From positions 124,001 through 188,000 of the forward strand of contig JAJPJQ010000010.1 in the NCBI GenBank assembly GCA_021324155.1: a stretch of 64,000 nucleotides of DNA, read 5' to 3'. Shown here piece after piece: positions 1-64,000 of the stretch. Source of the stretch: Pseudomonadota bacterium. GTDB taxonomy: Bacteria; Desulfobacterota; Binatia; UBA9968. The notes beneath the pieces were generated by a model, which did no database searches, was not told the origin of the DNA, and was given only the letters and a program-made list of their open reading frames with translations. The first letter of the stretch is position 1. Each line of letters begins with the position of its first letter. The translations under genes and the position numbers were made by a program.

Positions 1-223
1 CGCGCACGAGACCTTCGGTCGTGTCCATCGCGACGCAGCGGACGGTGTTCTCGCCCAGGTGCTGCGCGACTTCGAGGACCAGATTCCCGGCCTGATCGCT
101 GATCGCCGGGTTGGTCACCTTGAGGGCGTTGTAAATCGGCGGCAGCGCGCCGTCGGAGAATTCCACGTCGACGACCGCGCCCAGGACCTGGGTGATCTTG
201 CCGGTATTGTTATTGGTGGCCAT
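1..223 (-). CDS. atpD: ATP synthase F1 subunit beta, N-terminal part (truncated by window edge)
   Basis: Reverse complement from ATG at 223 reads [36 protein letters not shown]...; located directly after atpG. Confidence 0.93.
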
Positions 224-359
224 GCTACTTAAACCCTCCGGGACTAACTACAGTTTCGATTTTTAGTTTCGCGTTTCGAGAAAGAGCGCCGGTACTTCTT
301 TCCGTCGACGAGCCTCAGACCTCCGGGCTCGAAACTCGCAACCCGCAACTCGAAACTTT

Positions 360-1220
360 TTACTTCAACGCCTCCGCCGTGCCGACGATTTCCATCAGCT
401 CGCGCGTGATCGACGCCTGGCGCGCGCGGTTCATCTGCAGCGTCAGGCTGCCCATCATCTTCGACGCGTTCGACGTCGCCGAATCCATCGCGGTCATGCG
501 CGCGCCGTGCTCGCTCGCCGCGGCTTCGAGCACCGCGCGGTGGATCGCGACCTGCACGACCCGCGGCAAAAGTCCCGCGAGCAGCGCTTCGACGTTGGGC
601 TCGATGAGAAATTCCGTCATCTGCTCGGGCTTTCGCTCCTCCGGGAGCGCGACGGGCAGCAGCTTCTCAACCGTCGGCACCTGCGACAGCGCCGAGCGAA
701 AGCGGCTGTAAATCAAATAGACCGCGTCGGTCTCGCCGCGGATGAACCGGCCGATCGCCTTTTCGGCGATCTCGCCCGCCAGTTCGTCGCCGGCGCGCGC
801 GAGAAAATTGAGATAGCGTTCGCCGATCGTCGCGCGCCGGCGGCGGAAATAATCCACGCCCTTGCGCCCGACCAGAATCAGGTTGATCTCCTTGCCGCCG
901 CCTTCGCGGCGGATGAACGCCTCGGTCGCCCGGATCAAATTCGCGTTGTAGCCGCCGGCGAGGCCGCGGTCGGACGTGAGCAGGATGAGATCGATTTTCT
1001 TCTCGTCCCGGACCCCGAGCAGCGGGTGCGCCTCGCGCGCGACGCGCGCGACCAGATTCTTGAACAGTTCCGACATCTTCTCGGCGTAAGGGCGCGCCGC
1101 GACCGCCGCCTCCTGCGCGCGGCGGAGCTTCGCCGCCGCCACCATCTTCATCGCCTTGGTGATCTGCTGCGTGTTGCGGATCGAGCTGATGCGCTTTCTT
1201 ATCGCCTTGAGCGTCGCCAT
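360..1220 (-). CDS. atpG: ATP synthase F1 subunit gamma
   Basis: MATLKAIRKRISSIRNTQQITKAMKMVAAAKLRRAQ N-terminus and SITRELMEIVGTAEAL C-terminus typical of AtpG. Confidence 0.97.
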   Translation of the reverse strand: MATLKAIRKRISSIRNTQQITKAMKMVAAAKLRRAQEAAVAARPYAEKMSELFKNLVARVAREAHPLLGVRDEKKIDLILLTSDRGLAGGYNANLIRATEAFIRREGGGKEINLILVGRKGVDYFRRRRATIGERYLNFLARAGDELAGEIAEKAIGRFIRGETDAVYLIYSRFRSALSQVPTVEKLLPVALPEERKPEQMTEFLIEPNVEALLAGLLPRVVQVAIHRAVLEAAASEHGARMTAMDSATSNASKMMGSLTLQMNRARQASITRELMEIVGTAEALK

Positions 1221-1336
1221 TTAAATGAAATAAAGTTTCGCGTTTCTAGTTTCGGGTTTCGAGACAGAGCGTCCGGTTATTCTCGCGTCCCTTCACTAAA
1301 TCCCGGTCATCCGAACTCGGAACCCGAAACTCGAAA

Positions 1337-2845
1337 CTAAGCCTTAAACGTCCCTTTGAATTCTTCCAGCACCTTTTTGATCCGCTCGCGCAGCTCGTTG
1401 TCGAGCTCACGCTTCTTCAAGATGTCCGCGAAGAGCTGCGCGTGGCGCGATTCGACGAACGCGTAAAGCTCCTGCTCGTATTTCTTGAGCGCGGCCGCCG
1501 GCAGATCGTCGACAAAGCCGTTCGTGCCGGCGAAGATGATCAGGATCTGCTTCTCGACCGGCAGCGGCTCGTACTGTCCCTGCTTCAATAGTTCGACCAG
1601 CCGGCTGCCGCGGTTGAGCTGCCGCTGCGTCGCCTGGTCCAAATCGGATCCGAACTGCGCGAACGCCGCCATCTCGCGGTATTGCGCGAGCTCCAGTCGG
1701 AGCGTGCCGGCGACCTGCTTCATCGCCTTGATCTGCGCGTTGCCGCCGACGCGCGAGACCGAGATGCCGACGTTGATCGCGGGCCGCACGCCGGAATAAA
1801 AGAGATCGCTTTCGAGAAAGATCTGCCCGTCCGTGATCGAGATGACGTTGGTCGGGATATACGCCGAGACGTCGCCCGCCTGCGTCTCGATGATCGGCAG
1901 CGCGGTCAACGAGCCGCCGCCGCGCGCGTCGGACATCTTGGCCGCGCGCTCAAGCAGGCGCGAATGGAGATAAAAGACGTCGCCGGGATACGCCTCGCGG
2001 CCCGGCGGCCGGCGCAGCAGCAGCGAGAGCTGGCGGTACGCGACCGCGTGCTTCGAGAGATCGTCGTAGACGAGCAGCGCGTGGCCGCCGTTGTCGCGGA
2101 TATGCTCGCCCATAGTGCAGCCGCTGTAGGGCGCGATGTACTGGAGCGGCGCCGACTCGGAGGCGGTCGCCGCGACGATGATCGTATAGTCCATCGCGCC
2201 GAACTCGCGCAGCTTATCGACCACCTGCGCCACGGTCGAGCGCTTCTGGCCGATCGCGACGTAGATGCAGATGACGTTGCCGCCCTTCTGGTTGATGATG
2301 GTGTCGATCGCGACCGCGGTCTTGCCGGTCTGACGATCGCCGATGATGAGCTCGCGCTGGCCGCGGCCGATCGGGATCATCGCGTCGATCGCCTTGAGGC
2401 CGGTCTGCAGCGGCTCTTTCACCGGCTGGCGCGCGACGATGCCCGGAGCCTTGATCTCGATGCGGCGGCGATCCTTGGTGTCGATCGGGCCGCGCCCGTC
2501 GATCGGCTCGCCGAGCGCGTTGACGACGCGTCCGACGAGCGCCTTGCCGACCGGAACCTCGGCGATGCGGCCGGTGCGCTTTACCGTGTCGCCCTCTTTG
2601 ATCATGTGCGTCTCGCCGAAGAGGGCGGCGCCGACATTGTCTTCCTCGAGGTTGAGCGCGATGCCGTAAATGTTATGGGGAAATTCCAGCAGCTCGCCGG
2701 CCGCCGCCTTGTCGAGGCCGTAGATGCGCGCGATGCCATCGCCGGTCGAGATGACCGTGCCGACCTCCTGGACTTCGACCGCCTTGTCGTAGTTCTCGAT
2801 CTGCTCTTTGATGATCCGGCTGATTTCCGCCGTTCCGATCTGCAT
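1337..2845 (-). CDS. atpA: ATP synthase F1 subunit alpha
   Basis: [19 protein letters not shown]-loop, [16 protein letters not shown], full-length AtpA. Confidence 0.98.
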
Positions 2846-2857
2846 GCTTACCCTCCG

Positions 2858-3400
2858 CTAATAGCTTTCCTCGACCTGCTTTTTCATTTTCTCGAGCTGC
2901 GTGCGCACGCTGCCGTCGTAGATTCTGCCTTCGAGCTGCACGACCACGCCGCCGATGAGCGACGCGTCGCTCTCCTGCTGGACAATGATCTTTTTGCCGG
3001 AGATTTTTTCGAGCGACCCGCGCAAGCGCTGGAGATCGCCGTCGTCGAGCGGATTCGCCGCGACGACGCGCGCCTCCGCCTGGCCCTTTTTCTCGTCGAG
3101 CATTCTCCGGTAGCGGTCGAGCACGCCGGGGAGAAAGCTCACGCGATCGCGCTCGACGAGCAGCTCGAGAAAATGAGTCACGAGCGGCGACAGCTGGAGC
3201 TCGCGCGCGATCTCGGCCACGATGTTTTTCCGCCGCTGCCGCGAAAAGGCCGGGTCGTTGAGCACGTGGTTGAGCTCGGGCTGGGCGAAGACTTCCGCGA
3301 ACTGAGCGAGCTCGGCGGCGACGTGGTCCTCGCGGCTTTCCGCCACCGCGAGCTGGAACAGCGCCTTGGCGTAGCGGCGGCTTAAGCTTCCCTCGATCAT
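2858..3400 (-). CDS. atpH: ATP synthase F1 subunit delta
   Basis: SLSRRYAKALFQLAV N-terminus, GGVVVQLEGRIYDGSVRTQLEKMKK C-terminus, position in operon. Confidence 0.93.
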   Translation of the reverse strand: MIEGSLSRRYAKALFQLAVAESREDHVAAELAQFAEVFAQPELNHVLNDPAFSRQRRKNIVAEIARELQLSPLVTHFLELLVERDRVSFLPGVLDRYRRMLDEKKGQAEARVVAANPLDDGDLQRLRGSLEKISGKKIIVQQESDASLIGGVVVQLEGRIYDGSVRTQLEKMKKQVEESY

Positions 3401-3957
3401 CGCGCGGCCTCCACGTCGCTCAGGAATTCGCCGACGATGCGCTTTTGGTCGGCCAGCGTGAGCTGGTCGCGCAGGAGCCGCTCCGCGGTGCGGGCGGCAT
3501 GCTCGACGATGTCTTTTCTGACTCCCAGGCGCGCGAGCCGGACTTCCTGCTCGGCGAGAAAATCGGCGTCGGCCTTGATGCGCCGCGCGATCTCCGCCGC
3601 CTCCTCCAAAAGCTTCGCCTTCGCGCGCTCGGCGTCGGCGCGGAGCTCTTCGCGGATCGTGCGCAGCTCGTCGCCCAGGCGCGCGAGCCGGCTGCGAAAG
3701 TCGGCGAGCAGCATCTCGGCGCGGCGCTTCGCCTCGTCGGCTTCGTCGATCGCCGAGGCGATCGCCGCGCGGCGTTTTTTGAAATAAGCGCGCGCCAGCG
3801 GCAGGACGTACTTGTAGATGAGGAAAACAAACAGCAGGAAGTTGACGGTCGGGAATATGAGCTCGGACGCCGAGGCGGCGTGGTGCTCCTCGGCCTCAAC
3901 GGCGAAAGCGGGCGCGGACAAGCATAGCGTTGCGAGCGATACGAGCAGGCGCCTCAT
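3397..3957 (-). CDS. atpF: ATP synthase F0 subunit b, with predicted signal peptide
   Basis: Signal-peptide-like N-terminus then ELIFPTVNFLLFVFLIYKYVLPLARAYFKKRRAAI; coiled-coil stalk; operon context. Confidence 0.88.
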   Translation of the reverse strand: MRRLLVSLATLCLSAPAFAVEAEEHHAASASELIFPTVNFLLFVFLIYKYVLPLARAYFKKRRAAIASAIDEADEAKRRAEMLLADFRSRLARLGDELRTIREELRADAERAKAKLLEEAAEIARRIKADADFLAEQEVRLARLGVRKDIVEHAARTAERLLRDQLTLADQKRIVGEFLSDVEAAR

Positions 3958-4391
3958 CCGACCTTCCTCCCGAGGACCTTCTCGGCCATCTGGCGCGCGA
4001 TCGTCTCGGCTTCTTGCAGCGCCTGGGCGCGCCCCTGCTCCATTTCCTTTTTGATCTCGTCGCGCACGGCGGCGAGCCGCTCGGCCGATTGCGCGCGCGA
4101 TTCGGTCAGCAACTGCTCGCGCGTCCGGCGCGCCTCTTCGAGCAGGGCCTCTTTCGCGGCGGCGCCCTCGTCGTTCGCCTGCCGGATCGCGCTTTCGTAG
4201 TCCGCGCGCAGGCGCTCGGCCTCGGCAGTGAGCGCCGTCGCGGCGGCCTTCAGCCCCTCAGTGCGCTTCTCGCGCTCTTCGACCAGTCGGAGAAACGGCT
4301 TGAACAAAATCTTGTTGAGGATCGCCCACAGCAGGAGCAGGACGACGATCTGAATTAGGACCTGTATCGCGTTTTGAATCGCGTTTTCCAT
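3954..4391 (-). CDS. ATP synthase F0 second b-type (b') subunit
   Basis: N-terminal TM segment IQVLIQIVVLLLLWAILNKILFKPFLRLVEEREKRTEGL plus long charged coiled coil; 4-bp overlap with atpF. Confidence 0.85.
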   Translation of the reverse strand: MENAIQNAIQVLIQIVVLLLLWAILNKILFKPFLRLVEEREKRTEGLKAAATALTAEAERLRADYESAIRQANDEGAAAKEALLEEARRTREQLLTESRAQSAERLAAVRDEIKKEMEQGRAQALQEAETIARQMAEKVLGRKVG

Positions 4392-4498
4392 GCCTAACGA
4401 CTACTAATGTATATACGCTCCCGCAGCGGACCGGACGGACCCGATCGCGAACGGTTACAATGAGCGTGGATTGCGGGGAATGCGAGCGGCGCCCGAAG

Positions 4499-5002
4499 CT
4501 ATTTCTCCACCGTCTCCAACTTCGGCGTGCCGTCCTCTGACTCCGGCTCGGCCGGCATCTCGCGCCGTTTTTTGGCGCCGTCCATTAAACAATCGCCATC
4601 GAAAATCACACCCTCGGCGACGACCAGCCGCGGCGCGGCGATATTGCCCGTCACTCGCGCCGGCGCGTCCAATTCGACTTTTTCCTTGGCGGCGACGTCG
4701 CCTTCGACGCTCCCGCGGATCACCACCACGTCGCCGGCGATGTTGGCCCGGATCTCCGCGCCGTCGCCGATGCTGAGCGTGCCGCCGCGGCAGAGAATAT
4801 CGCCGCTGACGTTACCGTCGATCTCGGCCGTGCCGATCACGAGTAGTTTTCCCGTCACCCGGCTGCCCTTAAAAAAATGGGCGGCCAAGTCCGCCGCCGG
4901 CTCCGCGACCTTTTTTACCTCGGTCGGCGGCTCCGCGATCAGATTGGGACGATCATCGAACAGCGGCGTTTTCGTCCGCTCGCCGCGGCCAAACCAAGCC
5001 AA
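4499..5002 (-). CDS. Bactofilin / polymer-forming cytoskeletal protein
   Basis: GSRVTGKLLVIGTAEIDGNVSGDILCRGGTLSIGDGAEIRANIAGDVVVIRGSVEGDV beta-helix repeat pattern. Confidence 0.88.
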   Translation of the reverse strand: MAWFGRGERTKTPLFDDRPNLIAEPPTEVKKVAEPAADLAAHFFKGSRVTGKLLVIGTAEIDGNVSGDILCRGGTLSIGDGAEIRANIAGDVVVIRGSVEGDVAAKEKVELDAPARVTGNIAAPRLVVAEGVIFDGDCLMDGAKKRREMPAEPESEDGTPKLETVEK

Positions 5003-5177
5003 AAAGCACCCTCCCGAGGAAGGCTTTTGCTATAACATTCGGGCTATGCGTTGTCAAAAGAAGATGGCGCAAAAAGCCCCGGAAAATGCTGCCACCCCTA
5101 ACCCCTCCTTAGAAAGGAGGGGAATGAAAACGGCGCGCGATCGAATTGTATTGGTGCCGCGGCTCCGATTCCCCTCC

Positions 5178-5987
5178 TCACGAAGGAGGAAGAAAGGGAG
5201 AGGTGAGCTTCTTCCGACGATTGGAAGTCTTAGGGCACGCGAGGTATTTGGGGTCGATCGCATCGATCATCGTGAAGGCGTTCTTGAGCGCAAAGCCGTG
5301 CGCGTCGTTATTGTAGTAGACGTAGACGTCGCGGCCCGCGCGCGCCACGCGCAACGCGAACTCGGCGTCGGCCCGCACCTGCGCCTCGCTGTAGAGCGAG
5401 GCGTACTGCGCGGTCGTGCCGTGGCGGCGGATGTAGCAGAACCGCCCCAGGACGGGGATGTCGCGTGGCAGATCGCGCCAATCGGCGATGCAGACGGTCC
5501 AGCCGGCGCGCTCGACCGCGTCATAGACCTCTTTTTTGAGCCAGCTCTCGTCGCGAAATTCGAGGACGACCTTCAATCCCTTGCGGCGCTTTAGCGCGCG
5601 CCTGAGCCCTTCGAGTCGGTCGAGGTCCGCCTTCATGCGCGGCGGCAGCTGGAACAGGACCGGCCCCAATTTCTTTCCCAGCTTCGCGGAATTCTTGAGA
5701 AACAGTCTGACGCTGTCTTCGGGGTCTTTCAGGCGCTTGATGTGCGTGATGAAGCGGCTCGCCTTGACGGCGTAAATAAAATCGGCCGGCGCGCGCTTCG
5801 CCCACGCCGCGAAGGTTTCCGGCGGCGGCAGGCGGTAGAAGCTGTTGTTGATCTCGACGGTGCCGAAGCGCTCGGCGTAGAACTCAAGCCATTCGCTCTG
5901 CGGCAAGCCCTTGGGATAGAACGTGCCGTTCATCCAGTGCTTATAGTTCCAGCCGCTCGTGCCGACGAAGATCCGCCCCGCCATCAC
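5178..5987 (-). CDS. DUF72 domain-containing protein
   Basis: RIFVGTSGWNYKHWMNGTFYPKGLPQSEWLEFYAERFGTVEINNSFYRLP is the DUF72 signature; C-terminal tail encoded by a repeat hairpin. Confidence 0.92.
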   Translation of the reverse strand: MMAGRIFVGTSGWNYKHWMNGTFYPKGLPQSEWLEFYAERFGTVEINNSFYRLPPPETFAAWAKRAPADFIYAVKASRFITHIKRLKDPEDSVRLFLKNSAKLGKKLGPVLFQLPPRMKADLDRLEGLRRALKRRKGLKVVLEFRDESWLKKEVYDAVERAGWTVCIADWRDLPRDIPVLGRFCYIRRHGTTAQYASLYSEAQVRADAEFALRVARAGRDVYVYYNNDAHGFALKNAFTMIDAIDPKYLACPKTSNRRKKLTSPFLPPS

Positions 5988-7546
5988 CTCTTATTGTGGC
6001 GCGCGGAGCGGTCGAAGACTATACCCCCGCCGGCGTCGCGCAAAAGGTGCTTCTGCACCTTCGAGCTCGGCGTCTTGGGCAGCTCGGCGACGAACTCGAC
6101 GTAGCGCGGCACCTTGAAGGCCGCGAGGCGCTCGGCGCAGTGCGACCAGATCGCATCCGCGCCGACGTCGTTGGAGCGCGGCTTGAGCACGATGCAGGCC
6201 TTCAGCTCCTCCTGACGGATCGGGTCCGGCACGCCAAAGACCGCCGACTCGGCGACACCGGGATGGGCATTCAGCACGCGCTCGACCTCTTCGGCCGAGA
6301 TGTTCTCGTCGCCGCGCTTGATCATGTCCTTCTTGCGGTCGACGAAGAAGAGAAAGCCGTCTTCGTCGACGTAGCCCAAATCTCCGGTATGCAGCCAGCC
6401 GTCCACAATCGCCGCGGCGGTCGCCGCGGGATTTTTGTAATATCCTTGCATAATCGCGGGGCTTCTTTTCACGATCTCGCCGAGCTTGCCGCGCGCGAGC
6501 TCGGCGCCGTCGGCGCCGATAATTTTTACCTGATGCGCGTCGGGCGCCGCGGGCAGCCCGCAGCTCCCGAGCTTGCGCACGGATTTATCCGGCGGCCCGA
6601 GGATGCTCAAGATGTCTTCGGTCAGACTGTACGAGCCGCAGGCGATCAGGCCGAAGCGCTCCTCGAATCGCACATGCTGCTCCGGCGGCAGCAGCGCTAC
6701 CGCGAGGCGGAGCGGGTTGTCGGCGTCGTCGGCCTTTTCCGGCAGACTCAGGAGAATCGTCGGGATCGTGCGCATGAGGCTTGACGTCGTCGCGCCGTAT
6801 TCGCGCACCTCGTCCCAGAAGCGCGACGCGCTGAAGCGATCCGTCAGCACCATGCTGCCGCCGACCGACAGCATCGCGAGCGCCATGTGGCAGAGCGCGT
6901 TGACGTGAAAGAGCGGCATCAAGACCAGCGCGCGGTCGCGCTCGCTCCAGCCGAGCGCCTCGGCGCGCTGCTGCGGCGCGAAGGCGTAAGCCAATTGCGT
7001 CAGCATCACGCCCTTCGGGCGGTCGGTCGTGCCGGAGGTGTAGGTGATCGAGGCGAGGTCGCCGGGGCGGACATCTGTATGTGGCGCGGCGCCGCCGCCG
7101 CAAAGAAATTCCTCCCAGCCGAGACAGTCGCCGCTCGTCTCGGCGCCGAGCGCGATAACGCGCTCAAGGCGCGGCGCGCTTGCGCGCGCATTGGCGACGA
7201 GCGGCAGATGCTCGGCGCTCGTAAGCAGGTATTTCGCCTCGGAGTGGTCGAGCACGTAGCCGACCTCGTCCGCGGCGAAGGCGGTGTTGACCGGCACGAA
7301 CACCGCGCCGATCTCGGCCGCCGCGAAGACCGCGGCGAGAAACTCGGGGCGGTTATCCAGCAGCAGCGCGATCTTGTCTCCTTTCGCGACGCCGAGGCGC
7401 GCGAATGCGCCGGCGGCGCGCGCCGCATCGCCGGCGAGCTCGCCGTAGGTCGTGCGCCGCGCGCCGTGGAGCGCGAGAAGCCGCTCGGGATGCGAGGCGG
7501 CGCGAACGCGCAAGAGTTCCGGCAGCGTCGATGCGGTGCTAAACAT
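5984..7546 (-). CDS. AMP-dependent acyl-CoA synthetase/ligase
   Basis: ITYTSGTTDRPKGVMLTQ AMP-binding motif, GWLHTGDLGYVDEDGFLFFVDRKKDMI; ATG at 7546 preferred over 7576. Confidence 0.9.
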   Translation of the reverse strand: MFSTASTLPELLRVRAASHPERLLALHGARRTTYGELAGDAARAAGAFARLGVAKGDKIALLLDNRPEFLAAVFAAAEIGAVFVPVNTAFAADEVGYVLDHSEAKYLLTSAEHLPLVANARASAPRLERVIALGAETSGDCLGWEEFLCGGGAAPHTDVRPGDLASITYTSGTTDRPKGVMLTQLAYAFAPQQRAEALGWSERDRALVLMPLFHVNALCHMALAMLSVGGSMVLTDRFSASRFWDEVREYGATTSSLMRTIPTILLSLPEKADDADNPLRLAVALLPPEQHVRFEERFGLIACGSYSLTEDILSILGPPDKSVRKLGSCGLPAAPDAHQVKIIGADGAELARGKLGEIVKRSPAIMQGYYKNPAATAAAIVDGWLHTGDLGYVDEDGFLFFVDRKKDMIKRGDENISAEEVERVLNAHPGVAESAVFGVPDPIRQEELKACIVLKPRSNDVGADAIWSHCAERLAAFKVPRYVEFVAELPKTPSSKVQKHLLRDAGGGIVFDRSARHNKR

Positions 7547-7626
7547 ATAAATGTTCCATAGCGCCGATGGTCGCACGGTTGCAATCGGGGCACGGATGCG
7601 CCCCGCCGCGGCGCAAAGGAGGAATC

Positions 7627-8277
7627 ATGCCCGATCCAGTCGCTGCGCGAATCGTCTCCGTCAACGTCGGCCGGCCGCGCGAGTTCGAGTTCAACGGCAA
7701 GCCGGCCAGGAGCGCGATCTGGAAATCTCCCGTCGAAGGCCGCATCGGCGCGCACGGCGTCAACCTGGACGGCGACGACCAGGCCGACCGCAAGGCGCAC
7801 GGCGGCTACGACAAGGCGGTCTACGCCTACGCGCTTGAGGACTTACGATGGTTCGAGCGCGAGGAAGCGCGCGCGATCCCCTACGGCGGCTTCGGCGAGA
7901 ACCTCACGACCGAAGGCATCGACGTCAACGACGCGCTCGTCGGCGAGCGCTGGGAAGTCGGCGGCGTGCTCCTCGAAGTCTCCGAGCCGCGCATCCCGTG
8001 CTGGCGCCTCGGCGTGCGCATGGACGACCAGCATTTCATCCGCCGCTTCACCGACGCGCTGCGGCCCGGCGCTTACCTCCGCATCGTGCGCGAGGGCGAG
8101 CTGGGCATGGGCGACGCGATCCGCGTCGTCGAAAGGCCGCGCCACGACGTCACGGTCCGCGACGTCTTCCGCATCTATACGCGCGACCGCGGCGAGATCC
8201 CGAAGCTCCTCGCCGTGCCCAAGCTCTCCGCCGCCTGGCGCGGCTGGGCCGAGCACATGGCGCAGAAGCAGGCGTAG
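7627..8277 (+). CDS. MOSC domain-containing protein (YiiM-like)
   Basis: KSPVEGRIGAHGVNLDGDDQADRKAHGGYDKAVYAYALEDLRWFE...PYGGFGENLTTEGID; AAAGGAGGAATC RBS before ATG 7627. Confidence 0.92.
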   Translation: MPDPVAARIVSVNVGRPREFEFNGKPARSAIWKSPVEGRIGAHGVNLDGDDQADRKAHGGYDKAVYAYALEDLRWFEREEARAIPYGGFGENLTTEGIDVNDALVGERWEVGGVLLEVSEPRIPCWRLGVRMDDQHFIRRFTDALRPGAYLRIVREGELGMGDAIRVVERPRHDVTVRDVFRIYTRDRGEIPKLLAVPKLSAAWRGWAEHMAQKQA

Positions 8278-8360
8278 CGGCATTTCTTTTTCACCGACTA
8301 GAAATCGCCGGCGCAAAATGTATATTGGAGGACTTATTTTGCGTTCGGGGGTCTCGCTGA

Positions 8361-8810
8361 ATGAAAGCGTTCGTTCTTTTGCTCGAAATCTTTTTTCTGG
8401 CTTTTTCTTTTCCGCTCTACGCCGGAGATCTGTCCTCGCCGGTGGGCAAGTGGATGACGATCGACGACAAGTCCGGCAAGCCCGGCGGCATCATCCGCAT
8501 CGAGCAGGTCGACGGTCACTATAAAGGATGGATCGAAAAAATCTTTCCCGATCCCGACGAAAACCCCAATCCGAAATGTGTTTACTGCGAGGGCGAGCGG
8601 AAAAATCAGCCGGTCGTCGGCCTGAATTTCATGTGGGGGCTCACCAGGGAGGGCGACGAGTTTTCCGGCGGCGAGATTCTCGACCCGCGGAGCGGCAAGA
8701 TCTACCGCGCGCGGATGAAGCTCGAGGACGGCGGCAAAAAGCTCAACGTGCGCGGCTTCATCGGCTTCTCGCTCCTCGGCCGCAGCCAGGTCTGGAACCG
8801 CGTCGAGTAG
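8361..8810 (+). CDS. DUF2147 domain-containing exported protein (copy 1)
   Basis: Signal peptide; SPVGKWMTIDDKSGKPGGIIRIEQVDGHYKGWIEKIFP...; homologous to 16352..16792. Confidence 0.9.
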   Translation: MKAFVLLLEIFFLAFSFPLYAGDLSSPVGKWMTIDDKSGKPGGIIRIEQVDGHYKGWIEKIFPDPDENPNPKCVYCEGERKNQPVVGLNFMWGLTREGDEFSGGEILDPRSGKIYRARMKLEDGGKKLNVRGFIGFSLLGRSQVWNRVE

Positions 8811-8894
8811 GCGCCGGAAGGCGCTCGCAGGGCTTTTCCCGCCTAATTTCCGTTGACGAACTGTCAACAGAAAACGCGTTAATCACGCACAGTA

Positions 8895-9107
8895 TCAGCT
8901 TTTTTGGCCTTCCTCGCGCGCAAGACTCACGATGAGGTGACGTTTGCCCGCGCTCAGCACGCCGGGAATTTGCTTGGCGGGCTCATGACCGCAATGCGGG
9001 CATTTGGTCGTATCGGCTATATCTGCGATTTTTTCAGGCAGAATTCCTTTAACGGTAAACGCCTCATGACATTTCTCACATCTCAACAGCGCCAGCCATG
9101 TTGCCAT
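8895..9107 (-). CDS. Small zinc-ribbon protein
   Basis: MATWLALLRCEKCHEAFTVKGILPEKIADIADTTKCPHCGHEP: CxxC...CPHC; resembles N-terminus of 11335..11652 product. Confidence 0.65.
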   Translation of the reverse strand: MATWLALLRCEKCHEAFTVKGILPEKIADIADTTKCPHCGHEPAKQIPGVLSAGKRHLIVSLAREEGQKS

Positions 9108-9323
9108 ACGATATATAAAACAAATTAATTTGTGTATGTTTCGCGAATCAAAATATATGTATTTGCCATGTGTCGCCTGTGCATTCCAATCAGGTAATTA
9201 CCCGAAAACTCGCGCGAAAAAGACCCTAGTCGACTCGTGGGCGACGCGCGTCGGGCTTTTTACTTGCCGGGCGCTCAAAAAGCGGTAGGATTGAAGCCGG
9301 GCGCCGCACCGCCCGGAGGACCT

Positions 9324-9722
9324 ATGGAAGAAAGCGAAAAAATCGTCCGCGTCTTCTACGACTCGACCGCGCCGGGACACCGCGAGCGGCTCTGCGCGAT
9401 CCAGGCGCCGGAGATCGTCTACGATCTCCCTGAAGGCATGCCGTTCGGCTGCGGCCATTTCCAGGGATTCCAAGATATCGTCGACCGCTTTCTCGTAAGC
9501 TTCTACGGCGCTTTCGACGTGCGCTTTCGCGCCGACGAGTACGTCACCTCGCGCGCGGACACAGTCGTCGTCCTCGGCCGCATCCAGGGCAAGGCGCGCA
9601 AGACGGGCGCGCCGGTCGACGTGCCGTTCGCCCACGTCTGGACGGTCGGCGACGGCTACCTCCAGCGCCTGCGCGCGTTCACCGACACGGCGACAATGGC
9701 CCGCGCGGTGGGACAATCATAA
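9324..9722 (+). CDS. SnoaL-like / NTF2-fold polyketide cyclase-family protein
   Basis: GGAGGACCT RBS then ATG 9324; FYDSTAPGHRERLCAIQAPEIVYDLPEGMPFGCGHFQG...VPFAHVWTVGDGYLQRLRAFTDTATMARAV. Confidence 0.8.
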   Translation: MEESEKIVRVFYDSTAPGHRERLCAIQAPEIVYDLPEGMPFGCGHFQGFQDIVDRFLVSFYGAFDVRFRADEYVTSRADTVVVLGRIQGKARKTGAPVDVPFAHVWTVGDGYLQRLRAFTDTATMARAVGQS

Positions 9723-9850
9723 ATCGCTTCCCACCTTCTTCACGCCGATGACGCGCCGCTTCCTCGTGCTCTTCTCCGCGCCGGCTGAACCGCCGCCGCC
9801 GGGCGCGATTCTTATCCCCAGAGGCGCGAGCTTCGAACGCGGCCCGATCG

Positions 9851-11074
9851 ATGCCTGAGACCGTTTTCTATCGCGATCTCGCCTACGTGTTCGTCGCCGC
9901 GGTTTTAGGCGGTCTGCTCGCGAAGCGCTTGGGCCAGCCGTCGATCATGGGCTACGTGCTCGGCGGAATCCTGATCGGGCCCTTCACGCCCGGTCCAACG
10001 CTTACCGACATTCACAATCTCGAGCTCTTCGCCGAGATCGGCGTCATTCTGCTCATGTACTCGATCGGCATGGAGTTCTCGGTGCGCGACCTGCTCACGG
10101 TAAAATGGGTCGCGCTCATCGGCGGCCCGCTCGGCCTCCTGCTCGTGGTCGGCCTCGCCGTCGTCGTCGGACGGCTGCTGGATTGGGGTCTTATACAAAG
10201 CATCATTATCGGCGCGGTGACCTCGCTCGCCAGCACGATGGTGCTGTCGCAGTTGCTCATCGACCGGCGCGAACTGCACTCCGAGCACGGACGCGTCATG
10301 ATCGGCATTACGCTCGTCGACGATCTCGCGTTCGTCCTCATGGTTGTGCTGGTTCCCGTGCTGACGAGTATGAGCGGCAGTCAATTCTTGAGCATCGCCC
10401 GCGCGTTCGGCGAGGGGCTGCTGATCCTCGCGCCGGTCATCTTCATCGCCGCCAAGCTCGTTCCGTGGCTGATGGCGCGCATTCCGGATACGGGAGACCA
10501 CGAGCTGCGCATCCTGATCGCGCTCGCTTTGGGATTCGCCACCGCGGCGGCGACGCAGGCGCTAGGCCTCTCGCTCGCGTTGGGCGCGTTTTTGGCCGGG
10601 ATGATCGTCAGCCAATCCGAGGTCGGCCACGAGATATTGAACGATCTGCTGCCGCTTAGAAATTCGTTCGTCGCGCTGTTCTTCGTCACGATCGGCACGC
10701 TCATCGACCCCGCAGCCCTCGTCTCCAATCCGGCTCTGCTCGCGGGCATCGTGGCGGTCATCGTGTTGGGCAAGCTCGTGATCTGGACAGCCGTCGTCAG
10801 CCTGTTTCGCTATTCGATGAGGACGGCGCTGCTGGTCGGAGTCGGCTTGACGCAGATCGGCGAGTTCTCCTACGTGCTCGTGCGGGTCGCGCGCGATTCG
10901 GGTCTCGTGGACACCGATATGTACAGCGCGATTCTCGCGGCGTCGCTGTTGACGATTCTATTGAACGCGATTCTGATCCGCGCCGCGCCGGGCTGGCTGG
11001 ATCGATTCCGGCTTACGCGGGCGCGGCCCGGCGAGGCCGAAGCACAAGCGGAACCGGCGGCCGAGGAGCGTTGA
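9851..11074 (+). CDS. Cation:proton antiporter (CPA2/KefB-type)
   Basis: Multi-TM; GGLLAKRLGQPSIMGYVLGGILIGPFTPGPTLTDIHNLELFAEIGVILLMYSIGMEFS. Confidence 0.92.
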   Translation: MPETVFYRDLAYVFVAAVLGGLLAKRLGQPSIMGYVLGGILIGPFTPGPTLTDIHNLELFAEIGVILLMYSIGMEFSVRDLLTVKWVALIGGPLGLLLVVGLAVVVGRLLDWGLIQSIIIGAVTSLASTMVLSQLLIDRRELHSEHGRVMIGITLVDDLAFVLMVVLVPVLTSMSGSQFLSIARAFGEGLLILAPVIFIAAKLVPWLMARIPDTGDHELRILIALALGFATAAATQALGLSLALGAFLAGMIVSQSEVGHEILNDLLPLRNSFVALFFVTIGTLIDPAALVSNPALLAGIVAVIVLGKLVIWTAVVSLFRYSMRTALLVGVGLTQIGEFSYVLVRVARDSGLVDTDMYSAILAASLLTILLNAILIRAAPGWLDRFRLTRARPGEAEAQAEPAAEER

Positions 11075-11238
11075 TCATCGCCCCGCCGGATAGAATCGCG
11101 ACGCTCTACCTGCTGATCGAAGTTGAAAAGCGCCTCTACATGGCCATCGCGCTGATCAAAAACGGCACGTTCGCGCGCCAGGTTTACGAGCTGCTGGAAT
11201 TCTTGGCAGACAAGATTTTCGGGGCCAAAAGCATGTGA
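11071..11238 (+). CDS. Possible small hydrophobic ORF translationally coupled to the antiporter (TTG start)
   Basis: TTGA overlap with antiporter stop; encodes about 55 aa: (M)IIAPPDRIATLYLLIEVEKRLYMAIALIKNGTFARQVYELLEFLADKIFGAKSM; absent from ORF track because of TTG start. Confidence 0.4.
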   Translation: MIIAPPDRIATLYLLIEVEKRLYMAIALIKNGTFARQVYELLEFLADKIFGAKSM

Positions 11239-11334
11239 AAAAATTCCGCTCTTCGATCGCGCGGGAGCGCCGCTTAACGATGACCGGGGAAAAACCCTAT
11301 TGCAAAGCCCTGGTAAAGTCGTATCAATCGAAAG

Positions 11335-11652
11335 ATGTCCCTATGGACCGGGCACATTTTCTGCTTCAATTGCGGCAAAGAATTCATCGTCAATCGCCTG
11401 ACGCCCGTGGAGATAAATGCCGCGCTGACTATGTTACAGTGCCCGCACTGTCTCAAGACCCCTGTTGGACAAAGGCCGCATCGAGTCAATTTTATTTCCT
11501 CCGCCACGCGACGGTTCCGCAAAACGCGCCGCGCGGAGGTCTGGCATTTTTGCGAATACTGCTCGAGCTGGCCGGACCATGAATTTATCGAAATAGACTT
11601 CCAGCCCCGCGGCGAATTTTGCAACGAGTGCAAGGTTCTCGCCGTAGGCTGA
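11335..11652 (+). CDS. Small zinc-ribbon protein with two Cys motifs
   Basis: MSLWTGHIFCFNCGKEFIVNRLTPVEINAALTMLQCPHCLKTP...WHFCEYCSSWPDHEFIEIDF...CNEC. Confidence 0.6.
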   Translation: MSLWTGHIFCFNCGKEFIVNRLTPVEINAALTMLQCPHCLKTPVGQRPHRVNFISSATRRFRKTRRAEVWHFCEYCSSWPDHEFIEIDFQPRGEFCNECKVLAVG

Positions 11653-11791
11653 CCGGCCGCGCATCCGGACGCTTCATTTAATCTCACTCCCAGGATTGCA
11701 GCTCGACGATGTTGCCGCGAAGCCGATGTGGCGCGAGCGGCGGCGCGGGAGCGAGGATTTAAAGCCGGCCGCACGCGCGATATACTAAAAT

Positions 11792-13537
11792 GTGACGCCG
11801 CCCGAATCCGATCCGCCGCGCACGGCCGTTCCGGCCGCGCTGAAATTTCAGTGGAAAGAATACCGCCTGCTCTTTTACTCGGCGCTGATCGGCGTCGCCG
11901 GCGGCCTCGCGGCACAGATCTTCGTCTGGCTGCTGAACACCGCCGAGCGTTTTCTGCTCGTCGGCATCGCCGGCTACAGCGCGCCCGAGCCGGGCATTCC
12001 GAATCCCGAGGCGATCGTCGGGCCCCACGGGCTCTGGCTCGTGCCGCTCGTCACGACGCTCGGCGGTCTCATCTCGGGAATTCTCGTCTACAGCTTCGCG
12101 CCGGAGGCGGAGGGCCACGGCACCGACGCGGCGGTCGAATCGTTTCATTATAAAGGCGGCAAGATCCGCCCGATCGTGCCGCTCATCAAAGCGCTCTCGT
12201 CGGCGGTGACGATCGGCTCCGGCGGCGCCGCGGGACGCGAGGGGCCGACGGCGCAGATCAGCGTCGGCGTCGGCTCGATCCTCGCCGACCTGCTGCGCCT
12301 GCCCGACGAGGAGCGGCGCATCCTCGTGCTCGCCGGCATGGCGGCCGGCCTCGCCGCGATCTTCAAATCGCCGCTCGGCATGGCGATCTTCGCCGTCGAG
12401 ATTCTCTACTCCGGCATGGCTTTCGAGACCGAGGCGCTCATCTATACGATCGTCGCATCGGTCATCGCCTACGCCGTCAACGGACTTTTCGTTGGATGGA
12501 CGCCGATCTTTCTCTTTCCCGGCAATATTCACTTCACGCGCCCGGTCGAGCTCGCGGGCTACGCGGCGCTCGGCGTTCTCGCGGGCGTCGTCGGCGCCAT
12601 CGAGCCGCCGATTTTTTACCGCACGCGCGACTTCTTCAAGGCGCTGCGCGTGCCGAATCATATCAAGCCCGCGATCGGCGGGCTCCTCGTCGGCGTGCTC
12701 GCGCTCTGGGTGCCGGAGATTTTATCGACGGGCTACGGCTGGATTCAGAAAGCGATGACCGGCAACTACATCGGCGGCTTTTTGATCTGGCTCGCGCTGC
12801 TGAAAATTATCGCGATGTCGCTCACGATCTCCTCCGGCGGCTCCGGCGGCGTCTTCGGCCCCAACGTGTACATCGGCGGCATGCTCGGCGCATGGGTCGC
12901 GTACGAGGCCGACCGCTGGATTCCCGGCGTCGGCTTCATGCCGCCGGCCTTCGCCGTCGTCGGCATGGCGGCGGTCTTCGCCGGCACCGCGCGCGTGCCG
13001 GTCGCGACGATGGTGATGGTCGCCGAGATGACCGGCGGCTACGGGCTCATCGTGCCGTCGATGCTAGCGACCGCGCTCGCCTTCGTCGTCCAGCGCACGA
13101 TCGCGGCGCGCTCCCGCTACCCGCGGCTCTACGAGGCGCAGGTGGAATTGCGCACCGACTCGCCGACGCACTACGAGCAAATGCTGCGCGCGGCCTTCGC
13201 CGTCCTCGAAGCCGGACCGCTGGTGAATCTCCACAACGTCACGTTCCCGCATCTCGTTTCGCTGCTGCGCCACGGCACGCCGATCCCGATCCACAACGGG
13301 CAGGGCTTTCTCACGTCGCTCGCCGTCGGCGAAAAGTCGCCGCTCGCCGGCCGCACCGTCGCGGAGATGTCGGAGCTGTATCCCGAGATGGTCGCCGCCG
13401 CCGTTATCCGCGCCAAGCAGGTGCTCTATCCGCGCGGCGCGACGCGCCTGCAAGCGGGCGATCAACTCCTCGTCGTCGCGGGAAGGGATATAAAAATAGA
13501 AGCGGTGCAGGAAGCGGAGGGCGGCGGATCGCTTTGA
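11792..13537 (+). CDS. Voltage-gated chloride channel family (ClC) protein with C-terminal TrkA-C-like domain
   Basis: GSGGAAGREGPTAQISVGVGS, SSGGSGGVFGPNVYIGGMLG ClC motifs; C-terminal SLAVGEKSPLAGRTVAEM...LQAGDQLLVVAG TrkA-C pattern; GTG start. Confidence 0.92.
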   Translation: MTPPESDPPRTAVPAALKFQWKEYRLLFYSALIGVAGGLAAQIFVWLLNTAERFLLVGIAGYSAPEPGIPNPEAIVGPHGLWLVPLVTTLGGLISGILVYSFAPEAEGHGTDAAVESFHYKGGKIRPIVPLIKALSSAVTIGSGGAAGREGPTAQISVGVGSILADLLRLPDEERRILVLAGMAAGLAAIFKSPLGMAIFAVEILYSGMAFETEALIYTIVASVIAYAVNGLFVGWTPIFLFPGNIHFTRPVELAGYAALGVLAGVVGAIEPPIFYRTRDFFKALRVPNHIKPAIGGLLVGVLALWVPEILSTGYGWIQKAMTGNYIGGFLIWLALLKIIAMSLTISSGGSGGVFGPNVYIGGMLGAWVAYEADRWIPGVGFMPPAFAVVGMAAVFAGTARVPVATMVMVAEMTGGYGLIVPSMLATALAFVVQRTIAARSRYPRLYEAQVELRTDSPTHYEQMLRAAFAVLEAGPLVNLHNVTFPHLVSLLRHGTPIPIHNGQGFLTSLAVGEKSPLAGRTVAEMSELYPEMVAAAVIRAKQVLYPRGATRLQAGDQLLVVAGRDIKIEAVQEAEGGGSL

Positions 13538-13541
13538 TCGT

Positions 13542-14642
13542 CTATTTCGGGCGCGGCTCTTTGATGCCGCGGCCGGGCTGCGCCAGCTTGCCCGCGCGCG
13601 CCAGCTTCACCGCCTCGATGAGAATTTTCGCCGCGTTGCGCACCTCGGCGTGCAGCGCCGCGTCGCGGTCGAGCGCGGCGTGGCTCGTCGCGTAGGGCTC
13701 GTAGTAGCCGACGTAGCGGTCGAGCGCCGCCGCCGCGCCCGCCTGGATCAGGTCCATATCGAGCAGCCAGTCGGTCAGCGAGCGGCGCACGGTGTCCGCG
13801 CCTTCGGTGTCGCCGTGCACGACGACGGCGAAGAAACGGCCCGAGAGGTGGCGCGGATAGTGCCAGCCTTTGAGCTCGAGCGCCTTCGCCGCTTCCGGGT
13901 CTTTGCCGCGCGTCGCGGTCGGATCGGGGTTGCCGCCGTCGGCGCACACCAGCCGGTCCATCATCAACTTGAGCGCGCTCGGCGCCTGATACCAATAGAC
14001 CGGGCAGACGATCATCACGCCGTGCGCCGCGGCCCAGCGCGGATAAATCTCGTTCATCCAGTCGTTCACCTGCCCCATGGCGTGGTTCGGATAGCAGGAG
14101 CACGGCCAATGGCAGAGCGGCATCGCCGTCGAGACGCACGCCTTGCACGGCAGGATCTGCCGGCCGTACTCGGCGGCGAGACGACCGAGGTCGAGGAGGT
14201 CGCACTCGCAGCCGGCTTTCTCGATCTCCGCGCGCGCCATCTCGGCCAGGCGGAAGCTCTTCGACATCTCGCCCGGGCAGGTCTGGTCGTGGCGGTCGGC
14301 GCCCGAGACGAGCAGGATGCGCGCCGGGCGCTTCGCGTCGCGATAGCGCTGCTCCGCCAGGTGAATCTGCTCGCGCGCTTCGAGCCACTCGACCGGCAGC
14401 TCGAACTCCGGATCGTGAAAGCCTTTCCCGGCTTTCCGCTTGCGCGGGCTCTTGTGGTATTCGTCGTAAACTTTCCAGGCGATCTCCGTCACGCGGCTAA
14501 GCTCCGCCTTGACTGCGTCGAACGCCGGGTCGTAGAAGCGCTCGGAGAAGCGGCGCTCGAACTCGGCGCGCGAGAGCTTCACGTCGCCCTGCCCCTTGCG
14601 GGGCTTTAAGTTCGTTTTGGAATTCTTCCTCGCCTTCGCCAT
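13542..14642 (-). CDS. Flavodoxin-like / NADPH-dependent FMN reductase family protein
   Basis: ARILLVSGADRHDQTCPGEMSKSFRLAEMARAEIEKAGCECDLLDLGRLAAEYGRQILPCKACVSTAMPLCHWPCSCYPNHAMGQVNDWMNEIYPRWAAAHGVMIVCPVYWYQAPSALKLMMDRLVC. Confidence 0.85.
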   Translation of the reverse strand: MAKARKNSKTNLKPRKGQGDVKLSRAEFERRFSERFYDPAFDAVKAELSRVTEIAWKVYDEYHKSPRKRKAGKGFHDPEFELPVEWLEAREQIHLAEQRYRDAKRPARILLVSGADRHDQTCPGEMSKSFRLAEMARAEIEKAGCECDLLDLGRLAAEYGRQILPCKACVSTAMPLCHWPCSCYPNHAMGQVNDWMNEIYPRWAAAHGVMIVCPVYWYQAPSALKLMMDRLVCADGGNPDPTATRGKDPEAAKALELKGWHYPRHLSGRFFAVVVHGDTEGADTVRRSLTDWLLDMDLIQAGAAAALDRYVGYYEPYATSHAALDRDAALHAEVRNAAKILIEAVKLARAGKLAQPGRGIKEPRPK

Positions 14643-14704
14643 CGCTCCCGCCCGCTGCATTGTACACAGCGCGGCGGGGCGCGGGAAGACACGGGGGCTG
14701 ATCT

Positions 14705-15100
14705 CTATCGCGCCCGCAACACGCTCGCGAAGCGAATGCCGAAGCCGTCGGGATCGGCGATGGTGAAGTCTCTGAGGCCGTAATAGCGGTCGGCGATCGG
14801 CAGGACGATCTCGGCGTCGAGCGTCTTCACTCTTTCCCAGCACGCATCGACATCCGGCACCATCACGCGCACATTCGCGCGCGGAAACTTCGGCCGAGGC
14901 GGCGCCTCGGCCGACGCGTCGCGAAACGCCGACACCTCGGCCAAAAACAGCCGGTGCTCCTCCCAGGTCAGCTCGACGAAATCCCCGCCGTCGCGCAGCA
15001 GCGCAAACCCTAAATCCACATAGAAGCGCGTTGAGCGCTTAATGTCCGCGACGACGATCTCGGTCACGAGCTGCTCGGTCGGATCGACGTAGGGGGACAT
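14705..15100 (-). CDS. Glyoxalase/bleomycin-resistance (VOC) family protein
   Basis: LVTEIVVADIKRSTRFYVDLGFALLRDGGDFVELTW...YYGLRDFTIADPDGFGIRFA. Confidence 0.9.
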   Translation of the reverse strand: MSPYVDPTEQLVTEIVVADIKRSTRFYVDLGFALLRDGGDFVELTWEEHRLFLAEVSAFRDASAEAPPRPKFPRANVRVMVPDVDACWERVKTLDAEIVLPIADRYYGLRDFTIADPDGFGIRFASVLRAR

Positions 15101-15240
15101 CGGTTTTCTATAGCGAATCCAGTGGGTATCCGAAAGCTCGCCGGATATTCATTTTCGCTTCCTTGACGGCCGCGGGAAGCCCGTTGTATATCCCTGCCGC
15201 GCGCCGGTAACGCGTCCAACCACCTTATAAGGAGGTCGCC

Positions 15241-16206
15241 ATGCTCATCGAGAAAAGCTTCCTTTCCCTTTCCGTATTTTTCGCGCTCAGCCTGGCATTT
15301 TCCCTGTCGTGGGCCAAGAGTCCGCCGACAAATACGAAACTGGGAACCAACGCGCTCGCGAACAAGAACACTGGCAGTGTCGATAATACCGCCGTCGGGT
15401 TTGACGCGCTACATGTCGACGGCCAAGGCTCGAACAACACGGCCGTCGGGGCCGGCGCGCTCGCAGCCAACACGACGGCGAACAGCAATACGGCCGTCGG
15501 CTCTGCGGCGCTTTCGGAAAACACCAGCGGTGAAGACGGCACCGCCGTCGGTGCCGACGCGCTGGCTCAGAGCACCGGCCAGCGGAACACCGCCGTGGGA
15601 AGCCTGGCGCTTTTTTCGAACGTGAGCGGGACGGAGAACACCGCGATAGGATTTTTCGCCGATGTCTCGGCCGACAACTTGACTCGCGCGACCGCGATCG
15701 GCGCGCGCGCCACCGCGACCGAAAGCAACAGCATCATGCTCGGAACCGATACGGATACCGTCATCGCGGCGAACACGATGCGCGTCACCTTCATCCCGCC
15801 GCTGCCGTCCGCCGCGCAGGTCTGTTTCGACGCGCCGGGCAACCTGCTTCAATGCGGCGCTTCGAGCTTGCGCTGGAAGACGAACATCCGTCCGTTCACC
15901 CCCGGCCTCGATGTGATTACGGCGCTGAAGCCGATCGCTTTCGACTGGAAAAAAGACGGCCGCGCCGATATCGGCCTCGGCGCCGAGGACGTCGCGGAGG
16001 TCGCTTCGTTCCTGACTTTTTCCGGCAAACAGGGCGAGATCGAAGGCGTGCGGTACGAGAAGATTCCGCTGCTGCTCATCAACGCGATCAAGGAGCAGCA
16101 GCAGGCGATCGAGAGGCAGCGCGAGCAGAACGCCGCGCTCGCGGCGCGGATCGAACGGCTCGAAGAATTGCTGCGCGAGCGCACCGCGGCAGCGGACGCG
16201 CGCTAG
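15241..16206 (+). CDS. Exported protein with NTAVG-type head repeats and C-terminal peptidase S74/intramolecular chaperone domain
   Basis: Signal peptide; repeated NNTAVGAGAL/NTAVGSAAL/GTAVGADAL/NTAVGSLAL/NTAIG; SSLRWKTNIRPFTPGLDVITALKPIAFDWKKDGRADIGLGAEDVAEV...; terminal coiled coil; AAGGAGG RBS. Confidence 0.88.
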   Translation: MLIEKSFLSLSVFFALSLAFSLSWAKSPPTNTKLGTNALANKNTGSVDNTAVGFDALHVDGQGSNNTAVGAGALAANTTANSNTAVGSAALSENTSGEDGTAVGADALAQSTGQRNTAVGSLALFSNVSGTENTAIGFFADVSADNLTRATAIGARATATESNSIMLGTDTDTVIAANTMRVTFIPPLPSAAQVCFDAPGNLLQCGASSLRWKTNIRPFTPGLDVITALKPIAFDWKKDGRADIGLGAEDVAEVASFLTFSGKQGEIEGVRYEKIPLLLINAIKEQQQAIERQREQNAALAARIERLEELLRERTAAADAR

Positions 16207-16351
16207 CGCCGCGGCAAATCACGCTCGGGATTGCAGCAGCCCTATAGCCGATCGCGGGCACGTGGGAGAGGAGAGATTTTCCTTGTCAGGGCGGCGATAG
16301 ATCGCATACAATGGGGCGATTTGACAATCTCATGCGCTTAGGAGTTCAGGC

Positions 16352-16792
16352 ATGAAAGTCGCCGCTCTTCTCCTGTTTTTAACCGCCGTTTCCTTGCCGG
16401 CCTTCGCCTTCGACCTTGCTTCTCCCGCGGGCCACTGGTTGACGACCGACCGATCCGGCCGCCCCACGGGGATCGTCCGCATCGATCGGATCGACGGCGA
16501 GTACCGCGGCTTTATCGAAAAGATTTTCCCCGCCGCCGGCGAACCCGATAACCCGCGCTGCGTCAACTGCGCGGGCGAGCGGAAGAATCAGCCGTTCATC
16601 GGCCTCAATCTTCTGTGGGGGCTCAAGGAACAGGGCGACGAGTATCGCGGCGGCGAGATCCTCGATCCCCGCAACGGCAGGATCTACCCCGTCCGGCTCA
16701 AGCTCGAGGACGGAGGCAAAAAGCTCGACGTGCGCGGCTTCGTCGGCGTGCCGCTCCTCGGCCGCAGCCTGACCTGGAATCGCGTGGAGTGA
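16352..16792 (+). CDS. DUF2147 domain-containing exported protein (copy 2)
   Basis: SPAGHWLTTDRSGRPTGIVRIDRIDGEYRGFIEKIFP...GERKNQPFIGLNLLWGLKEQGDEYRGGEILDPRNGRIYPVRLKLEDGGKKLDVRGFVG. Confidence 0.9.
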   Translation: MKVAALLLFLTAVSLPAFAFDLASPAGHWLTTDRSGRPTGIVRIDRIDGEYRGFIEKIFPAAGEPDNPRCVNCAGERKNQPFIGLNLLWGLKEQGDEYRGGEILDPRNGRIYPVRLKLEDGGKKLDVRGFVGVPLLGRSLTWNRVE

Positions 16793-16854
16793 ACCTGGCT
16801 GCTTGGCGAAGTGCATTAGAAAAGACTCCCGACCCTTTTTTCTCCTCCCTGGAT

Positions 16855-17511
16855 TTATTCTTTCGCCTGCGCTTCGAGAAGAATACGATGTTTCACCGAA
16901 ATCGGGTAAGCGATGCCGCCAGGAGTGATTAGCAGACCGCGTACTGCATCGTAATAAATGCCTCGTAGCCCGCATCCGCATGGCAGAAAATCATCGGCTA
17001 AAAACAATCCTAAGCTCTTATAGGTAGCCGTACTTTTTTCGCCGTTAACTGCGTTAGATTTCAAATAGTCGGCTCCTGAAACACCGCGATATTCGTCGGG
17101 CCCGTATTCGAAAACAGCCGAGCTACTGGCTGCAAGATGTTCCATTCTTTCGATTTGTGAAACGAGCTTACCATTACTGCCTATTTTTTTAGCCTGGAAA
17201 AGCATTCCCTTGAAAATCTTTTGCTCACCTAAGGTGATCTCAACTTGGAATATTCCATCGGCACCGCTGGTTTTCTCAAACGCGCCCTTCCCCCGACCCC
17301 CAAATTTTTTGTAGTCCACCCGCCAAGACCAGGACTGACCGTTTACTTGAACCGGAGATGACCAATGTGCTCTGAACGTTTTTCCCAACTCACCTGTTAA
17401 GGTGTCCTCCTCATCAGAAGCGCTTTCCCAACTTTCTGTGGCTTCCTTCGCGCGCTCGACCAAATGCTTTTTGATGTCGTTGTAGATGGCGGTCGGCAAG
17501 ACGTCCAGCAT
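16855..17511 (-). CDS. Putative PD-(D/E)xK-type nuclease of uncharacterised family, divergent from helicase
   Basis: GELGKTFRAHW...TSGADGIFQVEITLGEQKIFKGMLFQAKKIG: Glu, GxD and QxK spacing as in Mrr-like nucleases. Confidence 0.6.
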   Translation of the reverse strand: MLDVLPTAIYNDIKKHLVERAKEATESWESASDEEDTLTGELGKTFRAHWSSPVQVNGQSWSWRVDYKKFGGRGKGAFEKTSGADGIFQVEITLGEQKIFKGMLFQAKKIGSNGKLVSQIERMEHLAASSSAVFEYGPDEYRGVSGADYLKSNAVNGEKSTATYKSLGLFLADDFLPCGCGLRGIYYDAVRGLLITPGGIAYPISVKHRILLEAQAKE

Positions 17512-17571
17512 GGGCGCCCGTATAGCAGAGGAAGCTTACTTAACGCAAATGTTGCGCCACAACTATTGGAT

Positions 17572-17601
17572 CAACTTTCATATTCAAATAGACGAAAGTT
17601 G
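17572..17601. promoter_or_regulatory. 8-bp inverted repeat (CAACTTTC-N14-GAAAGTTG) in divergent intergenic region; possible operator
   Basis: Direct reading of the 161-bp gap between divergent genes. Confidence 0.35.
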
Positions 17602-17672
17602 CCTGATAAATTCCTATGAGCTATATCTAGCGCCTGATCCATCATTATTTTGCACGCCGAATTTCGCCGAGT

Positions 17673-20600
17673 ATGATACTTAAAATACCTGCCGTACTCT
17701 CAGTAGACGAATCGATAGAGAATAATCCCGTTTGGCAGATTGCTGAACCCGCAATACAAAGTGACGGGCGTCTTGCAACCTTTACTCGCGGGCGCCTTGA
17801 GGGCTTCATCTTCCAGCCTAATCTCGGCGAAGAAGTTTTGATCATTTCTAAAAACAAACCGCCCGATGGCCATCCGCGGGTTATTCGCGGAACGATCAAC
17901 CCTCAGGCTGCAATCGTTGACCTCTCAGATGGAATGTGGCTTAGGCATCCGTTGCTTGATCGTCAAGAGCGATTAGCTGAACGTGAGGAAGCAATAGACC
18001 AAGTGCTCCGCTCGTGGGACGGTGCCTTTTCATACATTCAGGAAGATACCTCAAGAAACATTCCTGGACTTCGGGCTCCTCAGATAGGGGCAGTACATGC
18101 GGTACATGCGCATTGGTCCATTTCCAACGCAATAGCGACGATAGTAATGCCCACAGGCACGGGTAAAACTGACACGATGATTTCGATACTCGTATCAGCC
18201 CGCTGTTCCAAAGTTCTTATTATCGTGCCAACCGATGCGTTACGCAGCCAGTTGGCTGAAAAATTTCTTACGCTCGGCATTCTCAAGAAGCCGAACTACG
18301 GGGTTCTTCGCGATAATGCAAAATTTCCGATTGTCTGTAGCCTGGAACACATTCCTCGGTCTGTTGATGAAGTAGACCTCCTATTCGGAAATTCACAGGT
18401 CATAGTGACTACCAGTACCATCGCTGGCCAGGTGTCAGCGACTATCAAAGACCGCATGGCGCAACACTGTCCCTACCTGTTTATAGACGAAGCTCATCAT
18501 GCGGAGGCACCGACATGGAGTTCATTCAAACGAACATTCGCTGGACGCAACATCCTACAGTTTACGGCAACGCCCTTTCGTGAAGACGGTAAACCACTTG
18601 ATGGAGAAATCATTTACAAATATCCGCTGAAAAAAGCGCAAGACGAAGGATATTTCAAACCGATCGAATTCCGGCCAGTTGTTCAGTTCAATCCCAGGCG
18701 GTCCGATAGGGCCATCGCCGTTGCCGCTATTGAGCAATTGCGACACGATGCCGACAAGGGCCACATAGTAATGGCGAGAGTGGACAATGTCGCCCGCGCC
18801 AAGCAGGTCTTCGAACTATACAGACCCTATGCAGAGTTTAATCCTGTACAGCTCCATACGGGAATCAAATCCAAGCGTCAGCGCGACGACATCCGCAAGA
18901 AAATCATTAGCGGAGAGGCGCGCATTGTTGTCTGTGTAGATATGTTGGGTGAGGGTTTCGACTTACCCGAATTGAAAATCGCCGCGTTTCACGACATTCG
19001 CAAAACGCTTCCGGTCACGTTACAGCTTGCCGGCCGCTTTACCCGAGCACGTCCAGACCTGGGCAATGCGACTTTTATTGCGAATACGGCAGATGTGAAC
19101 GTCCAAGATGAATTACGAAAACTGTATACACGCGACCCGGATTGGAATGTGCTACTTCCCCAACTAAGCGATGCAATGATAGGAGAACAGGTTTCCCTTC
19201 AAGACTTCCTTCATGGCTTCACTGACTTCACAAAAGAGATCCCGCTTAAAACAGTCAGGCCGGCGATAAGCACTGTCGTGTACACGACGGCCTGTGCTGC
19301 ATGGAGACCGGAAAACTACCGCGCAGGCATACCGAATTTGAGCACTTGTGAGCAAGTGCACGAGACCATCAATCACGCAAAGAACACACTTATTGTAGTC
19401 ACGGCTCGGCGTGTCCCATTGGCATGGACAGATGTTGAGAGCCTCTATAGCTGGGAATGGGAACTCTACGTCGTGTTTTGGTCGCCCGATCAAAACTTGC
19501 TTTTTATTAACAGTTCAACAAACGCGGGAGAATATAAAGCCCTCGCTGAAGCGGTCGCTGGCGAAAATGTGACGCTCATCCGCGGACAAAATGTATTCCG
19601 AACTTTTTCCGGCGTAACTCGACTTCGCCTACAGAACGTAGGGTTGACAGAACAGTTAGGGCGAAACGTCCGGTATACTGGCCGCATGGGTGCCGATGTT
19701 GAGGCTGGCTTGCCGGATGTCCAACGACGTCACGCACTCAAATCAGTGCTAGCTGGGAGCGGCTATGAAGAAGGCGAAGAGACGACGATAGGAGCATCTA
19801 GAAAAGGGCGAATCTGGTCGCACAAAAGGGAGCGAGTCGATCAGCTAGTTGAATGGTGCAAAAAGATCGGCGCAAAACTACTCGATAATACAATTGACCC
19901 AGAAGATATACTCAGGGGAACCCTTGAGGCGAAAGCTGTTCTAGAGCGTCCGGTAAAAATGCCCATAGCTATCGACTGGCCGGAAAGCGTTTACACAACT
20001 CAGGAGGCAATATGGTCGGTCAAATTTGGGGACAATACGTATTCTCTGAGCGATTTGGATTTGGAGATTATCTCCCCAAGCGTCGATGGTCCCCTACGTT
20101 TTTCGATTTCCTCGGAGACTGAAGAAATAAGATTAGAACTGCAGCTATTTGAGGAGGAAGAGTCGCCAAAATATCGCTTTGTGGTTGTGGATCACGGGCG
20201 TGCCTCGATCAGCCGAGGCGAGCGCGCGCTGCGGGAAAGCATTGCGGAATTCTTCTACAACGATCCACCGACAATCTGGTTCGCCGATGGGTCCTCTTTG
20301 GAGGGTAATCAATATATCGAGCTTAGGACAACGCGCCCTCCGTATGACGTCGCCAAAATTCAGGCATGGGACTGGTCAGGCATTAATATCCGCAAAGAAT
20401 CCCAGGGTGACCGGAAGGACGCAGATTCCATACAAGCAAGAGTCATTCAAACTTTGCGAACACTGAATTACGACATGATCATTGACGATGATGGAAAGGG
20501 CGAGGCCGCCGATGTTGTTACAATTCGGAGAATAAATGATGAGCGACCACGCATCGAGGTTGAATTCTATCACTGCAAATACTCACAAGAAGCAACCGTG

Positions 20601-20945
20601 GGACAGAGAATTAAAGACTTGTATGAAGTCTGCGGACAAGCGCAAAAGAGTATTTTTTGGATGAGACCTGAAAAACGAACCGATCTCCTTACCCATCTTC
20701 TCCGCCGAGAGGAACGTCGGCAAGAGGCGGGTCTTTCAAGTCGTTATGAGGTCGGCGACGGAGAGTTGTTGCTAACAATCCGAGAAATGAGCCGAATCTA
20801 TCCAATGTCATTGAAGATCTTTATCGTTCAACCCGGGCTATCCAAAAGTCGTGCGACAAGAGAACAACTGGAGCTTATGAGTGTATCGGAAACTTACCTA
20901 ATTGAGACGTTCCAATTGGCTTTTGGCGTAATAGCCAGCCCATAA
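17673..20945 (+). CDS. SF2 DEAD/DEAH-box helicase, 1090 aa, with long uncharacterised C-terminal region
   Basis: Motifs PTGTGKTD (I), IDEAHH (II), FTATPFREDG (III), DMLGEGFDLPELKIAAFHD (V), QLAGRFTRARPD (VI); C-terminus contains EAADVVTIRRINDERPRIEVEFYHCKYS. Confidence 0.93.
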   Translation: MILKIPAVLSVDESIENNPVWQIAEPAIQSDGRLATFTRGRLEGFIFQPNLGEEVLIISKNKPPDGHPRVIRGTINPQAAIVDLSDGMWLRHPLLDRQERLAEREEAIDQVLRSWDGAFSYIQEDTSRNIPGLRAPQIGAVHAVHAHWSISNAIATIVMPTGTGKTDTMISILVSARCSKVLIIVPTDALRSQLAEKFLTLGILKKPNYGVLRDNAKFPIVCSLEHIPRSVDEVDLLFGNSQVIVTTSTIAGQVSATIKDRMAQHCPYLFIDEAHHAEAPTWSSFKRTFAGRNILQFTATPFREDGKPLDGEIIYKYPLKKAQDEGYFKPIEFRPVVQFNPRRSDRAIAVAAIEQLRHDADKGHIVMARVDNVARAKQVFELYRPYAEFNPVQLHTGIKSKRQRDDIRKKIISGEARIVVCVDMLGEGFDLPELKIAAFHDIRKTLPVTLQLAGRFTRARPDLGNATFIANTADVNVQDELRKLYTRDPDWNVLLPQLSDAMIGEQVSLQDFLHGFTDFTKEIPLKTVRPAISTVVYTTACAAWRPENYRAGIPNLSTCEQVHETINHAKNTLIVVTARRVPLAWTDVESLYSWEWELYVVFWSPDQNLLFINSSTNAGEYKALAEAVAGENVTLIRGQNVFRTFSGVTRLRLQNVGLTEQLGRNVRYTGRMGADVEAGLPDVQRRHALKSVLAGSGYEEGEETTIGASRKGRIWSHKRERVDQLVEWCKKIGAKLLDNTIDPEDILRGTLEAKAVLERPVKMPIAIDWPESVYTTQEAIWSVKFGDNTYSLSDLDLEIISPSVDGPLRFSISSETEEIRLELQLFEEEESPKYRFVVVDHGRASISRGERALRESIAEFFYNDPPTIWFADGSSLEGNQYIELRTTRPPYDVAKIQAWDWSGINIRKESQGDRKDADSIQARVIQTLRTLNYDMIIDDDGKGEAADVVTIRRINDERPRIEVEFYHCKYSQEATVGQRIKDLYEVCGQAQKSIFWMRPEKRTDLLTHLLRREERRQEAGLSSRYEVGDGELLLTIREMSRIYPMSLKIFIVQPGLSKSRATREQLELMSVSETYLIETFQLAFGVIASP

Positions 20946-21055
20946 AACAGGGAACCATAAGTCCCGCCAACCTCCCCAACTCCCTCTAAATCTTGACTTT
21001 CCCTAGCGAAAATGATTTTCGTATATGTTCTACTTTTGACTTTTGGAGGGCGGGA

Positions 21056-22528
21056 ATGGCGAAGATCTTCATTGCCGGGGAGCAGCTCGATTCGGAGAGC
21101 AAACAGACGACCGAGGTGAAGAACCCGGCGACCGGCGAGGTGGTCGATACGGTGCCGAAGGGCACGGTGAACGACGTGCGCAAGGCGATCGACGCGGCGC
21201 AGGGCGCGCTCAAGAAATGGTCGCAGATGGCGCCGTCGAAGCGCGGCGCGATTTTGCTGCACGCCGGCCGATTGATTCTGGAGCAGGAAAAAGAATTGGC
21301 GACCTTGCTCACCAAGGAGCAGGGCAAGCCGATGAAGGAATCGATCCTCGAGATCCGCCGCTTCGTCCACACGCTCGACCACTACGGCGGCATGGCGAAG
21401 AGCCTCCGCACCGCCGCGGTCGTGCTCGACCACGGCCGCCACGGTTTGGTTTTGCGCAAGCCTCTCGGCGTCTGCGGCGCGATCGTGCCGTGGAACTTTC
21501 CCGTATCTTTGATGGGCAATAAATTGGGGCCCGCGCTGCTCGCCGGCAACACCGTCGTCGTGAAGCCCGCGGGCACGACCCCGCTGACGGACATCCGCTG
21601 CTGCGAGTTGATCGACAAGGCGATCCAGGCGGCCGGCGGGCCGAAGGGCGTGATCAACGTCGTCACCGGCCCGGGCAGCGTCGTCGGCGAGGAATTATTG
21701 GTGAGCCCGAAGGTGCGCAAGATCGGCTTCACCGGCGCGACCGACACCGGCCGGCGCGTGATGCAGTCGGCGAGCCAGGACTTCAAGCACGTGACATTGG
21801 AATTGGGCGGCAGCGATCCGATGATCGTCTGCGAGGACGCCGATATCGACCGCGCCGTCAGCGCGGCGTCGGTCGGGCGCTTCTTCAACTGCGGCCAGGC
21901 CTGCCTCGCGGTCAAGCGTTTGTATCTCGCCGACAAGATCGCCGACGAGTTCATCGGCAAATTGGTTGAGAAGGTAAAAAAGATCCGCATCGGCAACGGG
22001 CTCGCGCGCGAAACGATCATGGGGCCGCTGCACACGGCGGAGCAGCGCAAAGAAGTCGAGGAGCAGGTCGCCGACGCGGTCAAGCGCGGCGGCAAAGTAC
22101 TCTACGGCAACGAGCGCCCGAAGGGCGGCGAGTACGACAAGGGATTCTATCTCTTGCCGACGCTCGTCGCGGACGTCGATCCGGAATCGAAGATGCTGAA
22201 AGACGAGGTCTTCGGCCCGGCGCTGCCGATCGTGCGCGTGAAGGACTTGGACGAGGGCATCGCGCAGGCGAACAATTCGATCTTCGGCCTGGGCTCGTCG
22301 GTGTGGACGCGCGACGTCAACAAGGCCATGTACGCGGCCGAGGAGATCGAGGCCGGCTATACCTGGGTCAACTCGGCGCAGATCATCTATGACGAGCTGC
22401 CGTTCGGCGGCGTCAAGCAGAGCGGCATCGGCAAGGAGCACGGCGAAGAGGCGATCGAGCACTACACCGATTCGAAATCGGTCGTCATCGCCACCGAGAC
22501 GCAGTCCGAGGCAGTTGGAGGCGAGTAG
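21056..22528 (+). CDS. NAD-dependent aldehyde dehydrogenase family protein
   Basis: GGAGGGCGGGA RBS, MAKIFIAGEQLDSESKQ...; VTLELGGSDPMIV and FFNCGQACLAVKR catalytic motifs. Confidence 0.95.
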   Translation: MAKIFIAGEQLDSESKQTTEVKNPATGEVVDTVPKGTVNDVRKAIDAAQGALKKWSQMAPSKRGAILLHAGRLILEQEKELATLLTKEQGKPMKESILEIRRFVHTLDHYGGMAKSLRTAAVVLDHGRHGLVLRKPLGVCGAIVPWNFPVSLMGNKLGPALLAGNTVVVKPAGTTPLTDIRCCELIDKAIQAAGGPKGVINVVTGPGSVVGEELLVSPKVRKIGFTGATDTGRRVMQSASQDFKHVTLELGGSDPMIVCEDADIDRAVSAASVGRFFNCGQACLAVKRLYLADKIADEFIGKLVEKVKKIRIGNGLARETIMGPLHTAEQRKEVEEQVADAVKRGGKVLYGNERPKGGEYDKGFYLLPTLVADVDPESKMLKDEVFGPALPIVRVKDLDEGIAQANNSIFGLGSSVWTRDVNKAMYAAEEIEAGYTWVNSAQIIYDELPFGGVKQSGIGKEHGEEAIEHYTDSKSVVIATETQSEAVGGE

Positions 22529-22565
22529 GCAGCGGCTCGTTTCGTGGTTAAGATTTTCATTGTAG

Positions 22566-22585
22566 GGGCGGTTCGCGAACCGCCC
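22566..22585 (+). repeat. Palindromic repeat family A, copy 1 (GTAG flank 5')
   Basis: GGGCGGTTCGCGAACCGCCC exact 20-bp palindrome. Confidence 0.95.
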
Positions 22586-22637
22586 ATTTTAGGATGATCC
22601 GGCCGAAACGCGGCCGGCCGAGAATAAATTTTCGCTG

Positions 22638-22657
22638 GGGCGGTTCGCGAACCGCCC
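22638..22657 (-). repeat. Palindromic repeat family A, copy 2 (CTAC flank 3')
   Basis: GGGCGGTTCGCGAACCGCCC followed by CTAC; inverted pair with copy 1. Confidence 0.95.
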
Positions 22658-22702
22658 CTACGTCGGATTCAACCGGGCTATACGCGATCTGACGCATATC
22701 CT

Positions 22703-24244
22703 ATGTCCCTCGATTTACCCGCCGTCTACAACGCCGCGACCACGTTCGTGGACGAGAACATCGCCCGCGGGCGCGGCAAGCGCACCGCGATCTATTATCA
22801 GGACGAGACCTTCACCTACGACGACGTCTTCGCGCGCGTCAACCAGACCGGCAACGCGCTGAGAGAATTGGGCGTCGACGTCGAGCAGCGCGTCGTGCTC
22901 GCGCTGCCGGACTCGCCGGAGTTTGCCTTCGGATTTTTCGGCGCGATCAAGATCGGCGCGGTGCCGATCCCGACCAACCCGTGGATGAAGGCGAAGGACT
23001 ACGAGTACCTGCTGAACGACAGCCGCGCAAAGGCGGCGATCATCCACGAATCCGTCCTGCCGGAGTTCGAGCCGATCTGGAATACTCCGCGGCATCTGAA
23101 AGCGGTTATCGTCGTCGGCAAGCCCAAGGGCCGCGCGGTCTCGTTCGAAGCCGTCGTCGGGAAAGCGTCGAGCCGCCTCGAGGCCGAGCCGATGAGCAAG
23201 GACGACATCTGCTTCTGGGGCTACACGTCGGGCTCGACCGGCGCGCCCAAGGGCGCGGTGCACCTCCAGCACGACATGATCACGATCACCGACCTGTTCG
23301 TGAAGCCGGTGCTCGGCATGACCCAGGACGACCTCTGCTTCTCGGCCTCGAAATTATTTTTCTCCTACGGCCTCGGCAACTCGCTCTATTTCCCGTTCCG
23401 CTTCGGCGCCTCGACCGTGCTGTGGCCGGAAAAGCCCGACCCGGAAAAAATTCTGCAAGTCATCGAGAAGTACCGCCCGACGTTTTTCTTTTCCGTGCCG
23501 ACGCTCTACGCGCGCTTTCTTCGCGTCGAGCGCGAGTACGATCTCAGCTCGCTCAAAATCTGCCTCTCGTCCGGCGAGCCGCTGCCGCCGGCGCTGTTCC
23601 ATCAATGGAAGGATAAATACGGCGTCGAGCTGCTCGACGTCGTCGGCTCGACCGAGGCGGCGCACGACTTTCTCGCCAACCGCCCCGGGCGCGCGAAAGC
23701 CGGGAGCAGCGGCGAGGTCACGCCGGCGTTCGAGGCGAAGATTCTGGACGACGACGGGCGCGAGCTGCCGGTCGGCGAGGTCGGGAATTTATTCGTCAAA
23801 GGCGACGCCAACGCGCTCTGCTACTGGAACAAGCACGAGCAGACGAAAAAGATGATGCACGGCGCCTGGCTCAAGACCGGCGACATGTATTACCGCGACG
23901 CGGAGGGCTACTACTGGTACTCCGGGCGCTCGGACGACATGATGAAGGTCGGCGGCCTGTGGGTCTCGCCGATCGAGATCGAGAATACGCTGATGGAGCA
24001 CCGCGCGGTGCTCGAGGCCGCGGTCGTCGGCCAGGAAGACCACGACGGCCTGTTGAAGCCCAAGGCCTACGTCATCTTGAAGAGCGAGTTCAAACCGAGC
24101 GACCAGCTCAAGGAAGAATTGCAGACGCTCGTCAAGAGCAAGCTCCAGCCCTACAAATATCCCCGCTGGGTCGACTTCGTCGACGACCTGCCGAAAACCG
24201 TGACGGGGAAGATCCAGAGATTCAGGCTGCGGGGAAAAGATTGA
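22703..24244 (+). CDS. Benzoate-CoA ligase family protein
   Basis: GYTSGSTGAPKGAVHLQHDM; FTYDDVFARVNQTGNALRELGV; SGRSDDMMKVGGLWVSPIEIENTL; LPKTVTGKIQRFRLR. Confidence 0.93.
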   Translation: MSLDLPAVYNAATTFVDENIARGRGKRTAIYYQDETFTYDDVFARVNQTGNALRELGVDVEQRVVLALPDSPEFAFGFFGAIKIGAVPIPTNPWMKAKDYEYLLNDSRAKAAIIHESVLPEFEPIWNTPRHLKAVIVVGKPKGRAVSFEAVVGKASSRLEAEPMSKDDICFWGYTSGSTGAPKGAVHLQHDMITITDLFVKPVLGMTQDDLCFSASKLFFSYGLGNSLYFPFRFGASTVLWPEKPDPEKILQVIEKYRPTFFFSVPTLYARFLRVEREYDLSSLKICLSSGEPLPPALFHQWKDKYGVELLDVVGSTEAAHDFLANRPGRAKAGSSGEVTPAFEAKILDDDGRELPVGEVGNLFVKGDANALCYWNKHEQTKKMMHGAWLKTGDMYYRDAEGYYWYSGRSDDMMKVGGLWVSPIEIENTLMEHRAVLEAAVVGQEDHDGLLKPKAYVILKSEFKPSDQLKEELQTLVKSKLQPYKYPRWVDFVDDLPKTVTGKIQRFRLRGKD

Positions 24245-24249
24245 TACCA

Positions 24250-24269
24250 GGGCACGGCACGCCGTGCCC
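24250..24269 (-). repeat. Palindromic repeat family B, copy 1
   Basis: GGGCACGGCACGCCGTGCCC; 9-bp arms, AC centre; within RAYT 3' extension. Confidence 0.9.
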
Positions 24270-24289
24270 CACATCGGATGCGAATCGAT

Positions 24290-24309
24290 GGGCGGTTCGC
24301 GAACCGCCC
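24290..24309 (-). repeat. Palindromic repeat family A, copy 3
   Basis: GGGCGGTTCGCGAACCGCCC followed by CTAC; within RAYT 3' extension. Confidence 0.93.
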
Positions 24310-24565
24310 CTACTCCCAAGACTCTCTATTCCGGGTTTTGGTGCCGCGGGATTTTCCTGGTCGATATCCCACTTCAGGGGATTCTCCTCAATATATGTTC
24401 GGATCCGGTGCCATTCGTCTTCGCTCCGAATGACGTGCTCGTAATAATTGCGCTGCCAGACCGGAGCGCCGGGCGCGCGGCGGAGAACATTTATCTTTTT
24501 TGTGGAAACAGTTTTGAACGCCCCGATCAACCGGCCTAATGGTTTCCGTCTCATCTCCGGTGTAG

Positions 24566-24585
24566 GGGCGGTTCGCGAACCGCCC
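24566..24585 (+). repeat. Palindromic repeat family A, copy 4, inserted in frame within RAYT coding sequence
   Basis: TGTAGGGGCGGTTCGCGAACCGCCC; encodes GGSRTAPT in RAYT. Confidence 0.93.
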
Positions 24586-24872
24586 TTATTAAAATCATCG
24601 AGAACAATAACGCCGTGGAGGTGGTTTGGCATGATGATCCACGCGTCCAAAGATACCTGCTGATATCGCTGCGCCAACCATTCCCAACATTCCTCCACCG
24701 CCCGCCCCAATTCATTCAACCGCATCTCCCCGTCGGCAATTTCGCCGAACAGGCATTGGCGATGCTTCGCGCAGACGGTAATGAAATACGCCCCGGATTG
24801 TTTGTAATCGTAATCGGCGAGGCGGATCGATCGCCGGTGATGTTTGTCGGGATCGTAATGCATATCGAGGAA

Positions 24873-24892
24873 GGGCACGGCACGCCGTGCCC
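24873..24892 (-). repeat. Palindromic repeat family B, copy 2 (just upstream of RAYT start)
   Basis: GGGCACGGCACGCCGTGCCC then CTAC. Confidence 0.93.
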
Positions 24893-25058
24893 CTACAAAT
24901 CCGAAATCCAAATACCACATGCAATCAACAATGCATAATTTGGTTGTGCGCACCGTCCCGTCGGTTTGGTCATCCTTACGAAATCATCATTTCCCCCCCT
25001 TTCGACTTCCTCCCCCAACCGTGATACAGAAAATAAAATTTTATTCTTAGGAGACTCG

Positions 25059-25757
25059 ATGAGCATCAAAGACCTGAAAGAGAACCTCGCCTACTCGTGC
25101 AACATCCTCGCGAACGAAGGGCACTGGGACAACATCCTCGGCCACGTGACCGTGCGCATCCCCGGCACCAACAAGGCGCTGATGAAGCCGCACGGCTTCG
25201 GCTTCGAGGAGATCCGCCCGCAGCACATCATCACGGTCGACATCGAGACCGGGAAAAAAATCGAGGGCAAGTACGAGCGCCACTCGGAGGTCTTCATCCA
25301 CACGGAGATCCTGAAGGCGCGCCCCGACGTGAATTCGGTCGTGCACACGCACCCGCCCTATGCGATCGTCATCGGCGCGCTGGGCAAGCCGCTCCGGCCG
25401 ATCAGCCACGAGGGCGTGATCTTTCACGACGGCCTGCCGATCTTCGATTACACGACCGCGCTCATCCGCACGCCGGAGCTCGGCGCCGAAGTGGCGAAAA
25501 GTCTCGGCCAGGCGCGCGGCGTCTTGATGAAGAACCACGGCTCGTCGGTCGTGGGCGAGTCGGTCGAGATCGCGACGCTCTACGCGGTGTTTTTGGAAAA
25601 GGCGTGCCGCATTCAGCTGCTCGCGACCGCGTCGGGCGAGCCGTCGTGGACGAGCGACGAGGAGGCGGCGCTCAAGTACGAGCAGATCTACCCGCCGTTC
25701 CGCCAGAAATCGATGTGGGAATATTTCGTGCGCCGCGCGCACAAGGCGCGGAAGTAG
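25059..25757 (+). CDS. Class II aldolase/adducin family protein
   Basis: TTAGGAGACTCG RBS; MSIKDLKENLAYSCNILANEGHWDNILGHVTVRIPGTNKALMKPHGFGFEEI...VVHTHPPYAIV...LMKNHGSSVVG. Confidence 0.92.
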   Translation: MSIKDLKENLAYSCNILANEGHWDNILGHVTVRIPGTNKALMKPHGFGFEEIRPQHIITVDIETGKKIEGKYERHSEVFIHTEILKARPDVNSVVHTHPPYAIVIGALGKPLRPISHEGVIFHDGLPIFDYTTALIRTPELGAEVAKSLGQARGVLMKNHGSSVVGESVEIATLYAVFLEKACRIQLLATASGEPSWTSDEEAALKYEQIYPPFRQKSMWEYFVRRAHKARK

Positions 25758-25802
25758 GCGATCCAGGCCGTCAAGGTCCGCGGCGAATTTCTCCGAATGT
25801 AG

Positions 25803-25822
25803 GGGCACGGCGTGCCGTGCCC
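25803..25822 (+). repeat. Palindromic repeat family B, copy 3
   Basis: TGTAGGGGCACGGCGTGCCGTGCCC; GT centre. Confidence 0.93.
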
Positions 25823-25854
25823 TCGGACAATCTCCCGCGTCGGCGAAGTTTCAC

Positions 25855-25892
25855 CTCCCCCTTGCCCCCTCCTTCGTAAGGAGGGGGATCGG
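25855..25892. repeat. Family C hairpin repeat (CCCCTCCTTCGTAAGGAGGGGG)
   Basis: Similar in inverted orientation to 5166-5207; lies between family B copies 3 and 4. Confidence 0.7.
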
Positions 25893-25906
25893 ATTCCATA
25901 AAAATA

Positions 25907-25926
25907 GGGCACGGCACGCCGTGCCC
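25907..25926 (-). repeat. Palindromic repeat family B, copy 4
   Basis: GGGCACGGCACGCCGTGCCC then CTAC. Confidence 0.93.
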
Positions 25927-25956
25927 CTACGTAAATCGCGAAATGCAAAGACGTAG

Positions 25957-25976
25957 GGGCGGTTCGCGAACCGCCC
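25957..25976. repeat. Palindromic repeat family A, copy 5 (symmetrical GTAG...CTAC)
   Basis: CGTAGGGGCGGTTCGCGAACCGCCCCTAC. Confidence 0.93.
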
Positions 25977-26020
25977 CTACAACGATCTGCCGCTCCGATC
26001 TATCCACCGGACGCGCGCAA

Positions 26021-26980
26021 TTATTTTTTATTATACAGCTCGCGCACGAAGCCGCTGTCTTCCAATTCTTTCAGCAGGCTGTTGTCGATGAAGCGCTCGG
26101 GGTTTTTCTCGCCGGGAGTCAAATCCAAAATCGCCTGCACCGCGTCGGCGCGCACGTAGGGCACCGCCTCCCAGACGCGCTCGTGCGGCGCATAGGCCGC
26201 GCGGATCTCTTCGGGCTTCATGCGCATGCGCTTGGCGATCGCGGCGACGGCGAGCTCGGGATTGTCTTTCCCGGCTTTCAGGCTTTCGAGGAACGCCTTC
26301 ATGAAATTCAAGACCAGCGGCCGCCGCGTTTGTAAGAAACTACGCTGCACCTCGACCGCGCCCTGGAGATACGGAATCTTCAGCGCCGCGAGATCGATCA
26401 TCTCGCGGAAGCCCGGGCGCGGCGGCGAGGAGAAGGCGGCATCGGCGAGCCCCTGCTCGAGCGACGCGAACATCTCCGGCAAGCCGCCGTGATGCAAAAA
26501 TTTCACGTCCTTGTCGGTGAGACCGCCGCGCCGAAGCGCGAGGCGCGCCGCGGTGTGCGTCGCCGAGCCGGGGCGCGACACGGCGAGGGTCTTGCCTTTC
26601 AAGTCGCCGAGCGTCTTCAGCGGCGAATCTTTGCGCGTCCACAGCGAGATGACCGAGTAGTTCGGCTTCGCGGCGATGAAGACGATATCCGCGCCGCCGA
26701 GATTCGCCGCGACCGCCGACGGCCCGCCGAAGGTGCCGAACTCGACCGTGCCGCCGACGAGCGCCTGCACCGACGCGGCGCCGCGCGCCTGGATCACCTT
26801 CATGTCGAAGCCATATTTGTCGAAGAGCTTTAAATCTTCCGCGAGCCAGATCGTCGCGTTGGTCGCGGCGATCGCCTCGTAGACGACGGCGGCGGGAATC
26901 TTTTTGTCGGCGGCACGCGACGGCGCGGCGGCGGCGATAACGACGAGAGCGAGCGCGGCGCTGAGCGTGCGCAGGGCTAT
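26021..26980 (-). CDS. ABC transporter substrate-binding protein (NMT1/THI5-like); non-ATG start, 5' end uncertain
   Basis: RTLSAALALVVIAAAAPSRAADKKIPAAVVYEAIAATNATIWLAEDLKLFDKYGFDMKVIQARGAASVQALVGGTVEFGTFGG...; upstream part of the track ORF is out-of-frame over the next gene. Confidence 0.85.
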   Translation of the reverse strand: MALRTLSAALALVVIAAAAPSRAADKKIPAAVVYEAIAATNATIWLAEDLKLFDKYGFDMKVIQARGAASVQALVGGTVEFGTFGGPSAVAANLGGADIVFIAAKPNYSVISLWTRKDSPLKTLGDLKGKTLAVSRPGSATHTAARLALRRGGLTDKDVKFLHHGGLPEMFASLEQGLADAAFSSPPRPGFREMIDLAALKIPYLQGAVEVQRSFLQTRRPLVLNFMKAFLESLKAGKDNPELAVAAIAKRMRMKPEEIRAAYAPHERVWEAVPYVRADAVQAILDLTPGEKNPERFIDNSLLKELEDSGFVRELYNKK

Positions 26981-27966
26981 TTTCCCGCGAGCTTCTTGAA
27001 GAAGCCCTCTTTCTCGAGCTCGTCGACGAAGCGCATATCGAGAAAGTCGTCCGGCTTCATCGACTTCGCCTGCGGATCGGTCTGCGCGACGTCGGCGATG
27101 ATCGGCTCCATGCCCTTGCGGCTGACGTACGGCGGGAAGGGCAGGTATTCGCGGAACTGATTCCAGGTGTCCTCCGCGATCTCGGGCTCTTTCACCTTGA
27201 GAACGTTGTGGATCATCTTGAGCGCCGCCGCCTTGTCGTTCTTGAAGCGGTAGACGCCCTCGGAGTACGCGCGCACGACGCGGCGGACGATGTCCTCGTT
27301 CGCCTTGATGTAGGTCCGGCTCGAGCCGATCGCGACCGAGACGTACTCCGGCCCTTCTTTGGCGAGGTTCATCAACTCGACGAATCCGGCCTTTTTCGCG
27401 CGGCTGTTGGTCGGCGGCGAGACCGTGCCCGCGTCGATCTGCCCGGCGGCGAGCGCGGTGAAGATGTTCGGCACTTCGAGCAGCGGCAGCACCTGATAGT
27501 CGCCGGGCTTCAAGCCGGCGGAGCCGAGCGCGTAGAGCGCGGCGGTGTGCGTCGACGAGCCGGCGCGCGTGATGCCGATCTTCTTGCCGCGCAGATCGGC
27601 GATGCGCTTGAACTCGGGCTTCGCCATCAGCGAGAAGACCATGCGGTTGGTCGCGCCGACGACCAGCGCGATGTTCGCGCCCTTCAGGTTCGCCTGCACC
27701 ATGTTGAGCCCGTCCATGAACGAGAAGCCGATCTCGCCCGCGAGGATCGCCTGGATGCCGCGCGAGCTCGACTGGATGTGGATCAGCTCGACGTTGTCGA
27801 GGCCGTACTTCTCGAAGAGCTTTTCCTGCTTCGCCATGTGCAGGCCGCTCTGCGCGCCGGTGACGGCGGTCCAGTTGATGCGCACTTTGTTCTGCTGCGC
27901 CCACGATGCCGGCGCGAGCGCGAAGATGAGGAGGATGACGGCGGCGAGAAAAGTATTCGGTTTCAT
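26977..27966 (-). CDS. ABC transporter substrate-binding protein (NMT1/THI5-like)
   Basis: Signal peptide; RINWTAVTGAQSGLHMAKQEKLFEKYGLDNVELIHIQSSSRGIQAILAGEIGFSFMDG. Confidence 0.92.
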   Translation of the reverse strand: MKPNTFLAAVILLIFALAPASWAQQNKVRINWTAVTGAQSGLHMAKQEKLFEKYGLDNVELIHIQSSSRGIQAILAGEIGFSFMDGLNMVQANLKGANIALVVGATNRMVFSLMAKPEFKRIADLRGKKIGITRAGSSTHTAALYALGSAGLKPGDYQVLPLLEVPNIFTALAAGQIDAGTVSPPTNSRAKKAGFVELMNLAKEGPEYVSVAIGSSRTYIKANEDIVRRVVRAYSEGVYRFKNDKAAALKMIHNVLKVKEPEIAEDTWNQFREYLPFPPYVSRKGMEPIIADVAQTDPQAKSMKPDDFLDMRFVDELEKEGFFKKLAGK

Positions 27967-28025
27967 GCTTGTCCCGTATAACAGCGGGGTAGCGCTGTCA
28001 ATGCGGGCGCATACCGTACGCGTGT

Positions 28026-28047
28026 CGCGTCTTGACGAGACGCGCGC
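28026..28047. repeat. Family F hairpin, left copy
   Basis: CGCGTCTTGACGAGACGCGCGC; related to 28846-28877. Confidence 0.55.
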
Positions 28048-28172
28048 GCAATTGATAAACCCGGCGCCGATTTATCAGTTAATCCATTCGACACGCGTCG
28101 ACGCTTGCGGCGGCACCGCCCGTCGTTGTAGCGTGCACCGTGCAAAACACTACCCGCAGCAGGAGGAACATC

Positions 28173-28778
28173 ATGAAAATTTCGGAATTTCATCGCCTGG
28201 CGCGCTTTATTTCCGCGCTCGCGCTCGCCGCGGCGCTCGGCCACCTGGCGGCCGCGGAGGCGCGCGCCGCCGCCGCGCCGCAGGGCAACCCGCAGCAGGA
28301 GATCGCCGACAAGGTCGACCTCATTCCGCCCGCCTGGAGCCAGTCGCTCCCCGCCCCGGAACGATTCCAGCTTGTACTCGGCGGCGCCGGCGTGCTCGAC
28401 AAGGAGACCGGGCTCGTCTGGGAGCAGACGCCCGACGCCGGCTTGCGGCAATGGCACGAGAACTTTTTCTTCTGCTACAACAAGGGCGTCGGCGGGCGTA
28501 AAGGCTGGCGCGTCCCGACGGTCGAGGAGCTCGCGAGCCTCGTCGACACTTCCAATTCGCAGCCGACCTTGCCGACCGCCCATCCGTTCACCATCCCCGA
28601 TCCAAACGCCGTCTTCTGGTCGACGACGACTGTCGTCGGCAATGTGCCGGACAACGCGTGGGTCGTCGGCTTCGGCTTCGGCGTCGTCAACAACGCCGGC
28701 TTCGGCGGCAAGCTCGCTTCGTTGCGCACCTGGTGCGTGCGCGGCGGACAGGGATACGACGGCCGGCCGATTTTCTAA
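28173..28778 (+). CDS. DUF1566-type exported protein
   Basis: AGGAGGAACATC RBS; signal peptide; KETGLVWEQTPD...GGRKGWRVPTVEELASLVDTS...VFWSTTTV...LRTWCVRGGQ. Confidence 0.88.
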   Translation: MKISEFHRLARFISALALAAALGHLAAAEARAAAAPQGNPQQEIADKVDLIPPAWSQSLPAPERFQLVLGGAGVLDKETGLVWEQTPDAGLRQWHENFFFCYNKGVGGRKGWRVPTVEELASLVDTSNSQPTLPTAHPFTIPDPNAVFWSTTTVVGNVPDNAWVVGFGFGVVNNAGFGGKLASLRTWCVRGGQGYDGRPIF

Positions 28779-28845
28779 CGCCGTAATCTGCCCCGCCGTC
28801 TTCGGCGCGCGGGCGCCGCAGGCTTTTGCGCGCGCGAGTCGCGTC

Positions 28846-28877
28846 GCGGCGCGTGTCTTGACAAGACGCGCGCCGCG
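28846..28877. repeat. Family F hairpin, right copy; long near-perfect palindrome
   Basis: CGCGGCGCGTGTCTTGACAAGACGCGCGCCGCG. Confidence 0.65.
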
Positions 28878-28919
28878 ACTGTAGATCGGCTTCAGCGCCA
28901 CCCATGGAAGGAGGCCGCC

Positions 28920-29927
28920 ATGCCGCACGCGCGCATTCGATTGAGATTGCTGGTCGCCGCGTTTTTGTTGGTCGCGCTCGCCGCGCCGCGCCAAGCCGCC
29001 GCGCAGCAGCTCAAGAAAGTCACGGTCGTCTACACGATCGTCTCGGGCGACTCGGTCGCTTTCTGGGTCGCCGAAGAAAAAGGCTTTTTCCGCAAATACG
29101 GCCTCGACGCCGACCTCAAGTTCATCACCGGCAGCAACCAGACGATCGCGTCGATGATGGCCGGGCAGGTCGACTTCACCAACGCCGGCGGCGGCGCGGT
29201 GGTCGAGGCCGACCTCCAGGGCGGCGACGCGGTCATGATCGGCTCGCTCGTGCCCTATTTTCTCATGTCGATGTACAGCCAGCCGGAGATCCAGAGCGTG
29301 AAAGAATTGAAGGGCAAGCGCATCGCGGTCACGACGCTCGGCACCGCGACCGACTTCGCGCGCCGCATCATCGTGCAGAAGGCCGGCCTTAATCCCGACC
29401 GCGACACGCTGCCGCTCTCGACCAAGGGACCGTCGGAGATTCTCCAGGCGCTGCTCACGAAAAACGCCGAGGCGGGCATGGTCGTGCCGCCGCTCACGCT
29501 GATGGCGAAACAGAAGGGGTTGAAGGAACTGGTCGACCTCATCGGCCAGAAAGTCCCGTACGTGCAGACCTCGGTCGCGACCACGCGGCGCATGCTGCAA
29601 AAAGATCCCGGCGCCGCCGAGAGCTTCATGAAGGCCATCATAGAAGCCGTCGCGTTCCAGAAGCAGCAGCCGAAGGCGACGAAGGAAATTCTCAATAAAT
29701 ATCTCAAGAACATCCCCGACGACCTGCTCGACGAGACCTACCAGCGCTACGTCGTCGACATGTACCAGAAGTACCCGCGCGTCTCGCACGACGGCATCCA
29801 GACGCTGCTCGACTTCGTCAGGCTCAACAACGAGAAGGCGAAGTCGGCGAAGCCCGAGCAGTTCACCGATACGAGCATTTTGGAGAAATTGGAGAAGGCG
29901 AAGTTCGCCGACCAGTTTTACAAGTGA
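28920..29927 (+). CDS. ABC transporter substrate-binding protein (NMT1/THI5-like)
   Basis: Signal peptide; KKVTVVYTIVSGDSVAFWVAEEKGFFRKYGLDADLKFITGSNQTIASMMAGQVDFTNAGG; GGAGG RBS. Confidence 0.92.
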   Translation: MPHARIRLRLLVAAFLLVALAAPRQAAAQQLKKVTVVYTIVSGDSVAFWVAEEKGFFRKYGLDADLKFITGSNQTIASMMAGQVDFTNAGGGAVVEADLQGGDAVMIGSLVPYFLMSMYSQPEIQSVKELKGKRIAVTTLGTATDFARRIIVQKAGLNPDRDTLPLSTKGPSEILQALLTKNAEAGMVVPPLTLMAKQKGLKELVDLIGQKVPYVQTSVATTRRMLQKDPGAAESFMKAIIEAVAFQKQQPKATKEILNKYLKNIPDDLLDETYQRYVVDMYQKYPRVSHDGIQTLLDFVRLNNEKAKSAKPEQFTDTSILEKLEKAKFADQFYK

Positions 29928-29955
29928 CGGCCATAGAGACCAAAATGAATCGAAG

Positions 29956-30045
29956 CGTGCTTCGACAGGCTCAGCACGAACGGAATTTATTACTCGACCT
30001 GAAGGAGCATCACGATTCGCCCCGAGCTTGTCGAAGGGCTCCGCG
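29956..30045. repeat. Family E inverted pair (CTTCGACAGGCTCAGCACGAACGG ... CCCGAGCTTGTCGAAGGGCTC)
   Basis: Direct reading; related copies at 32014-32040 and degenerate at 50324-50360. Confidence 0.7.
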
Positions 30046-30070
30046 AAAACGGGAATATGATATGACATAC

Positions 30071-30090
30071 GGATGGTTCGCGAACGTCCC
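30071..30090. repeat. Degenerate family A repeat
   Basis: GGATGGTTCGCGAACGTCCC versus consensus GGGCGGTTCGCGAACCGCCC. Confidence 0.6.
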
Positions 30091-30243
30091 CTGCGCCGCT
30101 CGCAATTCGCCGTTGACCTCACGTCCCCCTTCTCCTTGGCTTTTCCGGCGCGCTTTGGTAGAAATTTTTTCACCGCGACAAACCTCCGCACCGGACTCCG
30201 TTTTGCCGGCTCGTGGTCAATTTAATTCAAGAGGGGAAATGTA

Positions 30244-30879
30244 GTGGATAGTACCAAACCGTTCCGTGCCAAGCACGCGTGGCTTTTGCTCTTCGCCGCG
30301 ATGATCGTTTTTGTTGTCTTCAACCGCGACCTGGCGCTGCTCGACGCGAACTCGCCGCTGCGCCAGCGCTACAACGCCGTGCCGTGGTGGATGCTGGTGC
30401 ACGGCATCGCCGGCGCCGTTGCGCTCTTGCTTGCGCCGTTTCAGTTCTCGAGCCGGCTCAGGCGCCGCTACATCCAAGTCCACCGCATCATGGGGCGGAT
30501 TTACGTCGCGTGCACGGCGGTGGCGGCGCCGGCGGCAATTCCGATCGCGGTGATCCTCGGGCCGTCGATCCTCATCCCGGCGGCGACGCTGCAATCGATC
30601 GGCTGGATCGTGACGACGGCGACGGCGCTTTACTGCATCCGCACCGGCCGCGTCCAGCAGCATCGCGAATGGATGCTCCGGAGCTATCCCTTCGCGATGG
30701 TCTTCATCGTCGTGCGCGTGCTGGTCGCGATACCGGCGATCGACCGCATGGGCGAACTGGGGCTCGCGATGGTCGTCTGGCCGACGATCGCCGTCGCCGG
30801 CATCCTGCCGTCGTTCCTGCTCGCGTGGCAGCATCTTGCGGCGGACGAGCCGGCGGCCGTAACGCAGCGCGCCGCGTAA
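30244..30879 (+). CDS. DUF2306-like membrane protein
   Basis: Multi-TM; WWMLVHGIAGAVALLLAPFQFSSRLRRRYIQVHRIMGRIYVACTAVAAPAAI...QQHREWMLRSYPFAMVFIVVRV. Confidence 0.82.
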   Translation: MDSTKPFRAKHAWLLLFAAMIVFVVFNRDLALLDANSPLRQRYNAVPWWMLVHGIAGAVALLLAPFQFSSRLRRRYIQVHRIMGRIYVACTAVAAPAAIPIAVILGPSILIPAATLQSIGWIVTTATALYCIRTGRVQQHREWMLRSYPFAMVFIVVRVLVAIPAIDRMGELGLAMVVWPTIAVAGILPSFLLAWQHLAADEPAAVTQRAA

Positions 30880-30986
30880 TTCCCGCTCCTTAAGGCGGGC
30901 GGGGACGAGAAGACGATACTTTTTTATTTTCCCTCTCCCATCTCGGGAGACGGGTTCGATGGCTGGGCTTTGCAGCGATCTTGCTT

Positions 30987-31445
30987 TTACCGCCCGCTAA
31001 ACCGCGCGAGCTCTTCCTTGATGCCGGCGAGCCTTTGATCCCGGTCGAGCCGCTCGAGCTGCTGCTCGCGCGCGAACTGGGCGGCCCAGCGCCGGCGCCG
31101 CGCCGTGTCGCCCTGCCGGTCGATTTGCACAATGCGCTGCACGGCCCGCAGGGCCTGAAGCTGCTGCTCGTCCTGGAGCCGTTCGAGCTCGCGCTGCAGG
31201 CGGCTTATATCGGCCCGATTCACGTTGCCGGAATCGTTGAGGCTGTCGATCTGCTGCTGCAGCTCGGCGGCCGCCTGCTGCTGCAGGACATCGTTCGCCT
31301 GCCGCTGGCGGAGGAGCCCCTCGATCTGCAGTTGCCGAAAGATCTGATTCTGCCCCCCCGGTGTCAGAGCGAGGGGATCGTTCGTCTGCGCGGCGGCGGG
31401 TAAAGCCCCAAGCAGGAGGAACGCGGCCAGAATCGACGCCTTCAC
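30987..31445 (-). CDS. Exported Gln-rich coiled-coil protein of unknown function
   Basis: Signal peptide MKASILAAFLLLGALPAAAQ; QLQIEGLLRQRQANDVLQQQAAAELQQQIDSL... Confidence 0.7.
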   Translation of the reverse strand: MKASILAAFLLLGALPAAAQTNDPLALTPGGQNQIFRQLQIEGLLRQRQANDVLQQQAAAELQQQIDSLNDSGNVNRADISRLQRELERLQDEQQLQALRAVQRIVQIDRQGDTARRRRWAAQFAREQQLERLDRDQRLAGIKEELARFSGR

Positions 31446-31449
31446 ACGA

Positions 31450-31887
31450 TCATGATACTCCGCCGGGCGGCGGTGCGGAAGAGGCGTAGGCGGAAGATAC
31501 AGAAGGATCGTGGGTCGCCATCGAAACGGCCGTCAGCGACCTTGCCTCCTCCTCGCCCTCTTTTTTGATCGTGATCTCGATCGACGTCGGCCCGCCGATC
31601 TCGAAGTCCGGATCGGTGCGCCGGTAGACCTCGGGCTTGAGCGCGCGCACCGCGAACACCGCCAGCGCGTCCGAATAGGCTTTGTACCAGCCGGTGATCT
31701 CGCCGCGCCAGTGAAGCGGCATGTCGACGCCGCGAAACGCGCGCCGCCACACCTCCGCCTCGGCCCGGTCGGCGATCATCTCCCGCGCGCGCTCGAAGCA
31801 CTCGCGGTAGCGGCGGTCCGCTTTCATCCAGTCGTAATGCGCGGTCCGCGACACGCCCGAGAGCGCGGCCGCGCGCTTGATGCCCAT
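31450..31887 (-). CDS. Phage terminase small subunit-like HTH protein (start may lie upstream, about 31990)
   Basis: IKRAAALSGVSRTAHYDWMKADRRYRECFERAREMIADRAEAEVWRRAFRGVDMPLHWRGEITGWYKAYSDALAVFAVRALKPEVYRRTD; in-frame upstream codons read DENKLAELRACFADLENRHQRAFLAGFVAG. Confidence 0.7.
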   Translation of the reverse strand: MGIKRAAALSGVSRTAHYDWMKADRRYRECFERAREMIADRAEAEVWRRAFRGVDMPLHWRGEITGWYKAYSDALAVFAVRALKPEVYRRTDPDFEIGGPTSIEITIKKEGEEEARSLTAVSMATHDPSVSSAYASSAPPPGGVS

Positions 31888-32013
31888 GCCGGCGACGAAG
31901 CCGGCGAGAAAGGCGCGCTGGTGGCGGTTCTCCAGATCGGCGAAGCACGCGCGCAGCTCGGCGAGCTTGTTTTCATCCGGCGCCGGCTCGGCCGGCCGCG
32001 GCGCATGCTCGCG

Positions 32014-32040
32014 TGCCTGTCCTGAGCTTGTCGAAGGGAC
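32014..32040. repeat. Family E repeat copy (CCTGTCCTGAGCTTGTCGAAGGGAC)
   Basis: Direct reading. Confidence 0.7.
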
Positions 32041-32055
32041 GCGAAAATTTGCTGC

Positions 32056-32508
32056 CTACAGTTGCTTCCCTTCGCCGGGCACCCGCTTGTTCTCGTACTC
32101 CTTGCCGCTTTCGTCGATGAGGCGCATCGTGTCGTCCGTGATATCCACGATGATGTCGACGACGGTTTTGTCCACATCGATCGGGACAACCCGCAGCGGC
32201 ACGAGCATGTCGATCTTGTCGGCCTTGTTGTACAACCGGCCCCCCTCGATCCACCACTTGCCTTCCGCCGTCATCAAGACCTCGCGCTTCTCCGGCGACA
32301 AGTAGATCGCCAGACGATAGACCCCGCCCGGCAGAAACGTCGAGATGCCGTAGGGCGTTTCACCCTCCGACCACGAACCGAGCATCTTCTGCCTCCACGC
32401 CTCGTCGCTCCCGGGCTGCGGCTCCGCGGCTGAGGAAAGGTTCAACGCTGCGGACAGCACCAGAACCGCGAGGGACAACCCTGCGAGTATCAAGGCGGCG
32501 GTTTTCAT
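32056..32508 (-). CDS. Exported protein of unknown function
   Basis: Signal peptide; MLGSWSEGETPYGISTFLPGGVYRLAIYLSPEKREVLMTAEGKWWIEGGRLYNKADK. Confidence 0.75.
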   Translation of the reverse strand: MKTAALILAGLSLAVLVLSAALNLSSAAEPQPGSDEAWRQKMLGSWSEGETPYGISTFLPGGVYRLAIYLSPEKREVLMTAEGKWWIEGGRLYNKADKIDMLVPLRVVPIDVDKTVVDIIVDITDDTMRLIDESGKEYENKRVPGEGKQL

Positions 32509-32855
32509 CCAGGAGAAATGATGCTCCGGAATCGGAGACGGATCAAGAAAAATCCTATCCTCGCCGTGTCGAAGGATATCGGCGGAATGTCGAGGGGTGA
32601 CGCCATGAGAACGGCAGTTATTAAAGGCGAGCGGGCTGGCTGGAGGGGATCGGGGTCAGGCTTTCTATTCTTGACAATCTTTCTTCGCACTTCCCCGCCT
32701 GCTCCTCGTGCACCTTGTCCAGCAGCGGCGCGGCCGTAGCGAAAATCTGAGCTTGATTGTGACCTGCGCTTTCCTCAAGGCTCGGTCGTTCATCGAGACT
32801 GCAACCGCCGGCTCGCGGTCATGCCGAATGCGGCACACCCTGGCCGCTGCACGAT

Positions 32856-33662
32856 TCACTGCCCGCCGTTTTGCCGCAGGCGGACTTCGTGGATCGGGTA
32901 AGGGATGTCGATGTTGCCGGCGCGGAAGCGCTCGACGAGGGCCTGGTACAATTCGCCCTTGGCGGGGACGACGTCGGGGACGGCGACCCAGGGCTGGATG
33001 GTAAGCGTGACGGTGGAGGCGGCGAGCTCGCTGACGCCGATGACGGGGGCGGGCTGCTTTAGGACGCGCGGGTTCTGGAGCACGGCTTCGCGCGCGGCGG
33101 CGATGACTTCGTTGAGGTTGGCGCCGTAGGCGACGCCGACGGTGAGGGTGAGCTGGCGCACGGCGCCGAAGTTGTGCAGGATCTCGCCGACGATCTTGCG
33201 GTTGGGGATGACGACGCGCGAGCCGTCGAGCTGGACGAGGAAGGTGGAGAAGAGCTCGATGTTGACGACCTCGCCGTGGACGCCGACGATCTCGATGTAT
33301 TCGCCGACGCGGAATGGCTTGGTGAAGATGATCGAGAGGCCGGCGATGACGTTGCCGAGGACGCCCTGGAGCGCGATGCCGACGCCGAGGCCGGCGACGC
33401 CGACGGCGGCGACCAGCGGGGCGATCTGAAAGCCGAACTTGTCGAGCGCGATGAGGAGCGCGAGCAGGACGACGAGCGCGCGGATGACGCGCACCATGAG
33501 GCGGCGCGTGGGCGGGTCTTTGACGTGCGGCGCGAGCGAGCGGTCGGCGGCCTTGCCGATCCAGCTCGCCGCGAGCACGCCGGCGACGAGGATGATGACC
33601 GCGCCGAGGACCTGGAAGCCGTAGCGGATGATGAGCTCGAGCGTGGCGTCTTTTGCCGACAT
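32856..33662 (-). CDS. Mechanosensitive ion channel (MscS family)
   Basis: FQIAPLVAAVGVAGLGVGIALQGVLGNVIAGLSIIFTKPFRVGEYIEIVGVHGEVVNIELFSTFLVQLDGSRVVIPNRKIVGEIL. Confidence 0.95.
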   Translation of the reverse strand: MSAKDATLELIIRYGFQVLGAVIILVAGVLAASWIGKAADRSLAPHVKDPPTRRLMVRVIRALVVLLALLIALDKFGFQIAPLVAAVGVAGLGVGIALQGVLGNVIAGLSIIFTKPFRVGEYIEIVGVHGEVVNIELFSTFLVQLDGSRVVIPNRKIVGEILHNFGAVRQLTLTVGVAYGANLNEVIAAAREAVLQNPRVLKQPAPVIGVSELAASTVTLTIQPWVAVPDVVPAKGELYQALVERFRAGNIDIPYPIHEVRLRQNGGQ

Positions 33663-33836
33663 GGTGGTTCTCCTTTGGGGATCGACGGGTGCGGGCGCGA
33701 CCCGAAGCGGCCAAAATAGTCTCAGCCGGCGCGGAGGGCAAGGAAAATATGCGGGGGCGCGGTGGCGGCTTAAAGCGGTCGAATCGCCTTTCGAAGCGCT
33801 TTGGCAATCTTTTTTCCTCCGTGCTAGACCCATTCC

Positions 33837-34796
33837 ATGGCTAAAAAAGTCCACCTGACGCTCGCGTGCGGCGACTACGAGAGCGTGCGCGCGCTGATCG
33901 ACGGCAGCGTCGAGCCGGAGGGCGTCGAGCTCACGGTCTTGACCGATATGGAGTCGAGCATCCGCCACTGGCGCATGATCCGGAACCGCGAGTTCGACGT
34001 GGCGGAGCTCTCGATGTCGAACTACATCGCGGCGAAGGTGCGCGGGCAGCCGTTCGTCGCGATACCGGTGTTTCTCCACCGCCGCTTCCGCCACAGCTTC
34101 ATCTTCACGAACGTGAAGAAGGGCATCCAGAAGCCGGCGGACCTGATCGGCCGCAAAGTCGGCTTGAGAAACTTCTCGGCGACGGCGAACCTCTGGATGC
34201 GCGGCATCCTCGAGCACGAATTCGGCGTGCCGCACAAAAAGATTCAATGGTTCAAGCAGGACGACGAGGAGGTCGAGGTCGATCTGCCCAAGGACCTCTC
34301 ACTGACGAAAATTCCCGACGGCGCGGACATCGAGGACATGCTCGCCGAGGGCGAGATCGACGCGCTGCTCCATCCCGAGCTGATCCGGCCGATCCTCGCC
34401 CGCGACCCGCGCGTGGGGCGGCTCTTCCCCGATTACAAGGAGCGCGAGATCGAATACTTCAAGCGCACCGGGATTTTCCCCATCATGCACACGACCGCGA
34501 TCCGCGCCGAGGTGGTCGAGCGCTATCCGTGGCTGCCGGTGAGCCTCTACAAAGCCTTCGAGCGCGCGAAGCGCATCGCCTACCAGAAGATGGAGAACCC
34601 GCGGCGCGTGCCGCTCGCGTGGTTCCGCCACGCGCTGGAGGAGCAGGAGGACATTCTCGGCAAGGACCCGTGGGTCTACGGCCTCGGGCCGGAAAACCGG
34701 AAGAATTTAGAAACGCTCATGCAGTATTCTGTCGAGCAGGGCTTCATCGACCGCAAGGTGCCGGTCGAGGAATTGTTCGTGGAATTGAAATTGTAG
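33837..34796 (+). CDS. 4,5-dihydroxyphthalate decarboxylase-like / ABC substrate-binding family protein
   Basis: LTLACGDYESVRALIDGSVEPEGVELTVLTDMESSIRHWRMIRNREFDVAELSMSNYIAAKVRGQPFVAIPVFLHRRFRHSFIFTN. Confidence 0.85.
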   Translation: MAKKVHLTLACGDYESVRALIDGSVEPEGVELTVLTDMESSIRHWRMIRNREFDVAELSMSNYIAAKVRGQPFVAIPVFLHRRFRHSFIFTNVKKGIQKPADLIGRKVGLRNFSATANLWMRGILEHEFGVPHKKIQWFKQDDEEVEVDLPKDLSLTKIPDGADIEDMLAEGEIDALLHPELIRPILARDPRVGRLFPDYKEREIEYFKRTGIFPIMHTTAIRAEVVERYPWLPVSLYKAFERAKRIAYQKMENPRRVPLAWFRHALEEQEDILGKDPWVYGLGPENRKNLETLMQYSVEQGFIDRKVPVEELFVELKL

Positions 34797-34805
34797 ATCG
34801 AAGAA

Positions 34806-34825
34806 GGGCACGGCACGCCGTGCCC
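34806..34825 (-). repeat. Palindromic repeat family B, copy 5
   Basis: GGGCACGGCACGCCGTGCCC then CTAC. Confidence 0.93.
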
Positions 34826-34929
34826 CTACAGAAATCCGAAATCCATCCTTCGTGAATTCTTCCTCTCCCCGCCTCAAGGGCAAAGGCAGTCAGGCGAATA
34901 CAACGAACGTTTTTACCTCTTCGACGTAG

Positions 34930-34949
34930 GGGCACGGCGTGCCGTGCCC
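34930..34949 (+). repeat. Palindromic repeat family B, copy 6
   Basis: GTAGGGGCACGGCGTGCCGTGCCC; inverted pair with copy 5. Confidence 0.93.
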
Positions 34950-35005
34950 TCTCTATCTCCATCCGCCTTTACGCCTCGAGTGTTTTTCGTTACTGTGTGA
35001 AAATC

Positions 35006-35713
35006 ATGGAAACCGCCATCGTCGCCGGCGTCGGTCCCGGGCTCGGCGCCGCGCTCGCGCGCGCCTTCGCGCGCGAAGGCTTCGCCGTAGGCCTGCTCGC
35101 GCGGAAGCCCGACACGGGCCGTGAGGTCGCGTGGGAGATCCGCTCCGCAGGCGGCAAGGCTGCATCGCTGGAGGTCGACGTGACCGACCGCGACGCGCTG
35201 CGCGTGGCGGTGGAGCAGCTCCGCAGCGAACTGGGCGCCGTGACTGCGCTCGCCTACAACGCGAGCGGCTTCGGCCGCGGGAAATTTTTGGAGCTCGACC
35301 CGCAATCGATCCGCGCCGCCTTCGAGGTCAGCGTGATGGGCGCGGTCCATCTGGCGCAGGCGGTGATCCCCGGCATGCTGCAGGCCGGGCGCGGCTTCAT
35401 CTCGCTTACGGGCGCAACAGCGTCGCTCCGCGGCCGCGCGGGATTCGCCGGCTTCGCGATCGCGAAATCGGGGCTCCGCATGCTGGGGCAGTCGCTCGCG
35501 CGCGAGTTCCACCCGCAGGGAATCCACGTGGTGCACGTGATCGTCGACGGCCAGATCGACAACCCGCGCAGCCGCGCGCGCGACCCCAAGCGCGACGTTT
35601 CGACGATGATCCCGCCGCGCGCGATCGCCGACGCGGTGATCGCAGCGCTGAAGCAGCCGAAAAACGCCTGGACACACGAGCTCGACATCCGGCCCGCGGC
35701 GGAGAGCTTCTAG
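35006..35713 (+). CDS. Short-chain dehydrogenase/reductase
   Basis: VAGVGPGLGAALARAFAREGFAVGLLARKPD; ALAYNASGFGRGKFLEL; SVMGAVHLAQAVIPGML. Confidence 0.92.
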   Translation: METAIVAGVGPGLGAALARAFAREGFAVGLLARKPDTGREVAWEIRSAGGKAASLEVDVTDRDALRVAVEQLRSELGAVTALAYNASGFGRGKFLELDPQSIRAAFEVSVMGAVHLAQAVIPGMLQAGRGFISLTGATASLRGRAGFAGFAIAKSGLRMLGQSLAREFHPQGIHVVHVIVDGQIDNPRSRARDPKRDVSTMIPPRAIADAVIAALKQPKNAWTHELDIRPAAESF

Positions 35714-35767
35714 CCGCTTAAAGCCGCGCGCAAGTTTTTTCCTTCCCGCGCGGCGCACGAGCATTCC

Positions 35768-36670
35768 ATGCCCGACTCGAATAACCATCCGCCGGCTAAG
35801 CCGCCGCTCTCTGCCTACGCGATCTTATTCCTGCCGCCGATTTTCTGGAGCAGCAACTTCATCGTCGGCAAGGCTCTGGTCGGCAAGGTCCCCCCGTGGA
35901 CGCTCAACACCGGGCGCTTTACCGTCTCGGCGCTGATCCTGCTGCCGTGGCTGCTCTACCGGCGCGAGCGGCCGCCGCCGCGCTCGACCTGGCTGCCGCT
36001 CGTGCTCATGAGCATCACCGGCGTCTTCGCCTTCAACGCCGTGCTCTACATCGGGCTCCGCTACACGGGCGCGATCAACGCGACGCTCGTGAACGCGACC
36101 ACGCCGGTCACGACGACGCTGATCGCGCATTTTTTGATCCGCGAGGAGATCACGCGCAGGCGCGTGCTCGGCATCGCGCTATCGTTCATCGGCATCGGCT
36201 GGATCGTCGGCCGCGGCTCGCTCGCCGCCCTGCTCGCGCTCAATCTCAACCTGGGCGACGTGATCGTCTTCTTCGCCACCTCGCTCTGGGGGTTCTACAT
36301 GGTGATGGCGAAGCCGATGATGCGCCACATGTCGCCGCCGGCGCTGACGGCGGTCACGACGATCATCGGCGCGCTGTTTTTACTGCCTGCGTCGGCCGTC
36401 GAGCTGAGTATCGTGCCGGCCGATCTCATGCGCGCCGAAGTGATCGCGGCGATATTGTACCTGGGAGTTTTCCCGTCGTTCCTATCGTTTACGCTGTGGA
36501 ACCGTTCGATCCGCACCTTCGGGCCGAGCCGGGCGAGCCTCGCGTATAATACACTGCCGCTTTTCGCGGTCATTCTGGCGGGAATTTTTTTGGGCGAGAG
36601 CCTGAGATTGTATCAGATCGTCGGCGGCGCGATCATCATCGCCGGCGTCGTCATCGGCACGCGCGACTAG
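35768..36670 (+). CDS. EamA/DMT-family transporter
   Basis: Ten-TM DMT pattern: PPIFWSSNFIVGKALVGKVPPWTLNTGRF...; RASLAYNTLPLFAVILAGIFLGESLRLYQIVGGAIIIAGVVI. Confidence 0.93.
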   Translation: MPDSNNHPPAKPPLSAYAILFLPPIFWSSNFIVGKALVGKVPPWTLNTGRFTVSALILLPWLLYRRERPPPRSTWLPLVLMSITGVFAFNAVLYIGLRYTGAINATLVNATTPVTTTLIAHFLIREEITRRRVLGIALSFIGIGWIVGRGSLAALLALNLNLGDVIVFFATSLWGFYMVMAKPMMRHMSPPALTAVTTIIGALFLLPASAVELSIVPADLMRAEVIAAILYLGVFPSFLSFTLWNRSIRTFGPSRASLAYNTLPLFAVILAGIFLGESLRLYQIVGGAIIIAGVVIGTRD

Positions 36671-37773
36671 AGCCGCATCGGCATGATGACGTAGAGATAT
36701 CCTTCGTCGTCGCTTTTCTTGAGGATGCTCGGGCTTACGTCGTCCTTAAGCGCGACATTGACCTCGCCGCCCTCGCCGAGGACAGTGAGCACGTCGATGA
36801 GATAGCGCGCGTTGAAGCCGACGGTGAGCGGCTTGCCGTTGTATTCGATTTCGATTTCCTCGACGGCTTCCCCGAGCTCCGGGTTGCTCGCGGTGATCGC
36901 GACCTTCCCCGACTTGAGGTCCATCTTAATGCCTTTGTAACGCTCGCTCGAGAGCAATGAGACGCGCCGGAGCGCGTGGAGAAAATCCGCCGCGGTCAGG
37001 CGCGCGAGCTGCGGATTGTCCTTCGGGATGACCTTCGTATAATCCGGGAAATCGCCCTCGATCAGGCGCATGAAGAGCTCGACCTCGTCCTTGACGACGA
37101 GCCCCATGTTCTCCTTGAAGCCGACCGAGACGAGGCCGTCGTCGGCGCCTTCGAGCAGCCGGCGCAGCTCGGTCAACCCCTTGCGCGGCAGGATCACGCC
37201 CTTGGCGAGGCCGAGCGCGCCGATGCCACGGTCGATCAGCGCAAGGCGGTGGCCGTCGGTCGCGACCATGCGCAGCTTGCCGTCTTTCGCCTCTTCGATG
37301 AAAACGCCGTTCAGGTTGTAGCGCGTCTCATCGCTCGAGACCGAAAAAATCGTGCGCTCGATCATCTCGCGCAGCGTTTTCGCCGGCACGCTCGACATCT
37401 TCTCGCCGTCAAACTTTGGAAATTGAGGAAACTCGCGGGCGTCGAGACCGACGATCTTGAAGACCGATTTGCCGCTCTTAATCTCGACCCATTCGTTTTC
37501 CAGCCGCTTCAACTGCAGGGTTTCTTCGGGCGCCTCGCGCACGATCTCGTAAAGTTTTTTTGCCCCGACGGTGACGACGCCTTCGCGGACGACTTCGCCC
37601 TCGAGCTTGCCGCGAATGCCGACTTCGAGGTCGGTGGCTGTCAGGTGGATGCCGGCCTTGCGCGATTCGATCAGGACGTTGGCGAGAATCGGCATCGTGT
37701 TGCGTCGCTCAACGATGCCTTGCGTCCAGTAGAGGGTCGCGAGGAGGTCCGCCTTCTTGGCCCTAAATTCCAT
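36667..37773 (-). CDS. dnaN: DNA polymerase III beta clamp
   Basis: MEFRAKKADLLATLYWTQGIVERRNTMPILANVLIES...; C-terminal YLYVIMPMRL; adjacent to dnaA. Confidence 0.97.
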   Translation of the reverse strand: MEFRAKKADLLATLYWTQGIVERRNTMPILANVLIESRKAGIHLTATDLEVGIRGKLEGEVVREGVVTVGAKKLYEIVREAPEETLQLKRLENEWVEIKSGKSVFKIVGLDAREFPQFPKFDGEKMSSVPAKTLREMIERTIFSVSSDETRYNLNGVFIEEAKDGKLRMVATDGHRLALIDRGIGALGLAKGVILPRKGLTELRRLLEGADDGLVSVGFKENMGLVVKDEVELFMRLIEGDFPDYTKVIPKDNPQLARLTAADFLHALRRVSLLSSERYKGIKMDLKSGKVAITASNPELGEAVEEIEIEYNGKPLTVGFNARYLIDVLTVLGEGGEVNVALKDDVSPSILKKSDDEGYLYVIMPMRL

Positions 37774-37994
37774 TTATACCTCCCGACTCTTATTGCTCCC
37801 CTTATATAAGATAAACAGAGGAGTAATAGTAGGGCCTGTGTATAACGCGCACAACCGGCCTATGTCCAGATGGAAAGGCGCTTTTTTGCTGTGCATCAAT
37901 CGCGCCGCTTTTCCACATGCGTCAACAGATCGGCCGCCGTCGCGTTTTGGGGGGAGGTTATGCTCAGAAATCACGTCTTTTTTCCACAGCTCTT

Positions 37995-39338
37995 TCACGA
38001 CCGTTTGATGTTGAGATTCTTCTCCAGTTTCTCGATCGTGGTTTGCATCTGAGGGTCTTCCTTGATCTTCTTCTCGATCGTCTTGGCGGCGTGAATAACG
38101 GTCGAATGGTCGCGGCCGCCGAATTTCGATCCGATGGTCGGGAAGGAAGTCGAGGTGTGCTTGCGCGCGAGATACATCGCGACCTGCCGCGGCAGCGCGA
38201 TGTTCTTGGTGCGGCGCTTCGCCTTGAGGTCGTTGATCTTGAGATTGTAGTAATCGCAGATCGTTTTCTGGATGCTCTCGACCGTGACTTCGCGCGAGTT
38301 GCCGCGGAGCGTGTTGTGCAGGACCTCCTTGGCGAGGTCGATCGAGATCGTCGCCTTGGTCAGCGAGGCGAAGGCGCCGAGGCGCGTCAGCGACCCTTCG
38401 AGCTCGCGGACATTGGAATCGATGTGCGAGGCGAGAAAGATCGCCACGTCGTGCGGCAGCATGACGCCCTCGACCTCGGCTTTTTTCTGGAGGATCGCGA
38501 CCCGCGTCTCCATGTCCGGCGGCTGGATGTCGGCGATCAGCCCCCACTCGAAGCGGTTCCGCAGGCGGTCTTCCAGCTCGGGGATTTCCTTCGGAAACTT
38601 ATCCGATGTGATGATGATCTGCTTGTGCGACTCGTAGAGCGAGTTGAACGTGTGGAAGAACTCCTCCTGGGTCCGCTCTTTGCCGGCAATGAACTGCACG
38701 TCGTCGAGAATCAGCGCGTCGATGTTGCGAAAGCGCGTCTTGAACTCGTCCATCTTGTCGCGCCTCAGCGACGCGATCAGCTCGTTCATGAACGACTCCG
38801 AGCTGAGATAGAGAATCTTGTTCGCCGGCCGCCTTTCCACGATCCGATGGCCGATCGCGTTGATGAGGTGCGTCTTGCCGAGGCCGACTCCGCCGTAGAT
38901 AAACAGCGGATTGTAATGCTCGCCGGGCTGGTTCGCGACCGCCAGCGACGCGGCGTGGGCGAACTGATTGCTCGCGCCGACCACGAAGTTCTCGAACGTA
39001 TACTTGGGGATGAGATTATTCGCCCGCGGCTGGGCTTTCGGCGCTTCGCGCTCCGCGACGCGCTTTTCCACGGGCGCCGGCTCCAGCGACGTCTGCAAAT
39101 TCTGGTTGACCGCCAGCGAGATTTTGACTTCGTGCTGCGCCGCGAGCGCCAGCGTGTCGTGAATCGAGCGGAGGAAATGCTCCGCGAGCCAGTCGCGGAA
39201 GAATTTGTTCGGGACTTCGAGAAGAATCTCGGCGTCGGAGGATTCGCGCGCCCGGATCGGCTTGATCCAGGTCTCAAAATTCTGCTGGCCGAGCTGCTCG
39301 CGCAACTGCCCCAGCGCTTCTTGCCACATCTGGCTCAT
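37995..39338 (-). CDS. dnaA: Chromosomal replication initiator DnaA
   Basis: NPLFIYGGVGLGKTHLINAIGH; LILDDVQFIAGKERTQEEFFHTFN; KFGGRDHSTVIHAAKTIEKK domain IV. Confidence 0.98.
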   Translation of the reverse strand: MSQMWQEALGQLREQLGQQNFETWIKPIRARESSDAEILLEVPNKFFRDWLAEHFLRSIHDTLALAAQHEVKISLAVNQNLQTSLEPAPVEKRVAEREAPKAQPRANNLIPKYTFENFVVGASNQFAHAASLAVANQPGEHYNPLFIYGGVGLGKTHLINAIGHRIVERRPANKILYLSSESFMNELIASLRRDKMDEFKTRFRNIDALILDDVQFIAGKERTQEEFFHTFNSLYESHKQIIITSDKFPKEIPELEDRLRNRFEWGLIADIQPPDMETRVAILQKKAEVEGVMLPHDVAIFLASHIDSNVRELEGSLTRLGAFASLTKATISIDLAKEVLHNTLRGNSREVTVESIQKTICDYYNLKINDLKAKRRTKNIALPRQVAMYLARKHTSTSFPTIGSKFGGRDHSTVIHAAKTIEKKIKEDPQMQTTIEKLEKNLNIKRS

Positions 39339-39758
39339 GGCCGACCTCGGGCGGAATCGGTTCTAACCTACCGGGAAATAAGTGAAATTAGCCATTGAGT
39401 TACGAACAAAATTATCCACATCTGTGGATAACTGAAAAATGACGAAACCCGGCATCGACTTACCGGCGATCTTTAACAGCGCAATGAACAGTCGGAGGGC
39501 GATTGAGAAGCGGCGTTTATCCGGCACATGCGAAAAGCACCGATTCTGGTCGAAGTCCGGATCGAACATCGCTTCCTTGGTTTTTCTTTTTTGGTCTGCA
39601 GGCGATCGCACGACAAAAAGATCTGTGGATAATTTTGTCGCGGGAAAAATTCATAGTCCTTTTCCACAACCATTGCAAGAAAAAAATTGCATAAAAAAAA
39701 TTGAGCGCGCGCGAGCGCCGGCTTGACATGAAAACAACGGCGATGTTACGCCAAAAAC
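39339..39758. promoter_or_regulatory. Candidate chromosomal origin (oriC) upstream of dnaA
   Basis: DnaA boxes TTATCCACA 39412-39420, TGTGGATAA 39423-39431 and 39624-39632, near-match TTTTCCACA 39660-39668; AT-rich tract about 39670-39705. Confidence 0.75.
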
Positions 39759-41042
39759 ATGTCCGATCGTTCGCGCGAATGGTTTGAGCGCGCGGTAAAA
39801 AGAATTCCCGGCGGCGTCAACAGCCCCGTGCGCGCATGGAAGGCCGTCGGCGGCGCGCCGCGATTCGTCGCGAGCGGCGGCGGCGCGCGCATCGTCGACG
39901 TGGACGGCGAATCCTACATCGATTTCGTCGGCTCGTGGGGGCCGTTGATTCTTGGTCACGCGCATCCCGAGATCGTCGCCGCCATCGAAGCGGCGGCGAA
40001 GGACGGCACGAGCTTCGGCGCGCCGACGCCGCTCGAAGTCGAGCTCGCCGAGGCCGTGGTAGAGCGTTTTCCGTCGGTCGAGAAGCTCCGCCTGGTGAGC
40101 TCCGGAACCGAGGCGACGATGAGCGCGATCCGCGTCGCGCGCGCGTACACGCGCCGGAGCCGCATCGTCAAGTTCGACGGCTGCTATCACGGCCACGTCG
40201 ACGCGCTGCTCGCGCGCGCGGGCTCAGGCGTGGCGAGCCTGGCGCTTCCCGACAGCGCCGGCGTGCCGCCGGCCTTCGCCGCCGAGACCGCCGTCGCGCC
40301 GTTCAACGACAGAGCCGCGGTCGAGGCGCTTTTCGCGGCCGGCGGCGACTCCATCGCTGCGGTCATTGTCGAGCCGGTCTGCGGCAACATGGGCGTGATC
40401 GCGCCGGCGCCCGGGTTTCTCGATTTTCTTCGCAATATCACTGAGAAGAACGGCGCGCTGCTCATCTTCGACGAGGTCATCACGGGCTTTCGCGTCGCGC
40501 GCGGCGGCGCCCAGGAGCTGTTTAACATCCGACCCGACCTCACCTGCCTCGGCAAGATTCTCGGCGGCGGCCTGCCGCTCGGCGCTTTCGGCGGCCGCGC
40601 CGATATCATGGACATGCTCGCGCCGGAAGGCCCGGTGTATCAGGCGGGCACGCTCTCCGGGAACCCGCTCGCGGTCGCCGCCGGTCTCGCGATGCTCCAT
40701 GCCCTGGGGCGCCCGGGTGTCTACGAAAAACTCGAAGCGTTGAGCGCCCGCTTTCAGCGCGGGCTCGAAGCTGCTCTCAAGTCCCGGCGCGTCGCGGGCA
40801 TCGTCGCGCGGCAGGGATCGATGCTGACGCTTTTCTTCGGTCTCGAGCGTGTGCGCGATGCGGAAGAAGCGCGCGGCGCCGACCGCGAGCGCTTCGCCCG
40901 TTTTTTCCACGGTATGCTGGCGCGCGGCTTTTACTGGCCGCCATCGCAGTTCGAGGCGGCGTTCGTGTCGCTCGCGCACAGCGAAGAAGAAATTGATCGG
41001 GCGGTCGCAGCCTTCGACGATTGGGCGGCCGCAGAGCGTTGA
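39759..41042 (+). CDS. hemL: Glutamate-1-semialdehyde 2,1-aminomutase
   Basis: FERAVKRIPGGVNSPVRAWKAVGGAPRF; LLIFDEVITGFRVARGGAQELFNIRPDLTCLGKILGGGLPLGAFGGR. Confidence 0.97.
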   Translation: MSDRSREWFERAVKRIPGGVNSPVRAWKAVGGAPRFVASGGGARIVDVDGESYIDFVGSWGPLILGHAHPEIVAAIEAAAKDGTSFGAPTPLEVELAEAVVERFPSVEKLRLVSSGTEATMSAIRVARAYTRRSRIVKFDGCYHGHVDALLARAGSGVASLALPDSAGVPPAFAAETAVAPFNDRAAVEALFAAGGDSIAAVIVEPVCGNMGVIAPAPGFLDFLRNITEKNGALLIFDEVITGFRVARGGAQELFNIRPDLTCLGKILGGGLPLGAFGGRADIMDMLAPEGPVYQAGTLSGNPLAVAAGLAMLHALGRPGVYEKLEALSARFQRGLEAALKSRRVAGIVARQGSMLTLFFGLERVRDAEEARGADRERFARFFHGMLARGFYWPPSQFEAAFVSLAHSEEEIDRAVAAFDDWAAAER

Positions 41043-41186
41043 CGCCGGGGTTTATTGGGTTGCTTGAGTTTATTGAGTTAAAAACCCAATAACCCAATGA
41101 AACTCAGCAAACCCGAAAGGCGAGAATCAACCGACTCTCGAACCACGGTTGAAGTCGCGCGGAGCGCGTGATAAATCACCTGCGGA

Positions 41187-41456
41187 GTGGCGGCGAACCA
41201 GCCGGATAAAGACCCCGGGAAAATCGATCTCCCGTTCGCCAAATTCGCCAAGTATCTCGCGGTGGGCATGGAAATTCCCACCACTATCGCCGGGTCGCTG
41301 ATCGTCGGCTACCTGCTTGATCGGTGGTTGGGAACGTCGCCGTGGATAACGGTCGTCGCGTCGGTCTTAGGGTTCTTCGGCGCCGTGTTTCGATTGACGC
41401 AGTATCTGAAATATTTTTCGGCAGACAAGAAAACGGATAAAAACGATGAGAGCTGA
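41187..41456 (+). CDS. AtpZ/AtpI family protein (ATP synthase accessory)
   Basis: FAKYLAVGMEIPTTIAGSLIVGYLLDRWLGTSPWITVVASVLGFFGAVFRLTQYLK; upstream of atpI-atpB-atpE. Confidence 0.85.
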   Translation: MAANQPDKDPGKIDLPFAKFAKYLAVGMEIPTTIAGSLIVGYLLDRWLGTSPWITVVASVLGFFGAVFRLTQYLKYFSADKKTDKNDES

Positions 41457-41817
41457 AGCGCTGGGGCCGGCGGTCATCCGCATCGAGGCGACGCACGCCG
41501 CGCTCGTGGCCGGTCTTTGGCTCGCGCTCGCGCCGGCGAAAGCGGTCGAGCCCATCTCGCTGATGGCCGGCGGGCTCTTCATGGGCATCAACTTTCTGCT
41601 TTTAAGCTCGGGCATCCGCTGGGTGCTGACGCCGTTTGCCGGCAGAGGCCGCGTGCGCAGCGGTGTCGCCCTCTTGGTCTTGAAAATGGCGCTTTTCCTC
41701 GGCGCGATCACGCTTCTGTTCACGCGCGTGCGCCTCGACCCGCTCTCGTTCACGCTCGGCTTCTCGTCGCTGCTGGCGGCGATTCTCGTCGAGCGCGTGT
41801 GGACGCTCTCACGGTAG
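41446..41817 (+). CDS. atpI: ATP synthase subunit I-like membrane protein
   Basis: Four hydrophobic segments; position between AtpZ-like and atpB. Confidence 0.72.
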   Translation: MRAEALGPAVIRIEATHAALVAGLWLALAPAKAVEPISLMAGGLFMGINFLLLSSGIRWVLTPFAGRGRVRSGVALLVLKMALFLGAITLLFTRVRLDPLSFTLGFSSLLAAILVERVWTLSR

Positions 41818-41824
41818 GAAAAAC

Positions 41825-42520
41825 ATGGAACACCCGTTTACCTGGTATTCGCTGCTGCCGTACCCGATCAACCTCGTACCCGAGCCGAACTTCACGGCAA
41901 TCGTTGTGGCGCTCGTGGTGATCGGTCTAGCGCTCGCCTTCCGGGCAGCGCTCCGGACATCCAAAGACGCGGCGATCCCGGACGAAGGCACGACGGTACG
42001 AAACGTCATGGAAATGCTCGTCGAGATCGTCGTCGGCCTCTCCGACAGCATCATCGGCAAGAAAGGACGCCGGTACGTGCCGCTGTTCGGCACGCTGTTC
42101 CTTTTCATCCTCATCGGCAATTTCTTCGGCCTGATTCCCGGCGTCACGCCGCCTACGAGCAGCTTCTTTGTCAATTTGGGGATGGGGCTTGTCGTCTTCA
42201 TCGCGTATAACTATTACGGCGTGCGCGCGAACGGCGCGCACTACTTCAAGCAGTTCATGGGGCCGATGATCCTGCTCGCGCCGCTGTTCATCCTGATCGA
42301 GTTTTTCTCGCACATCTTTCGACCGATCTCGCTCTCGATTCGTCTTTTCGGCAACATGTTCGGCGACCACCTGGTGCTGGAGATCTTCAGCAATTTGACG
42401 AAGCTCGTGATCCCGGTGGCATTTTACATTCTGGGATCGCTCGTGTCGCTTATCCAGGCGGCGGTCTTCACGATTTTGACGGTTATCTATGTCGCCATGG
42501 CGATCAGCCATGAGCACTAA
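41825..42520 (+). CDS. atpB: ATP synthase F0 subunit a
   Basis: LFIEFFSHIFRPISLSIRLFGNMFGDHLVLEIFSNL; LVSLIQAAVFTILTVIYVAMAISHEH. Confidence 0.97.
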   Translation: MEHPFTWYSLLPYPINLVPEPNFTAIVVALVVIGLALAFRAALRTSKDAAIPDEGTTVRNVMEMLVEIVVGLSDSIIGKKGRRYVPLFGTLFLFILIGNFFGLIPGVTPPTSSFFVNLGMGLVVFIAYNYYGVRANGAHYFKQFMGPMILLAPLFILIEFFSHIFRPISLSIRLFGNMFGDHLVLEIFSNLTKLVIPVAFYILGSLVSLIQAAVFTILTVIYVAMAISHEH

Positions 42521-42594
42521 GCGGCCCGCCCGGCGGCGAGGATGAGGACAGAGGGGCGTAAGGGCATCGAGGCGCGCTGGAAAGGAGGAGGACA

Positions 42595-42921
42595 ATGCGC
42601 AAGTTACTATCGTTCGTAACCGTGGCGGTGCTGGGAGTCTTGATTTCCGGCGTCGCGATGGCGGCGGCTGAGGCCGCGCCCGCGGGCGGGGATTACTCCC
42701 GCGCGGCGCTCGCGATCGCTGCGGGCCTGGCGATCGCGATCGGCGGCTTCGGCGCCGCACTCGGCCAGGGACGCATGGCGGCGGCTGCGATGGAGAGCAT
42801 CGGCCGGAACCCGAATGCGGCCGACCGCATCCAGCTGCCCATGATCCTGGGCTTGGCGTTCATCGAAGCGCTGGCGCTTTACGCGTTCGTGATCGCGTTC
42901 TTCCTGCAGGGCAAGATCTAA
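42595..42921 (+). CDS. atpE: ATP synthase F0 subunit c, with N-terminal extension
   Basis: ALAIAAGLAIAIGGFGAALGQGRMAAAAMESIGRNPNAADRIQLPMILGLAFIEALALYAFVIAFFLQGKI. Confidence 0.96.
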   Translation: MRKLLSFVTVAVLGVLISGVAMAAAEAAPAGGDYSRAALAIAAGLAIAIGGFGAALGQGRMAAAAMESIGRNPNAADRIQLPMILGLAFIEALALYAFVIAFFLQGKI

Positions 42922-42944
42922 ACTGCGGGGTTACGAGAAAAGCA

Positions 42945-42977
42945 AAAGGGACGGGGCTTGCGCTCCGTCCCTTTTTA
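42945..42977 (+). terminator. Rho-independent terminator downstream of atpE
   Basis: AAAGGGACGGGGC-TTGC-GCTCCGTCCCTTTTT stem-loop plus T tract. Confidence 0.85.
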
Positions 42978-43436
42978 TTTCGGCGGCAGCTCGACGCGCT
43001 CGAGATGGACCTGCGTGTGGCGCAGTATCTCCTCCAGCGTGTGCAGCTTGTACGGGCTCTCGTAGTAGACGTTCTTGATGCCGGTGTTGACCAGCACCTT
43101 CAAACAATGAATGCAGGGCGTGTGCGTGATATAGATCGCGCCGTCGCGGATCGACGAGCCGTTCTTCGCCGCCTGCGCGATCGCGTTGATCTCGGCGTGG
43201 ATCGTGCGGAAACAATTCTCCTCGACGTCGCCGTTGGGCGTCTTCGACTGATAGACGAGGCAGCCGGCCTCCGTGCAGTGGGGCATTCCGGCCGGCGCGC
43301 CGTTGTAGCCGGTCGCGAGAATATTCTTGTCGCGCACGATCACCGCGCCGACCTTGGCGCGGTTACAGGTGGAGCGCTCGGCCACGTCGCGCGTGATCGT
43401 CAGAAAGTATTGATGCCAGCTTAGTCGCTCGCTCAT
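42975..43436 (-). CDS. dCMP deaminase family (ComEB-like) protein
   Basis: CNRAKVGAVIVRDKNILATGYNGAPAGMPHC; TIHAEINAIAQAAKNG; YITHTPCIHCLKVLVNTGIK. Confidence 0.93.
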   Translation of the reverse strand: MSERLSWHQYFLTITRDVAERSTCNRAKVGAVIVRDKNILATGYNGAPAGMPHCTEAGCLVYQSKTPNGDVEENCFRTIHAEINAIAQAAKNGSSIRDGAIYITHTPCIHCLKVLVNTGIKNVYYESPYKLHTLEEILRHTQVHLERVELPPK

Positions 43437-44370
43437 CGCGGTCCTCTTTTCGCTTGGTTCGCTGCAATCCTTCCCGGCCTTCCGGTTGCTGTGGACGCTC
43501 CTCGTGAATTATCGCATCCTGGATGGGAAACGGGTTCGGCGTGAATGTCACGACGAATGTGGCGAGCATGAGCCAGCCGAGGAGCTTCCGCTTCGGATCG
43601 AGGGGCGTTTCCGAATCGACCGGCGGCGGGTGCCGCACGCCGATCAGCAGTAATATCAGGAATGCCCAGAATATCCAGCCGGGCCATCCGCCGAGGAAGC
43701 CGAAGACCAGGAGCAGAATCACCGTCAGCTGCGACACGCGCACGTGGCGGCGGCCGAAAAGCGCGTAGGATACGTGCCCGCCGTCGAGTTGGCCCGCGGG
43801 TAGCAGGTTGAGCGCGGTCACGAACAGTCCGACCCAGCCCGCGGCCGCGACGGGGTGCAGCTCGAAGCTCTCCTGCGGCAGTCCGCCGAGGGCCAGCCGG
43901 ACAAGGAACGAGAATAGCACCGACGTCCCGAGCGCGATGTCGGGACCCGTTTGCGGAGGAGCTTCCAGCCGCAGGCCGAGCAAGACGGCGGCGATCGATA
44001 GCACGAGCCCGGCGATCGGCCCGGCGGCGCCGATATCGAAGAGAGATTTCCGGTCGGGCATGCGCGACTGCATCTTGATGACGGCGCCGAACGTTCCGAT
44101 AATGGACGGGCCCGGGATGAAAAACGGCAGCGTCGCCTCGACTTTGTAGCGCCGCGACATCAGGTAATGGCCCATCTCGTGCGCGAGCAATATCGTCATC
44201 AGGGTGCAGGAGAACGGCAGGCCAGCCGCGAGCTCGCGCGGGTCGAGGGAGAGCGAGAACACGTCGACGCCGGTCTGCCACGCGCCGGCGATCGTCGTCG
44301 TGACGAACGTCACGAGAAAAAGCACGACATGGAGCCAGATTCGTCGCGGGCGGGCGCTCTCACCGTTCAT
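43363..44370 (-). CDS. Site-2 protease (M50) family membrane metalloprotease
   Basis: TILLAHEMGHYLMSRRYKVEATLPFFIPGPSIIGTFGAVIKMQSRMPDRKSLFDIGAAGPIAGLV; ALNLLPAGQLDGGHVSYALFG. Confidence 0.93.
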   Translation of the reverse strand: MNGESARPRRIWLHVVLFLVTFVTTTIAGAWQTGVDVFSLSLDPRELAAGLPFSCTLMTILLAHEMGHYLMSRRYKVEATLPFFIPGPSIIGTFGAVIKMQSRMPDRKSLFDIGAAGPIAGLVLSIAAVLLGLRLEAPPQTGPDIALGTSVLFSFLVRLALGGLPQESFELHPVAAAGWVGLFVTALNLLPAGQLDGGHVSYALFGRRHVRVSQLTVILLLVFGFLGGWPGWIFWAFLILLLIGVRHPPPVDSETPLDPKRKLLGWLMLATFVVTFTPNPFPIQDAIIHEERPQQPEGREGLQRTKRKEDRDERATKLASILSDDHARRGRALHL

Positions 44371-45161
44371 CGATTCGCGCTCCGCACGTGGACGGCATCC
44401 CCGATGCCGGCGCCGGAGCGCTGATCGGCGCGCGCGTTGAAGCAGGAGATCTCGAGCAGCCCCCAACTGTTGATCAGCGCGCCGTACCCGCCGGTCTCCG
44501 CGTCCGCGTAGCTCGCTGCGAGCCCGCGAATCTCGACGTCGACCAGCGCGATCTCGACCCGGTCGCCGCCGAGCGGCTCGAGGTCGCGCGCGGTGAGGTT
44601 GGTGACGAGATTGCCGAAGTGGTCGATGTAAATAATCTCGCCGCGGACCTCGCCGTCGGTTTTGACGGCCGCCGGCCACGTCAGCCGCATATAGTCGTTC
44701 AGGGCGGGTCCGAATGCCTCGGCCGGCGTGCCCAGCGACAAATGCGCGGCCGCCGGCGCGAAGACGTCGCGGCCGTGAAACGTGGCGCTCACGGGATGGA
44801 GCCGGTAGCGCTCGTTCGCGAGCTCGACGACGCGCCGGGTTTTTTTACGCTCGGCCGCGAGGCTGAGCACGCCGTTGTCGGGGCCAATGAAAAAAGCGTC
44901 TTCGCAATCGATCAGGATCGGCCGCCGGTCGGTGCCGACGCCCGGATCGACGACGGCGACGTGAATCGTTCCCGGCGGAAAATACTGCGCGGCGTAATTC
45001 AGCGCCAGCGCGCCGCCGCGGACCTCCTGCGGCGCGATCCCGTGCGTCACGTCGACGATACGCGCCTCGGGGTTGATGCCCAGGATGACGCCCTTCATGA
45101 TGCCGACGAAAGGATCCTCGTAGCCGAAGTCCGTCGTCAGCGCGATCAGCCGATTCTCCAT
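44367..45161 (-). CDS. S-adenosyl-L-methionine hydrolase / SAM hydroxide adenosyltransferase (DUF62)
   Basis: IALTTDFGYEDPFVGIMKGVILGINPEARIVDVTHGIAPQEVRGGALALNYAAQYFPPGTIHVAVVDPGVGTDRRPI. Confidence 0.94.
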   Translation of the reverse strand: MENRLIALTTDFGYEDPFVGIMKGVILGINPEARIVDVTHGIAPQEVRGGALALNYAAQYFPPGTIHVAVVDPGVGTDRRPILIDCEDAFFIGPDNGVLSLAAERKKTRRVVELANERYRLHPVSATFHGRDVFAPAAAHLSLGTPAEAFGPALNDYMRLTWPAAVKTDGEVRGEIIYIDHFGNLVTNLTARDLEPLGGDRVEIALVDVEIRGLAASYADAETGGYGALINSWGLLEISCFNARADQRSGAGIGDAVHVRSANR

Positions 45162-45220
45162 GGGAGCGTTTCAATGTAACGGAAAAGCGGCGGAGCGTAA
45201 AGGAAGCTACGAAGCACGAT

Positions 45221-45985
45221 CTAAAATGACAGTCGCTCAGCGACCGCGACGGCGTCCTTCAGATGCACCGGGTCGATCGTTCCGACGATCAGCGCATCGA
45301 TGAAGCGTTGCTTCAAGACGAATTCGATTGCGGCGGAGGGCGGAAGATGGCCGCTGAAAAGGCCTTTGATCGCGAGAACGCCGACGCCGGCGGCATGCGC
45401 TTGCGAAAGCGCATCTGCGAGCGCCTGATCTTTTTCACTGAACGGCGCCATGACGATGTCGAGCGACTGACACGCGAGTGCGATGCCTTTCTCTGTCTTG
45501 GCGGAAATACCGGCGGCGCGAATTTTGCCGCTTCGTTTCAGCGCCGCGAGGGCCGCGAGCGCGTCGGTTTGCGTCAGGATTTTCTCGTCTTCGCCGTTCG
45601 AATGGAGCACGAGAATATCGACGCGGTCGGTCTGTAAATTTCTCAAGCTGTTCTCGACCGAGGCGGTGATCGCCTTGGCCGAAAAATCGTAGCTCGAGCG
45701 GCCGCTCTCGTAGCGCTCGCCGGCTTTACTCGCGAGCACGATGCGCTCGCGGTGCGCGGCGACGAACGGGCCGAGGCGCGCTTCGCTCGATCCGTACGCG
45801 GGCGCGGTGTCGATCAGATTGACTCCGAGCTCGAGCGCCGCGTCGAGCAGTCTTTTTACTTGCGCGTCCGACGGCAGGTCGAACGCCGTGGGATATTTCA
45901 CGTCCGTGTTGCGGCCGAGTTTGACGGTGCCGAGACCGATCGGGCTGACGCTCAAGCCGGTGCGTCCTAGCGCGCGGGGATCCAT
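45221..45985 (-). CDS. Aldo/keto reductase
   Basis: ALGRTGLSVSPIGLGTVKLGRN; LELGVNLIDTAPAYGSSEARLGPF; SLRNLQTDRVDILVLHS. Confidence 0.93.
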   Translation of the reverse strand: MDPRALGRTGLSVSPIGLGTVKLGRNTDVKYPTAFDLPSDAQVKRLLDAALELGVNLIDTAPAYGSSEARLGPFVAAHRERIVLASKAGERYESGRSSYDFSAKAITASVENSLRNLQTDRVDILVLHSNGEDEKILTQTDALAALAALKRSGKIRAAGISAKTEKGIALACQSLDIVMAPFSEKDQALADALSQAHAAGVGVLAIKGLFSGHLPPSAAIEFVLKQRFIDALIVGTIDPVHLKDAVAVAERLSF

Positions 45986-47142
45986 TCGGCATTCTCCCAT
46001 GGATAGCGCGCGATCGGCGGCGGCGGCCAGGGCGGCAGCGGATGGTGCGGATAGCCGGCGGGCTGCTTTAAATTCTTTTCCGCGAGCGCGAACACTTCGT
46101 CCGCGAGCACCGGCGCCATCGAGAGCTTGGTCGGCCACGCGGCGATTATGCCGGGCGCGAGCTCGCCTGCATGCACGCCGCTCGGGCGGCGCTGATCGGC
46201 CGTGCGCGCCTCGGCCCTGACGGCGCGGTAGAGCGCGATTTCCGTATTGCGCAAATCGAGCGCCGGCAGGCGCGCGTGAATCTCCTTGAGCGCAAACTGC
46301 CTCGCCGCATTGTCGTCGGTTTCGCCGGCCAATCTTTCCGCGATCTCGCCGCCGATCTGCCAGATGCGCTTTTCGGGCGCGGTGATCGTGAGCTGCGTCT
46401 TGCCGCCGACGATGCAGTGGCCGAAGAGCGGCGGCAGATCGCCGCGCAGCAGCACCATGCCGAGCGGCCGGCGCTGCATCGGCTCGCCGCCGACGCCGAG
46501 GCGCACTAGCAGCTCGGCGTTGCCTTCGCCCGCGGTCAGCACGATCGTCCGCGGATCGAGCGATATATCGCCGATGCGCGCGCTGCGCTCCTCGAAGCGG
46601 AGCGCGGCAAAATCGTAGCGGTGGATGTATTTATCGTGGCGCGCCGCCAGTGCCTTCAGCAGCGACCCGGTCGAGATCACCGGCTCGGCGAGCGCATAGA
46701 CCGCGACCGCCGAGCCGCGCAGGGCCTCGGGCCAGCGCGACGCCGGGAGCCGCTTGGGCCGGGTGGAGAGAAGCCCGGCTTTAGCCACGACTGACATGAA
46801 GCCCAAAGATTGTAGGCGCGCGAGCGCCGATCCCTTCGGCAGCCAGAGATAACAGGATTCCGAGAGGACGCGCGCGTCGCGGAGATCGGGCTCCTCATTT
46901 CCGGCAAGACATGCGCGCCAGCGCGACGGCATTGCTTTCGTCGCGCTTACGGCGGCGAAGTCGCGCACGCCGCGCAGCGCGTATTTGCCGCCGCCGTGGA
47001 TGATGCCCTGCGCTGCGATCGTCTGCCCGGCGCCGAGCGCCGTCGATTCGAGCAGCAGCGCGTGATAGCCAGCGCGGCGAAAGCGCTCCAGGCACCACAG
47101 GCCGGCCGCGCCGCCGCCGAAGATGAGGACGTCGAGTCGCAT
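45967..47142 (-). CDS. FAD-dependent oxidoreductase (DAO family)
   Basis: MRLDVLIFGGGAAGLWCLERFRRAGYHALLLE Rossmann GxGxxG; AQGIIHGGGKYALRG. Confidence 0.88.
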   Translation of the reverse strand: MRLDVLIFGGGAAGLWCLERFRRAGYHALLLESTALGAGQTIAAQGIIHGGGKYALRGVRDFAAVSATKAMPSRWRACLAGNEEPDLRDARVLSESCYLWLPKGSALARLQSLGFMSVVAKAGLLSTRPKRLPASRWPEALRGSAVAVYALAEPVISTGSLLKALAARHDKYIHRYDFAALRFEERSARIGDISLDPRTIVLTAGEGNAELLVRLGVGGEPMQRRPLGMVLLRGDLPPLFGHCIVGGKTQLTITAPEKRIWQIGGEIAERLAGETDDNAARQFALKEIHARLPALDLRNTEIALYRAVRAEARTADQRRPSGVHAGELAPGIIAAWPTKLSMAPVLADEVFALAEKNLKQPAGYPHHPLPPWPPPPIARYPWENAEWIPAR

Positions 47143-47204
47143 GATTGACTCGGACGAATTGTAGCACGGAAAAGAGACTGCGGGCGACTCGCCCCTCACT
47201 CGAG

Positions 47205-47290
47205 CCCTCTCCCATAGGGAGAGGGAATCGATACTAGGTTACCGACAACTTCTACGCCTCGCCCGCGTCCGGGAGAGGGTCGGGGTGATG
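47205..47290. repeat. Family D intergenic hairpin repeat (CCCTCTCCCATAGGGAGAGGG ... GGGAGAGGGTCGGGGTGATG)
   Basis: Perfect 9-bp arms at 47205-47225 plus second degenerate arm. Confidence 0.6.
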
Positions 47291-47304
47291 AACTCGTGAA
47301 ATTG

Positions 47305-47880
47305 TTACGCCGCGAAGAGACGGACATCGACCATCTCGCAGATGACGTGGCCGACGAGGATGTGGGTTTCCTGGATGCGCGCGGTATTTTTGCCCTCGGT
47401 GGCGCACAGCAGGAAGTCGCATTTGCGCGCCATCTTGCCGCCGTCGCCGCCCGTGAGTCCGATGACGGCGATCTTCAGGTTCTTGCACACATCGATGGCC
47501 GCGAGCACGTTGGCGGCGTTGCCGCTGGTCGAGATCGCGAGCGCGATATCGCCTTCTTTACCGAGCGCCTTTATCTGTTTGGAAAAGATTTCCTTGTAGT
47601 CGAAGTCGTTGGCGATGCTCGTGATCGCCGACGTGTCGGTGGTGAGCGCGAGCGCCGGCAGCGGCGGCCGGTCCATGCGGAAGCGATTGACGAACTCGGC
47701 GGCGATATGCTGCGCGTCGGCCGCGCTGCCGCCGTTGCCGAAGATCAGGAGCTTGTTGCCGTTTAGGAACGCCTGCGCGATCGCGTCGATCGCCGCAATG
47801 AGCGTGTCGAGATTCTGCTTGAGGAACGCCTTTTTGGTCGAGACGCTCTCTTCGAACGCCTTGACGATCGCCTGCTTCAT
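47305..47880 (-). CDS. gmhA: SIS-domain phosphoheptose isomerase-like protein
   Basis: GNKLLIFGNGGSAADAQHIAAEFVNRFRMDRPPLPALALTTDTSAITSIANDFDYKEIFSKQIKALGKEGDIALAISTSGNAANVL. Confidence 0.9.
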   Translation of the reverse strand: MKQAIVKAFEESVSTKKAFLKQNLDTLIAAIDAIAQAFLNGNKLLIFGNGGSAADAQHIAAEFVNRFRMDRPPLPALALTTDTSAITSIANDFDYKEIFSKQIKALGKEGDIALAISTSGNAANVLAAIDVCKNLKIAVIGLTGGDGGKMARKCDFLLCATEGKNTARIQETHILVGHVICEMVDVRLFAA

Positions 47881-48995
47881 GCCGATTTCTTGTAATGATC
47901 GGCCATCTGGGTCGTCAGGCCGTGCTTCGCCAGCGCCTCCTCGAACATCTGGCGCACGATCGGATCCTCGTCATCGTATTCGATCTGGTCGCCGCCCTGG
48001 CGGCGGTCGATGGTGCCTTTGTACTTCGGCGATACGCCCCGGAACTTTTTGCTGCCGAAGGCGCGGAGCGCGAGATAGCGCGCCGGCTTCGCGCCGGAGT
48101 TGAAATGCTGGTGCCACCAGCGGTCGGGCGGCACGACCATGCTGCCCTCGTGCCAATCATAGCGCTTGATCGGCGAGCCGTCGGGCCAGATGAGCGAGTA
48201 GCCCTCGCCGCCGAGGATGATCACGTGCGCGCCGGGGCCGTGGCGGTGGCCTTTCTTATAGGTGCCGACGGGAAACTCCGAAATGTGGCACGCGGTCGTG
48301 TTCTCAGACAATTCGAATTTGATATTCCGCCCGCCCGCGCCGCGCACGCTGTACTCCATGAGCTTAAAGCTTCGCACGTCGGGGACGAAGTTCGTCTCCC
48401 AGACGTTGCCGGCGAATTTGAAGCCGTCGTACTCGCCGGCGTAATGCGTGCCCTTACCGCTGAAATACTCGTCGCGTGCGTCGAAGCGGTCGGTGAACGC
48501 GAAATCGTTGTTGAAAATGAAATCGAGATTGTGCAGCAGGTTGATCATGGTCGGCGCGGTCGTCACCGCGAGATAGCGCGCCGGCTCGCTGCCGCTGCCG
48601 TTGAAGAGCTGGTAGTTGGCGTTGATCGGCGGTGAGAACATCGAGCCGGTCTGCCACTCGAATGTCTGCTTCTTCTTGGGATCGTTCCAGACCGTCGCGG
48701 CGCCCTGGCCGCTCACGACGTAGATCGTTTCCTCATAGAGATGGCGCTGCGGCTTGAGGCTTTTTCCCGGCGCAATCTCCGAGATGTAGCAGTTGTTGAC
48801 CTGGCCGGCGCCTTCCATCATGAGGAACGCGCCGGTGCCGCCCGTGCGGTCCCATGGCTCGAGCTTCACCTTGCGGATGTCTTCGACGAAGAAGGTCTTA
48901 ATGATCGGAATGCCTTCGCTCTCGACCCACTTTTCGTAGCTGGTCTTGCCGCCCCCTTCAAGCGCGGCGGTTACTTGTTCCTGCGGCTTGGCCAT
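47877..48995 (-). CDS. Bicupin domain-containing protein
   Basis: LYEETIYVVSGQGAATVWNDPKKKQTFEWQTGSMFSPP; GHRHGPGAHVIILGGEGYSLIWPDG: two cupin motifs. Confidence 0.85.
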   Translation of the reverse strand: MAKPQEQVTAALEGGGKTSYEKWVESEGIPIIKTFFVEDIRKVKLEPWDRTGGTGAFLMMEGAGQVNNCYISEIAPGKSLKPQRHLYEETIYVVSGQGAATVWNDPKKKQTFEWQTGSMFSPPINANYQLFNGSGSEPARYLAVTTAPTMINLLHNLDFIFNNDFAFTDRFDARDEYFSGKGTHYAGEYDGFKFAGNVWETNFVPDVRSFKLMEYSVRGAGGRNIKFELSENTTACHISEFPVGTYKKGHRHGPGAHVIILGGEGYSLIWPDGSPIKRYDWHEGSMVVPPDRWWHQHFNSGAKPARYLALRAFGSKKFRGVSPKYKGTIDRRQGGDQIEYDDEDPIVRQMFEEALAKHGLTTQMADHYKKSA

Positions 48996-49055
48996 GGCTG
49001 CTCCTGTTCAAATGTAATCCACATTTCTATCACAGGGGAAAAGACCGGTAAACAG

Positions 49056-50192
49056 CTAGCGGCGGTAGAACGCGGCGATAGAATCGACTACGGCTGTTTG
49101 CTGGACTTCGGTCAGCTCCGGATAAAGCGGCAGCGCGAGCACCTCTGCGGCGGCTTTTTCGGCGACGGGAAAATCGCCGCGGCGGTATCCGAGATAAGAA
49201 AAGCAGGGCTGGAGATGGAGCGGGGTGGGGTAGTAAATCTCGGCCTGGATGCCCGCGGCCGCGAGGTGTTGCTTCAGCGCGTCGCGGCGCTCTGCGCGGA
49301 CGACATAATAGTTGAAGGCGTGCGCGGGCTCGCGCGCGTCGGGAATGGAGTTCAAGCCGCTCCCGGGGAGCTTGCGATCAAGAAACAGCTTTCCGTACCG
49401 TTCGGCGCGCTCCCGCCGCGCAGCGCACCAGAGCTCGACGTAGCGGAGCTTGACCGCGAGAACAGCGGCTTGAATCGCGTCGAGGCGCGAGTTGACCCCG
49501 ATCACATCGTGGCGGTACTTCGTGTCCTCGCCGTGCGCGCGCAGCAATCTGATTTTAGCGGCAAGCGCGGCGTCGGGCGTTGCGACGAGGCCGGCGTCGC
49601 CGGCGCCGCCGAGATTCTTCGTCGGAAAAAACGAATAGCAGCCGAGGTCGCCGAGCGTGCCGGCGGACTTGCCGCCGTCGCGCGCGCCGAACGATTGCGC
49701 GGCGTCCTCGACGATCTTTACGCGATGTTTTTTGCCGAGCGCGCTCATCTCTTTCATCGCGCACATGCGGCCGAAGAGATGCACCGGAACGATCGCCTTC
49801 ACGCGCGCGGCGGTTTTCTTTTCCGCCAGCAGCATTTCGATTTGTTCGCGGCCGATGAGGAAGCTATCGGGCTCGATGTCGGCGAACAGCGGCGTCGCGC
49901 CGAGGCGCGCGACCGCGGTCGCGGTCGCGACGAAGGTGAATGTCGGCACGATCACGGCGTCGCCGGGGCCGACGCCGAGCGCCATCAATGAGAGTAAAAG
50001 CGCGTCGCTGCCGGACGCGACTCCCACGGCATGCTTCGCGCCGAGGTAAGCGGCGGCATCGCTTTCGAATCTTTCGACGACATCGCCGAGGATGAAGTGC
50101 TGCGACTCCAGAACTTCGTCGATCGCCTGCTGCACTTCTTTGCGGATCGTCTTATATTGAGCTTTGAGGTCGATGATGGGGATTTTCGCCAC
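49056..50192 (-). CDS. DegT/DnrJ/EryC1/StrS aminotransferase family protein
   Basis: IPIIDLKAQYKTIRKEVQQAIDEVLESQHFILG; DAAQSFGARDGGKSAGTLGDLGCYSFFPTKNLGGAGDAG. Confidence 0.95.
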   Translation of the reverse strand: MAKIPIIDLKAQYKTIRKEVQQAIDEVLESQHFILGDVVERFESDAAAYLGAKHAVGVASGSDALLLSLMALGVGPGDAVIVPTFTFVATATAVARLGATPLFADIEPDSFLIGREQIEMLLAEKKTAARVKAIVPVHLFGRMCAMKEMSALGKKHRVKIVEDAAQSFGARDGGKSAGTLGDLGCYSFFPTKNLGGAGDAGLVATPDAALAAKIRLLRAHGEDTKYRHDVIGVNSRLDAIQAAVLAVKLRYVELWCAARRERAERYGKLFLDRKLPGSGLNSIPDAREPAHAFNYYVVRAERRDALKQHLAAAGIQAEIYYPTPLHLQPCFSYLGYRRGDFPVAEKAAAEVLALPLYPELTEVQQTAVVDSIAAFYRR

Positions 50193-50519
50193 TCGTTTGT
50201 CTATAGCATAGGCGGGGTGAAGATTCCTCTCGGAGGCAACGCGATAAGCAGCGCGAATAAATTAGATTCAAGAGATTACAGTTTCGCATCGACTCTTTTT
50301 CCGTCACCCCCGCGAAAGCGGTGGGACGGCTCGGACCTTCGACGGCTCAGGACAAACGGATTAAAACAGGCTTCATATTTTCCGTTCGTGCTATGCCCGT
50401 CGAAGCACTCTTTGATTTTTTACAGCCGCGAGGAAAAAGCCCGGATTCCTAAGTTCACAAGCGAAATGCAACGCCTTGGGGAATAAAGGGTGTTGTCACT
50501 GGGCCGGAAGGAGGTTTCC

Positions 50520-51065
50520 ATGAAAATAAAGGTGGGCGTGATGGGCGCATCCGGCGGCGAGCTCGCGCCGGGCGAAAAAACGCGCCTCGAAGCGCTCGCA
50601 GAGCGCCTCGGCGCGGCGCTCGCCGCGCGCGACTGCATCCTCGTCACCGGCGCGACTACCGGCCTGCCCGATCTCGTCACGCGCGCCGCGCGCCAAAAGG
50701 GCGCGCTGACGCTCGGCGTCTCGCCGGCCCAGGACGGCGATGAGCACAAGCGTTTGGGCCTGCCGCTCGACGCGGCCGACGCGATCATCTACACGGGATT
50801 CGGCTTCAAAGGCCGCAACGTCGTCAACGTCCGCTCCTCGGACATCGTCATCATCTTCGGCGGCGCGACCGGCACGCTGAACGAGTTCACGATCGCCTAC
50901 GACGAAGGAAAAGTCATCGGCGTCGTCGAAGGCAGCGGCGGCATCGCGGATCATATCCGGGAGATCCTCTCGTTCGGCCATAAACGGACGAGCGCGCGTC
51001 TGTTCTACGGAAGCGATCCGGAAAAGCTGCTCGACGAATGCCTGGCGGCGTTCAACAAGCTCTGA
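50520..51065 (+). CDS. LOG/SLOG-family (Rossmann) protein, TIGR00725-like
   Basis: KVGVMGASGGELAPG...CILVTGATTGLPDLVTRAARQKGALTLGVSPA...NVRSSDIVIIFGGATGTLNEFTIAYDEGKVIGVV; GGAGG RBS. Confidence 0.85.
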   Translation: MKIKVGVMGASGGELAPGEKTRLEALAERLGAALAARDCILVTGATTGLPDLVTRAARQKGALTLGVSPAQDGDEHKRLGLPLDAADAIIYTGFGFKGRNVVNVRSSDIVIIFGGATGTLNEFTIAYDEGKVIGVVEGSGGIADHIREILSFGHKRTSARLFYGSDPEKLLDECLAAFNKL

Positions 51066-51071
51066 ATCGCT

Positions 51072-52472
51072 TCAGACGCTCGTCTTCACCTCGGGCGCGA
51101 CGCCTTTGAGCGCGGCCTCGGCGACTTCGGCGAGGAGCCGGTCGTTCTCGTGGTCGAGTGCGAAGACGCGGTACTGGACGATCTTCGACGGGATGAATTC
51201 GAATAATTCCGAAAGCGATTCCTTGGCGATCTCGCCGGTCGAGGGATCGAAAATGTAGATCTGCTTCTTGCCCATCGCGAACGGACTCTCGGGCCGCGGG
51301 TCCTGGATCGCGGCGTCGACGCGGAACACGAGATCGTTCGCCGATGCCGGCAGGCCGGCGCGGATGCGCTTCTCCCAGTCGGTGTCCTGGATCAGCGACA
51401 TGCCGTAGCGCAGCTCGTTCAGCGACAATGTCCGATCGTACGCCATCTTCCATTTGATATCGCGGTCGATGATGCGCCCCCATTCGCGCGCGAGCTCGCC
51501 GTGCTCCTTCGCGCGCCGCCAGCGCGCGACTTCTTCGAGCAGCGACCAATCGGTCAGGCGCAGATAATCTTCCATGTGCTCGAGCGGAGTGCCGCGAAAG
51601 AGCAGCTTCATCGTCTCGGGGAAAATCTCCCGCAGGTGAAGGTCGATCGCGCGGGTCGTGCGGTGATAATAGACGTTGGTGTAGAGATAGAGGCGCGTGT
51701 TCAAAAACATCGTGAGCGCGGCGTTGCCGGACCTGTGCAGCGTGAGCCCCTGCGGCGAGAAAAACGTATAGTGCATCAGCCGCTCGCGGTCGATCGGGCC
51801 GACCGCGACACCGCACATGTACGAGTCGCGCGAGACGTAGTCGAGATTGTCGAACGTGAAGATGCCGTTCGTGAGCGGCTGGAGCATGCGCACCCAGCGC
51901 GGCTTTTCGTGGTCCTCTTTGCCGGTTTTCTTGATCGGGAAGGCGATCTCCTCGGGCTTGAGCTCCTCACCGGACGCGAACGGCCCGCTCGGGCTCCGGC
52001 GGATCTGTCGCAGCAGATCGCCGAGGTGATTCTGGATGATCCTCTGGCTGATGTCTTCGTGCGTGATGTCGAAATCGGCCAGGAAATTGTCATCGAAAAA
52101 ATGGCCGAACGGCCCATGCCCCACGTCATGGAGGAGCCCGGTCATGCGCATATATTCCTCGACGAGCGGCGCCGATGGGCATTCGTCGCCCAGCACGCGC
52201 TTGAGCGACGGGTAGAGATGCTTGCCGAACTCGCCGGCGAGGTGCATCGCGCCGAGCGAGTGCTGGAAGCGGCTGTGCTCGGCCGTGGGATAGACCCAGC
52301 GCGCGCTCTGGAGCTGGTAGATGTAGCGCAGCCGCTGCACCCACGGCGAGTCGATGATGGCCTTTTCCGTGACCTCGCCTTTGGCGAGCGGAACGGTGAA
52401 CTGGATGTAGTGATGGATCGGATCGGCGAGCAGGGCGGCGCCTTCGTACTCGCTGTCCGGCGGGCCGAACAT
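51072..52472 (-). CDS. HD domain-containing phosphohydrolase (SAMHD1/dGTPase-like)
   Basis: AIIDSPWVQRLRYIYQLQSARWVYPTAEHSRFQHSLGAMHLAGEFGKHLYPSL; GLLHDVGHGPFGHFFDD. Confidence 0.92.
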   Translation of the reverse strand: MFGPPDSEYEGAALLADPIHHYIQFTVPLAKGEVTEKAIIDSPWVQRLRYIYQLQSARWVYPTAEHSRFQHSLGAMHLAGEFGKHLYPSLKRVLGDECPSAPLVEEYMRMTGLLHDVGHGPFGHFFDDNFLADFDITHEDISQRIIQNHLGDLLRQIRRSPSGPFASGEELKPEEIAFPIKKTGKEDHEKPRWVRMLQPLTNGIFTFDNLDYVSRDSYMCGVAVGPIDRERLMHYTFFSPQGLTLHRSGNAALTMFLNTRLYLYTNVYYHRTTRAIDLHLREIFPETMKLLFRGTPLEHMEDYLRLTDWSLLEEVARWRRAKEHGELAREWGRIIDRDIKWKMAYDRTLSLNELRYGMSLIQDTDWEKRIRAGLPASANDLVFRVDAAIQDPRPESPFAMGKKQIYIFDPSTGEIAKESLSELFEFIPSKIVQYRVFALDHENDRLLAEVAEAALKGVAPEVKTSV

Positions 52473-52474
52473 GG

Positions 52475-52900
52475 TCAAAGCTCCAGGATCACCTGCGCGG
52501 TCCACTGATTGCCGGTCTTTTCCATGCGTCCCTGCTGCGGGCTGACGGCGCGGATCTCGCGCTGCATCTCGTGGCGGTCGGGGTCGAACTTCTCGCCCCG
52601 TACCTCGCCGCGGATATAGGTGTCTTTCACTTCCTGGACCACGACCTCTTTCAACAGAAAGCTGCTGCCCTGATAAAGATACAGCAGCTCGCGCATCCAG
52701 TTGACCATCAGGTCGTCGCGGTCGGTGCCCTCGACTTCGAGCGTGACATGCTCGTTGTCTTCGACCTTGTCGATCTGCGTCATGATATCGAAGAGCGCGA
52801 AGCCGGAATTGGCGAATAATTCGCCCTGGCTGGCGCCGGAAATCTTGACCGCGAGCTCCGACGAGCGGTTGAAGGTCTTATAGCATTTTCTGTCGGCCAT
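52475..52900 (-). CDS. Archease family protein
   Basis: SSELAVKISGASQGELFANSGFALFDIMTQIDKVEDNEHVTLEVEGTDRDDLMVNWMRELLYLYQGSSFLLKEVVVQEV. Confidence 0.88.
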   Translation of the reverse strand: MADRKCYKTFNRSSELAVKISGASQGELFANSGFALFDIMTQIDKVEDNEHVTLEVEGTDRDDLMVNWMRELLYLYQGSSFLLKEVVVQEVKDTYIRGEVRGEKFDPDRHEMQREIRAVSPQQGRMEKTGNQWTAQVILEL

Positions 52901-52924
52901 ATATTCGATAGGGGCTACAGCTCT

Positions 52925-53674
52925 TTATACCCGATTGATGAGGCTCGCTGCAAAGCCTGCCCCGAAGCCGTTGTCGATATTTACGACGGTTACGCCGGCC
53001 GCGCAGGAATTGAGCATGCCGAGCAGCGCCGCGAGGCCCTGGAAGCTTGCGCCGTAGCCCACGCTCGTGGGCACGGCGATCACCGGCTTGTCGACGAGGC
53101 CGGCGACAACGCTCGGCAGCGCGCCCTCCATCCCGGCGACGACAATGAGCACGGCGGCGGAAAAAAGCTTCCCACGATTGTCCAGTAATCGGTGCAGGCC
53201 GGCGACGCCGACGTCGTACAGTCGCTCGACCCGGTTCGCCGTCATTTCAGCCGTGAGCGCGGCCTCCTCGGCGACGGGAATATCGGATGTGCCGGCGCAC
53301 ACGACCAGCACCGTGCCGCGGCCGGCGATGCGGATCGGCCGGTCGAGCCAGGTTGCGGCGCGCGCCCTCTCATGCACGCGAATGCCTTTCAACCGGCGTT
53401 TCAGGAAGGCCAGCTTGTCGGGCGACAACCTGGTGATCAGCACATTGGCACGCCGCTGATGGATCGTGCGCGCGATCGCGGCGATCTCGGCGGCCGTCTT
53501 CCCTTCTCCGAGGATCACCTCAGGAAACCCCTGGCGCAGCGAGCGGTGATGATCGACCTTGGCGAAGCCCAGGTCTTCGAAGGGCATGTGCCGCAGACGC
53601 TCGAGCGCCTGCGCGACCGAGACCTTGCCGCGCCGGACGCTTTCCAAAAGCTCTGCCAAGCGATCTGCATCCAT
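52925..53674 (-). CDS. larB: Nickel pincer cofactor biosynthesis protein LarB
   Basis: LGFAKVDHHRSLRQGFPEVILGEGKTAAEIAAIA; VVCAGTSDIPVAEEAALTAE; VVAGMEGALPSVVAGLVDKPVIAVPTSVGYGASFQGLAALLGMLNSCAAGVTVVNIDNGFGAGFAASLINR. Confidence 0.94.
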   Translation of the reverse strand: MDADRLAELLESVRRGKVSVAQALERLRHMPFEDLGFAKVDHHRSLRQGFPEVILGEGKTAAEIAAIARTIHQRRANVLITRLSPDKLAFLKRRLKGIRVHERARAATWLDRPIRIAGRGTVLVVCAGTSDIPVAEEAALTAEMTANRVERLYDVGVAGLHRLLDNRGKLFSAAVLIVVAGMEGALPSVVAGLVDKPVIAVPTSVGYGASFQGLAALLGMLNSCAAGVTVVNIDNGFGAGFAASLINRV

Positions 53675-53689
53675 GATGAACAGGCTGAA

Positions 53690-54685
53690 TTAAGCCGGGT
53701 TTTTGAAGTGGTCGAATCCCCTGAGCGAAGGTTGGCGCGGCCGTCCGCTGCGGTCGAGAACGATGACGCCGCTTCCACGGACGCAGCGACCGATGCGCGT
53801 GAGCCGGACGCCGAGACGCGGGCGGAGCTTTTCGATTCTGTCGCGGTCGCGCGGTCGCGCGGCGAAAAGCAATTCGTAATCTTCGCCGCCGCCGAGCGCG
53901 GCGGCGGTGTCGCCGGCGGCGAGGAGTCGATACGCTCTGGACAGCGGCAACGCCGCTTCGTCGATCTCCGCGCCGACGCCGCTCGCCTTGCAGATATGCC
54001 CGAGATCCTGGACGAGTCCGTCGCTCAAATCGATCATCGCCTTCGCCAGACCGCTGCGGCCGAGCAGCGCGCCGGCCGCGAGCCGCGCCGTCGGAAAATG
54101 GTGGCGGCGGATCGCGTGCGCCGCAGCGGCGGCCGATGCCCGGGTCTTCCGGATTTTCTTTCTTAGCAGAGCGAGTCCGAGCGCCGAGTCCCCGAGAGTT
54201 CCCGTAACGTAAAGATCGTCGCCCGGCCGCGAGCCGCGCCTCAGCACCGGCCGGCCGTCGCAGTGGCCGACGAGCGCGGGGCTGAGAAAGAGACGATCGG
54301 CGGCGCTGGTGTCGCCGCCCACGACCGAGACCCCGCTCTGTCGCGCGAGCCCGTTCAGGCCGCGATAGAAATTTTCTATATCTTCCGCGCGGTACTTTCC
54401 CGGTACGGCCAGCGATAGCGTCAAATATTGGGGGACGCCGCCCATGGCGGCGATGTCGCTCAGGTTCACAGCGAGCGTTTTATAACCCAGCGCGTAAAAG
54501 GAAGTCCAGCGGAGGTTGAAATGAATGCCTTCGATCAGCAGGTCGGTCGTGATGAGCAATGCCTCGCCGCGGCATTCGAGCCATGCGGCATCATCGCCGA
54601 TGCCGGCGCGCACGCCGCGTCCCTGCGGGGCGGACTTGCGGATACGCTCGATGAGGCCGAATTCCCCGAGGCTGCCGACTTTCAT
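53690..54685 (-). CDS. thiL: Thiamine-monophosphate kinase
   Basis: LGEFGLIERIRKSAP...GIGDDAAWL; LAVNLSDIAAMGGVPQYLTLSLAVP; GGEDYELLFAA. Confidence 0.95.
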   Translation of the reverse strand: MKVGSLGEFGLIERIRKSAPQGRGVRAGIGDDAAWLECRGEALLITTDLLIEGIHFNLRWTSFYALGYKTLAVNLSDIAAMGGVPQYLTLSLAVPGKYRAEDIENFYRGLNGLARQSGVSVVGGDTSAADRLFLSPALVGHCDGRPVLRRGSRPGDDLYVTGTLGDSALGLALLRKKIRKTRASAAAAAHAIRRHHFPTARLAAGALLGRSGLAKAMIDLSDGLVQDLGHICKASGVGAEIDEAALPLSRAYRLLAAGDTAAALGGGEDYELLFAARPRDRDRIEKLRPRLGVRLTRIGRCVRGSGVIVLDRSGRPRQPSLRGFDHFKNPA

Positions 54686-57168
54686 CCGGCGCGGAGCGGG
54701 ACGATGCGGTCGCGGCGGATTTTCTCCAGCGGTTTTTCCTTCCGCTTGAGCGGCTTGCGCGCCGGCGTCTTGGCCGGGCTTTCCGCCGCCGCGCGCTTTT
54801 CGGCTTTATCGAGCAGCGCGGCTTTGAGCACGTCGGACATGTTCTTCGCCTTGATCAGCGTGAGCTTGCGGCGCACCGGCTTCGGGATTTCGTCGAGATC
54901 CTTGTCGTTGCGGTCCGGGAGGATGATCGTTTTAATGCCGGCATGCAGCGCGGCGAGGCATTTTTCCTTGAGACCGCCGATCGGAAGGATTCTGCCGCGC
55001 AGCGTGATCTCGCCGGTCATCGCGACATAGCGACTCACCGGCCGGCGCGTGAGCGCCGAAATCAGCGCGGTCGCCATGGTGATGACGGCCGAAGGGCCGT
55101 CCTTCGGTATCGCGCCGGCGGGCACGTGAATGTGGATGTCGAGCTTGTGGTAAAAATCTTCCTCGATGCCGAGCTTCTTCGCCTGCGAGCGCGCGTAGCT
55201 CACGGCCGCGTGCGCCGATTCCTTCATGACTTCGCCGAGCTGACCGGTGAGTGTCAGATTGCCGCGACCTTTGGACAGCGACGCTTCGACGTAGAGCACC
55301 TCGCCGCCGACGCTCGTCCAGGCGAGCCCCGTGGCGACGCCGATCTCGCTCTGCTCCTGCTCCACCTCGGGAATGAATTTCGGCGGGCCCAGGAACAAAT
55401 GCAGATTAGCGCGCGTGACGCGCGTGAGCTCTTTCTTTCCTTCGGCGGTCTTGCGCGCGACCTTGCGACAGATCGAGGCGATCTCGCGCTCGAAATTTCT
55501 TAATCCGGCTTCTTTCGTGTACTGCGCGATGACGCGGAGAATCGCGTCGTCGGAGATCTCCAGCTGGGCGGTCGAGATACCGTTGTCGTCGAGCTGCCGC
55601 GGAACCAGGAACTTGCGCGCGATCTCGAGCTTCTCCTCGTTCGTGTAGCCGGAGAGGCGGATTACCTCCATCCGGTCGGCGAGAGCGGCCGGTATCGGGT
55701 CGAGCAGGTTCGCCGTACAGATGAACAGCACGTTCGAGAGATCGAACGGCAGATTCAAATAGTGGTCACTGAAGGCGTGGTTCTGTTCAGGGTCGAGGAC
55801 TTCGAGCAGCGCCGCCGACGGGTCGCCGCGAAAATCGGTGCCGACTTTGTCGATCTCGTCGAGCATGAAAACAGGATTGTTCGAGCCCGCCTGCTTGATG
55901 CCCTGGACGATGCGTCCGGGCAGTGCGCCGACATATGTGCGGCGATGGCCGCGAATCTCGGCCTCGTCGCGGATGCCGCCGAGCGAGATGCGCACGAAGT
56001 TGCGCCCGAGCGCGCGCGCGATCGATTTGCCGAGCGAGGTCTTGCCCACGCCCGGCGGGCCGACGAAGCACAGGATCGGGCCTTTGATCTTTTTCCTCAG
56101 CTTGTTGACGGCGAGATATTCGAGGATCCGCTCTTTCACTTTTTCGAGGTCGTAGTGATCCTCGTCGAGCACCTGCTGGGCCTTTTTGATATTGAGGTTG
56201 TCTTTGGTCTTTTTGCTCCAGGGAATATCGATGAGCCAATCGAGATACGTGCGCACGAGCGAAGCTTCGGAGGATTCGGGATGCATCTGCTCGAGACGCT
56301 TGAGCTGCTTGTCGGCCTCGCGCTTGGCTTCGACCGGCATCTTCGCCTTCTCGATCTGCTTGCGCAGCTCCTTCATCTCCTCGGCGCGCTCGTCCCCTTC
56401 CCCAAGCTCCTGCTGAATCTGCTTCAGCTGCTCGCGGAGGAAGTAGTCGCGCTGGGTCTTGCTCATTTCCTCTTTGGCCTGGTTCTGGATGCGCGCCTGC
56501 ACGGTCGAGAGCTCGAGCTCGCGGCTCAGCAGTTCGTTGACTTTTTTGAGCCGCGCGACTGGATCAAAAATCTCCAGAATGCCCTGGCTTTCCTCGATCT
56601 TAAGGCGCAGGTTGGAGGCGACGAGATCGGCGAGGACGCCCGCGTCGCTGATGTTGTCGGTCACCATGACGATTTCGGGCGGAAGATTTTTGAGATTCAG
56701 GATTTGCTCGATCTTTTCCTTGACGTTGCGCATCAAGGCTTCGACCTCGATCGAGACTTCGGCGAGCGCGGGCTCGACGACTTTGCGGATCTTTGTCTCG
56801 AAGAACGGCTGCTCTTTGAGATAACTTTCGATCTCGCCTTTGGCGAGACCCTGCACGAGAATCTTCACGCGCCCGTCGGCGAGCTTGAGCATGCGCATGA
56901 TCGATGCGACGGTGCCGACCTTGTAGATTTCATCCGGCGTCGGATTGTCTTCGGCGGAATTTTTCTGCGCGACGAGGAAAATCAGCCGCTGGCGCGCGAG
57001 CGCCTCTTCGACGGCGCGGATCGACATCTCGCGTCCGACGAAGAGCGGCAGCATCATGTAGGGGTAGATGACGATGTCGCGGATCGGCAGCAGCGGCAGG
57101 ACTTCCGGAATCTCGACCTGAGCTTCCTTGTTTTCCTGGCCTTCAAGGTTCCATTGCGCTTCGCTCAT
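54682..57168 (-). CDS. lon: ATP-dependent protease Lon
   Basis: VLPLLPIRDIVIYPYMMLPLFVGR; GPPGVGKTSLGKSIARALGR; PKDGPSAVITMATALISALTRRPV Ser-Lys protease domain. Confidence 0.98.
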   Translation of the reverse strand: MSEAQWNLEGQENKEAQVEIPEVLPLLPIRDIVIYPYMMLPLFVGREMSIRAVEEALARQRLIFLVAQKNSAEDNPTPDEIYKVGTVASIMRMLKLADGRVKILVQGLAKGEIESYLKEQPFFETKIRKVVEPALAEVSIEVEALMRNVKEKIEQILNLKNLPPEIVMVTDNISDAGVLADLVASNLRLKIEESQGILEIFDPVARLKKVNELLSRELELSTVQARIQNQAKEEMSKTQRDYFLREQLKQIQQELGEGDERAEEMKELRKQIEKAKMPVEAKREADKQLKRLEQMHPESSEASLVRTYLDWLIDIPWSKKTKDNLNIKKAQQVLDEDHYDLEKVKERILEYLAVNKLRKKIKGPILCFVGPPGVGKTSLGKSIARALGRNFVRISLGGIRDEAEIRGHRRTYVGALPGRIVQGIKQAGSNNPVFMLDEIDKVGTDFRGDPSAALLEVLDPEQNHAFSDHYLNLPFDLSNVLFICTANLLDPIPAALADRMEVIRLSGYTNEEKLEIARKFLVPRQLDDNGISTAQLEISDDAILRVIAQYTKEAGLRNFEREIASICRKVARKTAEGKKELTRVTRANLHLFLGPPKFIPEVEQEQSEIGVATGLAWTSVGGEVLYVEASLSKGRGNLTLTGQLGEVMKESAHAAVSYARSQAKKLGIEEDFYHKLDIHIHVPAGAIPKDGPSAVITMATALISALTRRPVSRYVAMTGEITLRGRILPIGGLKEKCLAALHAGIKTIILPDRNDKDLDEIPKPVRRKLTLIKAKNMSDVLKAALLDKAEKRAAAESPAKTPARKPLKRKEKPLEKIRRDRIVPLRAG

Positions 57169-57240
57169 GGTTCGCCTCTTCGGCCTAGTTAATCACTTGG
57201 GAGCCCTGCGTCAACACAATTCTGGGAAAATCTGAATCGC

Positions 57241-58389
<1,149 letters not shown>

Positions 58390-58408
58390 CTATATTTATA
58401 TAACGGAA

Positions 58409-58443
58409 AAGCCCCTCTCCTCAACGTTAAAGGAGCAGGGGCT
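58409..58443 (-). terminator. Hairpin in dnaK-dnaJ intergenic region; possible terminator/attenuator for leftward transcripts
   Basis: On minus strand AGCCCCTGCTCCTTTAACGTTGAGGAGAGGGGCTTTTCC. Confidence 0.6.
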
Positions 58444-58478
58444 CTCCCATTGCGAAAAATAATCGCCTCCGCAGAAGG

Positions 58479-60407
<1,929 letters not shown>

Positions 60408-60483
60408 AGTTAACGCTCCTCAAAAGATTGCAGCTCAAAATTTAATGACGAATCGGCCACTTGCAAGTGCCCCGAAAGTTTTT

Positions 60484-61023
60484 TTATTCTTTTATTTCCG
60501 GCACCTTAGCTACCGCGACTTGGGCGGGCCGGAGCAGACGATCGAGCAGGTAATAGCCTTTACGGTACTCGTCGACCACCTCGTTCGGCTCGTGCTCGGT
60601 GGTCTCGACCTGGGCTACGGCCTCGTGCTTCGCTGGGTCGAAGCGCTCGCCCACGGCGGAAACGGGATTTACCCCATGGCGTGCGAGAGCATCGAGAAAA
60701 TTCTTCACCACCATCTCGATGCCTTCGAGTAGAGGTTTGCCGTTGCCGCCTCCTTGCGCATGACTGAGCGCACGTTCCAGATTGTCCAACACCGGCAGAA
60801 GGTCTTTTACCAGACTCTCGTTCGCATAGCGGATCGAGTCGGCTTTTTCTCGCGCCGAACGCTTCTTGTAATTCTCAAGATCGGCGGCTTGGCGTAAAAG
60901 CCGGTCCTGAATTTCCTTGACGTCAGCCTCCTTCGCCTCGAGCTGCTGGCGCAGACTATCGAGATCGTCGGAAGCCTCGGCGGCGCCTTCCCGGTTGAAT
61001 TCCTTATCTTTTTCTTCGTCCAT
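60484..61023 (-). CDS. grpE: Nucleotide exchange factor GrpE
   Basis: DRLLRQAADLENYKKRSAREKADSIRYANESLVKDLLPVLDNLERAL; FDPAKHEAV; upstream of dnaK. Confidence 0.97.
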   Translation of the reverse strand: MDEEKDKEFNREGAAEASDDLDSLRQQLEAKEADVKEIQDRLLRQAADLENYKKRSAREKADSIRYANESLVKDLLPVLDNLERALSHAQGGGNGKPLLEGIEMVVKNFLDALARHGVNPVSAVGERFDPAKHEAVAQVETTEHEPNEVVDEYRKGYYLLDRLLRPAQVAVAKVPEIKE

Positions 61024-61168
61024 CGCTCCGGTCCGTTATGAACTTTTTCCCTGACCGGGGGAATTTAACCACGGGGCAGCCCCTGTCAAGCCGAAACGGC
61101 GAGAAAACCCCGATTTTTAAAAAGAATTGCGCGGTCTGGCGAAAAGTGTTAAAAAACTTTTAGCATCG

Positions 61169-61930
61169 ATGCCCGCTCCCCTGACGACTCCGGCAATCGT
61201 TCTTCGTTCCTGGTCGTTCGGCGAATCCGATAAGATTGTTTCCTTCCTTACGGAATCGCACGGAAAGCTCAGAGGTATCGCGAAAGGCGCCAAACGCTCC
61301 CGCAAGCGGTTCGCCAATTCGCTCGAGCCGTTTTCACTGGTGAATCTCCGTTTTCTCGACCGGACGGCGGGGCTTGTTTTCATCCAGGGTTGCGAGCTGG
61401 TGCAGGTCTTCAAGCGCCTGACGGCGACGCTCGACAAGATCGCGCACGCATCGTATTTCACCGAGCTTGCGGACGTGCTGTCGAACGAGCGTGACGAAAA
61501 CCCGGCGCTTTTCGCTCATGTTCGGAACGGACTCGCATTTCTCGACGCCAACGAGACTTCCGAGGTCGCCATCGCTTATTTCGAGCTCAAGCTGCTGAGC
61601 CTCTCCGGTTACCAGCCGGGGCTGGATCATTGCCGCCGCTGCCGCGCGGGTTGGCGCGGGAATGCGGGCCGGTGGAACTTCAGTCTTCGCGACGGCGGCG
61701 TTCTCTGCCCCGGCTGCTCGGCCTTCCGGCGCGAGGTCGCGCCGCTCTCGCCCTCCGCGCTCGAATTCATGGAAGAGCTTGAACGGGCGAACGGCGAGTT
61801 CCCGGTGCATTTGAGCTCTTTTCCCGCGGACGCCCGTCGCGAAGGGCATCTGGCGCTGCTCCGTTTCATCCAGTATCAAATCGGGAAGGAGCTGAAATCG
61901 GCTCCGTTCCTCGACGCCTTTTCCACCTGA
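61169..61930 (+). CDS. recO: DNA repair protein RecO
   Basis: TTPAIVLRSWSFGESDKIVSFLTESHGKLRGIAKGAKRSRKRFANSLEPFSLVNLRF; CxxC...CxxC zinc motif. Confidence 0.94.
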   Translation: MPAPLTTPAIVLRSWSFGESDKIVSFLTESHGKLRGIAKGAKRSRKRFANSLEPFSLVNLRFLDRTAGLVFIQGCELVQVFKRLTATLDKIAHASYFTELADVLSNERDENPALFAHVRNGLAFLDANETSEVAIAYFELKLLSLSGYQPGLDHCRRCRAGWRGNAGRWNFSLRDGGVLCPGCSAFRREVAPLSPSALEFMEELERANGEFPVHLSSFPADARREGHLALLRFIQYQIGKELKSAPFLDAFST

Positions 61931-62010
61931 AAAGCGCGCCGGCTGTTTTCTTATCTTGAAAAGGTTCCACGGAAATCGTATCGAAGAATATTTTTGACGA
62001 GGAGAGAGAT

Positions 62011-64000
62011 ATGGCCCAGAAAAAATACGTTTATTCCTTCGGCGACGGCAAGGCCGAGGGCAAAGCCTCGATGCGCGAACTGCTCGGCGGCAAGGGGGCC
62101 GGGCTGCATGAGATGACGCGCATCGGGGCGCCCGTACCACCGGGATTCACTATCACGACGGACGTATGCACCTATTTCTACGATCACCGCCGACAGTATC
62201 CGAAGGGACTCGAGGGCGACGTCGCGGCGGCGCTCGCCCGCGTAGAGAAGATCTTGGGCCGAAAATTCGGCGACGGCGAAAACCCGCTGCTCGTCTCGGT
62301 CCGCTCCGGCGCGCGCGAGTCGATGCCGGGAATGATGGACACGGTGTTGAACTTAGGCCTCAACGACCGCACCGTCGAGGGGCTTGCGACGCGCACTGGC
62401 AACCCGCGCTTCGCCTACGACTCCTACCGGCGCTTCGTGCAGATGTACGGAGATGTCGTGCTCGGGCTGAAGCCCGTGGAAAAGACCGAGCGCGATCCGT
62501 TCGAAGTCATCCTGGAGCGCAAGAAAGAGGCGCGCCACGCGCGCTTCGACACCGACTTGACGGCCAACGATTTGAAAGAGCTCGTCGGCGAATTCAAGGC
62601 CGAGATCAAAAAACGGCTTGGCAAGGACTTTCCCGACAATCCGAAAGAGCAGCTCTGGGGCGCGATCGGCGCGGTCTTCGGATCATGGAACAACGATCGC
62701 GCGATCGCTTACCGCAAGCACTACCGCATACCCGATGCCTGGGGCACGGCGGTGAATGTCCAGGCCATGGTGTTCGGCAACATGGGCGACAACTGCGCCA
62801 CAGGCGTCGCCTTCACGCGCGACCCCGCGACGGGCGACAAGCGTTTCTACGGCGAATTTCTCGTCAACGCACAGGGCGAGGACGTCGTCGCCGGCATCCG
62901 CACGCCGCGGCCGATCGCCGAGCTGAAAGAGGTCATGGCGAAGCCCTACGCAGAGCTCGACCGGATCCGCAAGGTGCTCGAGAGCCACTACAAGGACATG
63001 CAGGACATCGAGTTCACGATCGAGGACAGCAAGCTCTGGATGCTGCAAACGCGCAACGGCAAGCGCACCGGCTTCGCTGCCGTGCGCATTGCGGTCGACA
63101 TGGTCGATGAGAAGATCATCGGCAAAGAGCAGGCGCTCATGCGCATCGAGCCCGACCAGCTGAACCAGCTTCTGAGGCCCATCTTCGACCCCGATGATAA
63201 GCAGCGCGCGGCACGCGATAAGCGCGTTCTGGCGAAAGGACTGCCGGCCGGCCCGGGCGCCGCGACCGGAAAGGTCGTCTTCCACGCCGAAGACGCCGAG
63301 GAGTGGGCCAAGCGCGGTGAGCGGGTGATCCTTTGCCGGGTCGAGACCAGCCCGGACGACATCCGCGGCATGATCAATGCCCAGGCCATTCTCACGGCGC
63401 GCGGCGGCATGACATCCCACGCCGCGCTGGTGGCGCGCCAGATGGGGAAAGTGTGCGTCGTCGGCTGCGAGGCGCTGAATATCGACTACGGCCGGCGCGA
63501 GATGCGCGTCGCGGACGTTATCTTGAAAGAGGGCGATTGGATATCGGTCGACGGCAGCACGGGCGAGGTGATGCGCGGCGAGGTAAAGACGATCGATTCC
63601 GAGGTGCTGCAAGTCATTCTGACCCACAGCCTCGACCCCAAATCGTCCCGCGTTTACCAGCAATACGCCAAGCTCATCAAATGGGCCGACGACGTGCGCA
63701 AGATCGGCGTCCGGACGAACACCGATCAACCGGACCAGGCGAAGGTGGCGATGGCGTTCGGCACCGAAGGCATCGGGCTTTGCCGCACTGAGCACATGTT
63801 CTTCGGCGGCGAGCGTATCCGCGCCGTACAGGAGATGATCCTCGCGGAAAACCTCGAAGGGCGGCGCCAGGCGCTTGCCAAGCTTCTGCCGATGCAGAAA
63901 GAGGACTTCAAGGGCATTCTCGACATTATGGGCAATCTGCCGGTGACGATCCGCACCCTCGATCCGCCGCTTCACGAGTTCCTGCCCAAGACCGAGGAAG
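62011..64000 (+). CDS. ppdK: Pyruvate, phosphate dikinase (truncated by window edge)
   Basis: [59 protein letters not shown]...; [19 protein letters not shown] phosphohistidine motif; absent from ORF track because it runs off the end. Confidence 0.97.

Follow-up and report, generated by a model that had tools for sequence, protein, structure and literature searches.

A candidate single-gene helicase-nuclease and its small divergent neighbour in a two-gene low-GC island

Do a small putative nuclease and a large SF2 helicase encoded by two divergent genes constitute one defence system, or do they act separately? The locus lies in the window, the whole stretch of 64,000 nucleotides that was analysed, and the preliminary description had read it as a nuclease/helicase defence module. 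The divergent open reading frames that it reported, 161 bp apart, are confirmed with their coordinates, and are part of the following features:

16800-20990, no strand: low-GC island holding only two genes, 48-50% GC against a window mean of 62%
16855-17511, minus strand: small gene, 218 aa, open reading frame confirmed
17512-17672, no strand: divergent intergenic gap between the small gene and the helicase gene
17673-20945, plus strand: large helicase gene, 1090 aa, open reading frame confirmed

A two-gene island of low GC

The island, missed in the preliminary description, is sharply bounded in GC, with 47-51% at 17000-20999 and 58-70% over most of the flanking sequence. Within the window, where all comparisons of base composition were made, GC3 is 0.498 in the small gene and 0.495 in the helicase gene, whereas it ranges from 0.82 to 0.92 in six neighbouring genes. 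A low-GC island made of just these two genes suggests that they were probably acquired horizontally. The genes flanking the island are, by our own reading of their sequences, presumably a DUF2147-like gene and an aldehyde dehydrogenase (ALDH) gene. No clean empty site was found in relatives, because the ALDH gene lies there in another neighbourhood. The intergenic gap contains one weak promoter-like match (17649-17677, plus strand), promoter-like matches in it do not rise above those in shuffled sequences, and a search of the gap for an operator shared by both genes gave no convincing candidate.

Two other genes were observed near the island. A 321-aa protein encoded at 15241-16206 ends in a Peptidase_S74 (endosialidase chaperone) domain, which is common in phage tail fibres, and a gene for a 243-aa IS200/REP-associated (Y1_Tnp) transposase-like protein is present at 24222-24953, 3.3 kb downstream of the island.

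The large protein: an SF2 motor with a nuclease-like C-terminus

The 1090-aa protein is an SF2 helicase, as previously proposed, and at the sequence level this assignment is far beyond chance, given the Pfam matches (ResIII 6.5e-20, Helicase_C 1.5e-08) and the 32-41% identity to plasmid and E. coli proteins along their length. All the motifs that had been quoted for both proteins are present at the residues given for them, including FTATPF (297-302), GEGFDLP (426-432) and QLAGRFTRARP (451-461) in the large one. The Pfam matches to ResIII, DEAD and Helicase_C are confined to residues 133-459, and alignments together with an AlphaFold2 model (mean pLDDT 75, pTM 0.57) indicate the following architecture:

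Residues about 1-100: beta-rich N-terminal part, optional
Residues about 130-490: SF2 core
18150-18170, plus strand: helicase motif I PTGTGKT (Walker A), residues 160-166, invariant in the family alignment
18486-18497, plus strand: helicase motif II DEAH, residues 272-275, invariant in the family alignment
Residues about 530-870: beta-rich middle part
20397-20843, plus strand: C-terminal PD-(D/E)XK-like domain, residues about 909-1057, from motif, alignment and predicted element order

The N-terminal part is considered optional because the first 100 residues are absent in several family members. Alignments of 14 and 10 members retain all helicase motifs and a strongly conserved C-terminus.

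The motor is of the RadD/XPB/SauUSI-like SF2 type. Foldseek placed RadD (6jde) as the best fold match, and XPB-Bax1 (6p4f) is with it the best structural match to the motor; SauUSI (7clg) is also among the closest folds, and among the best helicase matches in a sequence search of solved structures. RadD, a chain of 586 aa, has no counterpart of the C-terminal domain of the large protein, and XPB-Bax1 pairs a motor with a nuclease, but Bax1 is a separate protein. NCBIfam gave a weak RadD match (9e-09). PADLOC models matched partially, in the helicase part, with PbeA as the best (1.3e-12), HamB1 at 3.8e-04 and mREase_IV models as well.

The SauUSI and mREase_IV matches would suit an ATP-dependent type IV (modification-dependent) restriction enzyme, in which the beta-rich middle part would read modified bases, the motor would translocate and the nuclease would cut. 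SauUSI, an ATP-dependent restriction endonuclease, is likewise a single polypeptide with a related SF2 motor. However, its match covers the motor, and the nucleases differ: SauUSI has a phospholipase-D-type nuclease and an SRA-like domain, neither of which, and thus no modified-base reading domain, was detected by Pfam search of the large protein. We therefore regard a SauUSI-like mode of action as unlikely.

The nuclease-like domain of the large protein itself had been overlooked. Its invariant or nearly invariant residues are E909, Q921, D939-D940, G943-E944, A946-D947 and H967-x-K969, and the resulting GE-x-AD...H-x-K motif is found in 20 of 21 cellular members (the exception, at locus L165, reads AEAGD...HCK) and in all ten members from viral contigs. 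Distant family members keep both the P-loop and the nuclease motif. AlphaFold2 predicts a helix (920-929), three strands (935-938, 948-954, 960-968), a second helix (980-997) and a later strand (1045-1057), that is, an alpha-beta-beta-beta-alpha...beta order in which D947 precedes the second strand and HxK ends the third, as in PD-(D/E)XK nucleases, although HxK is an unusual third motif for them. The PADLOC candidate PDC-S71 has this domain in common with the large protein: its 589-position model matches there only, at residues 927-1001, with an E-value of 1.6e-06 (2.8e-12 for the best in the comparison). The motif and the element order point to a PD-(D/E)XK-like nuclease. Searches with the domain gave no Pfam or PDB-sequence match and no significant match to a solved nuclease, so that the assignment is one we infer rather than prove.

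Spread of the helicase-nuclease family and its probable function

Full-length relatives, with 26-48% identity and sizes of about 970-1110 aa across the family, are present on plasmids of Proteobacteria, Bacteroidota and Actinomycetota. A plasmid search matched 116 records, 55 of which cover at least 80% of the query, with 33-40% identity among the matches listed. The family is present in 15 of 5426 complete E. coli genomes, and profile scans found further full-length members in IMG/VR viral contigs. In the host's phylum (247 genomes), the full-length protein is found in the host only, all other matches being short helicase-core ones. No full-length model of the family was found in PADLOC 2.0.0 (2023), NCBIfam or Pfam, and no paper or experiment on it was found by accession, keyword or PDC-S71 in searches of libraries up to 2023 and of mainly open-access papers. 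The family is apparently unnamed.

In the 21 annotated helicase loci, neighbours vary from lineage to lineage. They include AbiH, AbiEii/AbiGii and HEPN, LmuB of Lamassu (verified with PADLOC, 2.7e-91), type I restriction-modification, a gamma-mobile-trio (GMT) element or island, an Abi family protein and a TIR protein. About half of the neighbourhoods have no recognisable defence gene and carry only transposases, plasmid genes or housekeeping genes. The E. coli copies are located either in an integrase island at tRNA-Leu or beside cdi genes. No partner gene is conserved across the helicase loci compared. Some lineages may nevertheless use partners, as illustrated by two arrangements:

L043:11435-12682, L044:11435-12688 and L007:9096-10361: gene of about 415 aa in E. 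coli helicase loci
L005:1-9279 and L006:1-9279: PD-(D/E)XK gene, UvrD-helicase gene, then helicase-nuclease gene, with 14-bp spacing, on Sulfitobacter and Mesorhizobium plasmids

The first, unmatched in Pfam and PADLOC, comes after the helicase-nuclease in all three E. coli loci seen and is possibly a lineage-specific partner, and the second is possibly a three-gene AddAB-like defence operon.

We consider it likely that the 1090-aa protein acts on its own, as a horizontally spread single-gene helicase-nuclease effector against phages or other foreign DNA. Its nuclease activity, defence function and trigger are what we infer; in favour of this reading as a whole are a mobile context that is often rich in defence genes, the conservation of both motif sets, the lack of a conserved partner, and the low GC and GC3. 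The same reading is weakened because a plasmid location also fits repair or plasmid maintenance. The family as a whole is borne by plasmids and defence islands and probably protects bacteria from phages or foreign DNA. A RadD-like enzyme of DNA repair or recombination, which mobile elements would carry to replicate themselves, would be consistent with the RadD matches in fold and in NCBIfam, with the plasmid-borne copies and with the AddAB-like neighbours in some alphaproteobacteria, but the sporadic presence, the defence-gene neighbours, the island location in E. coli and the nuclease-like domain added to the motor argue against it, and we find it highly improbable.

As a defence effector, the large protein would use its RadD/XPB-like motor to engage abnormally structured DNA or a replication intermediate; phage ssDNA or DNA coated with SSB is a possible target, suggested by analogy with Hna and AbpAB, which is not evidence (PMC13381803, PMC10732053). 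The motor would translocate on ATP and deliver the DNA for degradation to the PD-(D/E)XK-like domain at the C-terminus (D947, H967, K969). Recognition or regulation would probably fall to the beta-rich N-terminal and middle parts, and neither a methyltransferase nor a fixed partner would be needed.

The closest parallel in way of working is Hna of Sinorhizobium and E. coli, a single-protein defence of 845 aa with a DinG/XPD-like SF2 motor and a C-terminal PD-(D/E)XK nuclease (PMC13381803). Both combine, on one polypeptide, an SF2 helicase at the N-terminal side with a further domain at the C-terminus, which in Hna is the PD-(D/E)XK nuclease and in the large protein the predicted PD-(D/E)XK-like one. 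Like Hna, the large protein would be a single-gene defence that works with no methyltransferase. In contrast to Hna, the large protein has a ResIII/RadD/XPB-like motor, is longer, and carries beta-rich extra parts and the GExAD...HxK motif. Membership of Hna was rejected on the difference in motor, and the best supported reading, drawn by analogy, is an Hna-like way of working with a different motor. PbeA of PbeABCD has an HKD nuclease and acts together with an ABC-ATPase and DndE (PMC10853773), whereas no HKD domain was found in the large protein by Pfam search and its PbeA match is not full-length.

Other named systems were rejected. The HamB1 match covers 55 residues only and the small protein has no HamA domain, Pfam or PADLOC match, which argues against Hachiman; type I/III restriction R subunits score far below cut-off (PRK11448 31.9 bits against 729, PRK15483 9.5 against 564); and no Drm model is among the best 25 PADLOC matches, which leaves out DISARM (DrmA/DrmD). 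The earlier view that neither partner is HamA/HamB, DrmA or Res thus holds, since PADLOC and NCBIfam gave no full-length or above-cut-off match, and no already named system was matched over full length.

If our reading is right, an apparently unnamed single-gene family joins the small set of known immune effectors that combine helicase and nuclease in one protein. Its E. coli members, such as the one in NZ_CP148581, would be suited to cloning, and with the family one could test directly whether the strategy of Hna arose repeatedly, on different SF2 motors.

The small protein and its relation to the helicase

The 218-aa protein, with GADG at residues 83-86 and FQAKK at 105-109, has no match in Pfam, PADLOC, NCBIfam or PHROGs. 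Its family comprises seven members including the window protein; six share invariant residues that include E35, E79, G83, D85, Q106, A107 and K108, and the seventh has QGK in place of QAK. AlphaFold2 predicts a helix (35-46), three strands (59-69, 83-94, 97-108), a helix (115-126) and a strand (132-136), an order that fits PD-(D/E)XK together with E35, D85 and Q106/K108, in a model built from three sequences with a pLDDT of 50. Foldseek with this poor model gave no match. A PD-(D/E)XK fold is plausible, and the protein may be a nuclease, as first suggested. The D...QxK pattern resembles that of the active site in the AbpA nuclease domain (PMC10732053), with no sequence match detected to a known nuclease family. 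Profile matches in the PDB to designed helical repeats and dynein light chains were taken as artefacts of helical composition, and profile comparisons were negative against both a dsDNA nuclease linked to Lamassu and the nuclease-like domain of the helicase itself.

The preliminary description had named lack of co-occurrence in other genomes as grounds for rejecting the pair. Searched with a profile of the small family, none of 31 distinct helicase loci yielded a homologue. Conversely, the helicase profile found none in the loci of small-gene relatives L004, L008, L010, L047 and L048, nor is a helicase-family member in the open reading frame list of relative L161 or in G003, a genome of the host's family, seen from 1 kb upstream of the gene on. 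Since homologues do not co-occur, the pair is refuted as a conserved two-gene system; of the module first proposed, a probable defence module is retained and the nuclease/helicase pair is not. That a nuclease gene adjoins a helicase gene does not by itself indicate a system; co-occurrence has to be checked. A local partnership is possible given the shared base composition, and a locally assembled divergent pair in which the two proteins cooperate could draw on the same anomalous GC3 in both genes, which together make up the whole island, and on the defence genes that adjoin relatives of the small gene, making recruitment possible. The absence of co-occurrence on both sides and the helicase's own nuclease-like domain argue against such cooperation, which we consider distinctly unlikely. 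The small protein is rather, judging from sequence, probably an independent defence-associated accessory of nuclease type, which would have arrived in or been recruited to the same island.

The surroundings of its relatives are as follows:

L002:2-1652: ShosT-like phosphoribosyltransferase gene, then the small-gene relative, at a contig end
L004:1-6501 (Nitrobacter) and L010:852-8501 (Bradyrhizobium): conserved run of genes for a helicase, a GIY-YIG nuclease, a McrB-like ATPase and McrC, then the 218-aa-family gene
L047:2554-6663: small-gene relative and PADLOC candidate PDC-M65A/B, on a Polymorphobacter plasmid

The relative in G003 (59% identity) lies after a gene with a ShosT match (1.7e-21), and the contig ends 1 kb upstream of it. 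Besides the host, one of 395 genomes of its phylum has a relative, with no defence gene recognised beside it (L161). No relatives were found in viral contigs. In the Nitrobacter plasmid and in Bradyrhizobium the gene comes directly after mcrC, and in a Rhizobium plasmid it adjoins a restriction endonuclease gene. It is conceivable, though doubtful, that the family is a swappable nuclease or regulator plugging into unrelated systems (McrBC-like, ShosT-containing, PDC-M65AB and the helicase-nuclease here), which would make the divergent pair a mix-and-match immune add-on. Finally, the Polymorphobacter relative is 81 bp downstream of PDC-M65A/B, and the 218-aa-family gene may be a third gene of this candidate system.
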